Below, piece after piece: positions 1 to 64,000 of a DNA stretch of 64,000 bases. The first letter of the stretch is position 1; every line of letters begins with the position of its first letter. Both the position numbers and the translations under genes were made by a program. The stretch comes from Sediminimonas sp. (GTDB lineage Bacteria > Pseudomonadota > Alphaproteobacteria > Rhodobacterales > Rhodobacteraceae): assembly GCF_024637375.1 (NCBI RefSeq), contig NZ_JAGXFK010000018.1:45232-109231 (forward strand), written 5' to 3'. The notes under the pieces were generated by a model. The model did not search any database. It worked only from the letters and a program-made list of their open reading frames with translations, and was not told where the DNA came from.

Positions 1-624
1 GATCGTCGACAGGAACTTGGCGCGCATTTCGGGGGTGTCCTCGCCCATGAACGAGGCCAGCAGCGGCGTCTCGCCCGCCACCGGGCAGATAGCATTGACG
101 CGCACCCCCGACGGGGCCAGTTCGACCGCCATGGTCTTGGTCGCGGTCACCATCCAGCCCTTCGAGGCGTTGTACCAGTTCAGGTTCGGGCGCGGGCTGA
201 TTCCGGCCGTGGACGCCACGTTCAGGATCGCGCCGCCGCGCGCCTTCATCCCCGTCACGAAGGCGCGCGCCATCAGGTAGACCGATTTGCAGTTGACCGC
301 GAAAACGCGATCGAAATCGGCCTCGCTGACATCTTCAAGGGGCGCGGGCATGTGGGTGATGCCGGCATTGTTGACGATGATATCCGGGGCGCCCATCTGC
401 GCCGCCACGGCCTCGGCCAGCCGTGCCACGCTGTCGCCATCGGCCACGTCGCAGGCTTTCCCAAACGCTCCGCCGCCCAGCTCGGCGGCCAGGTCCGCGG
501 CACCGTCACCGTTGATGTCCACCACCACCACGCGCGCGCCCTCGGCGGCGAGCTTGCGCGCGATACCAGCGCCAAAGCCGCTGGCGCCCCCTGTCACGAT
601 GGCCGTTTTTCCTGCAAGTCGCAT
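1..624 (-). CDS. SDR family oxidoreductase (partial, runs off the left edge)
   Basis: Reverse-strand translation from ATG at 624: MRLAGKTAIVTGGASGFGAGIARKLAAEGARV...NNAG...YNASKGW...; Rossmann TGxxxGxG, NNAG and YxxxK motifs. Confidence 0.88.
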   Translation of the reverse strand, partial: MRLAGKTAIVTGGASGFGAGIARKLAAEGARVVVVDINGDGAADLAAELGGGAFGKACDVADGDSVARLAEAVAAQMGAPDIIVNNAGITHMPAPLEDVSEADFDRVFAVNCKSVYLMARAFVTGMKARGGAILNVASTAGISPRPNLNWYNASKGWMVTATKTMAVELAPSGVRVNAICPVAGETPLLASFMGEDTPEMRAKFLSTI

Positions 625-660
625 GTCGCTGTCTCCTTTTTCATAGTGCCGCCAAAGCGG

Positions 661-2121
661 TCAGCCGTGCCGCGCCGCAACCGTTTTCAGCGTCGTGAAA
701 CCGTAAAGCGCCTCGAACCCCTTTTCGCGGCCGTGCCCCGATTTCCCGACCCCACCAAAGGGCAGTTCGACCCCGCCGCCGGCGCCGTAGTTGTTGAGAA
801 ACACCTGCCCGCAGCGCAGCGCCCGCGCCAGCCGCATCTGGCGCGCGCCGTCGCGGGTCCAGACGCTGGCGACAAGCCCGTAATCGGTGCCGTTGGCGAT
901 CTGCACTGCCTCGGCTTCATCCTCGAACGCGATCACCACCTGCACCGGGCCGAACACCTCTTCGCGTGCCAGCGCATGATCGGGGGAAACCCCGGTGAAA
1001 AGCGTGGGCGCCACGTAGTGCCCGCCGGCGGGCACATCGCCGATCTCCGCCCGCGCCGCGCAGGTCAGATCGGCACCCTGATCCAGGAAACCCAGCACGC
1101 GATCCTTCTGCGCGGCCGAGATCAGCGGCCCGACATCGGGGTCGTCCATCGCCGGCCCGACCCTGAGCGCGCGGTAGCGCTCGGCCATCCGCTCCACCAC
1201 CTCGTCAAGACGGTCGCGCTGGACCAGGATGCGCGAAGAGGCCGAACACGTCTGACCGCAATTCTGTACACCCGCGCCGACAAGGAACGGCAGCGCCGCG
1301 TCCAGGTCAGCATCTTCGAACACGATCTGCGGCGACTTTCCGCCAAGTTCCAGCGTTACCGGCACCACATTGGCCGCCGCCGCGGCCTGGATGGCGGCAC
1401 CCGTGGCGACCGAGCCGGTAAAGCTCAGGTGCTGGATGCCGGGATGCGCGCTCAGTGCCGCACCGGCCTCGGCCCCGAGCCCCGGCACCACGTTCAGCGC
1501 CCCGTCGGGCAGGCCAGCGGCACGCGCCATGTCGGCAAAGGCCAGCGCCGTCAGGCAGGCATCCTCGGCCGGCTTGAGCACGCAGGCGTTGCCGGTTGCT
1601 AGCGCCGCGCCGACCGACCGCCCGATGATCTGCATCGGGTAGTTCCAGGGCACGATATGGCCGGTCACGCCGTGCGGCTCGCGCAGGGTGTAGACGGTAT
1701 ACCCCTCCTGGAACGGGATCGTCTCGCCGTGCAGCTTGTCCGCCGCGCCGCCGTAGAATTCCATGTAGCGCGCCAGCGCCAGCGCGTCGGCGCGCGCCTG
1801 CGCCAGCGGCTTGCCCACGTCGCAGGCCTCGACCCAGGCCAAGTCCGCGACCCGCTCGGCCACCATGGCACCCAGCCGGGCCAGGATGCGGCCGCGCTCG
1901 AACGCGGGCATCCGCCCCCAGTCGCCATCGCGCGCCGCCTGCGCGGCCGCAACGGCGGCATCGACATCGGCGGCCTGCCCGCGCGCGATGGCCCCGATCA
2001 CCGCCCCGGTCGAAGGGTTTTCAAGCGGCAGGCTGCCACCGCCCGCGGGCGCCACCCATTGCCCGGCGATCAGGCACTTTCCGGGGTCGAACCACAGCTC
2101 GGAGTCTTGCGTCGTCATCAT
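661..2121 (-). CDS. NAD(P)-dependent aldehyde dehydrogenase
   Basis: ORF 486 aa; LELGGKSPQIVFEDAD and GQTCSASSRI catalytic Cys motif. Confidence 0.95.
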   Translation of the reverse strand: MMTTQDSELWFDPGKCLIAGQWVAPAGGGSLPLENPSTGAVIGAIARGQAADVDAAVAAAQAARDGDWGRMPAFERGRILARLGAMVAERVADLAWVEACDVGKPLAQARADALALARYMEFYGGAADKLHGETIPFQEGYTVYTLREPHGVTGHIVPWNYPMQIIGRSVGAALATGNACVLKPAEDACLTALAFADMARAAGLPDGALNVVPGLGAEAGAALSAHPGIQHLSFTGSVATGAAIQAAAAANVVPVTLELGGKSPQIVFEDADLDAALPFLVGAGVQNCGQTCSASSRILVQRDRLDEVVERMAERYRALRVGPAMDDPDVGPLISAAQKDRVLGFLDQGADLTCAARAEIGDVPAGGHYVAPTLFTGVSPDHALAREEVFGPVQVVIAFEDEAEAVQIANGTDYGLVASVWTRDGARQMRLARALRCGQVFLNNYGAGGGVELPFGGVGKSGHGREKGFEALYGFTTLKTVAARHG

Positions 2122-3704
2122 GCCTTCCTTTCAGCTTCGGTCGCCAACCGCGGCGCCGCGGCGATCAGCTTTCTGGTGTAGTCGTGTTGCGGCGCGTCGA
2201 AAACCTGTGCCGTTTCGCCCTGCTCGACGATTTCGCCGGCCTGCATCACCAGCACCCGATCGGTGATCGACTGCACCACGCTCAGGTCATGGCTGATGAA
2301 CAGGTAGGAGAGACCGTACTCACCCTGCAACCGCGCCAGCAGGTCCAGTATCTGCGCCCGGATCGACACGTCGAGCGCCGAAACCGCCTCGTCGAGGATC
2401 AGTATCTCGGGCCGCAATATCAGCGCCCGCGCGATGGCGATGCGCTGGCGCTGGCCGCCGCTGAACTCGTGGATGTATCGGTCCATCGCGTCGGGCTCCA
2501 TACCGACATCGGTCAGCACCCGCGCCACGCGGTCGCGCCAGTCGTCGGGGCGCGCGGCCATCAGGTGGAACGGCTCGGCGACCAGCCGCGCCACCTTCCA
2601 GCGCGGATTGAAGCTGCCGTAAGGGTCCTGGAAGACCACCTGTATCCCCGCGCGCAACGCGTTGGGAAAGCCGCGCCCGACGGAATGGCCAAAGGCGCGG
2701 ATTTCGCCGCCCTGCACCGATTCGAGCCCCAGAATGGCACGGGTCAGGGTGGACTTGCCGCAACCCGATTCGCCGACCAGCCCCAGGCTTTCGCCCTTGC
2801 GTAGCTGGAACGAAACGTCGTTGACGGCGCGGAACGCCCCGTCGCCGCCCCACCAGCCCTTGCGCCGGATCGCGTAGTCGCGCACCACGCCGCGCACGTC
2901 CAGCAGAACATCGCTTGGCGCCTCTACCGGGCGCTCGGGCTGATGCGACGACGCCGCCAGCAGAGCGCGCGAATAGGGATGGCGCATGTTGTCCAGCAGC
3001 CAGCCGGCGGCGCCGCTTTCCACCACCTCGCCGTCACGCATGATGACGATCTCGTCGGCCATGTCGGCCACCACCGCCAGGTCGTGACTGATCAGCATCA
3101 GGCCCATGCCTTCCTCGCGCACCAGCCGCTTGAGCAGGTCCAGGATCTCGGCCTGCGTTATCACGTCGAGCGCGGTCGTCGGCTCGTCCGCGATCAGAAG
3201 TTTCGGGCGCAGCGCGATCGCCATGGCGATGACCACGCGCTGACGCTGCCCGCCCGACAGCTCGTGCGGGTAACGCGACATCGGAAACCGCCCGGGCGGC
3301 AACTCGGCCCGGGTCAGGGCATCGGCGGCGCGCTCCATCGCCTCGGCGCGGGTGACACGTTCGTGGACCAGGATCGTCTCGGCCACCTGCGCGCCGATGG
3401 TCTGCAACGGGTTCAGCGCCGTCATCGGTTCCTGGAACACCATGCCCGCATCGCGCCCGCGCACGCGGCACAGCGCCGGCTCGGACAATGTCAGAACCTC
3501 CTGACCTGCGAGCGTGATGCGGCCGGTGCAGTGCGCGCCGCGTGGCAGAAGCTGCATCACCGAAAGCGCCGTCATCGACTTGCCGCTGCCCGATTCGCCG
3601 ATCACGCCCACGATCTGCCCGGCCGCGACGGCAAGGCTGACCTCGCGCAGGATCGGCAGGCCATGCACGTTCATGTCAAGCTTGTCTATCCGCAGCAGGG
3701 TCAT
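2118..3704 (-). CDS. Peptide/opine ABC transporter, fused tandem ATP-binding protein (DppD-DppF type)
   Basis: ORF 528 aa with two Walker A (GESGSGKS, GESGCGKS) and two LSGGQ/FSGGQRQR signatures. Confidence 0.95.
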   Translation of the reverse strand: MTLLRIDKLDMNVHGLPILREVSLAVAAGQIVGVIGESGSGKSMTALSVMQLLPRGAHCTGRITLAGQEVLTLSEPALCRVRGRDAGMVFQEPMTALNPLQTIGAQVAETILVHERVTRAEAMERAADALTRAELPPGRFPMSRYPHELSGGQRQRVVIAMAIALRPKLLIADEPTTALDVITQAEILDLLKRLVREEGMGLMLISHDLAVVADMADEIVIMRDGEVVESGAAGWLLDNMRHPYSRALLAASSHQPERPVEAPSDVLLDVRGVVRDYAIRRKGWWGGDGAFRAVNDVSFQLRKGESLGLVGESGCGKSTLTRAILGLESVQGGEIRAFGHSVGRGFPNALRAGIQVVFQDPYGSFNPRWKVARLVAEPFHLMAARPDDWRDRVARVLTDVGMEPDAMDRYIHEFSGGQRQRIAIARALILRPEILILDEAVSALDVSIRAQILDLLARLQGEYGLSYLFISHDLSVVQSITDRVLVMQAGEIVEQGETAQVFDAPQHDYTRKLIAAAPRLATEAERKA

Positions 3705-4549
3705 CGACCCGCCCTGCGCAGTTGCGGGTCCAGAAGGTCGCGCAACCCGTCGCCCGTCAGGTTGAGCCCGAGAACCGTCAGCAGGATCGCCATGCCCGGA
3801 AAGATCGTCATGTGCGGCGCCAGCGAGATCATCGTCTGGCTGTCAGCCAGCATCCGCCCCCAACTGGGCGTGGGCGGCTGCGCGCCGAGGCCGACATAGC
3901 TCAGCCCCGCCTCGGCCAGGATGCCAAGGCTGAACTGGATCGTGCCCTGCACGATCAGCAGGTTGGTCACGTTGGGCAGGATGTGCTCGACGCTGATGCG
4001 CGCCGCGCCCTTGCCCGCCACGCGCGCGGCCAGAACATAGTCGCGCGTCCACAGGCTCAGCGCCCCCGAGCGTGTCAGACGCGCGAAGACGGGGATGTTG
4101 AATATACCGATAGCGATGATCGCGTTCACCGCACTGGCGCCGAAAACGGCGGTGATCATGATCGCGATCAGCAGCGCCGGAAAGGCAAAGACCAGGTCGT
4201 TACCGCGCATGATGACCTCGTCCAGCAGGCTGCCCTTGTGCGCCGCCGCCGCCAGCCCCAGCGGCACCCCCAGCCCCATGCCGATACCCACGGCGACAAG
4301 CGCAACCGCGATCGAGGTGCGCGCGCCAACCATGATCATGCTCAGGATGTCGCGACCGAAATGATCGGTCCCCAGCGGGTGCGCCGGGGCGGGCAGGGTC
4401 ATCTTGTTGGCGATGTCCAGCGCGGTGATATCGTAGGGCGTCCACGCCAGACTGACCAGCGCAGCCCCGGTGAACACCAGCGTCAGCAGCGCCCCCACCA
4501 GCAGGCTCCGCCCCCGCGCGGCGGCCAGAATCGCATCACGCGCGCTCAT
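3701..4549 (-). CDS. ABC transporter permease (DppC type)
   Basis: ORF 282 aa; HPLGTDHFGRDILSMIMVGARTS is typical of DppC/OppC. Confidence 0.93.
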   Translation of the reverse strand: MSARDAILAAARGRSLLVGALLTLVFTGAALVSLAWTPYDITALDIANKMTLPAPAHPLGTDHFGRDILSMIMVGARTSIAVALVAVGIGMGLGVPLGLAAAAHKGSLLDEVIMRGNDLVFAFPALLIAIMITAVFGASAVNAIIAIGIFNIPVFARLTRSGALSLWTRDYVLAARVAGKGAARISVEHILPNVTNLLIVQGTIQFSLGILAEAGLSYVGLGAQPPTPSWGRMLADSQTMISLAPHMTIFPGMAILLTVLGLNLTGDGLRDLLDPQLRRAGR

Positions 4550-5502
4550 CTTGACCGCCTCAGCCGCGGATCGACCGCGGCATAGGTCAAATCAACGACG
4601 AAGTTCACCATGATCACCGCGAAGACCAGCAGCATCACCACCGATTCAACAACGATCAGGTCGCGCGCGCTGATGGCCTGGAACACCAGCCGCCCCAGGC
4701 CGGGCAGGAAGAACACGTTCTCAATGATGATTGCCCCCGCGATCAGGAACGAGAACTGCAACCCGATGATCGTCAGCACCGGGATCAGGGCATTGCGCAG
4801 CGCGTGCCGCCACAGCGTCTGACCACGGGTCAGCCCCTTGGCGCGCGCGGTGCGGATGAAATCCTCGCCCAGCGTGTCCAGCAGCGCAGAACGCATAACC
4901 CGCGTCAGGATCGCCGCCTGCGGCAGCGCCAGCGCCACCGCCGGCAGCGTGAGGCTGTGCATGGCAGGGCCGACCCCGGCATCCCAACCGGCGAACCCGC
5001 CGGCCGAGAACCAGCGCAGGTTGATGGCAAAGATCAGCACCATCAGCATGGCGAACCAGAAATTCGGGATCGCCACCCCCAGTTGCGTCAGCCCCATCAC
5101 CCCCAGGTCGACCCCCGACCCGCGACGCGCCGCCGCCCAGATGCCGGCGGGAATCGCCACAAGGGTGCTGAGCGCCAGCGCATACAGCGCCAGCGGCAGG
5201 CTGACCACAACCCGGTCGGCGATCATTTCGGACACCGGTGTGCGATAGGTGTAGGAGGTGCCGAAATCGCCCACCAGCATGCCGCCGACCCAGTCGGCAT
5301 AGCGCGCCACCGGACCGCGATCGAGACCCAGTTCCTCGCGCAAGGCGGCAAGGGTTTCCTCCTGCGCGTTGATCCCCAGCATGTTGGCCGCCGGGTCGCC
5401 CGGCACCACCTCGAGCGCCAGAAAGATCACCGCGCTGGCCACGACCAGGCTGACCGCCAGCGACAGCAGCTTCTTGACCATGTAGCGCAGCATCGCACCC
5501 AC
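4546..5502 (-). CDS. ABC transporter permease (DppB type)
   Basis: ORF 318 aa; N-term MLRYMVKKLLSL..., EVVPGDPA, DFIRTARAKGL EAA motif. Confidence 0.93.
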   Translation of the reverse strand: MGAMLRYMVKKLLSLAVSLVVASAVIFLALEVVPGDPAANMLGINAQEETLAALREELGLDRGPVARYADWVGGMLVGDFGTSYTYRTPVSEMIADRVVVSLPLALYALALSTLVAIPAGIWAAARRGSGVDLGVMGLTQLGVAIPNFWFAMLMVLIFAINLRWFSAGGFAGWDAGVGPAMHSLTLPAVALALPQAAILTRVMRSALLDTLGEDFIRTARAKGLTRGQTLWRHALRNALIPVLTIIGLQFSFLIAGAIIIENVFFLPGLGRLVFQAISARDLIVVESVVMLLVFAVIMVNFVVDLTYAAVDPRLRRSR

Positions 5503-5549
5503 CGCCCATTACCAGATCGGGGCGTCCTGCCCCGGGAATTTCAGAAAAC

Positions 5550-5581
5550 CCGCCCCGGCCGCGCGCATCGCGCCGGGGCGG
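5550..5581 (-). terminator. GC-rich hairpin followed by T-rich tract on the minus strand (terminator or attenuator between SBP and permease genes)
   Basis: CCGCCCCGGC...GCCGGGGCGG 10-bp inverted repeat; minus strand continues TTTTCTG. Confidence 0.6.
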
Positions 5582-5591
5582 TATCGCGGCG

Positions 5592-7076
5592 TCAGTCGGC
5601 CCAGGACACGCCGGTCAGGTCGATCGCCTGCGTCGGCGCGTTCTTCCACAGCCCCTGAACGCCCGTCTTGGCGACGCTGAGCGACGCCAACTGGAACAGG
5701 TAGCCGTTGACATAGTCCTCCGCGATGATCCGCTGCGCCTTGCGCAACATCTCGCTGCGGGCTTCGGGTTCGGATTCGCCCTGAAGGTCGGTCATCAATT
5801 CGGTGAACGCGGGGTTGTCGTACTGGAAATAGTAGTCGGGGTCGGCATAGATGCCGATATCCATCGGCTCGGTATGGCTGACGATGGTCAGGCCGAAATC
5901 CTTGCCGCGAAACACCTGTTCCAGCCATTGCGCCCATTCCAGGTTGGTGATCTCGGTCTCGATCCCGACCTCGCGCAGTTGCGCCGCGATGATCTCGCCG
6001 CCACGCCGCGCATAAGACGGCGGCGGCAGCTTCAGCGTGGTGGTAAACCCGTCGGGATAGCCCGCCTCGGCCAGCAGGCTGCGCGCCAACTCGGGGTCGT
6101 GTGCGCTCTGGCCGGTGAGATCGACGTAATCGGGATGGTGCGGCGCGAAATGCGTCCCGATCGGTGTGCCGTAGCCGAACATCGCGCCGTCGATGATCGC
6201 CTGCCGGTCGATGGCGTGCGCCATCGCCTTGCGCACCTTCACGTCGTCGAAGGGTGGCTGCGCGTTGTTGGTCGACAGGATGGTTTCGCCCTCGGTCGAC
6301 CCGACCAGCACCTTGAACCGCGGGTCTGCATCGAACTGCGGCAGGTTCTCGGGCGCGGGAAAGCCGGAAAAGGCGTCGATATCCTCGGCCATCATAGCCG
6401 CGAAAGCCGCGGTCGGGTCCGAGATGAACTTGAAAGTCGCGCTCTCGAGGCCGGCCGGGGTGCCCCAGTAATCCTCGTTGCGGACGATGTCGATGCGGTC
6501 GCCCTGCGCCCAGTCGGCAAACCGAAACGCGCCGGTGCCCACCGGGTTGGTCTTGAGCTGATCGACGCTTTCGGGCGCCACGATCACCGCGTCGCCCCAG
6601 GCCATGTTGAACAGGAAACTGCCATCGGGCTGCGCCAGCGTCACGCGCACGGTCAGCGGGTCTACCACCTCGACCGTCTCGATCCCGGCGAAAAGCCCCT
6701 TCTGGGCGTTGGTGCTGTCCTCGCCCCGCGCCCGATCGAGCGAGAATTTCACGTCGCCGGCATCAAGCGCGGTTCCGTCATGGAATGTCACGCCTTCGTG
6801 CAGGTGGAACGTGTATATCCGCCCGTCGTCGGAGATGTCCCAGCTTTCGGCCAGCCCCGGGTTGACCGAGCCATCGGGCCCGAACCGCGTGAGCCCCTCG
6901 AAGATGTTGGCATAGGTTACCTGGTCGATTGCCCCGGCGGCGGCGCTCGTCGGGTCCAGGTGCGGCGGTTCAAGCTGCATGCCGATCACCAGATCGCCCT
7001 GCGCCTGCGCTGCTCCCATTCCCGCGATCAACGCCAGAACACTGGCCAGTCCGGTCGTGGTCGTCTTCGGTTTCAT
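5592..7076 (-). CDS. ABC transporter substrate-binding protein (peptide/opine family 5)
   Basis: ORF 494 aa; signal peptide, [42 protein letters not shown]. Confidence 0.95.
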
Positions 7077-7080
7077 TCGG

Positions 7081-8391
7081 TCATACCCCCTGTTTGTCGG
7101 CCATCCGGCCTTCTTCGGTCAGCAACCGGATCAGGGACAAGCCCATCACCCGCGCCGAGATCAGCATATCATCGACACCGACATATTCATCCGGTTTGTG
7201 CGCAAGGTCCAGAATCCCCGGCCCGTAGGCGATGCAATTGTGCAGCCGCCCGATCCGGTCGATATGTTTCTGGTCGTAGGTGCCCGGGCTGACCACGTAT
7301 TGCGGCGGCTGCCCGATGGTCTGCGCGATCGCGTCGGCGACCGTGCGCACCACCGGCGCCGATTTCTCGGTCATCGAGGGCAGCACGCTGTGCAACTCGC
7401 GGATGTCGAAACGGAACCCCTCGCGCCGCTCGGCCACCGCACGCAGCAACGCCATGACCTCTTCGCGGACCTCGGCGATATCTTCTTCGATCAGGAAACG
7501 CCGGTCGATCACCATGCGGCAACTGTCGGGCACGCAGGGCGCCGGCAGGCCGGTGTAATCCGCCGCCTGCTCGGATTCGCCACCATGGATCGAGTTGATG
7601 TTCAGCGTCGATTGCCGCGCGCCTTCGGGCACCACCGGCATGTCGGTGCGTTTGCGCGCCAGCGCCGGGAACAGGGTCTCTTCCATCTCGTGCATCACGG
7701 CGCCCATGTGGCGTACCGCGCAATCGCCCAGAAACGGCATCGAGCCGTGCGCGATCTCGCCATGGGTTTCGATCTCGGCCCACCAGACGCCGCGATGACC
7801 CAGGCAGATGCGATCCTTGTTCAGCGGCTCGGGGATGATGACATGCTGCACCCGGTCGGGCGCGAACCATCCCTTTTCGGCCAGGTAGGCCACACCGCCG
7901 AAGCCGCCCGATTCCTCGTCGGCGGTGCCGCTGATCTCGACCGCGCCGTCAAAGTCAGGACACACCTCAAGAAACGCCTCGGCGGCGATGATGCTGGCGG
8001 CCAGCCCCCCTTTCATGTCGCAGGCGCCGCGGCCGTAGATGCGGCCGTCCTTCAATTCGCCTCCGAACGGGTCGGTCGTCCAGCCGCGGCCAACCTCGAC
8101 CACGTCGATATGGCTGTTGAAATGAACGCACTCGCCGGCGCCACCGCCCTCGCGGCGCGCCACGATGTTCCAGCGCGGGTGGCGGTCGCTGTCGCCCAAT
8201 GCGCCGTGGGCGCGTACCAGGTGCGTCTCGAACCCCGCCGCGCCCAGCCGCCGGTCGAGGTAGTCGCAAATCTCGCGATAATTCTCGCCAGGCGGATTCA
8301 GCGTCGGGATGCGGATCAGATCCTGCGTCAACGCGACCAGGTCATCGCGCCGCGCCTCGACCGCCTCGACCAATCGTTCGGAAAGGGACAT
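7081..8391 (-). CDS. M20 family metallopeptidase (ArgE/DapE-like)
   Basis: [37 protein letters not shown]..., [15 protein letters not shown] motifs; ATG at 8391 chosen over the ORF maximum at 8658. Confidence 0.9.
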
Positions 8392-8443
8392 TCGCGCGCC
8401 TCGGTCCTGTTGCGTTGTCCGCCCGATCATGCTGCTCTGCACA

Positions 8444-8461
8444 TACGGTATCAATACCGTA
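8444..8461. promoter_or_regulatory. 18-bp perfect palindrome TACGGTATCAATACCGTA, candidate LuxR-type operator
   Basis: Lies in the 8392-8484 divergent intergenic region between the M20 peptidase and PAS-LuxR genes. Confidence 0.6.
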
Positions 8462-8484
8462 CAATTACGGGAATTAGGGTGTCC

Positions 8485-9027
8485 ATGACAGATTTCGCGC
8501 GCCTGGCCTTCGATGCCGCGCCTGTTGGGTTGGTGCTGACGGAGGCACGGGTGATTCGCGCCTGTAACGCCACCTTCGCAGCGATGACCGGGCACAGCGA
8601 AAGCGCGCTGCGCGACCGCAGTTTCCGTGTGCTCTATACATCGGACGACGAATTTCACCGTGTTCGCGATATCGGAATCGAGCTGCTACGCCGCGACGGG
8701 GCCTATAGCGACGAACGCCTGCTGCGTCGCGCCGATGGCGGGGCGGTGTGGTGCCGGTTTCGCGCCCGCACCCTTACACCAGAGAATCCGCTGGCGCGCG
8801 TGGTCATGAGCTTCGCCTCGATCGCGCCGCGCGACGGGCCACCGCTCAGCCCGCGCGAACGCGACGTGGTCAGCGGCCTGGCGCGCGGTCAAACCAGCAA
8901 GGAAATCGCCCGCGCCCTCGGCCTGTCGCCGCGCACCGTCGAGGACGTGCGCGCACGGCTGCTGAAAAAATACGGCGTGCGCAACGCCGCACTGCTGCTG
9001 GCCCGGCTCAGCGACCTGGGCCAGTGA
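8485..9027 (+). CDS. PAS domain-containing LuxR family transcriptional regulator
   Basis: [39 protein letters not shown]... (PAS) plus LSPREREV-type [50 protein letters not shown]. Confidence 0.9.
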
Positions 9028-9565
9028 GGCGCCGGCGCGACGCATCCGCCACGCCGACGCAGCAGGCGGCATCAACAGCCGATATGGCCGCCCACATCCA
9101 GCGGCTCCATCATCATCGTGCGCGCACCCTCGAACGGCGTCGGCTGCCACTGGCCACTGCGGCCCTCACCGGCCCATCCCCAGCGTCCGCCGCGGATCGT
9201 GCCCGTCTTCGACAGGACGTCGAAATCGAACCACCCGGTGCGCGCGCCATTTGTGAAGCGGCCGACAAAGCCGTTGCCGTCCCACATGCCCGCGATCACT
9301 CCCTTGTCGGCGTATTCCCCCAGGAGGAACAGATCACGCGAGGTAAGGTCGAGCATGCCATGGCGGCTTTCGTAGAGCCCGTCCAGAATCGCCCGATCCT
9401 GCCGCATGGTGCGCGTTGATCCCCCGCCGCGGGTGAAATTGCGCAGCGCGTCCGGGGCCGGGCCGGTGCGGCGGCCGGTCCATTCGCCCGCCGGCGGCTC
9501 ATCGTGCCAGGCCCAGATCCCGCCGAATCTTTCCGGGTCGTCATGGTTCAGCACGAACTGGAAGC

Positions 9566-10739
9566 TACTGTTCCGAGTCTGACGCTTCCTACCTATTTCC
9601 ACGGATTTCATCGAGAGCGTCCAGCGCGCGACGTTCCCGGGTGAGGATATCTTCGGCGGTTTTGGTCCATTTGAAGGGCGTCGGCGTCGTGTTGTGCTGC
9701 GTCAGGTAGTCGTAAATTGCGGCCTCCAGATCATCGACGCTGGTGTAACTGCCACGTCGGATGCGCTTGGACGTGATCTCAGCGAAGAAGCGCTCCACGA
9801 GGTTCAGCCACGAGGCGCTGGTCGGCGTGAAGTGGAGCTTGAAGCGTGGGTGCCTCGACAGCCAGGCCCGCACCTCGGGCGTTTTGTGCGTGGCGTAGTT
9901 GTCGAGCACCAGATGGACATCGCGCTTGGACGGCACGGCCTTGTCGATGTTGCGGAGAAACTTCAGGAATTCCCTGGCGCGGTGGCGCGGCATGCAGTCA
10001 CCGATGACCTTGCCCGACTTCACGTCGAGCGCCGCGAACAGAGTGGTCGTGCCGTGGCGCTTGTAATCGTGGGTCATCGTCGCTGCGCGACCCTTCTTGA
10101 GCGGCAGCCCCGGCTGGGTCCGGTCCAGCGCCTGGATCTGGGACTTCTCGTCGACACATAGCACCACCGCCCGCTCCGGCGGGTCGAGGTAGAGCCCAAC
10201 GATGTCGGTAACCTTCTCCTCGAACAGCGGGTCGTTCGAGACCTTGAAGCTGCGCGTCTGGTGCGGCTTCAGCCCGGCCTCGGCCCAGATGCGGCCCACG
10301 CTCGACGGCGAGATGCCCACCGCCTCGGCCATGGCGGAGCGGGTCCAGTGGGTGGCGTTCGGCGGGCTCTCCTGCACGGTCTTCGCGATCACCTTCAGGC
10401 GCGTCTCTTGAGGCAGAGGCGGCACACGCGAGGGACGGGTCTTGTCGCGCTTTAGCCCGTCCACGCCCTCGTCGAGGTAGCGCGCCTGCCACCGCCAGAC
10501 AGTGGGCTTCGACCTGTTCGCCCGCCGCATGATCTCGAAGGTGCCATGACCGTCTGCCGTCGCCAGAACGATCTCGGCCCGCCAGACGAGCTTGCGCGGC
10601 GTGTTGCGATTGGTGGTTAGAGCTTGAAGCTCGGCACGGTCGGCGGGGCTCAGATACAGGCAGATGTCATCGCGTCTCATGCGCCGATACTGACACGCCA
10701 ACTCACCGATGGGAATCCTACGTCAGGTGCCAAACACTA
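9566..10739 (-). mobile_element. IS630-family insertion sequence (about 1.17 kb) flanked by TA
   Basis: TA at 9566-9567 and 10738-10739; imperfect terminal inverted repeats (CTGTTCCGAGTCTGACG / GTGTTTGGCACCTGACG); encloses a transposase ORF. Confidence 0.85.
9589..10680 (-). CDS. IS630 family transposase
   Basis: MRRDDICLYLSPADRAELQALT...; HTH region and DDE residues in VDEKSQ, LDNYATHK, LNLVERFFAEI. Confidence 0.93.
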   Translation of the reverse strand: MRRDDICLYLSPADRAELQALTTNRNTPRKLVWRAEIVLATADGHGTFEIMRRANRSKPTVWRWQARYLDEGVDGLKRDKTRPSRVPPLPQETRLKVIAKTVQESPPNATHWTRSAMAEAVGISPSSVGRIWAEAGLKPHQTRSFKVSNDPLFEEKVTDIVGLYLDPPERAVVLCVDEKSQIQALDRTQPGLPLKKGRAATMTHDYKRHGTTTLFAALDVKSGKVIGDCMPRHRAREFLKFLRNIDKAVPSKRDVHLVLDNYATHKTPEVRAWLSRHPRFKLHFTPTSASWLNLVERFFAEITSKRIRRGSYTSVDDLEAAIYDYLTQHNTTPTPFKWTKTAEDILTRERRALDALDEIRGNR

Positions 10740-11169
10740 CCGTTGCGCGCGCCGTTGGTGAACACGCCCGAGGCACAGGTGCCGTCCTCTGCCACGCGGC
10801 CCACCAGGATGCCGCGCTCGGCATAGTCGCCGATGATGTAGGTATATGGATCGCGGTGGATCTGGTGCAGGCGCAGTTCGCCGAAGCTGCTGTCCCAGCG
10901 GCCCTGGAACAGCTCGATGACGGTCGGGGGCGTGAACGGTTTCGCGTCCGATGTTGCCGCCGCCGGACCGGCAGCGCAAAGCGCGATCACAGCCGCATAG
11001 AGCGTGCGGAGCCTGAAAAAGGCCGAATGTTGCATGGGTGCCCTCCCCCGTCGTGGGTGCGTATGGATTGCGTATGGCTCACGCGCCATCCGTCGCATAC
11101 GTGCGGGCTGTCATCCAATATCGCCGGTGTCAAAGCTGCCGTGGCTCCGCCTCTCGGCCGTTCGCCGTC

Positions 11170-11863
11170 TCAGCCACGCGCCGCCTCGGCCGCCGCGCGG
11201 ATGGCGGCGATGTTTTTGCCGTAAGGGGCGGGGTTGGCGACCGAGCCGCCCCTGAACACCGCCGATCCGGCGACCAGCACGTCGGCGCCAGCCTCGACCA
11301 CAAGTGGCGCGGTGTCGGGCGTGATGCCGCCGTCGATCTGGATGTGGATGGGGCGGTCGCCGATCATCGCCCTGATCTTGCGGGTTTTCTCGATGCCTGA
11401 GGGGATGAACTTCTGCCCCCCCGAAGCCGGGGTTGACGGTCATCACCAGCACCATGTCAACGAGGTCGAGCACGTCGGCCACCGCCTCGGCCGGGGTGCC
11501 GGGGTTGAGCACCACGCCCGCCTTGACGCCCTGCGCGCGGATCGCCTGAAGCGTGCGGTGGATGTGCGGGCCGGCCTCGACATGGGCGCTGATCAGGTCG
11601 GCGCCGGCCTCGGCGAAGGCTTCGATATAGGGGTCGACCGGGGCGATCATCAGGTGCACGTCCATGAAGGTGGTGACATGGCGCTTGAACGCCTTGACCG
11701 CCGGCGGGCCGAAGGTGAGGTTGGGCACGAAATGTCCGTCCATCACATCGACATGAACCCAGTCGGCGCCCTGATCCTCGATGGCGGCGATCTCGGCGCC
11801 GAAATCAGCGAAATCGGCCGAAAGGATCGACGGCGCGATCTTGATGGAACGGTCGAAGCTCAC
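11170..11863 (-). pseudogene. rpe: Ribulose-phosphate 3-epimerase, frameshifted at a homopolymer (or sequencing error)
   Basis: IKIAPSILSADFADFGAEI...VDVMDGHFVPNLTFGP...[10 protein letters not shown], then frame change; rest [38 protein letters not shown] in another frame; GTG start overlaps the fba stop. Confidence 0.88.
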
Positions 11864-12909
11864 AGCGTCCCTCCCGCATAGCGTTCTGCCATGTCGTCGA
11901 GGGGCAGAGGTTTGATCTTGCTGGCCTTTCCGGCGGTGCCGAAGCGTTCGAACCGGTCGCGGCAGAGCTTTTCCAGCTCGTCCATCGCCGGGCTCATGAA
12001 CTTGCGCGGGTCGAACTCGCGCGGCTTCTCGGTTGCCAGCTTGCGGAACTGCCCGGTCATCGCCATCCGGCAATCGGTGTCGATGTTGACCTTGCGCACC
12101 CCAGACTTGATGCCGCGCTCGATCTCTTCCACCGGTACGCCCCAGGTTTGCGGCATCTCGCCGCCCCAGGCGTTGATCAGGTCCTGCAGGTATTGCGGCA
12201 CGCTGCTGGAGCCATGCATCACCAGGTGCACGTCGGGGATGCGGGCGTGGATTTCCTCGATGCGCGAGATCGCCAGCGTCTCGCCGGAGGGTTCGCGAGA
12301 GAACTTGTAGGCGCCGTGCGAGGTGCCGCAGGCGATGGCCAGCGCATCCACGCGGGTCAGCCTGACGAACTCGACCGCCTCGGCCGGGTCGGTCAGAAGC
12401 TGCTCGCGGCTGAGCTTGCCCTCGGCGCCGGAGTCGTCCTCCTTGGCCGCCTCGCCGGTCTCCAGGCTGCCCAGCACGCCCAGCTCGCCCTCGACCGAGG
12501 CCCCGACCCAGTGCGCCATGCGCGACACCCGTTCGGTGATCGCCACGTTGTAATCCCACGAGGCGGGGGTCTTCATGTCGGCCTCGAGCGAGCCGTCCAT
12601 CATCACGCTGGTGAACCCGTGGCGGATCGCGCTCAGGCAGGTCGCCTCGTCGTTGCCGTGGTCCTGGTGCAGGCAGATGGGAATGTCGGGGTGCATCTCG
12701 GCCAGCGCCTGCACCATGTGGCGCAGCATGACGTCGCCGGCGTATTTGCGCGCCCCGCGGCTGGCCTGCACGATCACCGGCGCATCCACCGCCTGCGCCG
12801 CGCGCAGAATCGCAAGACCCTGCTCCATGTTGTTGATGTTGAACGCCGGAACCCCGTAACCCCGCTCCGCCGCGTCGTCCAGCAACTGCCGCAATGTGAT
12901 CAATGCCAT
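11860..12909 (-). CDS. fba: Class II fructose-bisphosphate aldolase (Calvin cycle subtype)
   Basis: ORF 349 aa; [30 protein letters not shown]..., HQDHGN, SVMMDGS. Confidence 0.93.
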
Positions 12910-13008
12910 CGGTTCGTCCCTTTCAGTTCAGTCGGTCGCGCCGGAGTTCGGCCTGTCGCGCCGCTCTTAACGCGCCGCGGGGTGCGTTTCCAGCAACCTT
13001 TGCACGGC

Positions 13009-13977
13009 TCACCGCGCAGCGATTTCGGCATGCAGGCGCGCGACCTCGCGCACCTCTTCGGCGCTGCCGAACACCAGCGGGGAGCGGGCATGCAGGCCAT
13101 CGGCCTGCTGCGCCATGAGCGACGCCTGCCCGTCCGTGGCCAGGCCGCCGGCCTGTTCGGCGACAAACGCGATCGGGGCGCATTCATAGACCATGCGCAA
13201 CCGCCCGCGCGCGTAGCCCTGGCGCGCATCGCCGGGATAGAGGAACACGCCGCCGCGGCTGAGGATGCGATGCGCCTCCGCCACCAGCGAGCCGACCCAG
13301 CGCATGTTGAAATCGCACCCGCGCGGGCCGTCGGCTCCGGCAAGGCACGCATCGACATAGGCGCGCACGGGGTCTTTCCAGTGGCGCCGGTTCGAAGCGT
13401 TGATGGCGAATTCGCGGGCCTCGTCGGGGATGCGCAGCGCCGTCTCGGCCAACACGAATACCCCCTTTTCGCGGTCGAGCACGAACATCAGGACGCCGTC
13501 GCCGAAGGTCACCACCAGCGCGCAATGCGGGCCGTAGATCACGTAGCCGCCAGCCAGTTGTTCGGACGCCGGGCGCAGGAATGTCGCTTCGGCATCGTCA
13601 CGCGCATCGAGGATCGAAAAGATCGTGCCGATCGACACGTTCACGTCGATGTTCGACGACCCGTCGAGGGGATCGATGGCCACCGCGTAGGCGCCCTGTG
13701 GGGTCATCTCCTGCGCGCTGTCCTGCTCTTCGGAGGCATACCAGCGCACATCCGTCTGCCGCATGCGTGCGGCGAACATCTCGTCGGCCTGCACATCGAG
13801 CGCCTTTTGCGTGTCCCCATCGGTGTTCTCGCCCACCTGCGCGCCAAGGCTCTGGCCCAGCGGGCCGCGGCCGATGACGGCATCCAACTCGACCGCCGCG
13901 GCGGCGAGCGCCTCGATGATCGGGGCAAGGGGCGCGGGGATGTGCGCGGTGTCGATGACAGGGGCGTGCGAGGTCAT
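13009..13977 (-). CDS. fbp: Class 1 fructose-1,6-bisphosphatase
   Basis: IDPLDGSSNIDVNVSIGTIFSI signature; GVFLYPGDAR; ATG at 13977. Confidence 0.94.
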   Translation of the reverse strand: MTSHAPVIDTAHIPAPLAPIIEALAAAAVELDAVIGRGPLGQSLGAQVGENTDGDTQKALDVQADEMFAARMRQTDVRWYASEEQDSAQEMTPQGAYAVAIDPLDGSSNIDVNVSIGTIFSILDARDDAEATFLRPASEQLAGGYVIYGPHCALVVTFGDGVLMFVLDREKGVFVLAETALRIPDEAREFAINASNRRHWKDPVRAYVDACLAGADGPRGCDFNMRWVGSLVAEAHRILSRGGVFLYPGDARQGYARGRLRMVYECAPIAFVAEQAGGLATDGQASLMAQQADGLHARSPLVFGSAEEVREVARLHAEIAAR

Positions 13978-14120
13978 GGTCGTCCTTTCCGGTCGTGAAG
14001 CGCGGATCTGGGCGCGCGCGTACATGCCTTCGCTGATATCTCAGATTCGGCGGGCGATGAGAACGTATTTGTGACCTTGCGACATCGGTGCCCGCGTCAG
14101 CTCTGGCCGCGAACGACATA

Positions 14121-14135
14121 TCCCGCAAGGCGGAA
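14121..14135. promoter_or_regulatory. Candidate IclR-type operator TCCCGCAAGGCGGAA
   Basis: 13/15 match to the perfect palindrome TTCCGCAATGCGGAA at 39866; about 70 bp upstream of the SDR-ligase-iclR operon. Confidence 0.45.
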
Positions 14136-14204
14136 GTATATTTCGAAATATTGATCCGGCTCAGGCTTTGTGCAAACGTCTTGTGAAAGCGCGAGGAGCA
14201 GCAC

Positions 14205-14984
14205 ATGAGATTTGACGGCAAGAACGCCATCGTCACCGGCGCCTCCGGCGGAATCGGGCGGGCCACGGCGGCCCGTCTCACGGCAGAGGGCGCGCGCGTG
14301 GCGCTGGTGGATATTGACAGCGATGCGCTGGCCAAAGCCCGGCCGGACACCGGCGGCCCGCACATGACCCGCGTCTGCGACGTGTCGGACGAAAACGCCG
14401 TGCGCGCCTGTGTCGATGCCGTTCGGGCCGAATTCGGCCACATCGACGTGCTGTGCAACAACGCCGGCATCATCTGCACCGCGGCATCGATCACCGACAT
14501 CGACAGCGCCGAGTGGCCGCGCGTCATGGGGGTGAACCTGTTCGGGGTGGCGCATTTCATCAAGCACACCGCACCGGTCATGATCGAGGCCGGCAATGGC
14601 GGCGCGATCGTCAACACGGCCTCGGTGGCGGGTATCCGGTCGGGCGCGGGGGGCAACATCTATTCCGCATCCAAGGCGGGGGTGATCAACCTGACCATGA
14701 CCAGTGCCTGCGATCTGGGCCAATACGGCATCCGCGTCAACGCGGTCTGCCCCGGCCTGATCGAGACCGGCATGACAAGGCCCGTCTTCGAGCACGCCCG
14801 CGCCGCCGGCAAGGAATCGCGGCTTGGCTCGCGTTGCGAATTGCGGCGCTACGGCCGGCCCGAGGAGATCGCCGCCGCCATCGCCTTCCTGGCCAGCGAC
14901 GACGCCAGCTATATCACCGGGCAGGCGCTGCCGGTGGATGGTGGCAACACCGCGTCGCTGAACCTGCCGGGGATGAAGTTCTGA
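14205..14984 (+). CDS. SDR family oxidoreductase
   Basis: ORF 259 aa; VTGASGGIGRATA, NNAG, YSASKAG motifs. Confidence 0.94.
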   Translation: MRFDGKNAIVTGASGGIGRATAARLTAEGARVALVDIDSDALAKARPDTGGPHMTRVCDVSDENAVRACVDAVRAEFGHIDVLCNNAGIICTAASITDIDSAEWPRVMGVNLFGVAHFIKHTAPVMIEAGNGGAIVNTASVAGIRSGAGGNIYSASKAGVINLTMTSACDLGQYGIRVNAVCPGLIETGMTRPVFEHARAAGKESRLGSRCELRRYGRPEEIAAAIAFLASDDASYITGQALPVDGGNTASLNLPGMKF

Positions 14985-16663
14985 TGCCGGCGATCACCCG
15001 ACACCTGGCACACTGGCCATCCGGTGTGCCGCACCACCTGGAATTACCCGCGCGCAGCATCTTCGACAACCTGGCCCAGGCTGCGGCGCGGTTTCCCGAC
15101 AGTCCGGCGCTGATCTTTCATGGCGCGGTACTGCGCTATGCCGCGCTGCTGAAGCAGGTCGAGGCGCTGGCCGGCGCCTTGCAGGCTCATGGTGTCAAGC
15201 GCGGCGACCGAGTGCTGCTTTACATGCAGAACAGCCCGCAATTCGTCATCGCCTATTACGCGATCCTGCGCGCTGACGCGGTGGTGATCCCGGTCAACCC
15301 GATGAACCGCCATGCCGAGCTTGAGCACCTGGCGCGCGACACCGGCGCGCGCGTCGCGCTGGCGGGTGCCGAGTTGCTGGCGCATGTCGCGCCGCTGGTC
15401 GAGGCGGGCGCGCTGGACCACGTCATCGCCGCGGCCTATGCGGACATGGCCGACCCGGCGCGCGACATCCCCCTGCCCGGGCCGCTGGACGCGATGTCGG
15501 GCCGCGACGTCGCCGGCCCCGGTGTGATTGGCTGGAATGATGCAATTGGCGCCGGGTTCCGCCCCGGTGCGCACCGCGCCGGGCCCGACGACTTGGCGGT
15601 GATCCCCTACAGCTCGGGCACCACCGGGCAGCCCAAGGGATGCATGCACAGCCACCGCACGGTAATGGTCACCGCGCTTGGCAGCGTGGTCTGGAACCCG
15701 GTGGACGAGGCCGACGTTCACCTTGCCACGCTGCCACTGTTTCACGTCACCGGCATGCAGGCCAGCATGAACGGCCCGCTGATGGCGGGCGGCGCGATGG
15801 TGCTGATGACCCGCTGGGACCGCGCCACCGCCGCAGCCTTGATCGAACGGCACCGGGTGACACGCTGGCGCTCGATCTCGACGATGGCGATCGACCTGGT
15901 CAACGACCCCGATTTCAGCCGCTACGATCTGTCCAGCCTTCAGGCCGTCGGCGGCGGTGGCGCCGCCATGCCCGAGGCCATCGCCACCCGGCTGCACGCC
16001 ATGACCGGGCTGCACTACGTCGAAGGCTACGGGCTGTCGGAAACCATGGCCGCCACGCATATCAACCCGGTCACCGAACCGCGTCGGCAATGTCTGGGCA
16101 TCCCCGTCTTCGACGTCGACAGCCGCGTGATTTCCACCGAGGATGGTCACGAACTGGGCCCCGGCGAGGTAGGCGAGATCATTACCCACGCGCCGCAGGT
16201 GTTCCTTGGCTACTGGAACCGGCCCGACGAGACAGCCAAAGCTTTTGTCGAGATCGAGGGCAAGGCGTTCTTCCGCACCGGCGACCTGGGGTATTACGAC
16301 GAGGACGGCTATTTCTACATGGTCGACCGCGTCAAGAGGATGATAAACGCCGCCGGCTTCAAGGTCTGGCCGGCCGAGGTCGAGGCGCTGATGCATCACA
16401 ACCCCGACATCGCCGAGGTCTGCGTGATCGGCGCGCAGGATCCGCGCCGCGGCGAGACCGTCAAAGCCTATGTCGTGCCTGCCGTGCATGCCGGCGACAC
16501 CCTCACCGAGGCCGCCATCATCGACTGGTGCCGCACCGAAATGGCCGCCTACAAGTGCCCGCGGGCCGTGGCGCTGGTGGACAGCCTGCCGAAATCGGGC
16601 GCCGGCAAGGTGCTGTGGCGTCAACTGGCCGAAGCCGACGTGACGGAAAACTCCGGGAATTGA
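14984..16663 (+). CDS. AMP-dependent acyl-CoA synthetase/ligase (long-chain-fatty-acid--CoA ligase type)
   Basis: MPAITRHLAHWPSGVPHHLELPARSIFDNLAQ...; YSSGTTGQPKGC; start overlaps the SDR stop (TGATG). Confidence 0.93.
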   Translation: MPAITRHLAHWPSGVPHHLELPARSIFDNLAQAAARFPDSPALIFHGAVLRYAALLKQVEALAGALQAHGVKRGDRVLLYMQNSPQFVIAYYAILRADAVVIPVNPMNRHAELEHLARDTGARVALAGAELLAHVAPLVEAGALDHVIAAAYADMADPARDIPLPGPLDAMSGRDVAGPGVIGWNDAIGAGFRPGAHRAGPDDLAVIPYSSGTTGQPKGCMHSHRTVMVTALGSVVWNPVDEADVHLATLPLFHVTGMQASMNGPLMAGGAMVLMTRWDRATAAALIERHRVTRWRSISTMAIDLVNDPDFSRYDLSSLQAVGGGGAAMPEAIATRLHAMTGLHYVEGYGLSETMAATHINPVTEPRRQCLGIPVFDVDSRVISTEDGHELGPGEVGEIITHAPQVFLGYWNRPDETAKAFVEIEGKAFFRTGDLGYYDEDGYFYMVDRVKRMINAAGFKVWPAEVEALMHHNPDIAEVCVIGAQDPRRGETVKAYVVPAVHAGDTLTEAAIIDWCRTEMAAYKCPRAVALVDSLPKSGAGKVLWRQLAEADVTENSGN

Positions 16664-16697
16664 CGCGGCGTCATCTTCCTGCGACAGGACAAGCGAA

Positions 16698-17513
16698 ATG
16701 AGAAAAAGAACCGCACAGACACCCGACGAGGAGGCCAACGGCGACCGCCAGTTCGTCACCGCGCTGCATCGTGGGCTGGAGTTGCTGCGCGCCTACAAGC
16801 CTTCGGACAAGGCCGGGCTGGGCAACCGTGAACTGGCGGCACGCACCGGGCTGCCAAATTCGACCGTGTCGCGGCTGACCTACACGCTGCTCAAGCTGGG
16901 TTACCTGGTCTATGACGAAGACACCGGCCGTTATCGCATGGGGGTGCCGGTGCTGGGGCTGGGCTATGCCTGCCTTGGCGGGCTCAAGGTACGCGAGACC
17001 GCGCAGCCGATGATGCAGAAACTGGCCGACGAAAGCGGCGATGGCGTGCTGGTGGCGCTTGGCGGGCGCGACGACCTTGCGATGACCTATATCGCCTGTG
17101 CGCGCGCCGCGCGCAGCATGATCTCGTTGCAGCTCGATGTCGGATCGCGGATTTCGCTGAAACGCTCGGCCATGGGGCGCGCCTATATCGCCGGCACATC
17201 GGACAGCGAACGTGCCCAGATCATGGAGCGGATCGAAGAGGCCACCCCGCCCGAGGATTGGCCGCGTATCCGCGACGAAATCACCGAGGCCGCCGAACAG
17301 ATCCGCGCCCGCGGATTCTACGCCAGCATCGGCAAGTGGCAGTCGGACGTGAACGCGGTGTCCGTTCCCTATCGCCCCTCGCAAAGCGATGCACCAATGC
17401 TGGCGTTCAATCTTGGCGGGCCCGCCTACATCCTGCCACGCGAGCGGCTGGAAGAAGAACTCGGTCCGCGCCTGGTGGCGATGACCGAGGCGCTCAGGCG
17501 CACCGGCGCCTGA
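16698..17513 (+). CDS. IclR family transcriptional regulator
   Basis: ORF 271 aa; N-term HTH LAARTGLPNSTVSRLTYTLLKLGYL, IclR effector domain. Confidence 0.93.
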   Translation: MRKRTAQTPDEEANGDRQFVTALHRGLELLRAYKPSDKAGLGNRELAARTGLPNSTVSRLTYTLLKLGYLVYDEDTGRYRMGVPVLGLGYACLGGLKVRETAQPMMQKLADESGDGVLVALGGRDDLAMTYIACARAARSMISLQLDVGSRISLKRSAMGRAYIAGTSDSERAQIMERIEEATPPEDWPRIRDEITEAAEQIRARGFYASIGKWQSDVNAVSVPYRPSQSDAPMLAFNLGGPAYILPRERLEEELGPRLVAMTEALRRTGA

Positions 17514-17514
17514 T

Positions 17515-18483
17515 CTATTCCGGCACCAGGACGATCTTGCCGACGGCGCCCCGATTCAGGATGCGGTCGAGCACCTGCGCGGCCTCGGACAGGGGATAGC
17601 GCCCCTCGATCAGCGGGCGCACCTTGCCGGCCTGGTACCAGCCCAGCAGCTCGGCCATGTTGTCGGCGTAGGTGTCGGGTTCGAACCGGGTGAAGTTGCC
17701 CCAGAACACGCCGACGACGCTGTATTCCTTGACCAGCGCCAGGTTGACCGGCAGTTGCGGGATCGTGCCGCTGGCGAACCCGATGATCAGCAGCCGGCCA
17801 CCGCGCGCCATCGCCCGCGCGCAGGCGTCGAAAGCCGCGCCGCCGACGGTATCGAACACCGCGTCGGCTCCGCGCCCCTCGGTCAGCGCCTTGATGTCGT
17901 CCTTGAGGTCGTCATAACCGATCGCCTCGTCGGCGCCGTTGTCGCGCGTCAACTGGCGCTTTTCATCGCTGGAGGCGACGGCGATCACCCGCGCGCCGAT
18001 GATCCTGCCGATCTGCACCGCGGCGATGCCCGTGGCGCCCGCCGCGCCCAGCACCACCAGGGTTTCGCCCTGGGCCAGCCCGGCGCGCTGCTTGAGCGCG
18101 TGGTGCGACGTACCGAACGCCACCAGCAGGGCACAGGCGTCGGCGGCATCCATGTCGCCGATGGGAAACACGCGTGCTTCCTCGGCCAGCACCTTTTCGG
18201 CGTAACCGCCCAGCGAACAGATGGTGGCGACGCGGTCGCCCGGTTGCAGGCGCGTCACCTGCGCGCCAACGCTTTCGACAACGCCGGCGGCCTCCATCCC
18301 CGGGACGAAGGGGTGCTCGGGCCGCATCTGGTATTTGCCCTGCACCAGCAGCCCGTCGGGATAGTTGACGCCGGCCGCCTCGGTCCGGATGACAACCTGC
18401 CGGCCGCTTGGCACCGGGTCGTCCATGTCACCGTAAACCAGTTGATCGAGCGGGGCGAATTCGTTGCAGATGATGGCTTTCAT
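17515..18483 (-). CDS. NADPH:quinone oxidoreductase family (zinc-type alcohol dehydrogenase-like)
   Basis: MKAIICNEFAPLDQLVYGDMDDPVP...GAAGATGIAAVQIGRIIGARVIA. Confidence 0.92.
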   Translation of the reverse strand: MKAIICNEFAPLDQLVYGDMDDPVPSGRQVVIRTEAAGVNYPDGLLVQGKYQMRPEHPFVPGMEAAGVVESVGAQVTRLQPGDRVATICSLGGYAEKVLAEEARVFPIGDMDAADACALLVAFGTSHHALKQRAGLAQGETLVVLGAAGATGIAAVQIGRIIGARVIAVASSDEKRQLTRDNGADEAIGYDDLKDDIKALTEGRGADAVFDTVGGAAFDACARAMARGGRLLIIGFASGTIPQLPVNLALVKEYSVVGVFWGNFTRFEPDTYADNMAELLGWYQAGKVRPLIEGRYPLSEAAQVLDRILNRGAVGKIVLVPE

Positions 18484-18722
18484 CGGGGTCTCCCTCATAT
18501 TGCCTCCAGCCTAGGCGCGCGACGCGGATCAGGCAACGGAAACAAGGGGTTCCGTCGCGTCGCATCGAAAGCGGCCCGCATCGCGGAACGGTTGGCGGCA
18601 GTCCGGCCGGCGCATTGGGATGACGCTGCGGAAATCCGGCCCGAAGCGTGAAATTGACTTGGGAAATCAGGGGCCGGCGGCTAGGTTCTCAGCCAGCAGA
18701 CACATGACCATGGGAGGGGATC

Positions 18723-20354
18723 ATGCAAGGCATGATGATGCATCAACCGCTGCGGATCAGCGACATTCTTACCTACGCGGCCGAGGTTCACCCCAAGGGC
18801 GAGATCATCTCGTCGCGCACCGAGGGCGACATCCACCGCCAGACCTACCCCGAGACGCTGGCGCGCGTATCGCAACTGGCCCATGCACTGCGGGCGCACG
18901 GCATCGGCATGGGCGATCGGGTCGCGACGCTGGCCTGGAACGGCTATCGGCATTTCGAACTGTATTACGCCGTTTCAGGGATCGGTGCGATCTGCCACAC
19001 GATCAACCCGCGCCTGGCGGCGGAACAACTGATCTACATCGTCAACCACGCCGAAGACCGGATGATCTTTGTCGATACGACTTTCGTGCCGATCCTCGAG
19101 GCGGTGAAGGATCACCTGCCCGACGACATCACCTACGTCGTGATGACGGATCGCGCGCACATGCCCGAAAACAGCCTTGGTGCGCTGTGCTACGAGGAAC
19201 TGCTCAAAGGCCAGCCCACCGAAATGGACTGGCCCGCGTTCCCCGAGGATACCGCCGCGGGCCTGTGCTATACATCCGGCACCACCGGGCACCCCAAGGG
19301 CGCGCTGTACACGCACCGCTCGACGGTACTGCATGCGCTGATGATCTCGCTGGTTCAGGGCGCCGTCTTCGAGGAAGGCGTCAAGGTGCTGCCGGTGGTG
19401 CCGCTGTTTCACGTCAACGCCTGGGGGCTGCCCTATTCGGCACCGCTGATCGGGCTGACGCTGGTCATGCCGGGGCCGGCGCTGGACGGCCCGAGCCTGT
19501 TCAAGCTGATGGACCAGGAAGAAGTCTATTCCGCCTGGGGTGTGCCCACGGTGTGGCTGGGCCTCCTGGCCGAAATCGAGGCGCAGGGCCGGCTGCCCAA
19601 GGGCTTCGGCGACGTGGTCGTGGGCGGCTCTGCGGCGCCGCGCAGCATGATCGAGACGTTCGAGAAACACGGCGTCAACGTCGGCCACGCCTGGGGCATG
19701 ACCGAAATGAGCCCCATCGGCACCCACGGCAACATGCCGCCAGACGTGCTAGCACTGCCCTTCGAGCAGATGATCGACATGAAAGCCAAGCAGGGCCGCC
19801 GCATCTTTGGCGTGGATCTCAAGATCGTCGATGACGACGGCAAGCGGCTGCCTCATGACGGGCAGGCCGTGGGGGAACTTTATGTGCGCGGCAACACGGT
19901 GGTGTCAGGCTATTTCCACAACGAAGAGGCCACAGCCAAGGCGATAGACGCCGAAGGCTGGTTCGGCACCGGTGACATCGCCACGATCACCCCCAACGGC
20001 ATCCTGTCGATCCAGGACCGCTCCAAGGACCTGATCAAGTCGGGCGGCGAATGGATCAGCTCGATCGACCTGGAAAACGCCGCGATGTCGCACCCGGCCG
20101 TCGCCAGTTGTGCCGCCATCGCCATGCCCCATCCCAAGTGGGACGAACGCCCCGTCCTGGTGGCGGTGCCCGCCGGCAAGGAGCGCCCGGGCCTTGAGGA
20201 AATGCACAACCACATGGCCGAGCATTTCGCCAAGTGGCAATTGCCCGACGACCTGATCTGGGTCGATGACCTGCCGCTGACGGCCACCGGCAAGGTGTCG
20301 AAGCTGACGCTGCGCCAGAAGTTTTCCGACTATACCCTGCCCGATCTGCGTTGA
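18723..20354 (+). CDS. Acyl-CoA synthetase (fatty-acyl-CoA ligase, AMP-forming)
   Basis: ORF 543 aa; YTSGTTGHPKGALYTHRS; WGMTEMSPIGT. Confidence 0.94.
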   Translation: MQGMMMHQPLRISDILTYAAEVHPKGEIISSRTEGDIHRQTYPETLARVSQLAHALRAHGIGMGDRVATLAWNGYRHFELYYAVSGIGAICHTINPRLAAEQLIYIVNHAEDRMIFVDTTFVPILEAVKDHLPDDITYVVMTDRAHMPENSLGALCYEELLKGQPTEMDWPAFPEDTAAGLCYTSGTTGHPKGALYTHRSTVLHALMISLVQGAVFEEGVKVLPVVPLFHVNAWGLPYSAPLIGLTLVMPGPALDGPSLFKLMDQEEVYSAWGVPTVWLGLLAEIEAQGRLPKGFGDVVVGGSAAPRSMIETFEKHGVNVGHAWGMTEMSPIGTHGNMPPDVLALPFEQMIDMKAKQGRRIFGVDLKIVDDDGKRLPHDGQAVGELYVRGNTVVSGYFHNEEATAKAIDAEGWFGTGDIATITPNGILSIQDRSKDLIKSGGEWISSIDLENAAMSHPAVASCAAIAMPHPKWDERPVLVAVPAGKERPGLEEMHNHMAEHFAKWQLPDDLIWVDDLPLTATGKVSKLTLRQKFSDYTLPDLR

Positions 20355-20360
20355 GGATGG

Positions 20361-20399
20361 CGGCCGCGTCGCCGCCACCGATGGGCGGCGACGCGGCCG
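20361..20399. terminator. Strong hairpin between convergent genes
   Basis: 16-bp perfect inverted repeat CGGCCGCGTCGCCGCC/GGCGGCGACGCGGCCG. Confidence 0.65.
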
Positions 20400-20403
20400 T
20401 TAT

Positions 20404-20925
20404 TCATGCCCATAGCGCCGGGTTGCACCACGGTCCGGGCACGCGCAGGGTGCCGTTCATCGGTGCGTCGTCCCCGCCCAGCGAAAGCGATTGCCATGCC
20501 GGCGCCCATTCCCGCGGAAGATCGTAGGGCGGCCTGATGTCCGACGTCGCGGCGAAACCGTGGCGCCCGTAATAGGCCGGATCCCCCAGTACCAGCAAGC
20601 GGGCCGTTCCCGCCGCTTCCAGCCGCGTCCGCCCACCCCGGATTAGCGTGCTGCCTATCCCCTGGCACTGGTGGCGCGGCAACACCGCAACCGGCCCGAG
20701 CAACGCCACCGGTGCTGCGTGCCCGCCTACTGTACCGGGCGTGAACACCGCGTGCCCCGCTGGCACGCCCCTGGCGAGCGCCAGCAAGGACAGGACATCC
20801 GGCAGTTCCAGAAGCGACCGCACGAGCGGCAACAGGTCTTCGTCTGGAAACGCCGCCGGATAGAGCGTCTGCAGGAACGCGATATCGGCGGGCGTGCTTT
20901 CACGCAGTGTGATCGCGTCGGTCAT
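20404..20925 (-). CDS. GNAT family N-acetyltransferase
   Basis: ORF 173 aa; LGPVAVLPRHQCQGIGSTLIRGG acetyl-CoA binding motif. Confidence 0.88.
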   Translation of the reverse strand: MTDAITLRESTPADIAFLQTLYPAAFPDEDLLPLVRSLLELPDVLSLLALARGVPAGHAVFTPGTVGGHAAPVALLGPVAVLPRHQCQGIGSTLIRGGRTRLEAAGTARLLVLGDPAYYGRHGFAATSDIRPPYDLPREWAPAWQSLSLGGDDAPMNGTLRVPGPWCNPALWA

Positions 20926-20976
20926 GCGGCTATCCTGTCAAGGGCATCCACATGATCGCAAGCACCGCAGTGCGCG

Positions 20977-21684
20977 TCAAACCTCCAGCCACTCCTTGCG
21001 GATGTCGTCTCGGGTCTTGAACTCCTCCGGGGTGCCTTCGTAGACGATCTCGCCATGGCCCATCACGTAGACCCGCGCCGCGATGCGCAGCGCGATCGAC
21101 AGCTTCTGCTCGATTAACAGGATTGCCACACCGGCACGCGCGATATCGGCGATCATGTCGCCCACCTGCTGCACGATCCTGGGCGCCAGGCCCTCGGTCG
21201 GCTCGTCTATGATGACCAGGTCGGGGTCACCCATCAGCGTGCGGCACATGGTCAGCATCTGCTTTTCGCCGCCCGACAGCACGCCGGCGGGGTTGTCGGC
21301 CCGCGCCCTGAGGTTGGGAAACATGTCGAGCATCTGATCGATGGTCCAGCGGCCGGTTTTCTTCATGTCCTTGATGCCCAGGATCAGGTTCTCGCGCACT
21401 GTCATCATCGGAAAGATGTCGCGGCTTTCGGGCACGTACCCCAGCCCCAGATGCGCGATCCGGTAGCTTTCCAGCCCGTCGATGCGCTGCCCCTTGAAGG
21501 TGATCTCGCCCTTGGGCTGCACCTCGCCCATGATCGCCTTGGCAGTGGTCGAACGCCCCACACCGTTGCGCCCCAGAAGCGCGATCACCTCGCCGGGCAT
21601 GATTTCGATGTTCACACCCTGCAGGACGTGGCTCTTGCCGTAATAGGCGTGCAGGTTCTTCACCGTCAGCATCGGGTCTGTCAT
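20977..21684 (-). CDS. livF: Branched-chain-type ABC transporter ATP-binding protein LivF
   Basis: ORF 235 aa; GRNGVGRSTT Walker A, LSGGEKQML, DEPTEGLAPRIV. Confidence 0.93.
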   Translation of the reverse strand: MTDPMLTVKNLHAYYGKSHVLQGVNIEIMPGEVIALLGRNGVGRSTTAKAIMGEVQPKGEITFKGQRIDGLESYRIAHLGLGYVPESRDIFPMMTVRENLILGIKDMKKTGRWTIDQMLDMFPNLRARADNPAGVLSGGEKQMLTMCRTLMGDPDLVIIDEPTEGLAPRIVQQVGDMIADIARAGVAILLIEQKLSIALRIAARVYVMGHGEIVYEGTPEEFKTRDDIRKEWLEV

Positions 21685-22466
21685 TGCGCGTCTCCCGCGG
21701 CGGCCAGCGCCTGTTGCTCGTCCCCGTCACCCAGATAGGCCTCGCGCACACGCGGATCGCCGCGTATCTCCTCGGGAGTGCCGGTGGCGATGATCTGGCC
21801 GTAGACCAGCACCGAAATACGGTCGGCAATGTTGAACACCACGCCCATGTCGTGCTCGACGATGATCAGCGTCTTGCCCGCCGTCGCCTTTTCGATCAGC
21901 GCCACGGCGCGGTCGGTTTCCGAATGGCTCATCCCCGCGGTGGGCTCATCCAGCAGCACCACATCGGCGCCGCCGGCAATGGTGATGGCGATCTCCAGCG
22001 TGCGCTGATCGGCATAGGACAGCAGCGCGGCGGGCATCTGCGCCTTGTCCAGCAGGCCGACACTTTCCAGTATCTCGCCGGTCTTGCGCTGCACCTCGTG
22101 CAGGTTGCCGACGTTGCGCCAGAAGCTGTAGCCATGGCCCAGCGAATAAAGCACCCCGCAGCGCACGTTCTCGCGCACGCTCATGTTGGCAAAGATGTTC
22201 GAGACCTGGAAACTGCGCGACAGCCCCATGCGGTTGATGACATGCGGCGGCAGACCGACAATTTCCTCATCGCCCAGCTTCACGCTGCCGGCGGTCGGCT
22301 GGTAGAGCCCCGATATCAGGTTGAACAGCGTCGACTTTCCGGCGCCGTTGGGGCCGATGATGGCGTGCCTCTCACCCGGCGCCAGGTCGAGGTCGACACC
22401 GCAGATGATCTCGGCGGGGCCGAAGTTCTTTTTCAAACCCCTGATCGAAAGCGCAGGCGTGGTCAT
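21681..22466 (-). CDS. livG: Branched-chain-type ABC transporter ATP-binding protein LivG
   Basis: MTTPALSIRGLKKNFGPAEIICGVDLDLAPGERHAIIGPNGAGKSTLFNLISGL; DEPTAGMSHSE; start trimmed from ORF 21681-23345. Confidence 0.92.
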   Translation of the reverse strand: MTTPALSIRGLKKNFGPAEIICGVDLDLAPGERHAIIGPNGAGKSTLFNLISGLYQPTAGSVKLGDEEIVGLPPHVINRMGLSRSFQVSNIFANMSVRENVRCGVLYSLGHGYSFWRNVGNLHEVQRKTGEILESVGLLDKAQMPAALLSYADQRTLEIAITIAGGADVVLLDEPTAGMSHSETDRAVALIEKATAGKTLIIVEHDMGVVFNIADRISVLVYGQIIATGTPEEIRGDPRVREAYLGDGDEQQALAAAGDAQ

Positions 22467-23734
22467 CCGTGGCCCTCCTCGATTTCTCTTGCCATGCGCA
22501 GCACACCGAACCCGGCCGCGAAGAAGCCCGCGATCAGGAACCAGCTGAGCGGCGTGTCGATGCCGAGGTGCAGGCCGAAGGGCTCGAACACCTCGCCATA
22601 GCCATTGGACCAGCGCACCGCGATCTCGACCAGGATCACCAGCCCGGTGAAGGCAAGCGCCACGCCGGCGGCCTGCTTGGCCCGCCGCGCCAGCACCCCG
22701 TCGGTCCCGCCGCGGCGCAAGATACCCAACAAGCCGTAGACGATCCCCGCGACGCCGCCCGGAGCGTACATCACGATGGCGATGAACAGCAGCCCGAGAT
22801 ACAACAGCCAGGCCTCGGAATAATCCGACAGCATCGACTGCATGTAGGTCAGCAGCACCGCGCCCATGATCGGGCCGGTGAAATAGCGGATGCCGCCGAT
22901 ATAGGCCATCAGCAGCACCAGCCCCGACGGCGCCAGCGACAGCGATTCCGGGGTGAATATCTCGTAATTCACCGCCGACATCCCGCCAGCGAGTCCGGCA
23001 AAGGCGCCGGCGAAGATGAATACCAGATAGCGCACGCGGTCCGGGTTGTAGCCGACGAATTGCACCCGCTCGGGGTTGTCGCGGGTGGCTTCCGACATCT
23101 TGCCCAGCGGCGTGCGTGTGAACGCGTAGATGCCCAGCGTTCCCAGAAAGGTCCAGAACGCGATGAACCAGTAGATATCTTCTACCGGCCCCATCGACAG
23201 GCCGAACAAGCGCGGGCCGACCATGCGGTCGCTGGTCACGCCCATCTCGCCGCCGAAGATCGAGCCGAACATGTATCCCGCCGACGCGACCAGTTCGGCC
23301 ACCCCCAGCGAGATCATGGCGAACGGCACGCCCGAGCGTTTGCACGACGGCCAGCCGATAACGACACCCGCCAGCGCGCCGGCGCCAAACCCGATCACCG
23401 GCAGCATGAACACCGGAAAACCGGCCCAGAACCCCGACGATCCGGCACCGATGGCGTTCATCGCGTGCAGCACCGCATAGCCGCCCAGGCCGAAATACAC
23501 GGCGTGGCCGAAAGACAGCAGTCCGGCGCGCCCCAGCAGCATGTTGTAGGACAGTGCGAAGACGATATTGATCCCCATCGCCGCGATCAGCGAATTCATC
23601 GTTCGTGACGGATCGAACAGCGGGATCGCCGCCAGCAGCACGATCATCACAATGAAAGGCAGCACCCGCTGGCGAAACTTGTCGGTCGCCGAAGGGGCCA
23701 GGTCGTCATAGCTTTTCATGGCCTGCTCGCTCAT
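22463..23734 (-). CDS. livM: Branched-chain-type ABC transporter permease LivM
   Basis: ORF 423 aa; GINIVFALSYNMLLGRAGLLSFGHAVYFGLGGY. Confidence 0.92.
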   Translation of the reverse strand: MSEQAMKSYDDLAPSATDKFRQRVLPFIVMIVLLAAIPLFDPSRTMNSLIAAMGINIVFALSYNMLLGRAGLLSFGHAVYFGLGGYAVLHAMNAIGAGSSGFWAGFPVFMLPVIGFGAGALAGVVIGWPSCKRSGVPFAMISLGVAELVASAGYMFGSIFGGEMGVTSDRMVGPRLFGLSMGPVEDIYWFIAFWTFLGTLGIYAFTRTPLGKMSEATRDNPERVQFVGYNPDRVRYLVFIFAGAFAGLAGGMSAVNYEIFTPESLSLAPSGLVLLMAYIGGIRYFTGPIMGAVLLTYMQSMLSDYSEAWLLYLGLLFIAIVMYAPGGVAGIVYGLLGILRRGGTDGVLARRAKQAAGVALAFTGLVILVEIAVRWSNGYGEVFEPFGLHLGIDTPLSWFLIAGFFAAGFGVLRMAREIEEGHG

Positions 23735-24663
23735 AGCTCACGATCCCCCATCAGGCCGCGCGGGCGTATCATCAGGATCAAGACCAGCATCAGGAACGGG
23801 ATCATCGGCGCCAGCGACGCGATGGTGATGCCGCCCAACTCGGACGTGGCAGTCAGCCCCAGCCATCCGAACAGGTCCGCGAAAGAGGCATCGACACCCA
23901 CCGCGAAGGTTTGCATCAGGCCCAGCAGCATCGCGGCGAGAAACGCCCCGGTCAGGCTGCCCAGCCCGCCGACGACGACCACCACGAACACGATCGGCCC
24001 CATCTGCACCGCCATCGCCGGGTCCGTCACCAGGTAGTTGCCGCCGATCACACCGGCCAGCCCGGCCAGCGCACAGCCGGCGCCGAACACCAGCATGAAG
24101 ATACGCGGCACGTTGTGCCCCAGATGCCCCACCATGTGCGGATGCGTCAGCGCCGCCCGGATGATCAGCCCCGCCCGCGTGCGGTTGAGGATGAACCACA
24201 GCGCCACCAGCATGCCGACCGACACCATCAGGATGAACACCCGATAGGCGGGATATTCGGCACCGAACAACTCGAACAGCGGGAAATCCAGCACCTCGGG
24301 CACGCGGTAATCCACCGAACTGCGGCCCCAGACGATCTTGACCATCTCGTCGATCAGATAAGCCAGCCCGAAGGTGAACAGCAACTCGGCGACATGGCCG
24401 TGCGCGTGGACGTTGCGCAGGCCCCATTTCTCGACCGCTGCGCCGACCAGCCCGACCAGCACCGGCGCCAGGATCAGCGCGATCCAGAAATTGGTAACCC
24501 CCATGATCGAGTAGGCGAAATAGGCCCCCAGCATGTAGAAACTGGCATGGGCGAAATTCAGAACTCCCATCATGCTGAAGATCAGGGTCAGGCCGCTGGA
24601 CAGCATGAACAGCAACAGCCCGTAGATCACCCCGTTCAGGAGCGAGAAAACGATCGTTTCCAT
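23731..24663 (-). CDS. livH: Branched-chain-type ABC transporter permease LivH
   Basis: ORF 310 aa; LLNGVIYGLLLFMLSSGLTLIFSMMGVLNFAHASFYMLGAY. Confidence 0.92.
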   Translation of the reverse strand: METIVFSLLNGVIYGLLLFMLSSGLTLIFSMMGVLNFAHASFYMLGAYFAYSIMGVTNFWIALILAPVLVGLVGAAVEKWGLRNVHAHGHVAELLFTFGLAYLIDEMVKIVWGRSSVDYRVPEVLDFPLFELFGAEYPAYRVFILMVSVGMLVALWFILNRTRAGLIIRAALTHPHMVGHLGHNVPRIFMLVFGAGCALAGLAGVIGGNYLVTDPAMAVQMGPIVFVVVVVGGLGSLTGAFLAAMLLGLMQTFAVGVDASFADLFGWLGLTATSELGGITIASLAPMIPFLMLVLILMIRPRGLMGDREL

Positions 24664-24762
24664 CAGGACCTCGTGTCAGAAAACCTGCGCGCGCATCCCG
24701 GCGCGGCCGACATGCAAGAGCGGGCGACGCGCGCCGCCGCCCGCTTTCGTTGCATCAGCGAG

Positions 24763-25998
24763 TCACCGCTCGGGGCGATCCATCTGGCAGGTGGTCGGCT
24801 GCGCCGTGGCACCGGCCGCGATCCGGTCGGCATCGCTGGCCGTCCAGCCAAGGCCGGTGTCCTCGACATCGCGTTCGACATCGGCCGAGAAGGTCGACAC
24901 GAACAGATCCTGCAACACCTGGTGGTCCTTGGCGCGCATCGTCACCTTGCCGTAGGGGCCGTCATAGGTCATCCCCTCCATGGCAAAGGCGATATCGACG
25001 GGGTCGTTGCTGCCCGCCTTTTCCGCCGCCATGTCAAGAAAGTTCACGGCGTTGTAGGCCCGGTGATAGTAGTAGTCGTATTCCGGGTAGGTTTTCTCGT
25101 AATCCTCGATCCGGGCGATCTGCGCATCGGTCGTGGGGTAGTTTTCGACGAATTCCGACACCTGCAACACCTGCCCGACGGCCGCCTTGCCCATGGCCGT
25201 CGCCGCGCCAAGCGAGCCGCCGTAATAGGTCAGGATCGGCGCCTCCAGGCCCGAATCCATCGCCGCCTTGACCAGCAGCACCATGTCGGCGCCCCAGTTG
25301 CCGGTGATCACCGCGTCAGCGTCCGAGCTGATGATCTTCTGGATGTAGGGGGTGAAATCCTTGACCCGTCCCAGCGGGTGCAGCTCGTTGCCGACGATCT
25401 CGATATCGGGGCGCTTTTCGGCAAGCTGGGTGACGGCCGCCTTGGCCACCGCCTTGCCGAAGGAATAGTCCTGCCCGATGACATAGACATTCTTGATATC
25501 TTCACGTTCGGAGATCCAGTCGGTCGCCGCCGCCATTTTCATGTCGACATGGCTGTCAAAGCGGAAATGCCAGAACGAACACCGGTCGTTGGTAAACGCC
25601 GGGTCCACGGCGGCGTAGTTCATGAACAACACCTCGTCACCGGGGTTGCGCTTGTTGTGCTTGTTGACCGCGCCGATGATCGCCGAGGCCACCGACGAGC
25701 CGTTGCCCTGCGCGATGAAGCGGATGCCGCGGTCGATCGCCTTTTGCAACTGCACCAGCGATTCCTTGGGGCTGACCTTGTTGTCGAAGGGCACCATCTC
25801 CAGCGTCGCGCCATTCATGCCGCCATCGGCGTTGACCTCCGACACGGCGTGCTCCCACTGATGCAGGCCCGCGGTGCCCGACGGTCCGAACGGGCCCGAC
25901 AACGGGTCGATGAACGCGATCTTCACGGTCTCGGCAGATGCGCCACCGGCGGCAAATGCCATCGCTGCCGCAAGCGCGGCGGATTTCACAAGTTTCAT
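24763..25998 (-). CDS. ABC transporter substrate-binding protein (Leu/Ile/Val-binding family)
   Basis: ORF 411 aa; signal peptide; VKIAFIDPLSGPFGPSGTAGLHQWEHAVSEVNADGGMNG. Confidence 0.93.
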   Translation of the reverse strand: MKLVKSAALAAAMAFAAGGASAETVKIAFIDPLSGPFGPSGTAGLHQWEHAVSEVNADGGMNGATLEMVPFDNKVSPKESLVQLQKAIDRGIRFIAQGNGSSVASAIIGAVNKHNKRNPGDEVLFMNYAAVDPAFTNDRCSFWHFRFDSHVDMKMAAATDWISEREDIKNVYVIGQDYSFGKAVAKAAVTQLAEKRPDIEIVGNELHPLGRVKDFTPYIQKIISSDADAVITGNWGADMVLLVKAAMDSGLEAPILTYYGGSLGAATAMGKAAVGQVLQVSEFVENYPTTDAQIARIEDYEKTYPEYDYYYHRAYNAVNFLDMAAEKAGSNDPVDIAFAMEGMTYDGPYGKVTMRAKDHQVLQDLFVSTFSADVERDVEDTGLGWTASDADRIAAGATAQPTTCQMDRPER

Positions 25999-26096
25999 TT
26001 TTTCCTCCCATGTCGAAAAGCTGCCACTCCGGCACGCCCTTCTTGACGGCGATGAAAAGATGATATTGCCTTGCTGTCAAGTCCGGCGAAATTCTA

Positions 26097-26111
26097 TTCC
26101 GCCTTGCGAAA
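26097..26111. promoter_or_regulatory. Candidate operator TTCCGCCTTGCGAAA in the divergent SBP/acyl-CoA dehydrogenase promoter region
   Basis: 12/15 match to TTCCGCAATGCGGAA (39866). Confidence 0.4.
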
Positions 26112-26124
26112 TTACGGAGACACC

Positions 26125-27303
26125 ATGACCACAGCAGCGAGCGACCTGGAGACATTCAGGGCCGAAATTGCCGGCTGGATCGCCACGGCCTGCCCCGACG
26201 GCCTGCGCAACCGACCCATGAACGAGGACAGAATCGTCTGGGGCGGCCGTCGCTGGGTGTTCGACGACGACGATCAGCGCATCTGGCTGGAACGCGCCAT
26301 CGACAAGGGAATCACCGCGCCGCGCTGGCCCGTCGAATACGGCGGCGGCGGCATAAGCCGCGCACACGAAAAGATCCTGCGCGAGGAAATGACCCGCCTC
26401 GGCGCCCCGCCACCGCTGGAAAGCTTCGGCTTGTGGATGCTGGGCCCGGCGCTGCTGGCCTTCGGCAGCGACGAACAGAAGGCACGCCACCTGCCGCCCA
26501 TCACGCGCGGCGAAATCCGCTGGTGCCAGGGCTATTCCGAACCAGGCGCCGGCAGCGATCTGGCCAACGTGCAGACCCGGGCCGAGGATATGGGCGATCA
26601 CTACCTGATCAACGGGCAGAAAATCTGGACCTCATATGCCGACCAGGCCGACTGGATATTCGCGCTGGTGCGTACAGACCGCGAGGCGCCCAAGCACAAG
26701 GGCATTTCGTTTCTGCTGATGGACATGGAAAGCCCCGGCATCAGCACCCGGCCGATCCGCCTGATCTCGGGCAAGTCACCATTCTGCGAGACGTTCTTCG
26801 ACAACGTGAAGGTGCCCAGGGAAAACCTCGTGGGCGAGGTGAACCGTGGCTGGGATATCGCCAAGTACCTTCTCACGCATGAGCGCGAGATGATCGGCGG
26901 CGGTGCGCGCGGACTGCTTGGCGGGCGGTCGCTGGGCGCGTTCCTGGGCGATCTCGGCGCCGACGTGCTGGACGATCCGGTGATCCGGGCCGAAGCGATG
27001 GCGGCCGAAGTGGACACGCTGGCCTTCGCCATGACCATGGACCGCTACAAGGATCGCGCCGAGGCCGGAAGCGGCGTCGGCGATGCCAGCGCGATGCTGA
27101 AATACTACGGCACCGAACTGAACAAACGCCGCTACGAATTGCTGATGACCGCCGCGGGCAGCGACGCGCTGCAATGGGACGGGCCGCACGGGGCGCTGGC
27201 GCCGGAATGGCTGCGCACCAAAGCCAACTCGATCGAGGGCGGCACTTCCGAGGTAATGCTCGACATCATCGCCAAGCGGGTGCTTGAGTTGCCAGGCGCA
27301 TGA
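26125..27303 (+). CDS. Acyl-CoA dehydrogenase (subunit 1 of pair A)
   Basis: MTTAASDLETFRAEIAGWI...WCQGYSEPGAGSDLANVQTRAEDMGDHYLINGQKIWTSYA. Confidence 0.94.
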   Translation: MTTAASDLETFRAEIAGWIATACPDGLRNRPMNEDRIVWGGRRWVFDDDDQRIWLERAIDKGITAPRWPVEYGGGGISRAHEKILREEMTRLGAPPPLESFGLWMLGPALLAFGSDEQKARHLPPITRGEIRWCQGYSEPGAGSDLANVQTRAEDMGDHYLINGQKIWTSYADQADWIFALVRTDREAPKHKGISFLLMDMESPGISTRPIRLISGKSPFCETFFDNVKVPRENLVGEVNRGWDIAKYLLTHEREMIGGGARGLLGGRSLGAFLGDLGADVLDDPVIRAEAMAAEVDTLAFAMTMDRYKDRAEAGSGVGDASAMLKYYGTELNKRRYELLMTAAGSDALQWDGPHGALAPEWLRTKANSIEGGTSEVMLDIIAKRVLELPGA

Positions 27304-28445
27304 GGACGACGATGACAAGCCTGCTTGATTCCGACGACGAGGTCATGCTGCGCGATGCCGCGCGCGGCTTTCTCGACAGCAACGCACCGGTTGCGGCCCT
27401 GCGCGCCAACCGTGACGAGGGCCGCGCCCACGACCCGGTGCTGTGGCGCGACATGGCGGCGATGGGGTGGGCCGGGGTGCTGATCCCCGAAACGGCGGGC
27501 GGCGCCGACATGGGCCACCGCGCGGCCGGCATCCTGGCCCACGAAATGGGTGTGACGCTGGCTGCCTCGCCGTTTCTGTCCAGCGCCGTGATCGCCGCCA
27601 CCACGCTGCGCCACGCCGCCGGCGCGCGGGCCCATGACGCGCTGGCCGGTATCGCCGCGGGCGAGGTGACCTACGCACTGGCGGTGGACGAGGGCCCCAA
27701 GCACGCCCCCGAACGCAGCGCACTCAGCGCCGAGCGCGCCGGCAACGGCTATCGCCTGTCGGGCGCCAAGACCTTTGTCGCAGACGGCGCCAGCGCCGGC
27801 CGCGTGCTGGTACTGGCACGCACCTCCGGCACGCCGGGTCAGGCGGCGGGTCTATCACTGTTCGACATAGACGCCGACCGCGCCGGGCTGAGCCGAAGGC
27901 CGCTTGATACCGTGGATGCGCGCGATCATGCGCGGCTCGATTTCGATGGCGTCGAGGCTACCGGCGACGACCTGCTGGGCGAGGCCGACGACGCCATGCG
28001 CCTGTTGCGCCCGGCGCTTGAGGCGGGTCAGGCGGCGCTGGCGGCGGAACTGGCCGGGCTGGCAGGCGGCATCAGTGCCATGACGCTGGGATACCTCAAG
28101 GAGCGGCGCCAGTTCGGCCGCACCATCGGCAGCTTTCAGGCCTTGCAACACCGGGCCGCGCATCTGTGGGCCGAGACCGAGGTCACCGCCTCGGCCATCG
28201 CCAACGCCGGTCGGGTACTGGATGAAACACCAGACGACGCGACGCTGGCGGTATCGCTGGCCAAGGCGCGGGCCACCCGCACCGCCGATCTGGCGGTGCG
28301 CGAAGGCATCCAGATGCATGGCGGCATAGGCATGACCGACGACCACGACGCCGGATTTTTCATGAAACGCGCCCGTGTCGGTGCGGAATGGCTGGGCGAC
28401 TACGGCTATCATGCCGCGCGCGTCGCCGCCGCCCGCGGGTTCTGA
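27300..28445 (+). CDS. Acyl-CoA dehydrogenase (subunit 2 of pair A)
   Basis: ORF 381 aa; RQFGRTIGSFQALQHRAAHLWAE; IQMHGGIGMTDDHDAGFFMKRA; ATGA overlap with upstream gene (alternative start 27312). Confidence 0.93.
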   Translation: MRTTMTSLLDSDDEVMLRDAARGFLDSNAPVAALRANRDEGRAHDPVLWRDMAAMGWAGVLIPETAGGADMGHRAAGILAHEMGVTLAASPFLSSAVIAATTLRHAAGARAHDALAGIAAGEVTYALAVDEGPKHAPERSALSAERAGNGYRLSGAKTFVADGASAGRVLVLARTSGTPGQAAGLSLFDIDADRAGLSRRPLDTVDARDHARLDFDGVEATGDDLLGEADDAMRLLRPALEAGQAALAAELAGLAGGISAMTLGYLKERRQFGRTIGSFQALQHRAAHLWAETEVTASAIANAGRVLDETPDDATLAVSLAKARATRTADLAVREGIQMHGGIGMTDDHDAGFFMKRARVGAEWLGDYGYHAARVAAARGF

Positions 28446-28461
28446 GAAGGGAGACACCACA

Positions 28462-29292
28462 ATGACCACCACGATGACACCCGAGGCGCTGTTCGACCTG
28501 ACAGGCAAGACCGCGCTGGTCACCGGCGGTGCCACCGGCATCGGGCGCATGGCCGCCGAGGGGCTCATGGCCGCCGGCGCCCGCGTTCTGATCGCCAGCC
28601 GCAAGGCCGACGCCTGCGAAGCGGTGGCCGACGAGTTGAACGCCATGGGCCTGAAGGGCCGCGCCGAAGGGTTCGGCGGCGACGTCGGCACCGAAGCCGG
28701 TGTCGAGGCGCTGGCCGCCGAGGTCGCGGCACGCACCGACAAGCTGCACATCCTGATGAACAACGCCGGCCGCACATGGGGCGACCCGCTGGGTCAGCAT
28801 CCCTACAAGGCGTGGGAAAAGCTGCTGGCGGTCAACGTGACCGGCATGTTCCACCTCACGCAGGCGCTGCTGCCGCTGTTGCGCGCCGCCAGTGCCCCCG
28901 GCGACCCCGCGCGCATTGTCAACGTGGGCAGCGTGATGGGCGACATCCCCAAGGGCACGATGACCTATTCCTACGCCACATCCAAGGGCGCGGTGCATCA
29001 CATGACGCGGGTGCTGTCGAACGACCTGGCGCCCGAGGGCATCACCGTCAACGCCATCGCGCCGGGGCCGTTCGTTTCCAACATGACTGCCTTTGCCATC
29101 GGCACCGAGGAAGGCCAGGACAAGGCCGCCAAGGGCGTGCCTTTGGGCCGGGTCGGTCAGCCCGAGGACATCGCCGGCGCATTGCTTTACCTGTGCGGGA
29201 AGGGCGGCGCCTATGTTTCCGGCGCGATCCTGCCGCTGTCGGGGGGCATGCAGTCGAACGCGCCGGGCACCCTGTTCAACGAGGATTTGTAA
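28462..29292 (+). CDS. SDR family oxidoreductase
   Basis: MTTTMTPEALFDLTGKTALVTGGATGIGRMAAEGLMAAGARV; NNAG; YATSKGA. Confidence 0.94.
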   Translation: MTTTMTPEALFDLTGKTALVTGGATGIGRMAAEGLMAAGARVLIASRKADACEAVADELNAMGLKGRAEGFGGDVGTEAGVEALAAEVAARTDKLHILMNNAGRTWGDPLGQHPYKAWEKLLAVNVTGMFHLTQALLPLLRAASAPGDPARIVNVGSVMGDIPKGTMTYSYATSKGAVHHMTRVLSNDLAPEGITVNAIAPGPFVSNMTAFAIGTEEGQDKAAKGVPLGRVGQPEDIAGALLYLCGKGGAYVSGAILPLSGGMQSNAPGTLFNEDL

Positions 29293-29295
29293 GCC

Positions 29296-29766
29296 ATGCC
29301 GCCCGCCATCAGCCGCGCCGACATGGCCGCCCGCGTGGGCCGCGAAATCGGCGTGTCGCGGTGGTTCACCATCGATCAGGCGATGATCGACGGCTTTGCC
29401 GACATCACCCATGACCACCAGTTCATTCACGTCGATCCCGCCGCCGCGGCACAAACGCCCTTCGGTGGCACCATCGCGCACGGGTTCCTGACGCTGTCGT
29501 TGCTGTCGGCCATGGTCTATGATGCCATCCCGGCAATGGAGGGGGTGACGATGGGCGTGAACTATGGCTTCGATCGGGTTCGTTTTGTCAGCCCGGTGAA
29601 GGTGGGCGCGCAGGTGCGCGGGCGCTTTACCCTGGCGGCGTTCGACGACCTGGCCCCCGACGCGGTGCAGACGACGCTGGATGCCACCGTGGATATCGAC
29701 GGCGCCGAGCGCCCGGCGCTTGTCGCACGCTGGCTGGGCCGGCGATATTTCGGTGCCACGCCATGA
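29296..29766 (+). CDS. MaoC family (R)-specific enoyl-CoA hydratase/dehydratase
   Basis: ORF 156 aa; ADITHDHQFIHVDPAAAAQTPFGGTIAHGFLTLSLL hydratase-2 motif. Confidence 0.93.
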   Translation: MPPAISRADMAARVGREIGVSRWFTIDQAMIDGFADITHDHQFIHVDPAAAAQTPFGGTIAHGFLTLSLLSAMVYDAIPAMEGVTMGVNYGFDRVRFVSPVKVGAQVRGRFTLAAFDDLAPDAVQTTLDATVDIDGAERPALVARWLGRRYFGATP

Positions 29767-29898
29767 CCGGGCGCGTCGGCGTCGGCCACACCACCCTGCC
29801 CGGCCGCGGAGCCCGTTCCCCGGCCCGGACATCATACCTTAATGGCCCGCAAGCCCCGCGCCGCGCGGGCCGCAACGTATCACGAAAGGATCAGATCA

Positions 29899-31101
29899 AT
29901 GCGTGACGCCGTCATCGTATCAACCGCCCGTACCCCCATCGGCAAGGCCTATCGCGGCGCCTTCAACGACACCCAGGCGCAGGCGCTGATCGGCCACGCC
30001 ATTCGCCACGCGGTGGACCGCGCCGGACTGGAAGGCCACGAAATCGACGATTGCATCGTCGGCGCGGCGCTTCAGCAAGGCTCGACCGGCAGCAACATCG
30101 CGCGGCAGGGATTGATTCGCGCCGGCCTGCCGGTATCGGTTGCCGGCATGTCGCTTGACCGGCAATGCGCCAGCGGCATGATGGCCATCGCCACCGCCGC
30201 CAAGCAGGTGGTGCAGGATGGCATGGAGGTGGCCATCGGCGGCGGCGTCGAATCGGTCAGCCTGGTACAGAACGACAAGATGCGCACCGACCGGCTGCGC
30301 GACCCGTGGATCATGGAACACAAGCCGGCGCTTTACATGTCGATGCTGGAAACCGCCGAGGTCGTCGCGCGGCGTTACAACATCAGCCGCGATGCCCAGG
30401 ATGAATACAGCCTGCGAAGCCAGCAACGCACCGCCGCCGGGCAAGAGGCGGGCCGTTTCGATGACGAAATCGTGCCCCTGCCCACAACCATGCTGGTGCA
30501 GGACCGCGAGACAAAGGAAATCAGCCGCCGCGAGGTGACGCTGGAAAAGGACGAGGGCAACCGCCCGTCGACCACGCTGGAAGGGCTGCAATCGCTAAAT
30601 CCGGTCCACAAGGGCGGGCTGGAGATTGCCGAGGGCGGCTTCATCACCGCGGGCAACGCCTCGCAACTGTCCGACGGGGCCTCGGCCGCGGTGGTGATGG
30701 AGGCCGCCGAGGCAGAGCGCCGCGGGCTGCAACCGCTGGGCCGCTACGTGGGCGTGATGGCCGCCGGGTGCGAGCCCGACGAGATGGGAATCGGCCCGGT
30801 CTTTGCTGTGCCCAAGCTGCTGGAAAAGCATGGGCTGGGGATCGACGATATCGGCCTGTGGGAACTCAACGAGGCATTCGCGGTGCAGGTGCTGTATTGC
30901 CGCGACAAGCTGGGCATCCCCGACGAGTTGCTCAACGTCAACGGCGGCTCGATCTCGATCGGCCACCCCTACGGCATGTCGGGCGCGCGCATGGTCGGCC
31001 ACGCCCTGATCGAAGGCAAACGCCGCGGCGCGCGCTATGTCGTATGCACCATGTGCGTGGGCGGCGGCATGGGCGCCGCGGGCCTGTTCGAGGTGCTTTG
31101 A
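29899..31101 (+). CDS. Acetyl-CoA C-acyltransferase (thiolase)
   Basis: [25 protein letters not shown]..., [42 protein letters not shown]. Confidence 0.95.
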
Positions 31102-32087
31102 TGGGTCACTTGCCGTCACAGTTGCAGGGGCTGCGTATCCCTGCCGTTGGCTCGCCGTTGTTCATCATCTCGAACCCCGAGCTGGTGATCGCGCAGTGCA
31201 AGGCGGGGATCGTCGGCGCGTTCCCCGCGCTCAACGCGCGCGAGGCCGAGGGCGAGCCGGTCATGCTGGAAGCGTGGCTCAAACGCATCACCGAAGAGCT
31301 GGACCGCCACAACCAGGCCAACCCCGACCGGCCCGCCGCACCCTTCGCCGTCAACCAGATCGTGCACCGCTCGAACGAACGGCTGGAGCGCGACCTGGAA
31401 ATCTGCCACCGCTGGCGCGTGCCGATCTGGATCACCTCGCTGGGCGCGCGCGCCGAGGTCAACGCCGCCGCCCACGATTGCGGCGGCATCGCCCTGCACG
31501 ACATCATCAACAATCGCTTCGCCCACAAGGCCATCGAGAAGGGCGCCGATGGCCTGATCGCGGTGGCCGCCGGCGCCGGCGGTCACGCCGGGGCGCAATC
31601 GCCCTTTGCGCTGGTGCAGGAAATTCGCGAATGGTTCGACGGGCCGCTGCTGCTGTCGGGGTCCATCGCCACGGGACGCGCGCTGCTGGCGGCGCAGGTC
31701 ATGGGCGCCGACCTGGGCTATGTCGGGTCTCCCTTCATCGCCACCGAAGAGGCGAACGCGCCCGACGACTACAAGCACATGATCGTCGACTCGGGCGCCG
31801 AGGATATCGTCTATTCCTCACTGTTCACCGGGGTGCACGGCAACTACCTGAAACCGTCGATCGCGCGTGCCGGGCTGGACCCCGACAACCTGCCCGATTC
31901 CGACCCCTCAGCGATGAATTTCGGCGAAGGGCGGCAAAAGCCCAAGTCGTGGAAGGAAATCTGGGGCGCCGGGCAAGGCATCGGCGCGGTGCACGAAGTG
32001 ACACCCGCCGCCGCGCTGGTCGACCGGCTGGCGCGCGAATACGACGCCGCCAGGGCCGAGACGGCGAAACTGATCGGGCGGGGGTGA
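31101..32087 (+). CDS. Nitronate monooxygenase-like FMN protein (2-nitropropane dioxygenase/IpdC-like family)
   Basis: ORF trimmed to 329 aa; IPAVGSPLFIISNPELVIAQCKAGIVGAFPALNAR; AGAGGHAG; GSIATGRALLAA. Confidence 0.9.
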   Translation: MGHLPSQLQGLRIPAVGSPLFIISNPELVIAQCKAGIVGAFPALNAREAEGEPVMLEAWLKRITEELDRHNQANPDRPAAPFAVNQIVHRSNERLERDLEICHRWRVPIWITSLGARAEVNAAAHDCGGIALHDIINNRFAHKAIEKGADGLIAVAAGAGGHAGAQSPFALVQEIREWFDGPLLLSGSIATGRALLAAQVMGADLGYVGSPFIATEEANAPDDYKHMIVDSGAEDIVYSSLFTGVHGNYLKPSIARAGLDPDNLPDSDPSAMNFGEGRQKPKSWKEIWGAGQGIGAVHEVTPAAALVDRLAREYDAARAETAKLIGRG

Positions 32088-32089
32088 GG

Positions 32090-32752
32090 ATGGGCACGCT
32101 TTACCTCATCCGGCATGCGCAGGCGTCGTTCGGCGCGGCGGACTACGACGTGCTGTCCGACACCGGGCATGCGCAGTCGCATGCGCTGGGGAAAGCACTG
32201 GCGCGGCAAGGGGTGCGGGCGGACGCGATGTTCATCGGCGCGCAACGGCGCCACCGCGAAACGCTCGAGGGTATCTTGGCGGGCATGGGCGCGCAGGCGC
32301 AGCCGCAGGTGCATCCGGGCCTCAACGAATTCGACTTCAAGGCGCTGCTCGACGCGCGGTTCCGCAACGCATCGGCGCCCGATAACCTGCACGGTGACCG
32401 CAAGACGCATTTCCGCACCCTGCGCGACACGGTGCTGGCCTGGCAGCGCGACGAGGTGCCCGACCCGCCCGAGACATGGGCGCAGTTCACCGCCCGCGTC
32501 GAGGACGCCCGCCGCGCCATGGCCCAGCAAGACGGCGACGTGATCGCCGTCAGTTCCGGCGGCGCCATCGGCCAGATGCTGGCCGCCGCGCTGGCCGCGC
32601 CGCCCGAACAGCAGATCCGCCTGCAACTTCAGATGAAGAATTGCGCGGTCAACAGGTTCGTCCATTCGCCGCGCAACTTCTACCTGCACGGGTTCAACGA
32701 GACCCCGCATATCGACGCCTCGAATACCGACACATTACTGACATATAGTTGA
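32090..32752 (+). CDS. Histidine phosphatase family protein
   Basis: MGTLYLIRHAQASFGAADYDVLSDTG (RHG motif variant RHA). Confidence 0.92.
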   Translation: MGTLYLIRHAQASFGAADYDVLSDTGHAQSHALGKALARQGVRADAMFIGAQRRHRETLEGILAGMGAQAQPQVHPGLNEFDFKALLDARFRNASAPDNLHGDRKTHFRTLRDTVLAWQRDEVPDPPETWAQFTARVEDARRAMAQQDGDVIAVSSGGAIGQMLAAALAAPPEQQIRLQLQMKNCAVNRFVHSPRNFYLHGFNETPHIDASNTDTLLTYS

Positions 32753-32762
32753 AGGGCACGCC

Positions 32763-33800
32763 ATGACCGACAGTTCCTCTGCCCGGCTCGATACCGACGC
32801 GGTTGCCTCGTGGCTTGAACAAAACATGCCCGGCTTTTCCGGCCCCATCGAAGAGGCCGAGAAATTCGATGTCGGCCAATCCAACCCCACCTACCGGGTG
32901 GTGACCCCCTCGGGGCGCTACGTTTTGCGGCGCAAGCCGCAGGGGGTGCTGCTGAAATCCGCCCATGCGGTAGAGCGGGAATTCAGGGTACAGAAGGCGT
33001 TGTTCGAAACCGACGTGCCGGTGCCCCGGATGCATGTGCTGTGCGAGGACGACACGGTGATCGGCTCGGCCTTCTACGTGATGGACGAGGTGCCGGGCCG
33101 CCATTTCGACGACCCCCGCCTGCCCGAGCTGCCGCGCGAGAACCGCCGCCCCGTTCTGGACGAGATGAACCGGGTTCTGTGCGCCATCCACGATGTCGAT
33201 CTGGCGGCGACGGGGCTTGATGATTACGGCCCCGGCGGCAACTACTACCGCCGCCAGATCGACCGCTGGACCAAGCAATACCGCGCCAGCGAAACCCAGC
33301 ACATCGAGGCGATGGAAGAGCTTATCACCTGGCTCGACGCCAACGTGCCGGCCGATGACGGGCAGCGCACCCTGGTGCATGGCGACTATCGCATCGACAA
33401 CATGCTGTTTTCCCACGATGGCCCGCGCTGCGCCGCGGTGCTGGATTGGGAACTGTCCACCACCGGGCACCCCTATGCCGACCTGGCCGCTGTCGTGATG
33501 CAATGGGCGATGCCACCGGGGGCCGAAGGCCGCGGGCTGGCTGGCGTGGACCGCGCCGCCGAGGGGCTGATGAGCGACCAGGAATTCATCGACGCCTATT
33601 GCGCCCGGCGCGGCATTCCGGGGATCGACGGGTTCGGCTTTTACCTCGCTTTCGCCTTCTTCCGCATGGGCGGCATCCTGCAAGGCGTTCTCAAGCGCGC
33701 GCTGGACGGCAACGCCTCGAACCCCGAGCGCGCGCGCAAGCTGGGCAGTTTCGTGCCCCATTTCGCCGAGGCCGGCCTGAAGGCGGCCAAGACGGTATGA
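32763..33800 (+). CDS. Phosphotransferase family protein (ACAD10/11-like APH kinase domain)
   Basis: ORF 345 aa; LVHGDYRIDNMLF and VLDWELSTTGHPYADLA kinase motifs. Confidence 0.92.
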   Translation: MTDSSSARLDTDAVASWLEQNMPGFSGPIEEAEKFDVGQSNPTYRVVTPSGRYVLRRKPQGVLLKSAHAVEREFRVQKALFETDVPVPRMHVLCEDDTVIGSAFYVMDEVPGRHFDDPRLPELPRENRRPVLDEMNRVLCAIHDVDLAATGLDDYGPGGNYYRRQIDRWTKQYRASETQHIEAMEELITWLDANVPADDGQRTLVHGDYRIDNMLFSHDGPRCAAVLDWELSTTGHPYADLAAVVMQWAMPPGAEGRGLAGVDRAAEGLMSDQEFIDAYCARRGIPGIDGFGFYLAFAFFRMGGILQGVLKRALDGNASNPERARKLGSFVPHFAEAGLKAAKTV

Positions 33801-33810
33801 AGAGGCATCC

Positions 33811-34221
33811 ATGACCACACCCGAGCTTGACCCCGACATCGTCGAGGCGCCCTACCCGTTCCAGCGCCATCTCGGGTTCGATTTCGCCGCGTGGCGCCCC
33901 GATTACTGCCGGCTGACATTGCCGCTGGCGCATGAATTGATGAACCGCTACGGCATTCCCCATGGCGGCGTCCATGCCGCGATGCTGGATTCGGCCATGG
34001 GGTTCGCGGGGTGTTACACCGGCGACCGCGATGCGCCACGCTTGGCGATGACGCTGTCACTGAACGTCAACTACCTTGGCCAGGCGCGCGGCGGCGTGTT
34101 GATCGCCGAAGGCACGCGCACCGGCGGCGGGCGCAAGACATTCTTTGCCGAGGGCAAGATCACCGACGAACAGGGCACCGTCGTCGCCACCGGAACGGGT
34201 GTTTTCCGATACCGGGGCTGA
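33811..34221 (+). CDS. PaaI family thioesterase (hotdog fold)
   Basis: ORF 136 aa; NRYGIPHGGVHAAMLDSAMGFAG. Confidence 0.92.
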   Translation: MTTPELDPDIVEAPYPFQRHLGFDFAAWRPDYCRLTLPLAHELMNRYGIPHGGVHAAMLDSAMGFAGCYTGDRDAPRLAMTLSLNVNYLGQARGGVLIAEGTRTGGGRKTFFAEGKITDEQGTVVATGTGVFRYRG

Positions 34222-34255
34222 GCACGACAAGCATCGCAACATGAAAGGAAACGAC

Positions 34256-35296
34256 ATGACAGAGCAAATGCAACGGATCGTTCTGGCCCGCCGCCCCGAG
34301 GGCGAACCGGTAGCCGAGGATTTTCGCCTCGAAGAGGCGGCCCTGCCTGATCCCGCCGATGGCGAGGTTCTGGTCAAGGTCCACTACATGTCGCTGGACC
34401 CCTACATGCGGGGCCGCATGGACGACGCAAAATCCTACGCCACCCCGGTGCCCGTGGGCGGCACCATGGAAGGCGGCGCCGTGGGCGAGGTTGTCGCCTC
34501 GAAATCGGACGCGTTCGCGCCCGGTGACTACGCCTTCGGCATGTTCGGCTGGGCCAGCCACGGCTGCCTGCCGGCACGCGAGCTGCGCAAGCTCGATCCG
34601 GCGCACGGGCCGCTGACCGCCGCACTGGGGGTGCTGGGGATGCCCGGTTTTACCGGCTGGTTCGGGCTGAACGAATACGGCAAGCCGAAAAACGGGGAAA
34701 CGCTGGTCGTGGCCGCCGCCACGGGGCCGGTGGGGTCGATGGTGGGGCAGTTGGCCAAGGCGCAGGGTCTGCGCGTTGTTGGCGTCGCCGGCAGTCCCGA
34801 GAAATGCGCCCTTGCCACCGGCCGGTTCGGTTTCGACGCCTGTCTCGATCACCACGCATACGCAGATGGCAAGGAAATGCGCGCGGCGCTGGCCGAGGCC
34901 TGCCCCGACGGCATCGACATCTATTTCGAAAACGTCGGCGGCAAGGTTCTGGAAGGCGTCCTGCCGCTATTGAACGTAGGCGGGCGCATCCCCGTCTGCG
35001 GAATGATAAGCTGGTACAATGCCGGCGCCCTGGGCGCCGACGCGGGCGGCGCCAAGGACAACCTGCCCAAGCTGTGGCGCACGATCCTGGTCAACCGCCT
35101 GCATGTGCATGGCTTCATCATTGCCGATCACTTCGACCGCTACCCCGAGTTCCTGTCCGAGGTCGGCCCCAAGGTCGCATCGGGCGAGATCGGAATCCAG
35201 GAGGACATCGCCGAAGGCCTTGAAAACGCGCCCGAGGCGTTCATGGGCATGCTCAAGGGCCGCAATTTCGGCAAGCAGATAGTGAAAATCGCCTGA
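34256..35296 (+). CDS. NADP-dependent oxidoreductase (MDR, leukotriene/CurA-type)
   Basis: MTEQMQRIVLARRPEGEPVAEDFRLEEAALP..., MSLDPYMRGRM, AATGPVGSMVGQLAK. Confidence 0.93.
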   Translation: MTEQMQRIVLARRPEGEPVAEDFRLEEAALPDPADGEVLVKVHYMSLDPYMRGRMDDAKSYATPVPVGGTMEGGAVGEVVASKSDAFAPGDYAFGMFGWASHGCLPARELRKLDPAHGPLTAALGVLGMPGFTGWFGLNEYGKPKNGETLVVAAATGPVGSMVGQLAKAQGLRVVGVAGSPEKCALATGRFGFDACLDHHAYADGKEMRAALAEACPDGIDIYFENVGGKVLEGVLPLLNVGGRIPVCGMISWYNAGALGADAGGAKDNLPKLWRTILVNRLHVHGFIIADHFDRYPEFLSEVGPKVASGEIGIQEDIAEGLENAPEAFMGMLKGRNFGKQIVKIA

Positions 35297-35329
35297 CCCC
35301 CGCCGGGGCGGTCAACGGTGCCGTCCCGG

Positions 35330-35388
35330 CTTCATCTTTCCCAAAATACTCCGGGGGAGTCGCCGAAGGCGACGGGGGCAGCGCCCCC
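35330..35388. repeat. Intergenic repeat unit with CTTCATCTTTCCCAAAATACTC core plus two hairpins
   Basis: Core nearly identical to 41762-41783; GTCGCC-GAA-GGCGAC and GGGGGC-AGC-GCCCCC hairpins follow. Confidence 0.6.
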
Positions 35389-35399
35389 GACCCGCCGGG

Positions 35400-36473
35400 T
35401 CAGGCCGCGGCGTTACCCGCCATCACCTTCGCCAGGTGATAATCTGTATCGCCCAGTTGGTGATCCAGCATCACAAGCCGCTTGGCGTAGTGCGACACCG
35501 GGTATTCCCAGGTCATGGCGATGCCGCCATGCATCTGGATCGCCTCCTCGGCCACCAGTCGCGCGGCGCGGCCGATCATGTTCTTGGCCATCGCGGCAAA
35601 GCGGGTGGCCTGCGGGCCATCCAGTTCCGCCGCCGCCTTGATGGTGATCGAGCGCGACTGCTCGATCTCGGTCAGCATGTCCACCGCGCGGTGCTGCAAC
35701 ACCTGGAACTTGCCGATCGGCACGCCGAACTGCTTGCGCTGGCGCAGGTAGTCGAGCGTTGTGTCGTGAGCCACCTCCATGGCGCCCACGGCCTCGGCGC
35801 ACAGCGCGACGATGCCGGCGTTCAGCGCCGCCTCGATGGCGGCGGCGGCATCCGCGATCAGCAGCCGCGCCGACGTGTCGTCAAGCAACACCTCGGCGGC
35901 GCCACCACCATCGATCATGGCATAGCCCACCACCTGCGCATCACCTGCCTGCACCTCGAACAACGCGACCTTGCCGTCGAGACGCGCCGCGACCAGCAGG
36001 ACATCGGCAACCTGGGCGCCATAAACGGCCGTCTTGCGCCCCGACAAGACGTGCCCATCGCCGCGCGCCTCGGCCGCGCAGGAAATACCGGCAATATCAT
36101 ACGGAGCGTCCAGTTCGGACAATGCGGCGGCGTATTTCGTACCACCCGTCAGCAACGCCTCCTGATCGGCGCCCGCCGCGCCCAGCAGGCGCGAGGACAG
36201 CAGCGCCGCCAATACCGGCTCGGGACACAAGGCACGGCCAAGCGCCTCGAACACCACCGAGATGTCGAAACCGGTGCCGCCGAAGCCGCCCGCATCCTCG
36301 GGCGCCAGCGCGTAAAGCGCGCCCAGATCGGCCAGTTCGTCCCACTTGGCCGGGTCGTGGCAGGGCATCTCGTAGGCCACCTCGTTGCGGTGCTCGATCG
36401 TGTACTTGTCGGCGAGGTAGCGCGCCAGCGTGTCGGCCAGCATGCGCCGGTCATCGGTCAGGTTGAAATCCAT
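35400..36473 (-). CDS. Acyl-CoA dehydrogenase (subunit 2 of pair B)
   Basis: ORF 357 aa; RQRKQFGVPIGKFQVLQHRAVDML; IQMHGGIAMTWEYPVSHYAKR. Confidence 0.94.
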   Translation of the reverse strand: MDFNLTDDRRMLADTLARYLADKYTIEHRNEVAYEMPCHDPAKWDELADLGALYALAPEDAGGFGGTGFDISVVFEALGRALCPEPVLAALLSSRLLGAAGADQEALLTGGTKYAAALSELDAPYDIAGISCAAEARGDGHVLSGRKTAVYGAQVADVLLVAARLDGKVALFEVQAGDAQVVGYAMIDGGGAAEVLLDDTSARLLIADAAAAIEAALNAGIVALCAEAVGAMEVAHDTTLDYLRQRKQFGVPIGKFQVLQHRAVDMLTEIEQSRSITIKAAAELDGPQATRFAAMAKNMIGRAARLVAEEAIQMHGGIAMTWEYPVSHYAKRLVMLDHQLGDTDYHLAKVMAGNAAA

Positions 36474-36476
36474 CGC

Positions 36477-37664
36477 TTACAGCTCCAGCATCGTCTTGGT
36501 GAGGATATTGCGCTGGATCTCGTTCGATCCACCGAAGATCGAGGTCTTGCGGTTGTTGAAATAGCGCGCCGCGTTGTGGGCCGTGTCCTCGGGGCCGAAC
36601 ATCATGTTGCCGTCGCTTACGTGGCCGGGGAACGGCGCCGCCGCGGGGCCAAGTGCCCGGCGCGCCAGATCCTTCAACTCCTGATGGATGACCGTGCCCT
36701 TGATCTTGAGGATCGAGGTTTCGGGCCCCGGCGCGCCCTGTTCCTGCGCCTTGAACAGCATCCGCAGGTTGGTGATCTTCATCGCCTCCAGGTCGATCTC
36801 GGCCTGCGCGATGCGCGCCGCGAACAGCGGCTCGTCGATCAACCGCCCGGACCCGCGCCGCACCTTGCGCGCCAGCGCCTTGACCTCTTCGAGCGCCTGC
36901 ATCGAAAAGCCCACCCCGGCGATGCCGGTACGCTCGTGCGTGAGCAGGTATTTCGCGATGGTCCAGCCCTTGTTTTCCTCGCCCACAAGGTTGGCGACCG
37001 GCACCCGAACATCGGTGAAGAACACCTCGTTCACCTCGTGCCCGCCCTCGATCAGGCGGATCGGGCGCATCTCGATCCCCGGCGTATCGAGGTCCACCAG
37101 GACGAAGGAAATGCCCTCCTGCTGTTTGACATCCGGGTCGGTGCGCACCAGGCAGAATATCTTGTTGGCGTGCTGGCCCAGCGTCGTCCAGGTCTTTTGC
37201 CCGTTGATGACATATTCGTCGCCATCGCGCACCGCGCGGGTTTTCAGGCTGGCCAGGTCACTGCCGGCGCCCGGCTCGGAATAGCCCTGGCACCACCAGT
37301 CGGTGCCATCCAGGATACGCGGCAGGTAGTATTCCTGCTGCGCCCTCGTCCCGAACTTGATCAGCACCGGCCCCAGCATGTTCAGCCCGAACGGCACGAT
37401 CCGCGGCGCGTAGGCGCGGCAGCATTCCTCCTCGAAAATATGCTTCTGCACCGGGGTCCAGCCGGGGCCGCCGAATTCCACCGGCCATGTGACGGCCAGC
37501 CAGCCCCTGGAATTGAGCAGCGCGTGCCACTCCTCCATCATCGGTTTGGTCAGTTCCCCGCCGGAGCGCACAGCATCGGAAATATGGGCGGGCAGGTTGT
37601 CGGCCAGCCAGCCGCGCACTTCGTCCTGAAAGGCGCGGTCTTCGGCGGAAAAGCTCAGGTCCAT
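36477..37664 (-). CDS. Acyl-CoA dehydrogenase (subunit 1 of pair B)
   Basis: ORF 395 aa; WCQGYSEPGAGSDLASLKTRAVRDGDEYVINGQKTWTTLG; FGGSNEIQRNILTK. Confidence 0.94.
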   Translation of the reverse strand: MDLSFSAEDRAFQDEVRGWLADNLPAHISDAVRSGGELTKPMMEEWHALLNSRGWLAVTWPVEFGGPGWTPVQKHIFEEECCRAYAPRIVPFGLNMLGPVLIKFGTRAQQEYYLPRILDGTDWWCQGYSEPGAGSDLASLKTRAVRDGDEYVINGQKTWTTLGQHANKIFCLVRTDPDVKQQEGISFVLVDLDTPGIEMRPIRLIEGGHEVNEVFFTDVRVPVANLVGEENKGWTIAKYLLTHERTGIAGVGFSMQALEEVKALARKVRRGSGRLIDEPLFAARIAQAEIDLEAMKITNLRMLFKAQEQGAPGPETSILKIKGTVIHQELKDLARRALGPAAAPFPGHVSDGNMMFGPEDTAHNAARYFNNRKTSIFGGSNEIQRNILTKTMLEL

Positions 37665-37665
37665 C

Positions 37666-39768
37666 TCAGGCTTCCTTGTTCATGTCGGCGAAGGTCGTGC
37701 CGTCGGCGGCCATGCGGCGCAGGATGTCGGGCACTTGCCAGTAATGCGCATCCTCCTCGGCGTAGCCCTCGATGCGACGGACCAGTTCGGCCGCGCCGAT
37801 GGTGTCGGCGTAGTGCAGCGGCCCGCCGCGAAACCGCGGGAAGCCGTAGCCGAACAGCAGCACCATATCCACATCCAGCGGGCGCCGTGCGATGCCGTCC
37901 TCGACCACGCGCGCGGCCTCGGAAATCATCGCGGTCATGTAGCGATCGATGATCTCCTGATCGGTGAACTCCTGCGGGGTGATCCCGACCTTGGCGCGCT
38001 CTTCGTCGATGATGCGGGCGACATCGGGGTTGGGGCGGATATCCTTGCCCTCGTAGACATAATAGCCCTTGCCGGTCTTGCGCCCGAACCAGCCTTGTTC
38101 GCAAATGCGGTCGGCCACCGCACCGGCATAGCGCTCATCGGGGTCGCGGCTGCCGGCCTTGCGCTTGCGCGTGGCCCAGCCGATATCCAGCCCCGCCAGA
38201 TCGCCCACCTTGTGTGGCCCCATGGCAAACCCGAAGCCTTCGAGCGCGCTATCCACCTGCTGCGGCGTGGCGCCGTCCAGCACCAGGTAGGCGGCCTCCT
38301 TGCCGTAATGCGACAGGATGCGGTTGCCGATAAACCCGTCGCAGACACCGGCGCGCACGCCGACCTTTTTCAACCGCTTGGCAAGGGCAAACCCGGTCGC
38401 CACGACATCGGGCGCGGTCTTGTCGGCGACAACGATTTCCAGCAGTCGCATCACATGCGCGGGGCTGAAGAAGTGCAGCCCCAGAACGTCCTGCGGGCGC
38501 GCGGTGGCGGCGGCGATCTCGTTGATGTCCAGGTATGAGGTGTTCGAGGCCAGCACCGCGCCGGGCTTGCAGATCCTGTCGAGCTTGCCGAAGATATCGG
38601 TCTTGACGCCCATGTCCTCGAACACCGCCTCGATCACCAGATCGACATCGGCCAGATCGTCCATTGCCAGCGACGGCTCAAGCATCGCCAGCGTCGCGTC
38701 GCGCTTGTCGGCGGCCAGCTTGCCGCGCTTGACGGCGCCGTCGATATTGCCGGTGATCGTGGCCACGCCACGGTCCAGTCCCTCTTGCGCCACCTCGATC
38801 AGGCGCACCGGCAGCCCGGCCAGCAGGCAGGCGGTGGCGATCCCAGATCCCATCGTGCCGCCGCCGATGATGCCGACCTTTTCGATCCGGCGCGCATCGC
38901 CCTTGGCCTCGGGGATGTTGCTGACCGCGCGTTCGCCGAAAAAGGCGTGGATGAGCCCGGCGCGCTGCGGCGTGTCCATGCATTCCATGAACGCCGCGCG
39001 TTCGAATTGCAGCCCCTCGTCCAGCGGCGTCTTGGCGGCTGTGCGGATGCATTCGACGATCTTGTGCGGAGAGAACAGCAGCGCCTGCGTCTTGCGCAGC
39101 TTGTCAGCCGTCTGGTCCAGCGTGGCGTCGTCCGGCGTGACGTCCAGATCGCCGGTGCGTCGGGTTTCAAGCGTGCCGGTGGCCGCGTCCTGCGCCGCCT
39201 TCAGCGCCACATCGCGCGGCTCGCCCGTCTCAAGCCGGTCGATCACGCCGGCCTCCAGCGCCTCTTGCGCGGGCACATGGCGGCCCGACAGGCAGGCGTC
39301 CAGCGCAAAGGCAATACCCGTCAGGCGCGGCAACCGCTGCGTGCCGCCGGCGCCGGGCAACAAGCCCAACGCCACCTCGGGCAGGCCCACGCGCAGCCCC
39401 TCGATACCGACGCGCGCATGGGTAGCCAGCGCCAGTTCCAGCCCGCCGCCCAGGGCGGTTCCGTGCATGACGGTGACGACCGGGGTTTCGCAGGCCTCGA
39501 TCCGGTCATAGACCTCGGGCAGCGCGGGCGGCTGCGGGGGCTTGCCGAATTCCTTGATGTCGGCACCCGCGACAAAGGTGCGCCCGGCCCCGTAGATGGC
39601 AATGGCCTTGACGGACGTATCGGCGTCGAGACGGGCAATGGCCTCGTCCAGCCCCTGGCGAACCACCTGCCCGGTGGCATTCACCGGCGGGTTGTCGATG
39701 CACACCAGGGCGATGTCGCCCTGCTTTTCGATGGAAATCAGGTCGTTCACCTGCTGGGTATCGGACAT
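37666..39768 (-). CDS. Fused enoyl-CoA hydratase / 3-hydroxyacyl-CoA dehydrogenase (FadJ/FadB-like)
   Basis: ORF 700 aa; crotonase N-terminus GADIKEF, GALGGGLELALA-type; NAD motif VGIIGGGTMGSGIA; HFFSPAHVMRLLE. Confidence 0.95.
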   Translation of the reverse strand: MSDTQQVNDLISIEKQGDIALVCIDNPPVNATGQVVRQGLDEAIARLDADTSVKAIAIYGAGRTFVAGADIKEFGKPPQPPALPEVYDRIEACETPVVTVMHGTALGGGLELALATHARVGIEGLRVGLPEVALGLLPGAGGTQRLPRLTGIAFALDACLSGRHVPAQEALEAGVIDRLETGEPRDVALKAAQDAATGTLETRRTGDLDVTPDDATLDQTADKLRKTQALLFSPHKIVECIRTAAKTPLDEGLQFERAAFMECMDTPQRAGLIHAFFGERAVSNIPEAKGDARRIEKVGIIGGGTMGSGIATACLLAGLPVRLIEVAQEGLDRGVATITGNIDGAVKRGKLAADKRDATLAMLEPSLAMDDLADVDLVIEAVFEDMGVKTDIFGKLDRICKPGAVLASNTSYLDINEIAAATARPQDVLGLHFFSPAHVMRLLEIVVADKTAPDVVATGFALAKRLKKVGVRAGVCDGFIGNRILSHYGKEAAYLVLDGATPQQVDSALEGFGFAMGPHKVGDLAGLDIGWATRKRKAGSRDPDERYAGAVADRICEQGWFGRKTGKGYYVYEGKDIRPNPDVARIIDEERAKVGITPQEFTDQEIIDRYMTAMISEAARVVEDGIARRPLDVDMVLLFGYGFPRFRGGPLHYADTIGAAELVRRIEGYAEEDAHYWQVPDILRRMAADGTTFADMNKEA

Positions 39769-39865
39769 CTGTCACCTTCCTCGTGGAATTACTCGCCGGG
39801 CGTGCGGCGCACTTGACGCCGAAAACTAGTCGCTTGACGACGGCTCGTCAATAAATGGAATACGC

Positions 39866-39880
39866 TTCCGCAATGCGGAA
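39866..39880. promoter_or_regulatory. Perfect palindrome TTCCGCAATGCGGAA upstream of the fadJ-type operon
   Basis: 6-bp arms, 3-nt spacer; just upstream of a TTGACG-N17-TAGTTT promoter-like sequence reading toward 39768 on the minus strand. Confidence 0.55.
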
Positions 39881-39886
39881 ATATTG

Positions 39887-41581
39887 CTACCCGATAATCT
39901 CGAACCGGGTCACGTCCACCATGCCGCGATCGGTGATCTTGAGTGCCGGAATCACCGGCAGCGCCAGGAAAGCCAGTTGCAGAAAGGGTTCCTCCAGCGT
40001 CACGCCCAGCGTCACCGCCGCCGCGCGCAGATCGACCAGGCGGTCGCGTACCTCCTCGAACGGCTCCAGGCTCATCAACCCCGCGACGGGCAACGCCAGT
40101 TCGGCCATCACCACGCCGCCGCGCACCACGGCAAAGCCGCCCTCGATCTCGCCCAGCCGGTTTACCGCCATCGCCATATCGTCGTAATCCACGCCCACTG
40201 CCACGATGTTGTGATGGTCGTGGCAGACGGTCGAGGCGATGGCGCCGGCTTGCATCCCGAAGCCACGCACGAACCCGGTGGCGATGTTGCCGTTGTGCCC
40301 GTGCCGTTCGACCACCGCGATGCGCGCCAGATCGCGCGCCGGGTCGGGGTGCTTGTCGCCATCGGCAATGGGCACATCTTCGTGCAGATGCTCGGTGATG
40401 ATCTTGCCGTCCAGGATACCGATGACGTCGGTTTCTTCGCGGTTCGTGGCTGTGCGGAAATCCGCCGCCGTCACCCGTGGCGCGCGAACCGAACCGCGCC
40501 CCACCGGCGCGACGTCGCCGCGCGCGGCAAAGGCGGCCGGTGTCATCTCGCGTCCGGCGCAGAAAACCCGCGCGGCGCGGCACTCTTCCAAGCTGTCCAG
40601 CACCACGATATCGGCCCGCCGCCCCGGCGCGATCAGGCCCCGATCACGCAGGCCGAATGCCTCGGCCGCCGACAGGCTGGCGGCACGGTAAACCGCCAGC
40701 GGCGAACAGCCCAGCGCGATCAGGCTGCGAATCATGTAATCGAGGTGCCCGTGCTCGGCGATGTCCAGCGGGTTGCGGTCGTCGGTGCACAGCGCCATGT
40801 AGGGCGCCGTCACGTCGCTCAGCACCGGCGCCAGCGCGCGCATGTCCTTTGAAACCGATCCTTCGCGGATCAGCACCCGCATCCCGCGTTGCAGCTTCTC
40901 GCGTGCCTCCTCGGCGGTGGTCGCCTCGTGCTCGGTGCGGATGCCAGCGGCGACATAGGCGTTCAGGTCGCGCCCCGACAACAGCGGTGCATGCCCGTCA
41001 ATGTGGCCGCCGCGGAACATTTCCAGCTTGGCCAGCACGCCCGCGTCCTTGGCCAGCACGCCGGGGTAGTTCATGAACTCGGCCAGCCCGATGCCCGACG
41101 GATGTCCGCGCAGGTCCGCCAGGTCCCGCGCCCCGATCCGCGCGCCCGATGTCTCCATCTCGGTTGATGGCACGCAGGAACTGAGCTGCACACGGATGTC
41201 CATCAGCGTATGTTCCGAGGCCCGCTGGAAATAGCGGATGCCCTCGACCCCGATCACGTTGGCGATCTCGTGCGGGTCGCAGATTGCCGTTGTCACCCCG
41301 CGCGGGCCGACACAGCGGTCGAACTCGAACGGCGTGACCATCGAGCTTTCGATATGCAGATGCGTGTCGATGAAGCCGGGCACCAGGATGTGGCCGCTCA
41401 CGTCGACAACCTCGCGCCCCTCGTAGCCGGCACCGATGCCGACAACGGTGTCGCCGCAGATGGCCACGTCGCCCTCGATCATCGCGCCGGTGACCAGGTC
41501 GAACACCCGCCCGCCCCGCAACACCAGGTCGGCGGGCACCACCCCGCGCCCCTGGTCGATCAGATCACCCAGTTCCGCCAT
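39887..41581 (-). CDS. ade: Adenine deaminase
   Basis: [32 protein letters not shown]...[29 protein letters not shown]. Confidence 0.93.
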
Positions 41582-41689
41582 CTTGTTTCTCCTGTTGCCG
41601 AGGGCTCTACCCCGGCCCGCATCACCTGCGCCACCAACATAACAGAACCTGAAAGCCCGCGCCCATGCCCCGACGCCGCGCAAGGTGCG

Positions 41690-41783
41690 AGCGCCGGAGC
41701 CTCCGGCGGGGATATTTGTGGCCAGAAGAAACGCGCATCGCCGTTTCGGTCACATCGCGCATCTTCATCTTTCCAAAAATACT
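41690..41783. repeat. Intergenic dispersed repeat containing GCCTCCGGCGGGGATATTT and CTTCATCTTTCCAAAAATACTC
   Basis: 22-bp core shared (one mismatch) with 35330-35351. Confidence 0.5.
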
Positions 41784-41827
41784 CAATAACGAAACGGTGG
41801 CCGCGAAAACGCGGCCTGGTCTGAACG

Positions 41828-42931
41828 TCACCCGATCGAGCCGCGGTTGTCGCCCACCTGACCGCGATGCAGCAGCAGATGGTCTAGGATCACGCAGGCC
41901 ATCATCGCCTCGCCCACCGGTACGGCGCGGATACCCACGCAGGGGTCATGGCGGCCCTTGGTGACGATCTCGGTCGCCTCGCCCGCCTTGGTGATGGTCT
42001 GGCGCGGGCGCAGGATCGAGCTTGTCGGCTTGACCGCAAACCGCACCACCACCTCCTGCCCGGTACTGATCCCGCCGAGGATGCCGCCGGCGTGGTTGCT
42101 GGAATAGACGGGCTGGCCATCGTTGCCCATGAATATCTCGTCGGCGTTGTCCTCGCCGGTGAGCGCCGCCGCTGCCATGCCCTCGCCGATCTCGACCCCC
42201 TTGACGGCGTTGATGCTCATCATCGCGGCGGCCAGGTCGGTGTCGAGCTTGCCATAGACCGGCGCGCCCAGCCCCGCGGGCAGCCCCCGCGCCACCACCT
42301 CGACCACCGCGCCGACCGAATTGCCGGCCTTGCGCAGCCGGTCGAGGTAATCCGCCCAGTCCCCGGCCGCCTGCGCGTCGGGGCACCAGAACGGATTGGC
42401 GTCGATCTGGGACCAGTCGAACCGGTCGCGGTCTATCCCCAGCGTTCCGACTTGCGTCATGTAGCCTTTGATCTCGACCCGCGGTGCCAACGCCGCGACC
42501 GCCGCGCGGGCCAGCCCGCCGGCGGCCACGCGCGCCGCAGTTTCGCGGGCGCTGGAGCGCCCACCGCCGCGATAGTCGCGGATGCCGTATTTCTGCCAAT
42601 AGGTGATGTCGGCATGGCCGGGGCGGAATTTCTCGGCGATGTCGCCGTAATCCTTCGACCGCTGGTCGGTGTTCTCGATCATCAACTGTACCGGCGTGCC
42701 GGTGGTCTGGCCTTCGAACACCCCCGACATTATGCGCACGGCATCCGCCTCGCGCCGCTGGGTCGTGTATTTGCTCTGCCCCGGCTTGCGCCGGTCCAGC
42801 CAATGCTGGATCGCGCCCGCGTCGATCGGCACGCCGGGCGGGCAGCCATCGACCGTGGCGCCAATGGCCGGCCCGTGGCTTTCTCCCCAGGTGGTGACGC
42901 GGAACAGGTGGCCGAAGGTGTTGAGGCTCAT
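41828..42931 (-). CDS. aroC: Chorismate synthase
   Basis: [60 protein letters not shown]. Confidence 0.96.
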
Positions 42932-43026
42932 CGCGGGCTCCTTTGGGCACGGGTCTAGCGGGGGCGCGCGCACCGCTCAAGCGGTTTCGGGTTGAAGCGA
43001 ACGCGGCAGCGGCCTAGGTTGCGTGA

Positions 43027-43120
43027 CACCTCGGGGTGCCCCGCCGCGCGCAGGGCTGAGATGCCATTTTGGCGAACCCGTTGAACCTGAACCGGTTAAG
43101 ACCGGCGGAGGGAAGGGTTG
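43027..43120 (+). ncRNA. TPP (THI-element) riboswitch
   Basis: CTCGGGGTGCC...GGGCTGAGATG...ACCCGTTGAACCTGAACCGGTTAAGACCGGCGGAGGGAAGG; upstream of thiBPQ. Confidence 0.93.
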
Positions 43121-43167
43121 GATTCGCCTCCTGACTTGCTCCGCCCGTCGCAACAAAGGAGGATGCC

Positions 43168-44145
43168 ATGAAGTATCTTGCACTTGCCACGGGACTGTTC
43201 GCCGCCACCATCGCGGTGGCCGAGACACCCACGCTTACCGTCTATACCTATGACAGCTTCGTCAGCGACTGGGGCCCCGGGCCCGCGGTCAAGAAGGCGT
43301 TCGAGACAACCTGCGACTGCACGCTGAAGTTCGTGGGCACCGGCGACGGCGCCGCGCTGCTGGCGCGGCTGCGGCTGGAAGGGGCACGCACCGATGCCGA
43401 CATCGTGCTGGGCCTCGACACCGGGCTGACGGCGGCGGCCGCCGAGACCGGGCTGTTCGCGCCCCATTCCGTCAGCGCCGAATACGATCTGCCCATCGCC
43501 TGGGACGATCCGCTATTCGTGCCGTTCGACTGGGGGTATTTCGCTTTTGTCGCCAATGCCGGGGCCGACCTGCCGGCCAATTTCCGTGACCTGGCCGCCA
43601 GCGACACCAGTATCGTGATCCAGGATCCGCGCTCGTCCACGCCCGGGCTGGGCCTGCTGATGTGGGTGAAAACCGCCTATGACGGCGACGCCGAAGACAT
43701 CTGGCGCGGGCTGTCGGATAACATCGTCACCGTCACCAAGGGCTGGTCCGAAGCTTACGGGCTGTTCCTGGAAGGCGAGGCCGACATGGCGCTTTCCTAC
43801 ACCACCTCGCCCGCCTACCACATGATCGCCGAAGATGATGACAGCAAGGTCGCAGTGCCCTTCGACGAGGGCCACTACATGCAGATCGAGGTGGCCGGCA
43901 AGCTGGCCGGTACCGACCAGCCCGAACTGGCCGATCGCTTTCTGGAATTCATGACCGGCGAGGAGTTCCAGTCGATCATCCCGACCACCAACTGGATGTA
44001 TCCCGCCGTCATGCCACAGGGCGGTCTGCCGGATGCGTTCGATACCCTGATCGCGCCGGAGAAATCCCTGCTCGTCCCCGCCGATGAGGCTGACGAGGTG
44101 CGCGACAAGGCGCTCGAAGAGTGGCTGCGCGCGCTGTCGCGATAG
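43168..44145 (+). CDS. thiB: Thiamine ABC transporter substrate-binding protein
   Basis: ORF 325 aa; signal peptide; LTVYTYDSFVSDWGPGPAVKKAFE; downstream of TPP riboswitch. Confidence 0.95.
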   Translation: MKYLALATGLFAATIAVAETPTLTVYTYDSFVSDWGPGPAVKKAFETTCDCTLKFVGTGDGAALLARLRLEGARTDADIVLGLDTGLTAAAAETGLFAPHSVSAEYDLPIAWDDPLFVPFDWGYFAFVANAGADLPANFRDLAASDTSIVIQDPRSSTPGLGLLMWVKTAYDGDAEDIWRGLSDNIVTVTKGWSEAYGLFLEGEADMALSYTTSPAYHMIAEDDDSKVAVPFDEGHYMQIEVAGKLAGTDQPELADRFLEFMTGEEFQSIIPTTNWMYPAVMPQGGLPDAFDTLIAPEKSLLVPADEADEVRDKALEEWLRALSR

Positions 44146-45674
44146 CGCGCGGCGCGCCCGGGCATGTCGCGGCGGCGCTGGTCGCCGCCGTGATCCTCGC
44201 CCCGGTGGCCGCGGTGCTGTGGCGCGCAGGCGGGGGCGGCTGGCCCGGCCCCGCCGATTGGGCCGCGCTGCGCTTTACCCTGACGCAGGCGGCGCTTTCG
44301 GCGCTGATCAGTGTGGCGCTTGCCATCCCCGCCGCCCGGGCGCTGGCGCGGCGGCGCTTTGCCGGGCGGCGATTGCTGATTACCGCGCTCGGCGCGCCAT
44401 TCATCCTGCCGGTGATCGTGGCCGTGCTGGGGCTGCTGGCGGTGTTCGGGCGTGGCGGGCTGGTCAATGCCGGGCTGGATGCGCTTGGCCTGCCGGGGAT
44501 ACGCATCTACGGCCTGCACGGCGTGGTCCTGGCGCACGTCTTTTTCAACCTGCCGTTGGCCACGCGGATCATCCTGCAAGGCTGGCAATCCATCCCGGCC
44601 GAGCGATTCCGGCTGGCTGCGAGCCTCGGGATGACACCCACCGACGTCATGCGCCACCTCGAATGGCCGATGCTGCGCGCGATGCTGCCCGGCGCCCTAA
44701 TGGTGATCTTCGCCATCTGCCTGAGCAGTTTTGCCGTGGCGCTGACGCTGGGCGGCGGGCCCCGTGCCACCACTGTCGAGCTGGCCATCTACCAGGCGTT
44801 CCGCTTCGATTTCGACCTCGGCCGCGCGGCGGTGCTGGCCAGCATCCAGTTGGCGCTGGTCACGCTGGCGGCGCTGGCGGCGTTGCGCGTCACGCAAGCG
44901 GGCGGGTTCGGGGCCGGGCTCGACCGCAGCTTGCGCCGCTTCGACGCCGAAACGCCGGCCTTGCGGCTGCTGGACGCGGCCGTGCTGTTGCTTGTGGCGG
45001 CGTTTTTGCTGACCCCGATGGCAGCGATCGTCTGGCGCGGCGGCGCGGCGCTGGCCGGGCTGCCCGTCGCGGTCTGGCGCGCGGCGGCCGTGTCCTTGGG
45101 GGTCGCGGCGGCCTCGACCGTGCTGACGCTTGCGCTGGCGCTTCCGATGGCGCTGGCGGCGCTCAAGCGCCCGTGGCTCGAGGTGGTCGGCCTGCTGGGC
45201 ATCGCCGCCTCGCCGCTGGTCATCGGGGTGGGGTTGTTCGTGCTGATCAACCCGTGGGCCGACCCCACGGCGCTGGCCCTGCCGGTGACGGCGCTGGTCA
45301 ACGCGGTGATGGCGTTGCCCTTCGCGCTGCGGGTGATGATCCCGCAATTGCGCGACACCGTTGCCGATTTCGGCCGCCTCGCCGACAGCCTGGGGATGCG
45401 CGCGCGCGACCGGCTGCGGCTGGTGATTCTGCCGCGGCTGCGCCGGCAGATCGGTTTTGCCGCCGGGCTGGCGGCGGCCCTGTCGATCGGTGACCTGGGG
45501 GTGATCGCGCTGTTCGCCGACCCCGATATCGCCACGCTGCCGCTGCAGATCCTGCGTCTCATGGGCGCCTACAGGATGGACGCCGCCGCCGGCGCCGGGC
45601 TGCTGTTGCTGACGTTGTCCTTGGCGGTGTTCTGGCTGCTTGATCAGGGAGGGCGCGCCGATGCTGACGCTTGA
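44121..45674 (+). CDS. thiP: Thiamine ABC transporter permease
   Basis: ORF 517 aa; multiple TM segments, two permease domains with EAA-type loops; lies between thiB and thiQ. Confidence 0.92.
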   Translation: MAARAVAIARGAPGHVAAALVAAVILAPVAAVLWRAGGGGWPGPADWAALRFTLTQAALSALISVALAIPAARALARRRFAGRRLLITALGAPFILPVIVAVLGLLAVFGRGGLVNAGLDALGLPGIRIYGLHGVVLAHVFFNLPLATRIILQGWQSIPAERFRLAASLGMTPTDVMRHLEWPMLRAMLPGALMVIFAICLSSFAVALTLGGGPRATTVELAIYQAFRFDFDLGRAAVLASIQLALVTLAALAALRVTQAGGFGAGLDRSLRRFDAETPALRLLDAAVLLLVAAFLLTPMAAIVWRGGAALAGLPVAVWRAAAVSLGVAAASTVLTLALALPMALAALKRPWLEVVGLLGIAASPLVIGVGLFVLINPWADPTALALPVTALVNAVMALPFALRVMIPQLRDTVADFGRLADSLGMRARDRLRLVILPRLRRQIGFAAGLAAALSIGDLGVIALFADPDIATLPLQILRLMGAYRMDAAAGAGLLLLTLSLAVFWLLDQGGRADADA

Positions 45675-46356
45675 GGCCGTCGAGATCCGCCAGGGCGCAT
45701 TCCACCTTGCGGCCGATTTCAGCGTCGAGACCGGCGCCCGCGTCGCCATGATCGGGCCCAGCGGGGCGGGCAAATCGACGCTGCTGGATGTCATTGCCGG
45801 GTTCCTGCAACCCACGGCGGGTCGAGTCCTGTTGGACGGGCTCGACATCACCGCCCTGCCCCCGGCGCAGCGAGGCTGCGCGATCGTGTTCCAGGACAAC
45901 AACCTGCTGCCGCATTTCACGGTCGCGCAGAATATCGGGCTGGGGGCGCGGCCCGACCTGCGGCTTGACCGGGCCGACCGCCAGCGCGTGGCGCACGCGA
46001 TCGAGCGGGTAGGGCTGACCGGGTTCGAGGCGCGCAAACCGGGGCAGCTATCGGGGGGTCAGCAGGTGCGCGTGGCGCTGGCCCGCGTGCTGGTCCAGCG
46101 CCAGCCGCTGGTCCTGCTGGACGAGCCCTTTGCCGCGCTCGGCCCGGCGCTCAAGACCGAGATGCTGGGGCTGGTGGACGAACTGATGGATGAAACCGGC
46201 GCGACGCTGCTGATGGTCAGCCACGACCCCGCCGATGCCCGGCGGATCGCGCCGCGCACCGTGCTTGTCGCCGACGGCCGCGCCGAACCTCCGTGCGATA
46301 CCGGCGCCCTGCTTGCCGATCCGCCCCCGGCGCTGCGCCGCTACCTCGGGTCGTGA
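45661..46356 (+). CDS. thiQ: Thiamine ABC transporter ATP-binding protein
   Basis: MLTLEAVEIRQGAFHLAADFSVETGARVAMIGPSGAGKSTLLDVIAGF; LSGGQQVRVALAR; LLDEPFAALGP. Confidence 0.94.
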   Translation: MLTLEAVEIRQGAFHLAADFSVETGARVAMIGPSGAGKSTLLDVIAGFLQPTAGRVLLDGLDITALPPAQRGCAIVFQDNNLLPHFTVAQNIGLGARPDLRLDRADRQRVAHAIERVGLTGFEARKPGQLSGGQQVRVALARVLVQRQPLVLLDEPFAALGPALKTEMLGLVDELMDETGATLLMVSHDPADARRIAPRTVLVADGRAEPPCDTGALLADPPPALRRYLGS

Positions 46357-46376
46357 CCCCGGCCGCCCATGGAAAA

Positions 46377-46402
46377 GCCCCGCCCGAGTGATCGGGCGGG
46401 GC
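46377..46402. terminator. Rho-independent terminator-like hairpin between convergent thiQ and petC
   Basis: GCCCCGCCCGA-GTGA-TCGGGCGGGGC, 11-bp perfect stem. Confidence 0.75.
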
Positions 46403-46430
46403 ATTCATTGTCCGCATCAGGCTCGTTGGA

Positions 46431-47219
46431 TCAGGTGGATTTCCTACCCTTGATCGGTGCCCAGATACGCTTGTTGGTCAGGTACAACAGCACGGTCAGC
46501 ACGGTCAGGAACAGCACCCCGACCAGGCCGGCATGCTGGCGCGCCATCATCTTGGGCTCGGCTGCCCACATCAGGAAGGCGGCCACGTCCTCGGCCTCGC
46601 TCTGCACGTCGTTGGGCGCGCCGTCGTCGAATTCCACATCCTCGCCATAAAGCGGCGGCGCCATGGCGATCCAGCCGCCGGGGAAGGCGGTGTTCTCGTA
46701 GAACAGCGTGCCCGCTTCCATCTTGTCTTCGCCGGTATAGCCGGTGAGGATTGCCGTGATGTATTCCGGCCCGCCCATGCCCTTGAAAAGCTGGCTTAGG
46801 CCAGTGCCATAGGGGCCGTGGAACCCGGCGCGCTTTTTCGCCATCAGCGACAGGTCCGGCGCGTTGGGGTCCATACCTTCGGGGAAGTGATCGGTCGGCT
46901 TGGCCGGGCGGTAGTCGTCCAGCGCGGGGTCGAACACCTCGTAACGTTCGGCGTAGGCGCGCACCTGGTCGTCGGGAAGGTTCGGCCCGCCCTCGTCACC
47001 CAGGGTGCGCAGGGGCACGTATTTCATGCCATGGCAGCTTGCGCAGACCTGCGTGTAGACCTTGAGCCCGCGCTGCAGCTGGTTCTGGTCGAAGGTGCCG
47101 AAGGGGCCTTCGAAGGAAAACGCCACGTCCTCGATGTGGCCCTCGCCCTCGGCGGCCAGCGCCATCCCACCCGAAAGGGTCAGGGCGGCAACTGCGGCAA
47201 GGCTTAGTTTCTTGAGCAT
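46431..47219 (-). CDS. petC: Cytochrome c1
   Basis: [22 protein letters not shown]...[16 protein letters not shown] heme motif; C-terminal TM anchor. Confidence 0.95.
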
Positions 47220-47235
47220 TGTCCCGTTTCCTTTC

Positions 47236-48558
47236 TTATTCGGCGGGGGTGCCGGCTTTGCCGTAATGGGCCGCGAAGTCATCCTCGATCGTCTCGGGCT
47301 GCGGTTCGGGCTTCTCTAAGACGCCCAGCAGCGGCAGGATGACCAGGTAGTAGGCGAACCAGTAAGTCGCCCCGATCAGCGAGATGATCGAATAGGGCGG
47401 CTCGGCGGGCATCGCCCCGGCCCACGTCAACACCACGAAATCGAGGCACAGCAGCGCGAACCACCACTTGAACATCGGGCGGTAACGCCCCGAGCGCACA
47501 CGGCTGGTATCCAGCCACGGCACCAGGAACATCACGATGATCGACCCGAACATCGCGATCACACCGAAGAACTTGGCGTTGATGATCCCGCCGGTGATCC
47601 AGCTTGCGAACATCACCACCCAGACATCCGAGGTGAACGCCCGCAGGATGGCGTAGAAGGGCAGGAAGTACCATTCCGGCACGATATGAGCGGGAGTGGC
47701 GAGCGGGTTGGCCTCGATATAGTTGTCGGGGTGGCCCAGGTAGTTGGGCATGAAGCCCACGACCGCGAAAAAGATGATCAGGATCACGCCCAGCGCGAAC
47801 AGGTCCTTCATCACGAAATAGGGCCAGAACGGCACCGTGTCCTTTTCCGCCTCGGCCTTCGATCCGCGCCGCACCTCGACACCCGTGGGGTTGTTGTTGC
47901 CGGTGGTGTGGAAGGCCCAGATATGGATGGCCACCAACGCCGCGATGACGAACGGCAGCAGGTAGTGCAGGCTGAAAAAGCGGTTCAGCGTCGGGTTGCC
48001 CACCGCCGGCCCACCCAGGAGCCATGTCTGGATCGGTTCGCCGATCAACGGGATCGCGCCGAACAGCCCGGTGATCACCGTGGCCCCCCAGAACGACATC
48101 TGCCCCCAGGGCAGAACATAGCCCATGAAGGCCGTTCCCATCATCAGCAGGTAGATCAGCATGCCGATGATCCAGGTGATCTCGCGCGGTGCCTTGTACG
48201 AGCCGTAGTAGAGCCCGCGGAAAATGTGCAGATACACCGCCAGGAAGAACAGCGAGCCGCCGTTCATGTGCAGATAGCGTAGCATGTGCCCGCCATTCAC
48301 GTCGCGCATGATATGTTCGATGCTGGCGAAGGCCAGATCGACATGCGGCGTGTAATGCATCGCCAGGATGATGCCGGTCACGATCTGCAACGCCAGGCAG
48401 AAGGTCAGGACGATGCCCCAGATCCACATCCAGTTCAGGTTCTTGGGCGTGGGGATCATGATCGTGTCGTAGAGAAGCCCGACGATGGGCAGGCGGCTGT
48501 GCAGCCACTTCTCGCCCCGGGTCTTCGGTTCATAGTGATCGTGCGGAATTCCAGCCAT
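47236..48558 (-). CDS. petB: Cytochrome b of the bc1 complex
   Basis: [83 protein letters not shown]. Confidence 0.96.
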
Positions 48559-48569
48559 GATGCGTATCC

Positions 48570-49148
48570 TCAGCCCAGTTTGATCGTCGCGTCGTCGACG
48601 AATTCGGCCACGGGCACCGGCAGGTTCTCGGGCGCGGGCCCCTTGCGGATGCGGCCTGACAAATCGTAGTGCGAGCCGTGGCAGGGACAAAACCAACCAC
48701 CGATATTGCCATCGAGCGCGTAATCACCGGCGTTGCCGATCGGCACGCAGCCAAGGTGCGTGCACACACCCATCTGAACCAGCCATTCGCCGGCTTCATC
48801 AAGCGCGCGGTTCTCGTCGGTCGCGGGAACCTGGCCGTCTATATTCTCGTTGCGCGCGATTCCGTCGGGTAGTTCCGACACTTCGACGGCGCGTGCGGTC
48901 TCGATTTCGGCCTCGGTACGGCGGCGGATGAACACCGGCTTGCCCAACCATTTCACGGTCAGTTGCGTGCCTGGCTCGACACCGCCCACATCGACCCGGA
49001 TCGAGCTGAGCGCCTGCACGTCCGCCGAGGGGTTCATCTGGTTCACAAGCGGCCAAACGGCAGCACCTGCGGTTACGGCACCTGCGCCGGCGGTGGCGTA
49101 GTAGAGGAAATCTCTGCGGGTGCCTTCGTGATCTTCTGCGTGGGACAC
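48570..49148 (-). CDS. petA: Ubiquinol-cytochrome c reductase Rieske iron-sulfur subunit (GTG start)
   Basis: [33 protein letters not shown] and CPCHGSHYD cluster motifs. Confidence 0.95.
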
Positions 49149-49369
49149 GAGGGTTTCTCCATTCTTCGGCCGGTTGGCCCGTGCGTTTGATGTCCGTGCG
49201 TACACGACCTATCGGGGTGCTATTTAGCGGGGGATTTCGCTCAGGTCCAGCGGTCAATGCCGTGCGCACGCGACAGAGCGCGACGCAGCGGTGATCTGTC
49301 GCGCTCACCCGTGGGCCGCCCGTGACCGCGCTCGCCTCCCCCGCCGCGCCGGGGCGCGTGCGGCGGGGC

Positions 49370-49975
49370 TCAGTCGCGCGGCTGCGTGGTGGCCATCGCG
49401 GGGCGCTCGGCAAAGCGGGCATGCCACTCCGCCAGCGCCACGCGTCCCTGCCGCCAGTTGCGCGCATCGTGGCGGAAATCAAGGTAGCCCAGCGCACAGC
49501 AGACCGCGATCTGCCCCATGTCCAGCGGGCCCGACAGGTGGCTCATCCAGCGGCCTTCCAGCGCGTCGAGCGCCCGGGTCACCTTGGCCCACTGCGCGTC
49601 CATCCAGCCGTCGAACACCTTGTCGGCCGGGCGCAGGCGGGTCTCGTAGGTGATGCTCACCGCGGCATCCATGATCCCGTCGGCGGTGGCCTCCAGGGTC
49701 AGCGTCTCCCAGATACGAGCGTCGGGGTACAAGCCGCCGCCCGCCCGTGCATCCAGGAACCGCGTTATGACCCGGCTGTCATAGATCGCCGGGCCGTCGG
49801 TGCGGATCAGCGCCGGTATCTTGCCCAGCGGGTTGGCGCTCGCGACCTCGTCGGCGGTGGCGACAGGCGAGGTCTTTACCTGCACCAGTTCCACGTCGTC
49901 GGTCTGTCCGGTTTCGTCCAGACAGACCAGCACCTTGCGGACAAAGGGTGAGGCCGGTGAATAGACTAGTTTCAT
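49370..49975 (-). CDS. Glutathione S-transferase family protein
   Basis: ORF 201 aa; MKLVYSPASPFVRKVLVCLDETG thioredoxin-fold N-terminus. Confidence 0.9.
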   Translation of the reverse strand: MKLVYSPASPFVRKVLVCLDETGQTDDVELVQVKTSPVATADEVASANPLGKIPALIRTDGPAIYDSRVITRFLDARAGGGLYPDARIWETLTLEATADGIMDAAVSITYETRLRPADKVFDGWMDAQWAKVTRALDALEGRWMSHLSGPLDMGQIAVCCALGYLDFRHDARNWRQGRVALAEWHARFAERPAMATTQPRD

Positions 49976-50044
49976 GCGCGCGCTCCGTTGCTGCGTTCGC
50001 GGGCCACAGTACAGCGCCTGTCGCGCCGTGCAAGGCGCGGCGGA

Positions 50045-50665
50045 TCAGCCCGCGTCGGGCGGCGCGCGCATCAGGCCGGCCAGCGCCGCAAGCTCGGCCC
50101 CGATACCGGCCTCGACATGGTCGGCCGCACGCAGGCGCACCGTGTCGGCCTTGTTCTGGTTCAGCTTCCAGGTACCCTCGATCCCGTCCACCTCCAGGCG
50201 GAAGGGCAGGATCTGGCGCATCATGCGGTCCAGCGCGCTCGCGTCCATCTTGTCGGTGGTCCAGGGCGGCTTGCCGGCAATGCGCGCCTCGAAATGATCC
50301 GACAGCCGGTCGAGATGCGCACGCATGTCGCCCGGCTCCAACGCCACCAGGCGCCCGCGCAGATGCACGGCGACATAGTTCCAGGTGGGCACCTGACCCT
50401 CTGCGCCGTACCAGTCGGGCGAAACATAGCCATCCGGCCCGGTCACCGCGATCACCGCCGGCACCGGCATGGCCAGCCGCGCGATCGGGTTGGATCGCAC
50501 CAGGTGCATCTCGACCCGGTCCGCGTCGGGCGACAGCAGCACAGGCACATGCGACATCAGCGGCCCGGCATCGCCGTTCACCGCCAGCGTGCCAAAGCCA
50601 CGGTCGCGGACAAGAGCAATGTCCTGCGGCGTGCCTGAAGTGCGAAAGACGGGGTTGGGGTGCAT
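50045..50665 (-). CDS. FMN-binding negative transcriptional regulator (PaiB family)
   Basis: ORF 206 aa; MHPNPVFRTSGTPQDIALVRDRGFGTLAVNGDAGPLMSHVPVLL; VPTWNYVAVHLRG. Confidence 0.9.
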   Translation of the reverse strand: MHPNPVFRTSGTPQDIALVRDRGFGTLAVNGDAGPLMSHVPVLLSPDADRVEMHLVRSNPIARLAMPVPAVIAVTGPDGYVSPDWYGAEGQVPTWNYVAVHLRGRLVALEPGDMRAHLDRLSDHFEARIAGKPPWTTDKMDASALDRMMRQILPFRLEVDGIEGTWKLNQNKADTVRLRAADHVEAGIGAELAALAGLMRAPPDAG

Positions 50666-50696
50666 TACAATGTCTCCTGGGTCTCGGCGCGCGCGG

Positions 50697-51959
50697 TCAG
50701 GCGGCGGTCAGTTGCGAGGCGTCGTGCCCGGCCATCCGGGCCGTGACGATGGCGCCCTCGGGACGGTCGCTGCCAAAGGCCACTTCGGCGAAATGCGGCG
50801 TGCGGCCCATGCGCGGGCTTTCCATCAGCACCGGATGGTCGCGACCCACCTGTGCCGCCAGGTGCGCCGCCACGCGCGCCTTTCCCGCCGCCCGCAACCG
50901 CGCCGCCCGGTCCTTGATCGCGCGCCCGTCGACCTGCGGCATGCGCGCCGCCGGGGTGCCGGCTCGCGGGCTGAACGGAAAGACATGCAGCCATGTCAGG
51001 CCACAGTCTGCGACCAGCCGCAGCGAATTGTCGAACATCGCCTCGGTCTCGGTTGGAAAGCCCGCGATGATATCGGCGCCGAAGGTGATGTCGGGGCGCA
51101 GGCGCCGCGCCTCCTCGCAGAAACGGATCGCGTCATCGCGCAGGTGGCGACGCTTCATCCGTTTCAGGATCAGGTCGTCGCCGTGTTGCAGGCTCAGATG
51201 CAGATGCGGCATCAGGCGCGGCTCGGTGGCGATGGCCTGCATCAGGTTGTCGTCCGCCTCGATGCTGTCGATCGAGCTGATACGCAACCGCGGCAGATCG
51301 GGCACCAGCCGCAGGATGCGCATGACCAGGTCGCCCAGCCGCGGTTGCGCCGGCAGATCGGCGCCCCAGCTTGTCAGGTCGACGCCGGTCAGGACCACCT
51401 CGTTGAACCCGCGATCGACCAGCCGCTTGATCTGCTCGACCACCACGCCGGCGGGTACGCTGCGCGAGTTGCCCCGCCCATAAGGGATGATGCAAAAGGT
51501 GCAGCGATGGTCGCAGCCGTTCTGCACCTGCACATAGGCGCGGCTACGGGTACCGAACCCGTCGATCAGATGACCGGCGGTTTCGCGCACGCTCATGATG
51601 TCGTCGACCTGCACGCGCTCCGTCTCTCCGGTGAAATCGGGCGCCAGCCGCGCCCATGTGTCGGGCTGCATCTTCTCGCTGTTGCCGATCACCGCATCGA
51701 CCTCGTCCATCGCGGCGAATGTCTGCGGCTCGGTCTGCGCGGCGCAGCCGGTCACGATCAGCCGCGCCTGCGGGTTCTCGCGCTTCAGGCGGCGGATTTC
51801 CTGGCGCGCCTTGCGCACCGCCTGCGCGGTGACGGCGCAGGTATTGACCACCACCGCGCCCTCGACCCCGGCCTGCGCCGCCAGATCGCGCATCGCCTGA
51901 GTCTCGTAGCTGTTCAACCGGCAGCCGAGGGTCGAAAAGATCGGCGTGCGCGCGGTCAT
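50697..51959 (-). CDS. mtaB: tRNA t6A37 methylthiotransferase MtaB (radical SAM)
   Basis: [23 protein letters not shown]; radical [22 protein letters not shown]. Confidence 0.93.
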
Positions 51960-52789
51960 GACACCGCCTCCAGGAATTCGGGCGTCAGCCAGCCGTCGGC
52001 CACGTGCATCGTCGGGCCGGTCATCCAGACGCCATCGTCGCGCCATTCCACGTCCAGCGACCCACCGTCCAGATCGACGCGCACCCGCGGCCCCGTCAAC
52101 CCGCGCCGCACCGCCGCCACAGCCACCGCGCAGGACGAAGAGCCAGAGGCCGGCGTGACGCCCGCGCCGCGCTCCCACACCCGCACGCGCAGGCGGTCGG
52201 GGCCGGTCAGCGCGGCAAACTGCACGTTGGTGCGCTCGGGGAACAACTCGTGCGTCTCGATCGCGGCGCCGCGCGCGGCAAGGTCAACGGCCTCGGCATC
52301 GTCAACGAAAAAGGTGCAATGCGGGTTGCCCATGCCGGTGGCAACCGGCGCCCCCTCGATCGGCAGGGCCAGCGTGTCCACCTCGCGCGCCAGCGGCACC
52401 TCGCGCCAACCAAGCTGCGGCGCGCCCATGTTGACGGATGTCATCCCGCCGCCGGCATCGCGGGCCGCAAGCTCGCCGCGCGCGGTGGACAGGTGCAACA
52501 CCTCCTTGCCCGTCTCGCGCATCAGGTGGCGCGCGATACAGCGCGTCGCGTTCCCGCATGCCGCCGATTCCGAGCCGTCGGCGTTATAGAACGTCAGGTG
52601 CGCATCCCCCGCCCCGGCCGAGATCACCGCCAACTGGTCGAACCCGATGCCGCGGCGCCTGTCGGCCAACGCGCAAATCAGCGCCGGCGGCAGATCGATC
52701 GCGCGCGCACGCGCATCCACGACAACGAAATCGTTGCCCAGCCCGTGCATCTTCATGAAGGGCAATTCCGCCCGTGCCTGATCGCTCAT
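51956..52789 (-). CDS. dapF: Diaminopimelate epimerase
   Basis: [50 protein letters not shown]. Confidence 0.95.
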
Positions 52790-52895
52790 GGCCGGGCATA
52801 TAGACCGCGCCGCGCCGCGAATCCAGCCGCCACGCAAGAAACCGGCGATTCGGGGTTGACCCCCCGCCCCGCGCTTTCTAGATACCGCGTCCAGT

Positions 52896-52971
52896 GGGCC
52901 GTTAGCTCAGTTGGTAGAGCAACTGACTTTTAATCAGTGGGTCGCAGGTTCGAATCCTGCACGGCTCACCA
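52896..52971 (+). tRNA. tRNA-Lys (anticodon TTT)
   Basis: GGGCCGTTAGCTCAGTTGGTAGAGCAACTGACTTTTAATCAGTGGGTCGCAGGTTCGAATCCTGCACGGCTCACCA; full cloverleaf with encoded CCA. Confidence 0.97.
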
Positions 52972-53048
52972 CTGTTTCAAGCACTTAGCAGAAGTGCGCC
53001 AGACCTGTTGGAACGTGTTGGAACGATGATGTTCGCGAATTGATCCAA

Positions 53049-54275
53049 CTACTTTTTGCGGCGCAGTTGGACGATCTGGTTCGCCCCCTCGCTTCGGCTC
53101 CTCGAGTAGCGGTTCGTCGTCGAGACGCTGGCGTGCTGAGCCGCATCCCGGAGCGCATATGGATCGACCCCGAGGCTTTTCGCTTCGGTGACTGCGCCGG
53201 CTCTCACATCCATCATCCAGATGTTTGCCGGCAGACCCGCAACCTTGCGCAGACGTGCCCAGGCCTGTGACCAGCCGCTGATCGTATAGGGCAGCCCATG
53301 TGCACGCGTGGACCGAATCACCGGTCCGACCGGCTCATCGGGGCGCAAGAGGCGAAGCCGGGACTGGATTTCGGGCAGCGGAGCGAGATCAAAACAATAG
53401 GGCTCGGGCAGGCTTTTTGCCGTCTTGGAGATCACCTTCGAAAATCCGCTCAGATCGGGGTCGAACATGTCCCAGGTCAGGCCATCCTGCCAGCGCTTGC
53501 CATTTCGGATGATACCGCCTTCAAGCTCATCCGTGGCGAGCCATTGACCACGCACATCGACCGCTCTTAGGGTCAGCTCGAACTGCAGCAGTATGCCCAA
53601 TGCGAAATCCGGCATGCCCTCTGCGTCAGCTTCGGCGACGATCTTGTAGACCTGCTCACGTGTCGGCGCCGCTTGCCGGCCGGCACCAACCTGGAACCGC
53701 ATCTCGCCGAGTGTCTCCGCAACAGCAGCCGCTTCCCTGATCTGCAGCGCTTTTCCGTACCGCGCTACGCGCCGGAGCGTATTGAAGAAGCGATGGATGT
53801 AGGAAACGGACCGCCCCTTTTCCTCCATGGCCTTTTGCGCTCGCTTGATTTGCTCGTAGGTCAGATCCTCGATCTGCATATGCCCCACAACGACTTCCAG
53901 CTTTGCAAGCTGCTGAAGGTAGCCCTGCTTCGTGTTTCCCTTCACCTCGTGTATCGGCGAAAACTCGTCAGATTTGTATCGGCCGATCAGATAGTGCCAG
54001 GAGCCAAGCTTGACCTTCGAGTGATCCAGACCTTCCCACCAGCGCAAGAGCTCCCGGGTGAGCTGGCGGCATCGCAACGCCCGCTCTTTCTGGTGCCCAT
54101 CACCGGGGTGGCCGGGTTCTCCAACCTTCACCGCTTTCACATTGTAACCGGCGGTCAGGTATTTCGATGGGCACTTCCAGCGTGCCTGTCTGTGATGAGG
54201 GTCTCTGCCCGACCACGACAGGCAGGGCGCGTACAAGGGATCAGAGCCATTCCACAAGGCTGACTTAAACGGCAT
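53049..54275 (-). CDS. Tyrosine-type site-specific integrase (phage/island integrase)
   Basis: ORF 408 aa; C-terminal MDVRAGAVTEA...LRDAAQHASVSTTNRYSRSR (R...HxxS..T..Y); immediately downstream of tRNA-Lys. Confidence 0.9.
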   Translation of the reverse strand: MPFKSALWNGSDPLYAPCLSWSGRDPHHRQARWKCPSKYLTAGYNVKAVKVGEPGHPGDGHQKERALRCRQLTRELLRWWEGLDHSKVKLGSWHYLIGRYKSDEFSPIHEVKGNTKQGYLQQLAKLEVVVGHMQIEDLTYEQIKRAQKAMEEKGRSVSYIHRFFNTLRRVARYGKALQIREAAAVAETLGEMRFQVGAGRQAAPTREQVYKIVAEADAEGMPDFALGILLQFELTLRAVDVRGQWLATDELEGGIIRNGKRWQDGLTWDMFDPDLSGFSKVISKTAKSLPEPYCFDLAPLPEIQSRLRLLRPDEPVGPVIRSTRAHGLPYTISGWSQAWARLRKVAGLPANIWMMDVRAGAVTEAKSLGVDPYALRDAAQHASVSTTNRYSRSRSEGANQIVQLRRKK

Positions 54276-54534
54276 TCAGATTTATCTCCTCCCTGGTGCG
54301 TTCTTGATAGATCGAAGGGGCAGACGCATCTGGAATACGGCGGCGCTGTGCGATCCACGCATCTACATCGCTCTTGTGGTAAAGGTCGGTGACATGATCT
54401 TTCTCTGGAAAGCCCTCAGCCTTCAGGGCCTCGCGTTTGCGAGAGAACTGATCCTTGGTCATCCCGAGCCGTTGCGCAGCCCAGGAGACCGAGCCGTAGG
54501 CGCTGCCGTCGTTAAAAGTGAGATCGCTTCTCAT
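54265..54534 (-). CDS. Small MerR/HTH-type DNA-binding protein, possible excisionase/RDF
   Basis: MRSDLTFNDGSAYGSVSWAAQRLGMTKDQFSRKREALKAEGFPEKDHVTDLYHKSDVDAWIAQRR; overlaps the integrase start (ORF may extend to 54609). Confidence 0.6.
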   Translation of the reverse strand: MRSDLTFNDGSAYGSVSWAAQRLGMTKDQFSRKREALKAEGFPEKDHVTDLYHKSDVDAWIAQRRRIPDASAPSIYQERTREEINLNAV

Positions 54535-54736
54535 ACCGGAATTTCTCCGTTTTGTGAGATGTTTGGGGATCAGGGGGCAACTGTCAGGACGAAGCATCCC
54601 GTCTTGCAAGTAGAGTCAGTTGTCTATCTCGCGCCCATTCGAGCGAAAGCCATGAGGCCCAAAAATCTGTGGCACAGAAAATATATGGAAGCTCAGCTGG
54701 GCCGACCATATGTGGTAGCCTCACCGAACCGTGCCC

Positions 54737-54758
54737 GACCCACAACATATTGTGGGTC
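54737..54758. promoter_or_regulatory. Palindrome GACCCACAACATATTGTGGGTC
   Basis: 9-bp perfect arms, 4-nt spacer, in non-coding sequence upstream of the integrase module. Confidence 0.4.
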
Positions 54759-54834
54759 TAAGCAACGAGCGACAGCTTACAATACATGCAGTCTTGTCCC
54801 ACTCACCTCCAGATTAGAGAGTTGCGGACAGGTG

Positions 54835-54950
54835 TGCAATGCTCCCAATAGTCATTTTGCAAAAAAGATTGCAGTTGTGTATTGCAATCTGTATCTGGTG
54901 TGATTCGATTTGATGTGGTGCGGTGTGATGTGGAGCAAAAGATATTGCAC
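54835..54950. promoter_or_regulatory. Cluster of TTGCA/TGCAA motifs
   Basis: tgcaat 54835; ttttgcaaaa 54855; attgca 54868; attgcaat 54881; attgca 54944. Confidence 0.35.
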
Positions 54951-54973
54951 CAAACTCCGACGCCAGCCCATTT

Positions 54974-55043
54974 CCATACAGGGACTCACTTCGAAAAAAC
55001 TCGCTGACGCTCGCTTTTGTCTCGTGGCGCCTGTAGTCGCTGG
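54974..55043. repeat. Structured element A (CCATACAGGGACTC...GAAAAAACTCGCTGACGCTCGCTTTT...GGCGCCTGTAG...CTGG)
   Basis: Outer arms TACAGG/CCTGTA; same organisation as element B at 63781-63843. Confidence 0.4.
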
Positions 55044-55298
55044 GAAGATTGATTATTGATACCGGGAGACTTAACGCATGCTGCGCGCGCGAGGCCGATC
55101 AATTGATCCGACCCCCAGACCGCCAACCCGACGAACCACACCAAACCGAAGCCGACCCTGTCACACCGCACCACGACGAAGCGACGGACACCAAGTGATA
55201 CCGAGCCCAAGCACACCACAAGCACATCAAAGGCTCACAGGCATACTCGCCGCTGAGCGCCAACCAGACCGAGAGCGGCTTTCAGTGGATGTTCCCGG

Positions 55299-56087
55299 AT
55301 GAAGGGACTTCTGTCGCGAATACTCAACCGCGGGGCGCCGCCCGTAGAGCCCGAGGTCGCCCCGGCGAGCGCAGACCTGCAACCCGAGCGCCCCTTCGTG
55401 GCCATCGGCGACGTGCATGGTCGTGTGGATTTGTTGCTGGAGATCGACCGGCTGATCGAGGCGCGCTGCCCCGGATGGCCGGTGGTGTTTCTGGGCGATT
55501 ACGTTGATCGCGGCGAACAGAGCCGCGATGTGCTGGATCTGTTGATGTCGGTTTCGCCCCAAGACACGCCGCCGGTCGTTTGCCTGATGGGCAACCACGA
55601 ACGCATGCTGCTGGATTTTCTCGACGATCCTGCGAAGAACGGGCCGAGATGGCTGAGAAACGGCGGCTTGCAGGCGCTGGCCAGTTTCGGCGTTGCGCCG
55701 CCGCGCGGCGGCAGCACCGATCCGGCGGCGCTCGATGAGGTGCGCGAGCGGCTGGCTGCGGCGATGGGCGCGGCGATGATCGCGTGGCTCAGGGCGCGCC
55801 CGCTGTCATGGCACAGCGGCAATGTCTGGGCCGTGCATGCCGCTGCCGACCCCGAGCTGCCGATGACCGATCAATCCGACAATGTGCTTCTCTGGGGCCA
55901 CCCCGAGTTCCTCCGCAAGCCGCGCGCCGACGGGCAATGGGTTGTCCACGGTCATACTGTCGTCGAGGCGCCGCAGGCATCGGCAGGGCGGATCGCGGTG
56001 GATACCGGTGCCTACGCCACCGGGCGCCTGACCGCTGCGGCAATCAGTGCCGATGGTGTCAGTTTCATTCAAACCGGAGAAGGCTGA
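55299..56087 (+). CDS. Metallophosphoesterase, PPP-type serine/threonine phosphatase
   Basis: ORF 262 aa; FVAIGDVHGRVDLLLEI, FLGDYVDRGEQS, CLMGNHERML. Confidence 0.93.
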   Translation: MKGLLSRILNRGAPPVEPEVAPASADLQPERPFVAIGDVHGRVDLLLEIDRLIEARCPGWPVVFLGDYVDRGEQSRDVLDLLMSVSPQDTPPVVCLMGNHERMLLDFLDDPAKNGPRWLRNGGLQALASFGVAPPRGGSTDPAALDEVRERLAAAMGAAMIAWLRARPLSWHSGNVWAVHAAADPELPMTDQSDNVLLWGHPEFLRKPRADGQWVVHGHTVVEAPQASAGRIAVDTGAYATGRLTAAAISADGVSFIQTGEG

Positions 56088-56141
56088 GGCGGCGGCGCGC
56101 ACTCCCATAGCGGCCCAGTTTATCCTGTCATTCTCATTTGC

Positions 56142-56214
56142 GATGCGCTAATTCTGCGCCAATTGCATTTACATTGTCAGAGCGTCATATGAAAGAAACC
56201 AGAATTAGCGCATC
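56142..56214. promoter_or_regulatory. 14-bp perfect inverted repeat around the BY-kinase start codon
   Basis: GATGCGCTAATTCT (56142-56155) and AGAATTAGCGCATC (56201-56214); start codon 56189 lies in the intervening loop. Confidence 0.5.
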
Positions 56215-58342
56215 TGATCAAAGCGATGCGCGGGCTTCGCAAGCCATGCCGGGCGACGACGAAATCGACCTGATGGAGTTGGCGCACGCCTTGTGGCGGG
56301 GAAAGTGGCTGATCGCGATCGCGGCGCTGCTGGCCTTGATTGCCGGGGCCTATTACGCCTTCGGCATGGCCGAGTCCCGATACGAGTCCAGCGCCAAGCT
56401 CACGCTGGAGATGCGCACCAACCAGGTCGTGGATATCGAAAGCGTCATGTCCGGCGTCTCGACCGAAACGGCGGCGCTGAACACCGAGATCGAGATCATC
56501 CTGTCGCGCCGGGTGCTGGGCAAGCTCGTGGACGAGTTGAACCTGGTCGACGACCCTGAGTTCAACAGCGATCTGCGCGCGCCCTCGGGTCTGTCGCAGG
56601 TGATCGGCACCGCGAAAGGCCTGCTGGACAGCGGCGACGCGGCAGAAGACGGCCCGCCGAAATCGCCACGCGATGACACCGTCGACGCGCTGCGCGAGGC
56701 ACTGTCGGCCTCGGTCCAACGCGATACTTACGTGTTCACCATTCGAGCCACGACCGGGAATTCCGAGAAATCGGCGCGGATCGTGAACGCGCTGGCCGAT
56801 CTCTACATTGCCGAGCAGATCGCGGTGAAGTTCGAGGCCACCGAACAGGCGGTGGCGTGGCTTTCGGAGCGGGTGACCGAGCTGGAACAGGAGCTGCGCG
56901 AGAAGGAAGACACGCTTAAGGACGCGCGGTCCGAGACCGACCTGATCAGCCCCGAGGCGCTGGAAGGTCTCAACCTGCAGGCCAAGGATCTGCGCGACCG
57001 GCTGGATGAGATGCGCACCCGCGCCGAGGTGGTCAGGGAACAGGCCGAGCGGCTGCGCGGCTTGCGCGCGCGCGGCGAGCGCACCGCCATCGTCGAGGCC
57101 ACCGGCGACTCGACGCTGCGACAGTTGTTTCGCGCGATCCGGGACGGCGACACCGACGCCGATGCTCCGGCAATGTTCAACCAGCGCCTTGACGCGGTTC
57201 TTGCGAACATGGGGAACGAGGCTGACCGTATGGCCAGCCAGGCCAATGCGCTGGCGGAATCCTACCGCAACCTGCAGGACCGGATCGATCGGCAATCCGC
57301 CGACCTGGTGCGCATCCAGCAGATGACGCGCGAGGCCGAGACCACGCGCACGCTTTATGAGACGTTCCTGACACGCCTGAAGGAAACCACCATTCAACGC
57401 GGGCTGCAGCAGGCCGACAGCCGGGTGCTGTCTGACGCGATCCCCGGCAAGAAGGTCGCGCCGCGCATTTCGCTGATCCTGGCGCTGTCGCTGGTATTGG
57501 GCCTCATGGGTGGGGCGGCCGTCGTTCTGGTGCGGCAGTTCATGCACAACACCTTCCGCACCGCCGAGGAGATCGAGGCGGCGACCGGTCTGCCGGTGCT
57601 GGGCCAGATCCCGAAGATGCCTTTCAAGGCACGCGACGATCTTATCGGGTATCTGAAGGACAAGCCGACCTCGGCCTCGGCCGAGGCCATCCGCAACCTG
57701 CGCACCACGCTCTTGCTGTCGGATATCGACAATCCGCCCAAGGTGATCATGTCGACCTCGGCACTGCCCGGCGAGGGCAAGACGACGCAGTCCATCGCGC
57801 TGACGCAGAACCTGGCCGGGCTCGACAGGCGGGTGCTGCTGATCGAGGGCGACATCCGGCGGCGCACCCTCACGCAATATTTCAGCGACGTGCCGGCGGG
57901 CGGGATCCTGACTGCGCTGTCGGGCGAGGTGCCATTGCACGAGGTGGTGTTCCACGACGACCGGCTCGGCGCCGACGTGCTGATGGGCGAGAAATCGCGC
58001 GCCAACGCGGCCGACCTGTTTTCCTCCGAGCGGTTCCGCGACTTCATGGTCCGGGCGCGCGAGGCCTACGACTTCGTCATCATCGACACGCCGCCGGTGC
58101 TGGTGGTGCCCGACGCGCGGGTGATCGGCCAGCACGTCGACGCGATCCTGTTCTCGGTGGCCTGGGACCGGACGCTACGCGCCCAGGTCATCGCGGCGCT
58201 GCGCGAATTCGAATCGGTCAACCTGCGCGTCACCGGCATCGCGCTGGCACAGATCGACCCCAAGGGCATGCGCCGCTATGGCTATGGCGGCAAGTACGGG
58301 GCCTACGGAGCCTATGGAAAAGGCTATTACGAGGCTGGCTAA
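56189..58342 (+). CDS. Wzz/BY-kinase exopolysaccharide biosynthesis protein (polysaccharide co-polymerase with tyrosine autokinase)
   Basis: Wzz-type N-terminus ALWRGKWLIAIAALLALIAGAYYAF; coiled coil; kinase STSALPGEGKTTQSIALTQNLA; FVIIDTPPVLVVPDARV; Tyr-rich tail YGYGGKYGAYGAYGKGYYEAG. Confidence 0.94.
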   Translation: MKETRISASDQSDARASQAMPGDDEIDLMELAHALWRGKWLIAIAALLALIAGAYYAFGMAESRYESSAKLTLEMRTNQVVDIESVMSGVSTETAALNTEIEIILSRRVLGKLVDELNLVDDPEFNSDLRAPSGLSQVIGTAKGLLDSGDAAEDGPPKSPRDDTVDALREALSASVQRDTYVFTIRATTGNSEKSARIVNALADLYIAEQIAVKFEATEQAVAWLSERVTELEQELREKEDTLKDARSETDLISPEALEGLNLQAKDLRDRLDEMRTRAEVVREQAERLRGLRARGERTAIVEATGDSTLRQLFRAIRDGDTDADAPAMFNQRLDAVLANMGNEADRMASQANALAESYRNLQDRIDRQSADLVRIQQMTREAETTRTLYETFLTRLKETTIQRGLQQADSRVLSDAIPGKKVAPRISLILALSLVLGLMGGAAVVLVRQFMHNTFRTAEEIEAATGLPVLGQIPKMPFKARDDLIGYLKDKPTSASAEAIRNLRTTLLLSDIDNPPKVIMSTSALPGEGKTTQSIALTQNLAGLDRRVLLIEGDIRRRTLTQYFSDVPAGGILTALSGEVPLHEVVFHDDRLGADVLMGEKSRANAADLFSSERFRDFMVRAREAYDFVIIDTPPVLVVPDARVIGQHVDAILFSVAWDRTLRAQVIAALREFESVNLRVTGIALAQIDPKGMRRYGYGGKYGAYGAYGKGYYEAG

Positions 58343-58438
58343 ATTTTTTATGGTACGATTTCGGGTTGGATTTTCTGTTTTCTTCGGGGCGGGATGCGTG
58401 TATTGTTGGTGTGAAGCTTGAAAAAGGATTTACGCGCC

Positions 58439-58762
58439 ATGAAGAGATTTACAGTTTCCGCCTTCGCGCTTGCCGCCGGCCTGGTCACGGCCGCGCCCGC
58501 CGTGGCGCAGGACACCTTCGCCCGTCAGGGCAACGAGACGGCCATGGAGATGGCGATGCGCATCGGGGCCTGCGGCGGCCAGGGCATCAACAACGCCGAG
58601 TTCGTCGAGAACGGTGTCACCCGGCTTCAGGTGCAGTGCCCCGGCGGCATCGCGGGCATGGACGGCGGTCTGGGCGGCGGCGGTGCCGCGGCGGTCGGCC
58701 TTCTCTTTGTTGCGGCCGTGGCCGGTGCCAGCGGCTCTTCCGGGACGACCGGGACGAACTGA
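58439..58762 (+). CDS. Small secreted Gly-rich protein (YjbE/GfcA-like by position and composition)
   Basis: MKRFTVSAFALAAGLVTAAPAVAQ signal peptide; tail GGGGAAAVGLLFVAAVAGASGSSGTTGTN. Confidence 0.7.
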   Translation: MKRFTVSAFALAAGLVTAAPAVAQDTFARQGNETAMEMAMRIGACGGQGINNAEFVENGVTRLQVQCPGGIAGMDGGLGGGGAAAVGLLFVAAVAGASGSSGTTGTN

Positions 58763-58828
58763 CCGGGTCTCGCCGATCCGCAGGGCGCGGCGATGCCGTG
58801 GCGGGTTTGCGGGGCATGCGAATGGAAA

Positions 58829-58864
58829 ACAAAAGGGCGGCACCCGCGGGTGCCGCCCTTTTGT
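58829..58864. terminator. Bidirectional rho-independent terminator
   Basis: ACAAAAGGGCGGCACCCG/CGGGTGCCGCCCTTTTGT: 36-bp perfect palindrome with T tracts both ways between convergent genes. Confidence 0.85.
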
Positions 58865-58950
58865 CTTGTTTCGCCCCCGCGCACGAGGCGCGGCGCCTTG
58901 CCCGGCCGCTCCTCCCCCCCTCGCGCGAGACGGTTCGGGGGCCGGACGTA

Positions 58951-60342
58951 TCAGTCGGTCACGGCACTCAGGCCTCTGTTCAGAAGCGACGGAAGGATCG
59001 AAGAGATCGTGCGATTCCACTTGGTGATCGGCTGTTCTTCGACAAAAACGATGTCGCCGGGGCGCATCTCGAACTTTGTGGCCAGCGTCATGTTCACGGC
59101 GTTGCGCGCGTCCAGATGCCAAGCCGTCACGGCGCCAAACGCGCCCGGATTGATAGACGGGCGCAGCACGTAGATGTTTGACGGATCACCCGTCATCGTC
59201 GGGAACCCGCCATTACCGTAAAGCACATCGGCAAGGCTGGCTTCTTGTTCATAGGGCAAGGCAATGCGGTTCTGCTTGCCGACCTCGCCGGCGAGGTAGA
59301 TGTAGTCACGCGCCTCGGCGCCCAGCTCCTGGCGGGCGCGGAAATTGGCGCGGCGCTCGTCGAGCATGCCGCGGCGCAGGCCCATCTCGGCGCCCAGCAT
59401 GGCCAGCGTGTCCTGGCGCGCCTGGCTGCGCAGGCGGATGACGTCGACCTCCTGGCGGTAGAACTCGAACGCCCGGTCGACGTCATAGGTGGTGTCGACA
59501 TAGACCGCGTCGCCGTTCTTGAGCGGTAGTTCGCGCAGCCCGGGGCGTTCGAGGTAATCCTGGTAGGGTATCTGGTAGAGTGTGCCGTCGCGGTAGATCC
59601 GGATCGAGGCGAACTGCTCGTCGCGGACCTGTACGCCGCCGGTGGCGATCAGCGCGTCGCCCAGGGTCAGCGGAACCAGCGTGACCGGCACCCGCGCGGC
59701 CTGGCGCACCGCGCCGCCCACGGTGACCTTCTTCGAGTTGAAGTCGGTCACTTCCAGCGAGAACGCCGGGTCGACCTGGTTTTCCAGCAGGAACTTGAAG
59801 ATGCGGTCCTGCGCCTCCTGCAGGGTCAGGCCGCCGATCTCGACCCGGCCGATATCGGGGATCGAAATCGCGTTGTCATCGGAGACGGTGTAGCCCTGCC
59901 GCCGGGTCTGCGCGGCGAGCAGGCCGCTCAGGCGCTCGACCGAATTGCCGTTCTGCTTGGTGGCCAGCAGCACCACGTCGCCGACGCCGAGGCGATAGGG
60001 CGGCGGCGTGAAATCCGGCGGCGGGCGCAGCTCCAGCCGGCCGGGGCGCTCGTCGGGGGTGTCCGGCGCGGCGGGCAGCGTGCCCATCCCGCGCGCCTGC
60101 CCGGCCGACGCGGCGGCGTGGAATTCGCGCGGCAGGTTGCGGGGGCTGTAAGGGCTGCGGTTGGCCAGCAGTACCGTTTCGGGGGTCAGCGCGATCTCGC
60201 GCACGTCCATGCCCGCGCCGGCGGCGCGGCTGACGGAGGGGCTGTTGTAGACGACACCGCACCCGCCGGGAAAGACCAGCGCCGCGGCGAGCGCCAGTCC
60301 CATTGCCGTTCGCGCCCGAAGCCTGGCCCTGCCGTGTCTCAT
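58951..60342 (-). CDS. Polysaccharide export lipoprotein (Wza-like outer membrane polysaccharide exporter)
   Basis: Lipoprotein signal ALAAALVFPGGC; YRLGVGDVVLLATKQN; SLBB-type GDALIATGGV; GDIVFVEEQPITKWNRTISSILPSL. Confidence 0.92.
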   Translation of the reverse strand: MRHGRARLRARTAMGLALAAALVFPGGCGVVYNSPSVSRAAGAGMDVREIALTPETVLLANRSPYSPRNLPREFHAAASAGQARGMGTLPAAPDTPDERPGRLELRPPPDFTPPPYRLGVGDVVLLATKQNGNSVERLSGLLAAQTRRQGYTVSDDNAISIPDIGRVEIGGLTLQEAQDRIFKFLLENQVDPAFSLEVTDFNSKKVTVGGAVRQAARVPVTLVPLTLGDALIATGGVQVRDEQFASIRIYRDGTLYQIPYQDYLERPGLRELPLKNGDAVYVDTTYDVDRAFEFYRQEVDVIRLRSQARQDTLAMLGAEMGLRRGMLDERRANFRARQELGAEARDYIYLAGEVGKQNRIALPYEQEASLADVLYGNGGFPTMTGDPSNIYVLRPSINPGAFGAVTAWHLDARNAVNMTLATKFEMRPGDIVFVEEQPITKWNRTISSILPSLLNRGLSAVTD

Positions 60343-60390
60343 TCTTGTCCCTCCGAAATTCGTTGCGTCTATCAATTCGCTGCGTCTTTG

Positions 60391-61023
60391 TTAGCGCAGC
60401 ACGCGCTCGGTTTCCATGTATTGCATCGCCGGGCTGATCCATTGCCGCGACTTCAGCACCGTGCCAGTCGCGTCCAGCCAGTAGACGTTGGTGAATTCGT
60501 GCCGCGGCGAGGTGCAGCGTGCCGCGATCCGGCGCGCGGCGCGCGCGGCGCCGTCGATTTGCAGCGTGGTGCGCGCCTGCCCGGTGCGGCGGCACTGGTA
60601 GCTGCGGAACACGGTCTGGTCCTCGCCGTCGAGATAGGTGCGGATATGCGGGTAATAGCCCCCGCCGCCGGTGCCGCGCAGCATCGCCACGTCGCCCGCC
60701 ACATCGGCCGACATCAGGTCATCGCCCAGGCCCCGCGTCGCGATCAGCACGCCGCCTTGCAGCGACAGCGTGATCCCGTCGAGCGTCTGCCACACCGTCA
60801 CGTCGCCGCTCTCGGCCACCGGGGCCAGCGTGGCGCGCGCGCCGGTCTCCGGGATCGCCACGCGCAGCCGCTCGGGGCCCGTGGGCTGCGGGGCGACGGC
60901 GGCCACGTTGCCGGTCAGCTCCAGCGCCCCGCCCAGCCGGTCGCAGCCGCCCGCCAGCAGCGCCGCCAGCGCCAGCGCCATGCCGGCCGGCCTCAGAGAT
61001 CTGTGTGCCGCCGCGGCTCTCAT
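60391..61023 (-). CDS. YjbF family lipoprotein (GfcB-like)
   Basis: MRAAAAHRSLRPAGMALALAALLAGGC lipobox; C-term FTNVYWLDATGTVLKSRQWISPAMQYMETERVLR; ATGA overlap with yjbH. Confidence 0.85.
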   Translation of the reverse strand: MRAAAAHRSLRPAGMALALAALLAGGCDRLGGALELTGNVAAVAPQPTGPERLRVAIPETGARATLAPVAESGDVTVWQTLDGITLSLQGGVLIATRGLGDDLMSADVAGDVAMLRGTGGGGYYPHIRTYLDGEDQTVFRSYQCRRTGQARTTLQIDGAARAARRIAARCTSPRHEFTNVYWLDATGTVLKSRQWISPAMQYMETERVLR

Positions 61024-63143
61024 CGCCAGAACCTCCCCCAGCCGTCGCGCAGGGCGGGCTTGTGCAAGGGGCGCACCCGCTCGTACAGCCGCCCGTCCAC
61101 GTCGAGGCGCGCGCCGCCGTCGCGGGTCAGCGGGCGGATCGTGGTGCTGAGCCCGTCCTTGTTGGGCTCGCCCGTCAGCCACGAGATCGGCACCGTGATG
61201 CGGATGCCCTTGTCGAAGGAGCCCTCGCCGAAATCATCGAAGGGCACGTCGGTCAGCGTCGCAAACGCGCCCACCTTCCAGCCGTTCCTGAACTCGCGGT
61301 CGAGCGAGAAGGTCGCGCCCCAGTCGCGCGCCAGGTAGCGCCCGGCGTCGATCTGCGCGTGAAACCCGTTCCCCATGTCCCAGTAGGCCGAGACATGGCC
61401 GGTGGCGACCTCGTAGTCGCGGAACCCGAAGCGCTGGTCGAAATCGCGCTGCTTGACGTAGTTGAGCTCCAGCCCGAGCGCGAACGGGCTGTCGGCGCGC
61501 TTCCACAAAAGCTCCGACGACAGCCCGCCATACATCCGCTCGAGATAGCCCAGCGTCACCCGGCCATAAACGTCGCGCCCCGGCTTGAAGTAATACGCCC
61601 CCGTGAGGTGCATCAGCGCCGGATCGCCCTGCTTGTCGTAGCGGGTGAAATCGCTGCGCACATGCGGCAGCACCGAGTTCGACACGCGCGTCGCCGTGTC
61701 GAGATTGCCGACGACCTTCTTGCGCAGGCTGCCCGAGAATTCGACCCCGCGCACGGGTTCGTAGGCGAAGTCGAGCTGGGCGCCGATATCGGCGCGCACC
61801 GGGTCGTCGGGGTCGAAGAAGCTGGGGCTCAGGTAGGGCTTGATCCCCCAGTCGAGCCGCGGATAGCGCTCCGGCGTGGGGCCCGGGCCATCGGCGGCGG
61901 CCGCGATGTGTGTGCGCGCGAAGCTTTTCCAGCTGCCCTCCAGGTCGTGCTCCAGCGCTTCCATGTCGTCGCGGCGGATGCGCAGTTCGGTCACTGGCAT
62001 GCCGTCGGTGATCAGCGTGATATCAAAACGGTCAATGTGGGCGGCTAACAGCCGGGTGAGAACCCGCGCCGTGCGCCCCACCGCCTGCGCGGTCTGGGAA
62101 TAGGCGGTGTTCTCGATCGCGACCCGGGCGCGGGCGCCGTCGATGGAAAACCCGTGCAGGCGCACGCCCTGTTTGCCGAGCGCCGCGGCGAGGCGGGCGC
62201 GCAAGGCGCCGCGCTCCTCGATGTTGCCGCGCCACGACAGCGCGGCATCGGATGATGCCGGGCGCGCCAGCACCGGCGGCGGCGCCGGGTCGCGGCCGCC
62301 GTGGTTGGGCCGGTCCTTGGGGTTGAGCGTCGAGGTGATCTGAATGCCCAGCTGGCTGCCGTAGAGGTAGCGCAGCGACAGGTCGATCCCCGGGCGCAGC
62401 TTGTACGTGGCGCCAAGGCTGACCTGTGAGCGGCGATTGAACGCCGCCGGTGTCTCGCGCGGGTAGGCATCCGGGGAATACTCGGCCACCAGCCTGAGCC
62501 GGTCGGTGGCCTGCCACTCGATGCCGCCGAACAGCGCGGCGTCGCCGCGAAAGAACTGGCCGGTTTCCACATCGCCGCCGACGCCGAAACTGCGCTGCGG
62601 GCGGGTCTTGAAACGATCATCGAACACCCCCAGCGGGTTGGTGAACCCGCCGACCCCGGCCAGCCGGCCCCAGCCAATGCCACCGCTCACCCGCACGCGG
62701 CGGCCAAGCGTCTTGGTGGCGACGACGTATTCCGACGAATAGACACCGGTGCCGAGAAAATCGTTCAGCCCGATGGCCAGCGCCGGGCGCACGCGCCCCT
62801 CGTCGACGAGCCGGTAGTGCAGCGAAAAACTGCGGTCGTAAAGCGTGCTCGTGCCGCCACCCGCGACTTTGTCCAGCACCGCGTAGCGGAAACTGCCCGA
62901 CAGCCGCGGCAGCAACTGGAAGGTCATCGTATTGCGGGTCTGCCCGGCAAAGCTGCTGATGGTGAACGCAAGCTCACCGTCGGGCCGGCTCTTGGCCACC
63001 GGCATATCGATCAGCCCGGGATAGCCGTAGCTGTTGTAGCCGGTTGCGATGCGCGCCTCGTCCGCCCCCAATGCCGGCGCCGCCACGCAAAGCGCAACCG
63101 CGATTGTCGGTCCTATAAATTTTTTGCCTGTTCGCCCTCGCAT
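61020..63143 (-). CDS. YjbH domain-containing outer membrane protein (GfcD-like)
   Basis: ORF 707 aa; PGLIDMPVAKSRPDGELAFTISSFAGQTRNTMTFQLLPRLSGSFRYAVLD; beta-strand rich. Confidence 0.9.
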   Translation of the reverse strand: MRGRTGKKFIGPTIAVALCVAAPALGADEARIATGYNSYGYPGLIDMPVAKSRPDGELAFTISSFAGQTRNTMTFQLLPRLSGSFRYAVLDKVAGGGTSTLYDRSFSLHYRLVDEGRVRPALAIGLNDFLGTGVYSSEYVVATKTLGRRVRVSGGIGWGRLAGVGGFTNPLGVFDDRFKTRPQRSFGVGGDVETGQFFRGDAALFGGIEWQATDRLRLVAEYSPDAYPRETPAAFNRRSQVSLGATYKLRPGIDLSLRYLYGSQLGIQITSTLNPKDRPNHGGRDPAPPPVLARPASSDAALSWRGNIEERGALRARLAAALGKQGVRLHGFSIDGARARVAIENTAYSQTAQAVGRTARVLTRLLAAHIDRFDITLITDGMPVTELRIRRDDMEALEHDLEGSWKSFARTHIAAAADGPGPTPERYPRLDWGIKPYLSPSFFDPDDPVRADIGAQLDFAYEPVRGVEFSGSLRKKVVGNLDTATRVSNSVLPHVRSDFTRYDKQGDPALMHLTGAYYFKPGRDVYGRVTLGYLERMYGGLSSELLWKRADSPFALGLELNYVKQRDFDQRFGFRDYEVATGHVSAYWDMGNGFHAQIDAGRYLARDWGATFSLDREFRNGWKVGAFATLTDVPFDDFGEGSFDKGIRITVPISWLTGEPNKDGLSTTIRPLTRDGGARLDVDGRLYERVRPLHKPALRDGWGRFWR

Positions 63144-63656
63144 GGCCTCTCATTAGCGCATAGGGAAGACAATGGAAGAAGGAATTTGCCCCTGTGGCCG
63201 ATCAGCGTCGGCTTGTTGCAAGTCAATCACGCTGTCAACTTTTGGGCAACGCGACACGTATTGAGAGGTAGCCAAAAAACTTGAACCGCGGCTGGTTTAC
63301 GCGTTACGGGCAATCCACCTAACTCACCTGTTCAGATTTCCCGAGCCACCTCTCTCGAACCAAGCAGAACAAAGCAGGAATATCAAGGCTCGATTCATAC
63401 GGAATAAAGCCGGAATCAGACCCTGATATTACGGGACCCAGGAAGACATCGGGAACCAGGAAAACCCACCCATTTCCGGATCATTTTGACCTGACTCTGA
63501 GCCCGACTCCGAGGGTCTTTCTGGAACCAGAAAAGCACCTCAAAACAGGCCGTAGTGATGCTCTGACCAGCGGACTTGCTTGCCCCCCCCCCGAGAGAAT
63601 AGCACCCCACTTCCCGTGAGGTGGTTAAGTATCTGTATACAGTATATATAATAGAA

Positions 63657-63701
63657 ACCACCTGTCCACGGGGCGGCTGTGCCGCCCCGTGGACAGGTGG
63701 T
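63657..63701. repeat. Perfect 21-bp hairpin in an AT-rich tract
   Basis: ACCACCTGTCCACGGGGCGGC-TGT-GCCGCCCCGTGGACAGGTGGT. Confidence 0.9.
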
Positions 63702-63780
63702 ATAACTTCTCTTTATATATTGGATTATAACATATATAGAGTATAGATAACTACAGGTCAATACTATTTATAGTACCGCT

Positions 63781-63843
63781 CCATACAAAGGACACTCTGC
63801 GAAAAAGCTACGCTTTTTCTTGAGGCCCTTTGTATGTCACTGG
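63781..63843. repeat. Structured element B: nested hairpin
   Basis: Outer arms CATACAAAGG (63782-63791)/CCTTTGTATG (63827-63836), inner GAAAAAGC-TAC-GCTTTTTC (63801-63819). Confidence 0.75.
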
Positions 63844-63863
63844 CTATGAAAGAAAGGGGTTAA

Positions 63864-64000
63864 CAGGCTGCTGAAAAACCCCGCCTGGACAGGGATTTGA
63901 GAACATGATTCACCCTTTTCAGATCACGAAGGGGGTGATGATGCGCGGGACGGACGAGGCGAGCGGGTCGCTGTTCAGCTATGTGGACCTTGAGGAACGG
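63864..64000 (+). mobile_element. Left end of an IS5-like insertion sequence (continues past the window)
   Basis: Terminal-repeat-like CAGGCTGCTGAAAAACCCCG followed by a transposase start. Confidence 0.65.
63938..64000 (+). CDS. IS5-family-like transposase, N-terminal fragment
   Basis: MMRGTDEASGSLFSYVDLEER matches the characteristic N-terminus of IS5/IS1182-type transposases; truncated by window edge. Confidence 0.75.
   Translation, partial: MMRGTDEASGSLFSYVDLEER

Follow-up and report, generated by a model that had tools for sequence, protein, structure and literature searches.

The window, i.e., the whole 64,000-nt stretch of DNA analyzed here, ends where its contig ends, and an AT-rich island with long hairpins lies near this end, in the spacer upstream of the exopolysaccharide operon yjbH-yjbF-wza (Table 1). 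The longest hairpin is ~510 bp from the start of yjbH, the minus-strand gene that precedes yjbF and wza. Degenerate short direct repeats of the CGGGAACCAGGAAAAC type and a C run occupy positions 63400-63600.

Table 1. Features of the yjbH upstream spacer (window coordinates; strand left empty where none applies)
Feature	Position	Strand	Remarks
yjbH (exopolysaccharide biosynthesis)	61020-63143	-	leading gene of the left-hand operon
Solo terminal repeat of an IS3-family element	63312-63357	-	83-98% identity with IS ends of further Rhodobacterales genomes
Short second terminator-like hairpin	63603-63623	-	8 bp, tail CTATTCTCTC; further along the minus strand
T-rich tail of the 21-bp hairpin	63641-63656	-	TTCTATTATATATACT
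21-bp perfect GC-rich stem	63657-63701	-	loop TGT (ACA on the minus strand), then TTTCTATTAT; terminator-like
AT-rich flank, lowest GC of the window	63702-63780		
Promoter-like boxes TTGACC-N17-TATATA	63733-63761	-	outside the criteria of the promoter scan
Second long hairpin, imperfect	63782-63836		outer arms CATACAAAGG/CCTTTGTATG, inner GAAAAAGC-TAC-GCTTTTTC
TTAA, YTAR-type target site	63860-63863		adjoins the IS end
Left end of an IS5-family element	63864-64000	+	ISRssp10-like in plasmid annotation; contig ends inside

The solo terminal repeat is shared with complete elements, and we assigned it to the IS3 family because a complete relative (L009) encodes HTH_Tnp_1 and rve proteins. Neither a further copy of this end in the genome nor a partner end was found; the alignment of a possible left partner at 63262 was weak and was not accepted. 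On the other side of the island, the last 141 bp of the window (63860-64000) are identical to the start of contig C33, as is typical where an assembly is interrupted by a repeat. Homologs of this element were found in 33 plasmid records, mostly from Rhodobacterales, where they are often annotated as IS5-family transposase and in some cases as ISRssp10. The assignment to the IS5 family is based on the conserved IS end, the YTAR target and the DDE transposase read in a homolog (L106), the contig ending before it here. YTAR is the target of IS5-type elements, and TTAA, TTAG, CTAA or CTAG precedes the IS end CAGG(C)... in most of ~25 related copies. The flanks of these copies presented no comparable hairpin. 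The element therefore starts at 63864, and it neither carries nor seeks the hairpin. A hairpin that is IS5-borne or IS-targeted was thus ruled out, the IS starting only after TTAA and related ends being mostly without comparable hairpins. The IS3-family end and the IS5-family element thus define the spacer as an IS-scarred region. No gene 3' end lies beside the hairpin on either strand, and the right side is cut by the IS5-family element. The 158 bp between hairpin and IS contain only a 31-codon open tail, for which no homologs were detected; it was rejected as a gene tail after yielding no tblastn match in plasmids.

Structure of the AT-rich island

The arms of the hairpin (63657-63677 and 63681-63701; ACCACCTGTCCACGGGGCGGC / GCCGCCCCGTGGACAGGTGGT) are 100% complementary over 21 of 21 bp, and the predicted RNA fold has a dG of -48.4 kcal/mol on either strand. 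The sequence and position of this GC-rich hairpin with its TGT loop match exactly what the first-pass annotation had described. The next longest perfect hairpin in the window has 16 bp, and none in 421 kb of the same genome (the window plus a 357-kb sample of 20 stretches) is as long, the runners-up there having 19, 17, 17, 16 and 16 bp. The GC content falls abruptly to 18-33% in the island within a genome of 66% GC, and the lowest-GC 120 bp of the window, at 63700, reach 31% relative to a mean of 66% (sd 5.9%). The AT-rich island reported in the first-pass annotation is therefore the AT-richest 120-bp stretch of the window. None of 200 dinucleotide shuffles folds as well as the island (63600-63866) on either strand (z = -8.8 on the plus and -9.5 on the minus strand). 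Because it is the longest in 421 kb, is located at the lowest-GC 120 bp and folds better than every shuffle, the long perfect hairpin is real, unusual and above chance, and the earlier description of a structured, non-coding feature is supported. A second strong hairpin at 63782-63836 had been overlooked (z = -6.0 on the plus strand and -7.1 on the minus strand against mononucleotide shuffles).

The sequence directly 3' of the 21-bp stem is T-rich on the minus strand only, where TTTCTATTAT reaches five T in eight; the tail is imperfect and interrupted (TTTCTATT), and the fuller sequence after the stem is TTTCTATTATATATA. This T-rich, imperfect tail makes the hairpin terminator-like and weakens the earlier view that it is not a terminator for want of a T-tract. 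Scanning a 900-bp region for terminators gave four matches relative to 0.6 +/- 0.7 in shuffles: the 21-bp stem accounts for two of them, which overlap, and another falls within the IS. Both the 21-bp hairpin and the hairpin at 63603-63623 pass the scan, and they do so on the same strand.

Promoter-like sequences had been proposed on both sides of the hairpin. The boxes are present, with CTGTATACAG at 63633-63642 and TATAAT at 63647-63652 on the plus strand, and TTGACC (63761-63756), N17, TATATA (63738-63733) and TTATAAT (63730-63724) on the minus strand, but their number is at chance level: one sigma-70-like match was found around the island against 0.8 +/- 0.8 in shuffles. The proposed minus-strand box itself falls outside the criteria of the promoter scan.

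Several other hairpins of the same genome are comparable in length. At L122:17674, a perfect 17-bp hairpin (3-nt loop, weak tails) separates the converging CRP-like and OmpA-like genes (names assigned by eye), which likewise weakens the earlier objection to a terminator. Within the window, a 16-bp perfect hairpin with flanking A/T runs (58829-58864) separates the ORFs 58418-58762 (plus strand) and 58951-60375 (minus strand) and is probably a bidirectional terminator. These two cases indicate that long perfect hairpins occur where terminators belong in this genome. The 19-bp hairpin at L117:870-917 (GATTGCCTACCATTGGTAG...CTACCAATGGTAGGCAATC), which separates a TetR-like regulator from a divergently oriented gene, is probably a double operator.

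Searches for copies and relatives

The stem, like the island, occurs once in its own genome. Only short and weak matches to the island were obtained in 148 relatives (query 63150-63866), in 397 genomes of the family (query 63596-63858) and, with the right flank, in 385 genomes of the class. The weak family matches to the stem were rejected, as they are short and mostly coding by eye. There was no related copy of the island in 72,556 plasmid records, 50,697 phage records and viral contigs. A pattern of the hairpin core yielded one match in Streptomyces across 85,000 species and three stretches in viral contigs (two of the same sequence), all with unrelated flanks, and the pattern ACCACCTGTCC...GGACAGGTGGT had one match in a viral contig, which is apparently coding. 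The yjbH upstream regions of seven relatives presented no comparable hairpin. The check for other copies thus revealed none in the genome itself or in the relatives searched.

We did not find a Y1 transposase (PF01797) in the assembly (~88% complete), whereas five control genomes gave matches; this speaks against an IS200/605 or RAYT origin. The proposals of a miniature element or an IS200/605-type hairpin are not supported, as no second copy, homolog or Y1 transposase was found, and that of a replication or recombination site met with no positive evidence. All Rfam matches on the island were below threshold, the best being PK-repBA (RF01089) with 35.6 bits against a cut-off of 45. Like this family, the locus has a long hairpin followed by GGATTATAACA. 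However, the loop has 3 nt here and 12 nt in the model, and no rep gene was seen. Scores of 20-28 bits are also reached by unrelated hairpin families, among them several microRNA models, so most of the PK-repBA score reflects the hairpin.

Interpretation of the hairpin

We tentatively favor the reading of the 21-bp hairpin as a leftward (minus-strand) terminator that was stranded by the IS5 insertion. Such a terminator would be long, factor-independent or Rho-assisted, and would act on minus-strand transcripts. RNA polymerase would enter the island from the right, the 21-bp stem would fold in the nascent transcript and release would occur at TTTCTATTAT; the small hairpin at 63623-63603 might provide a back-up. 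The yjbH exopolysaccharide operon would thereby be shielded from read-through. We infer that the gene once served lay to the right and may have been separated by the IS5-family insertion at TTAA 63860.

As in intrinsic terminators, the GC-rich stem is perfect, the loop has 3 nt and a T-rich stretch lies directly 3' on the minus strand, but the stem is about twice the usual length, the T-tract is interrupted and no gene 3' end is found beside it. According to published surveys, many bacteria can do without U-trails and hairpins frequently work in groups; clustered hairpins and hairpins with poor U-trails are reported as terminators in several bacteria (PMC8355165). In GC-rich Streptomyces, terminator hairpins are reported to be longer and more stable, with a median loop of 4 nt, median hairpin lengths of 32-35 nt and a median dG of about -25 kcal/mol (PMC12207403). 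These surveys, together with the long perfect hairpins found in the places of terminators in this genome, lead us to favor a leftward terminator. Against it, the dG of -48.4 kcal/mol is far beyond the published medians, a perfect 21-bp stem exceeds what termination needs, and the sequence comparisons revealed no conservation that would indicate selection. Our preference is kept modest because the T-tract is interrupted, the stem is extreme and no gene end is nearby.

The main rival, which we consider a serious possibility, is that the island is a remnant of AT-rich DNA of foreign origin (from a plasmid, phage or integrative element) that entered this IS-ridden spacer; the two long hairpins might then be the leftovers of an origin or regulatory region, without present function. 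The abrupt drop in GC content, the IS elements on either side and the absence of the island from all relatives searched are consistent with this scenario. Moreover, the only other comparable AT-rich island of the 421-kb sample (L127 ~2865, 33% GC) is located in a phage-like region with helicase-like and terminase-like ORFs (by eye), probably a prophage. Against it are the lack of matches in plasmid, phage and viral sequences and the expectation that a neutral perfect 21-bp stem would decay unless its arrival was recent. A further scenario, in which the two long hairpins and AT-rich spacers of 63600-63860 form a cis-acting part (such as an origin, or a transfer or recombination site) belonging to an undescribed replicon or integrative element, the rest of which was lost or lies beyond the contig end, appears very improbable.

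A short structured RNA of ~80 nt (an sRNA or attenuator-like leader), transcribed from a minus-strand promoter of its own (TTGACC-N17-TATATA) and terminated at the hairpin, would also fit the strong minus-strand fold of the whole island and the promoter-like boxes that lie a short distance 5' of the hairpin on the strand carrying the T-rich tail. This is unlikely considering that promoter-like matches are at chance, that this box falls outside the scan criteria, that no Rfam family reaches its threshold and that no homologs were found. A cruciform or protein-binding palindrome acting at the DNA level (operator, replication or recombination site) seems quite unlikely: the 45-bp palindrome is perfect around its 3-nt center and lies in AT-rich DNA that could ease extrusion, only 34 of 3000 shuffles do as well as the outer AT flanks in their best reverse-complement match, and the 19-bp hairpin beside the TetR-like regulator offers a parallel, yet no regulator gene is adjacent, the island has no DnaA or IHF box with up to one mismatch, and both a second copy and a Y1 transposase are lacking. 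The least probable reading is that the hairpin belongs to a mobile repeat family (REP, MITE, PATE or IS200/605 end); the lack of copies contradicts it, unless they lie in the part of the genome missing from the ~88% complete assembly. The REP and Br-REP palindromes of alphaproteobacteria are likewise intergenic with IS elements nearby, but they form many-copy families (PMC5082802), in contrast to the single copy present here. IS200/IS605 terminal hairpins and PATEs also share the proximity of a hairpin to IS debris, but the stem here is much longer and perfect, and neither the transposase nor copies accompany it; no matched terminal repeats or target duplication were noted around the island.

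There is no evidence for a new kind of element: the feature is real and striking but solitary, it lies in an IS-scarred spacer, and it most likely represents either a conventional transcription terminator or a remnant of foreign DNA. If it is a terminator, it would be an extreme example of a familiar signal and would help to define how an exopolysaccharide operon is insulated in this alphaproteobacterium; if it is a relic, it would record foreign DNA at an IS hot spot. General understanding is unchanged either way, and the case mainly illustrates that a perfect palindrome, however striking, can stand alone and lack conservation.

Other structured elements

Matches to the stem in L032, L034 and L035 were set aside as part of a different conserved structured element. 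This element (~1420-1650; GTCCTTGCCCACCTTTCCACGGGGCGGGTGCGCTCGCCCCTGACGACGTTCAGGCC...GAGCCTGAACGGCGAAACT, then a hairpin and TTTTTT) is present in three genera of the family, has no Rfam match and constitutes a candidate unannotated small RNA. The window also contains a TPP riboswitch at 43022-43130 (Rfam RF00059, 71.8 bits). Finally, two unrelated viral contigs possess intergenic hairpins with the same 11-bp arm TGTCCACGGGG (L061:11735-11763 and L062:600-638), the former located ~70 bp upstream of a large primase/helicase-like ORF.
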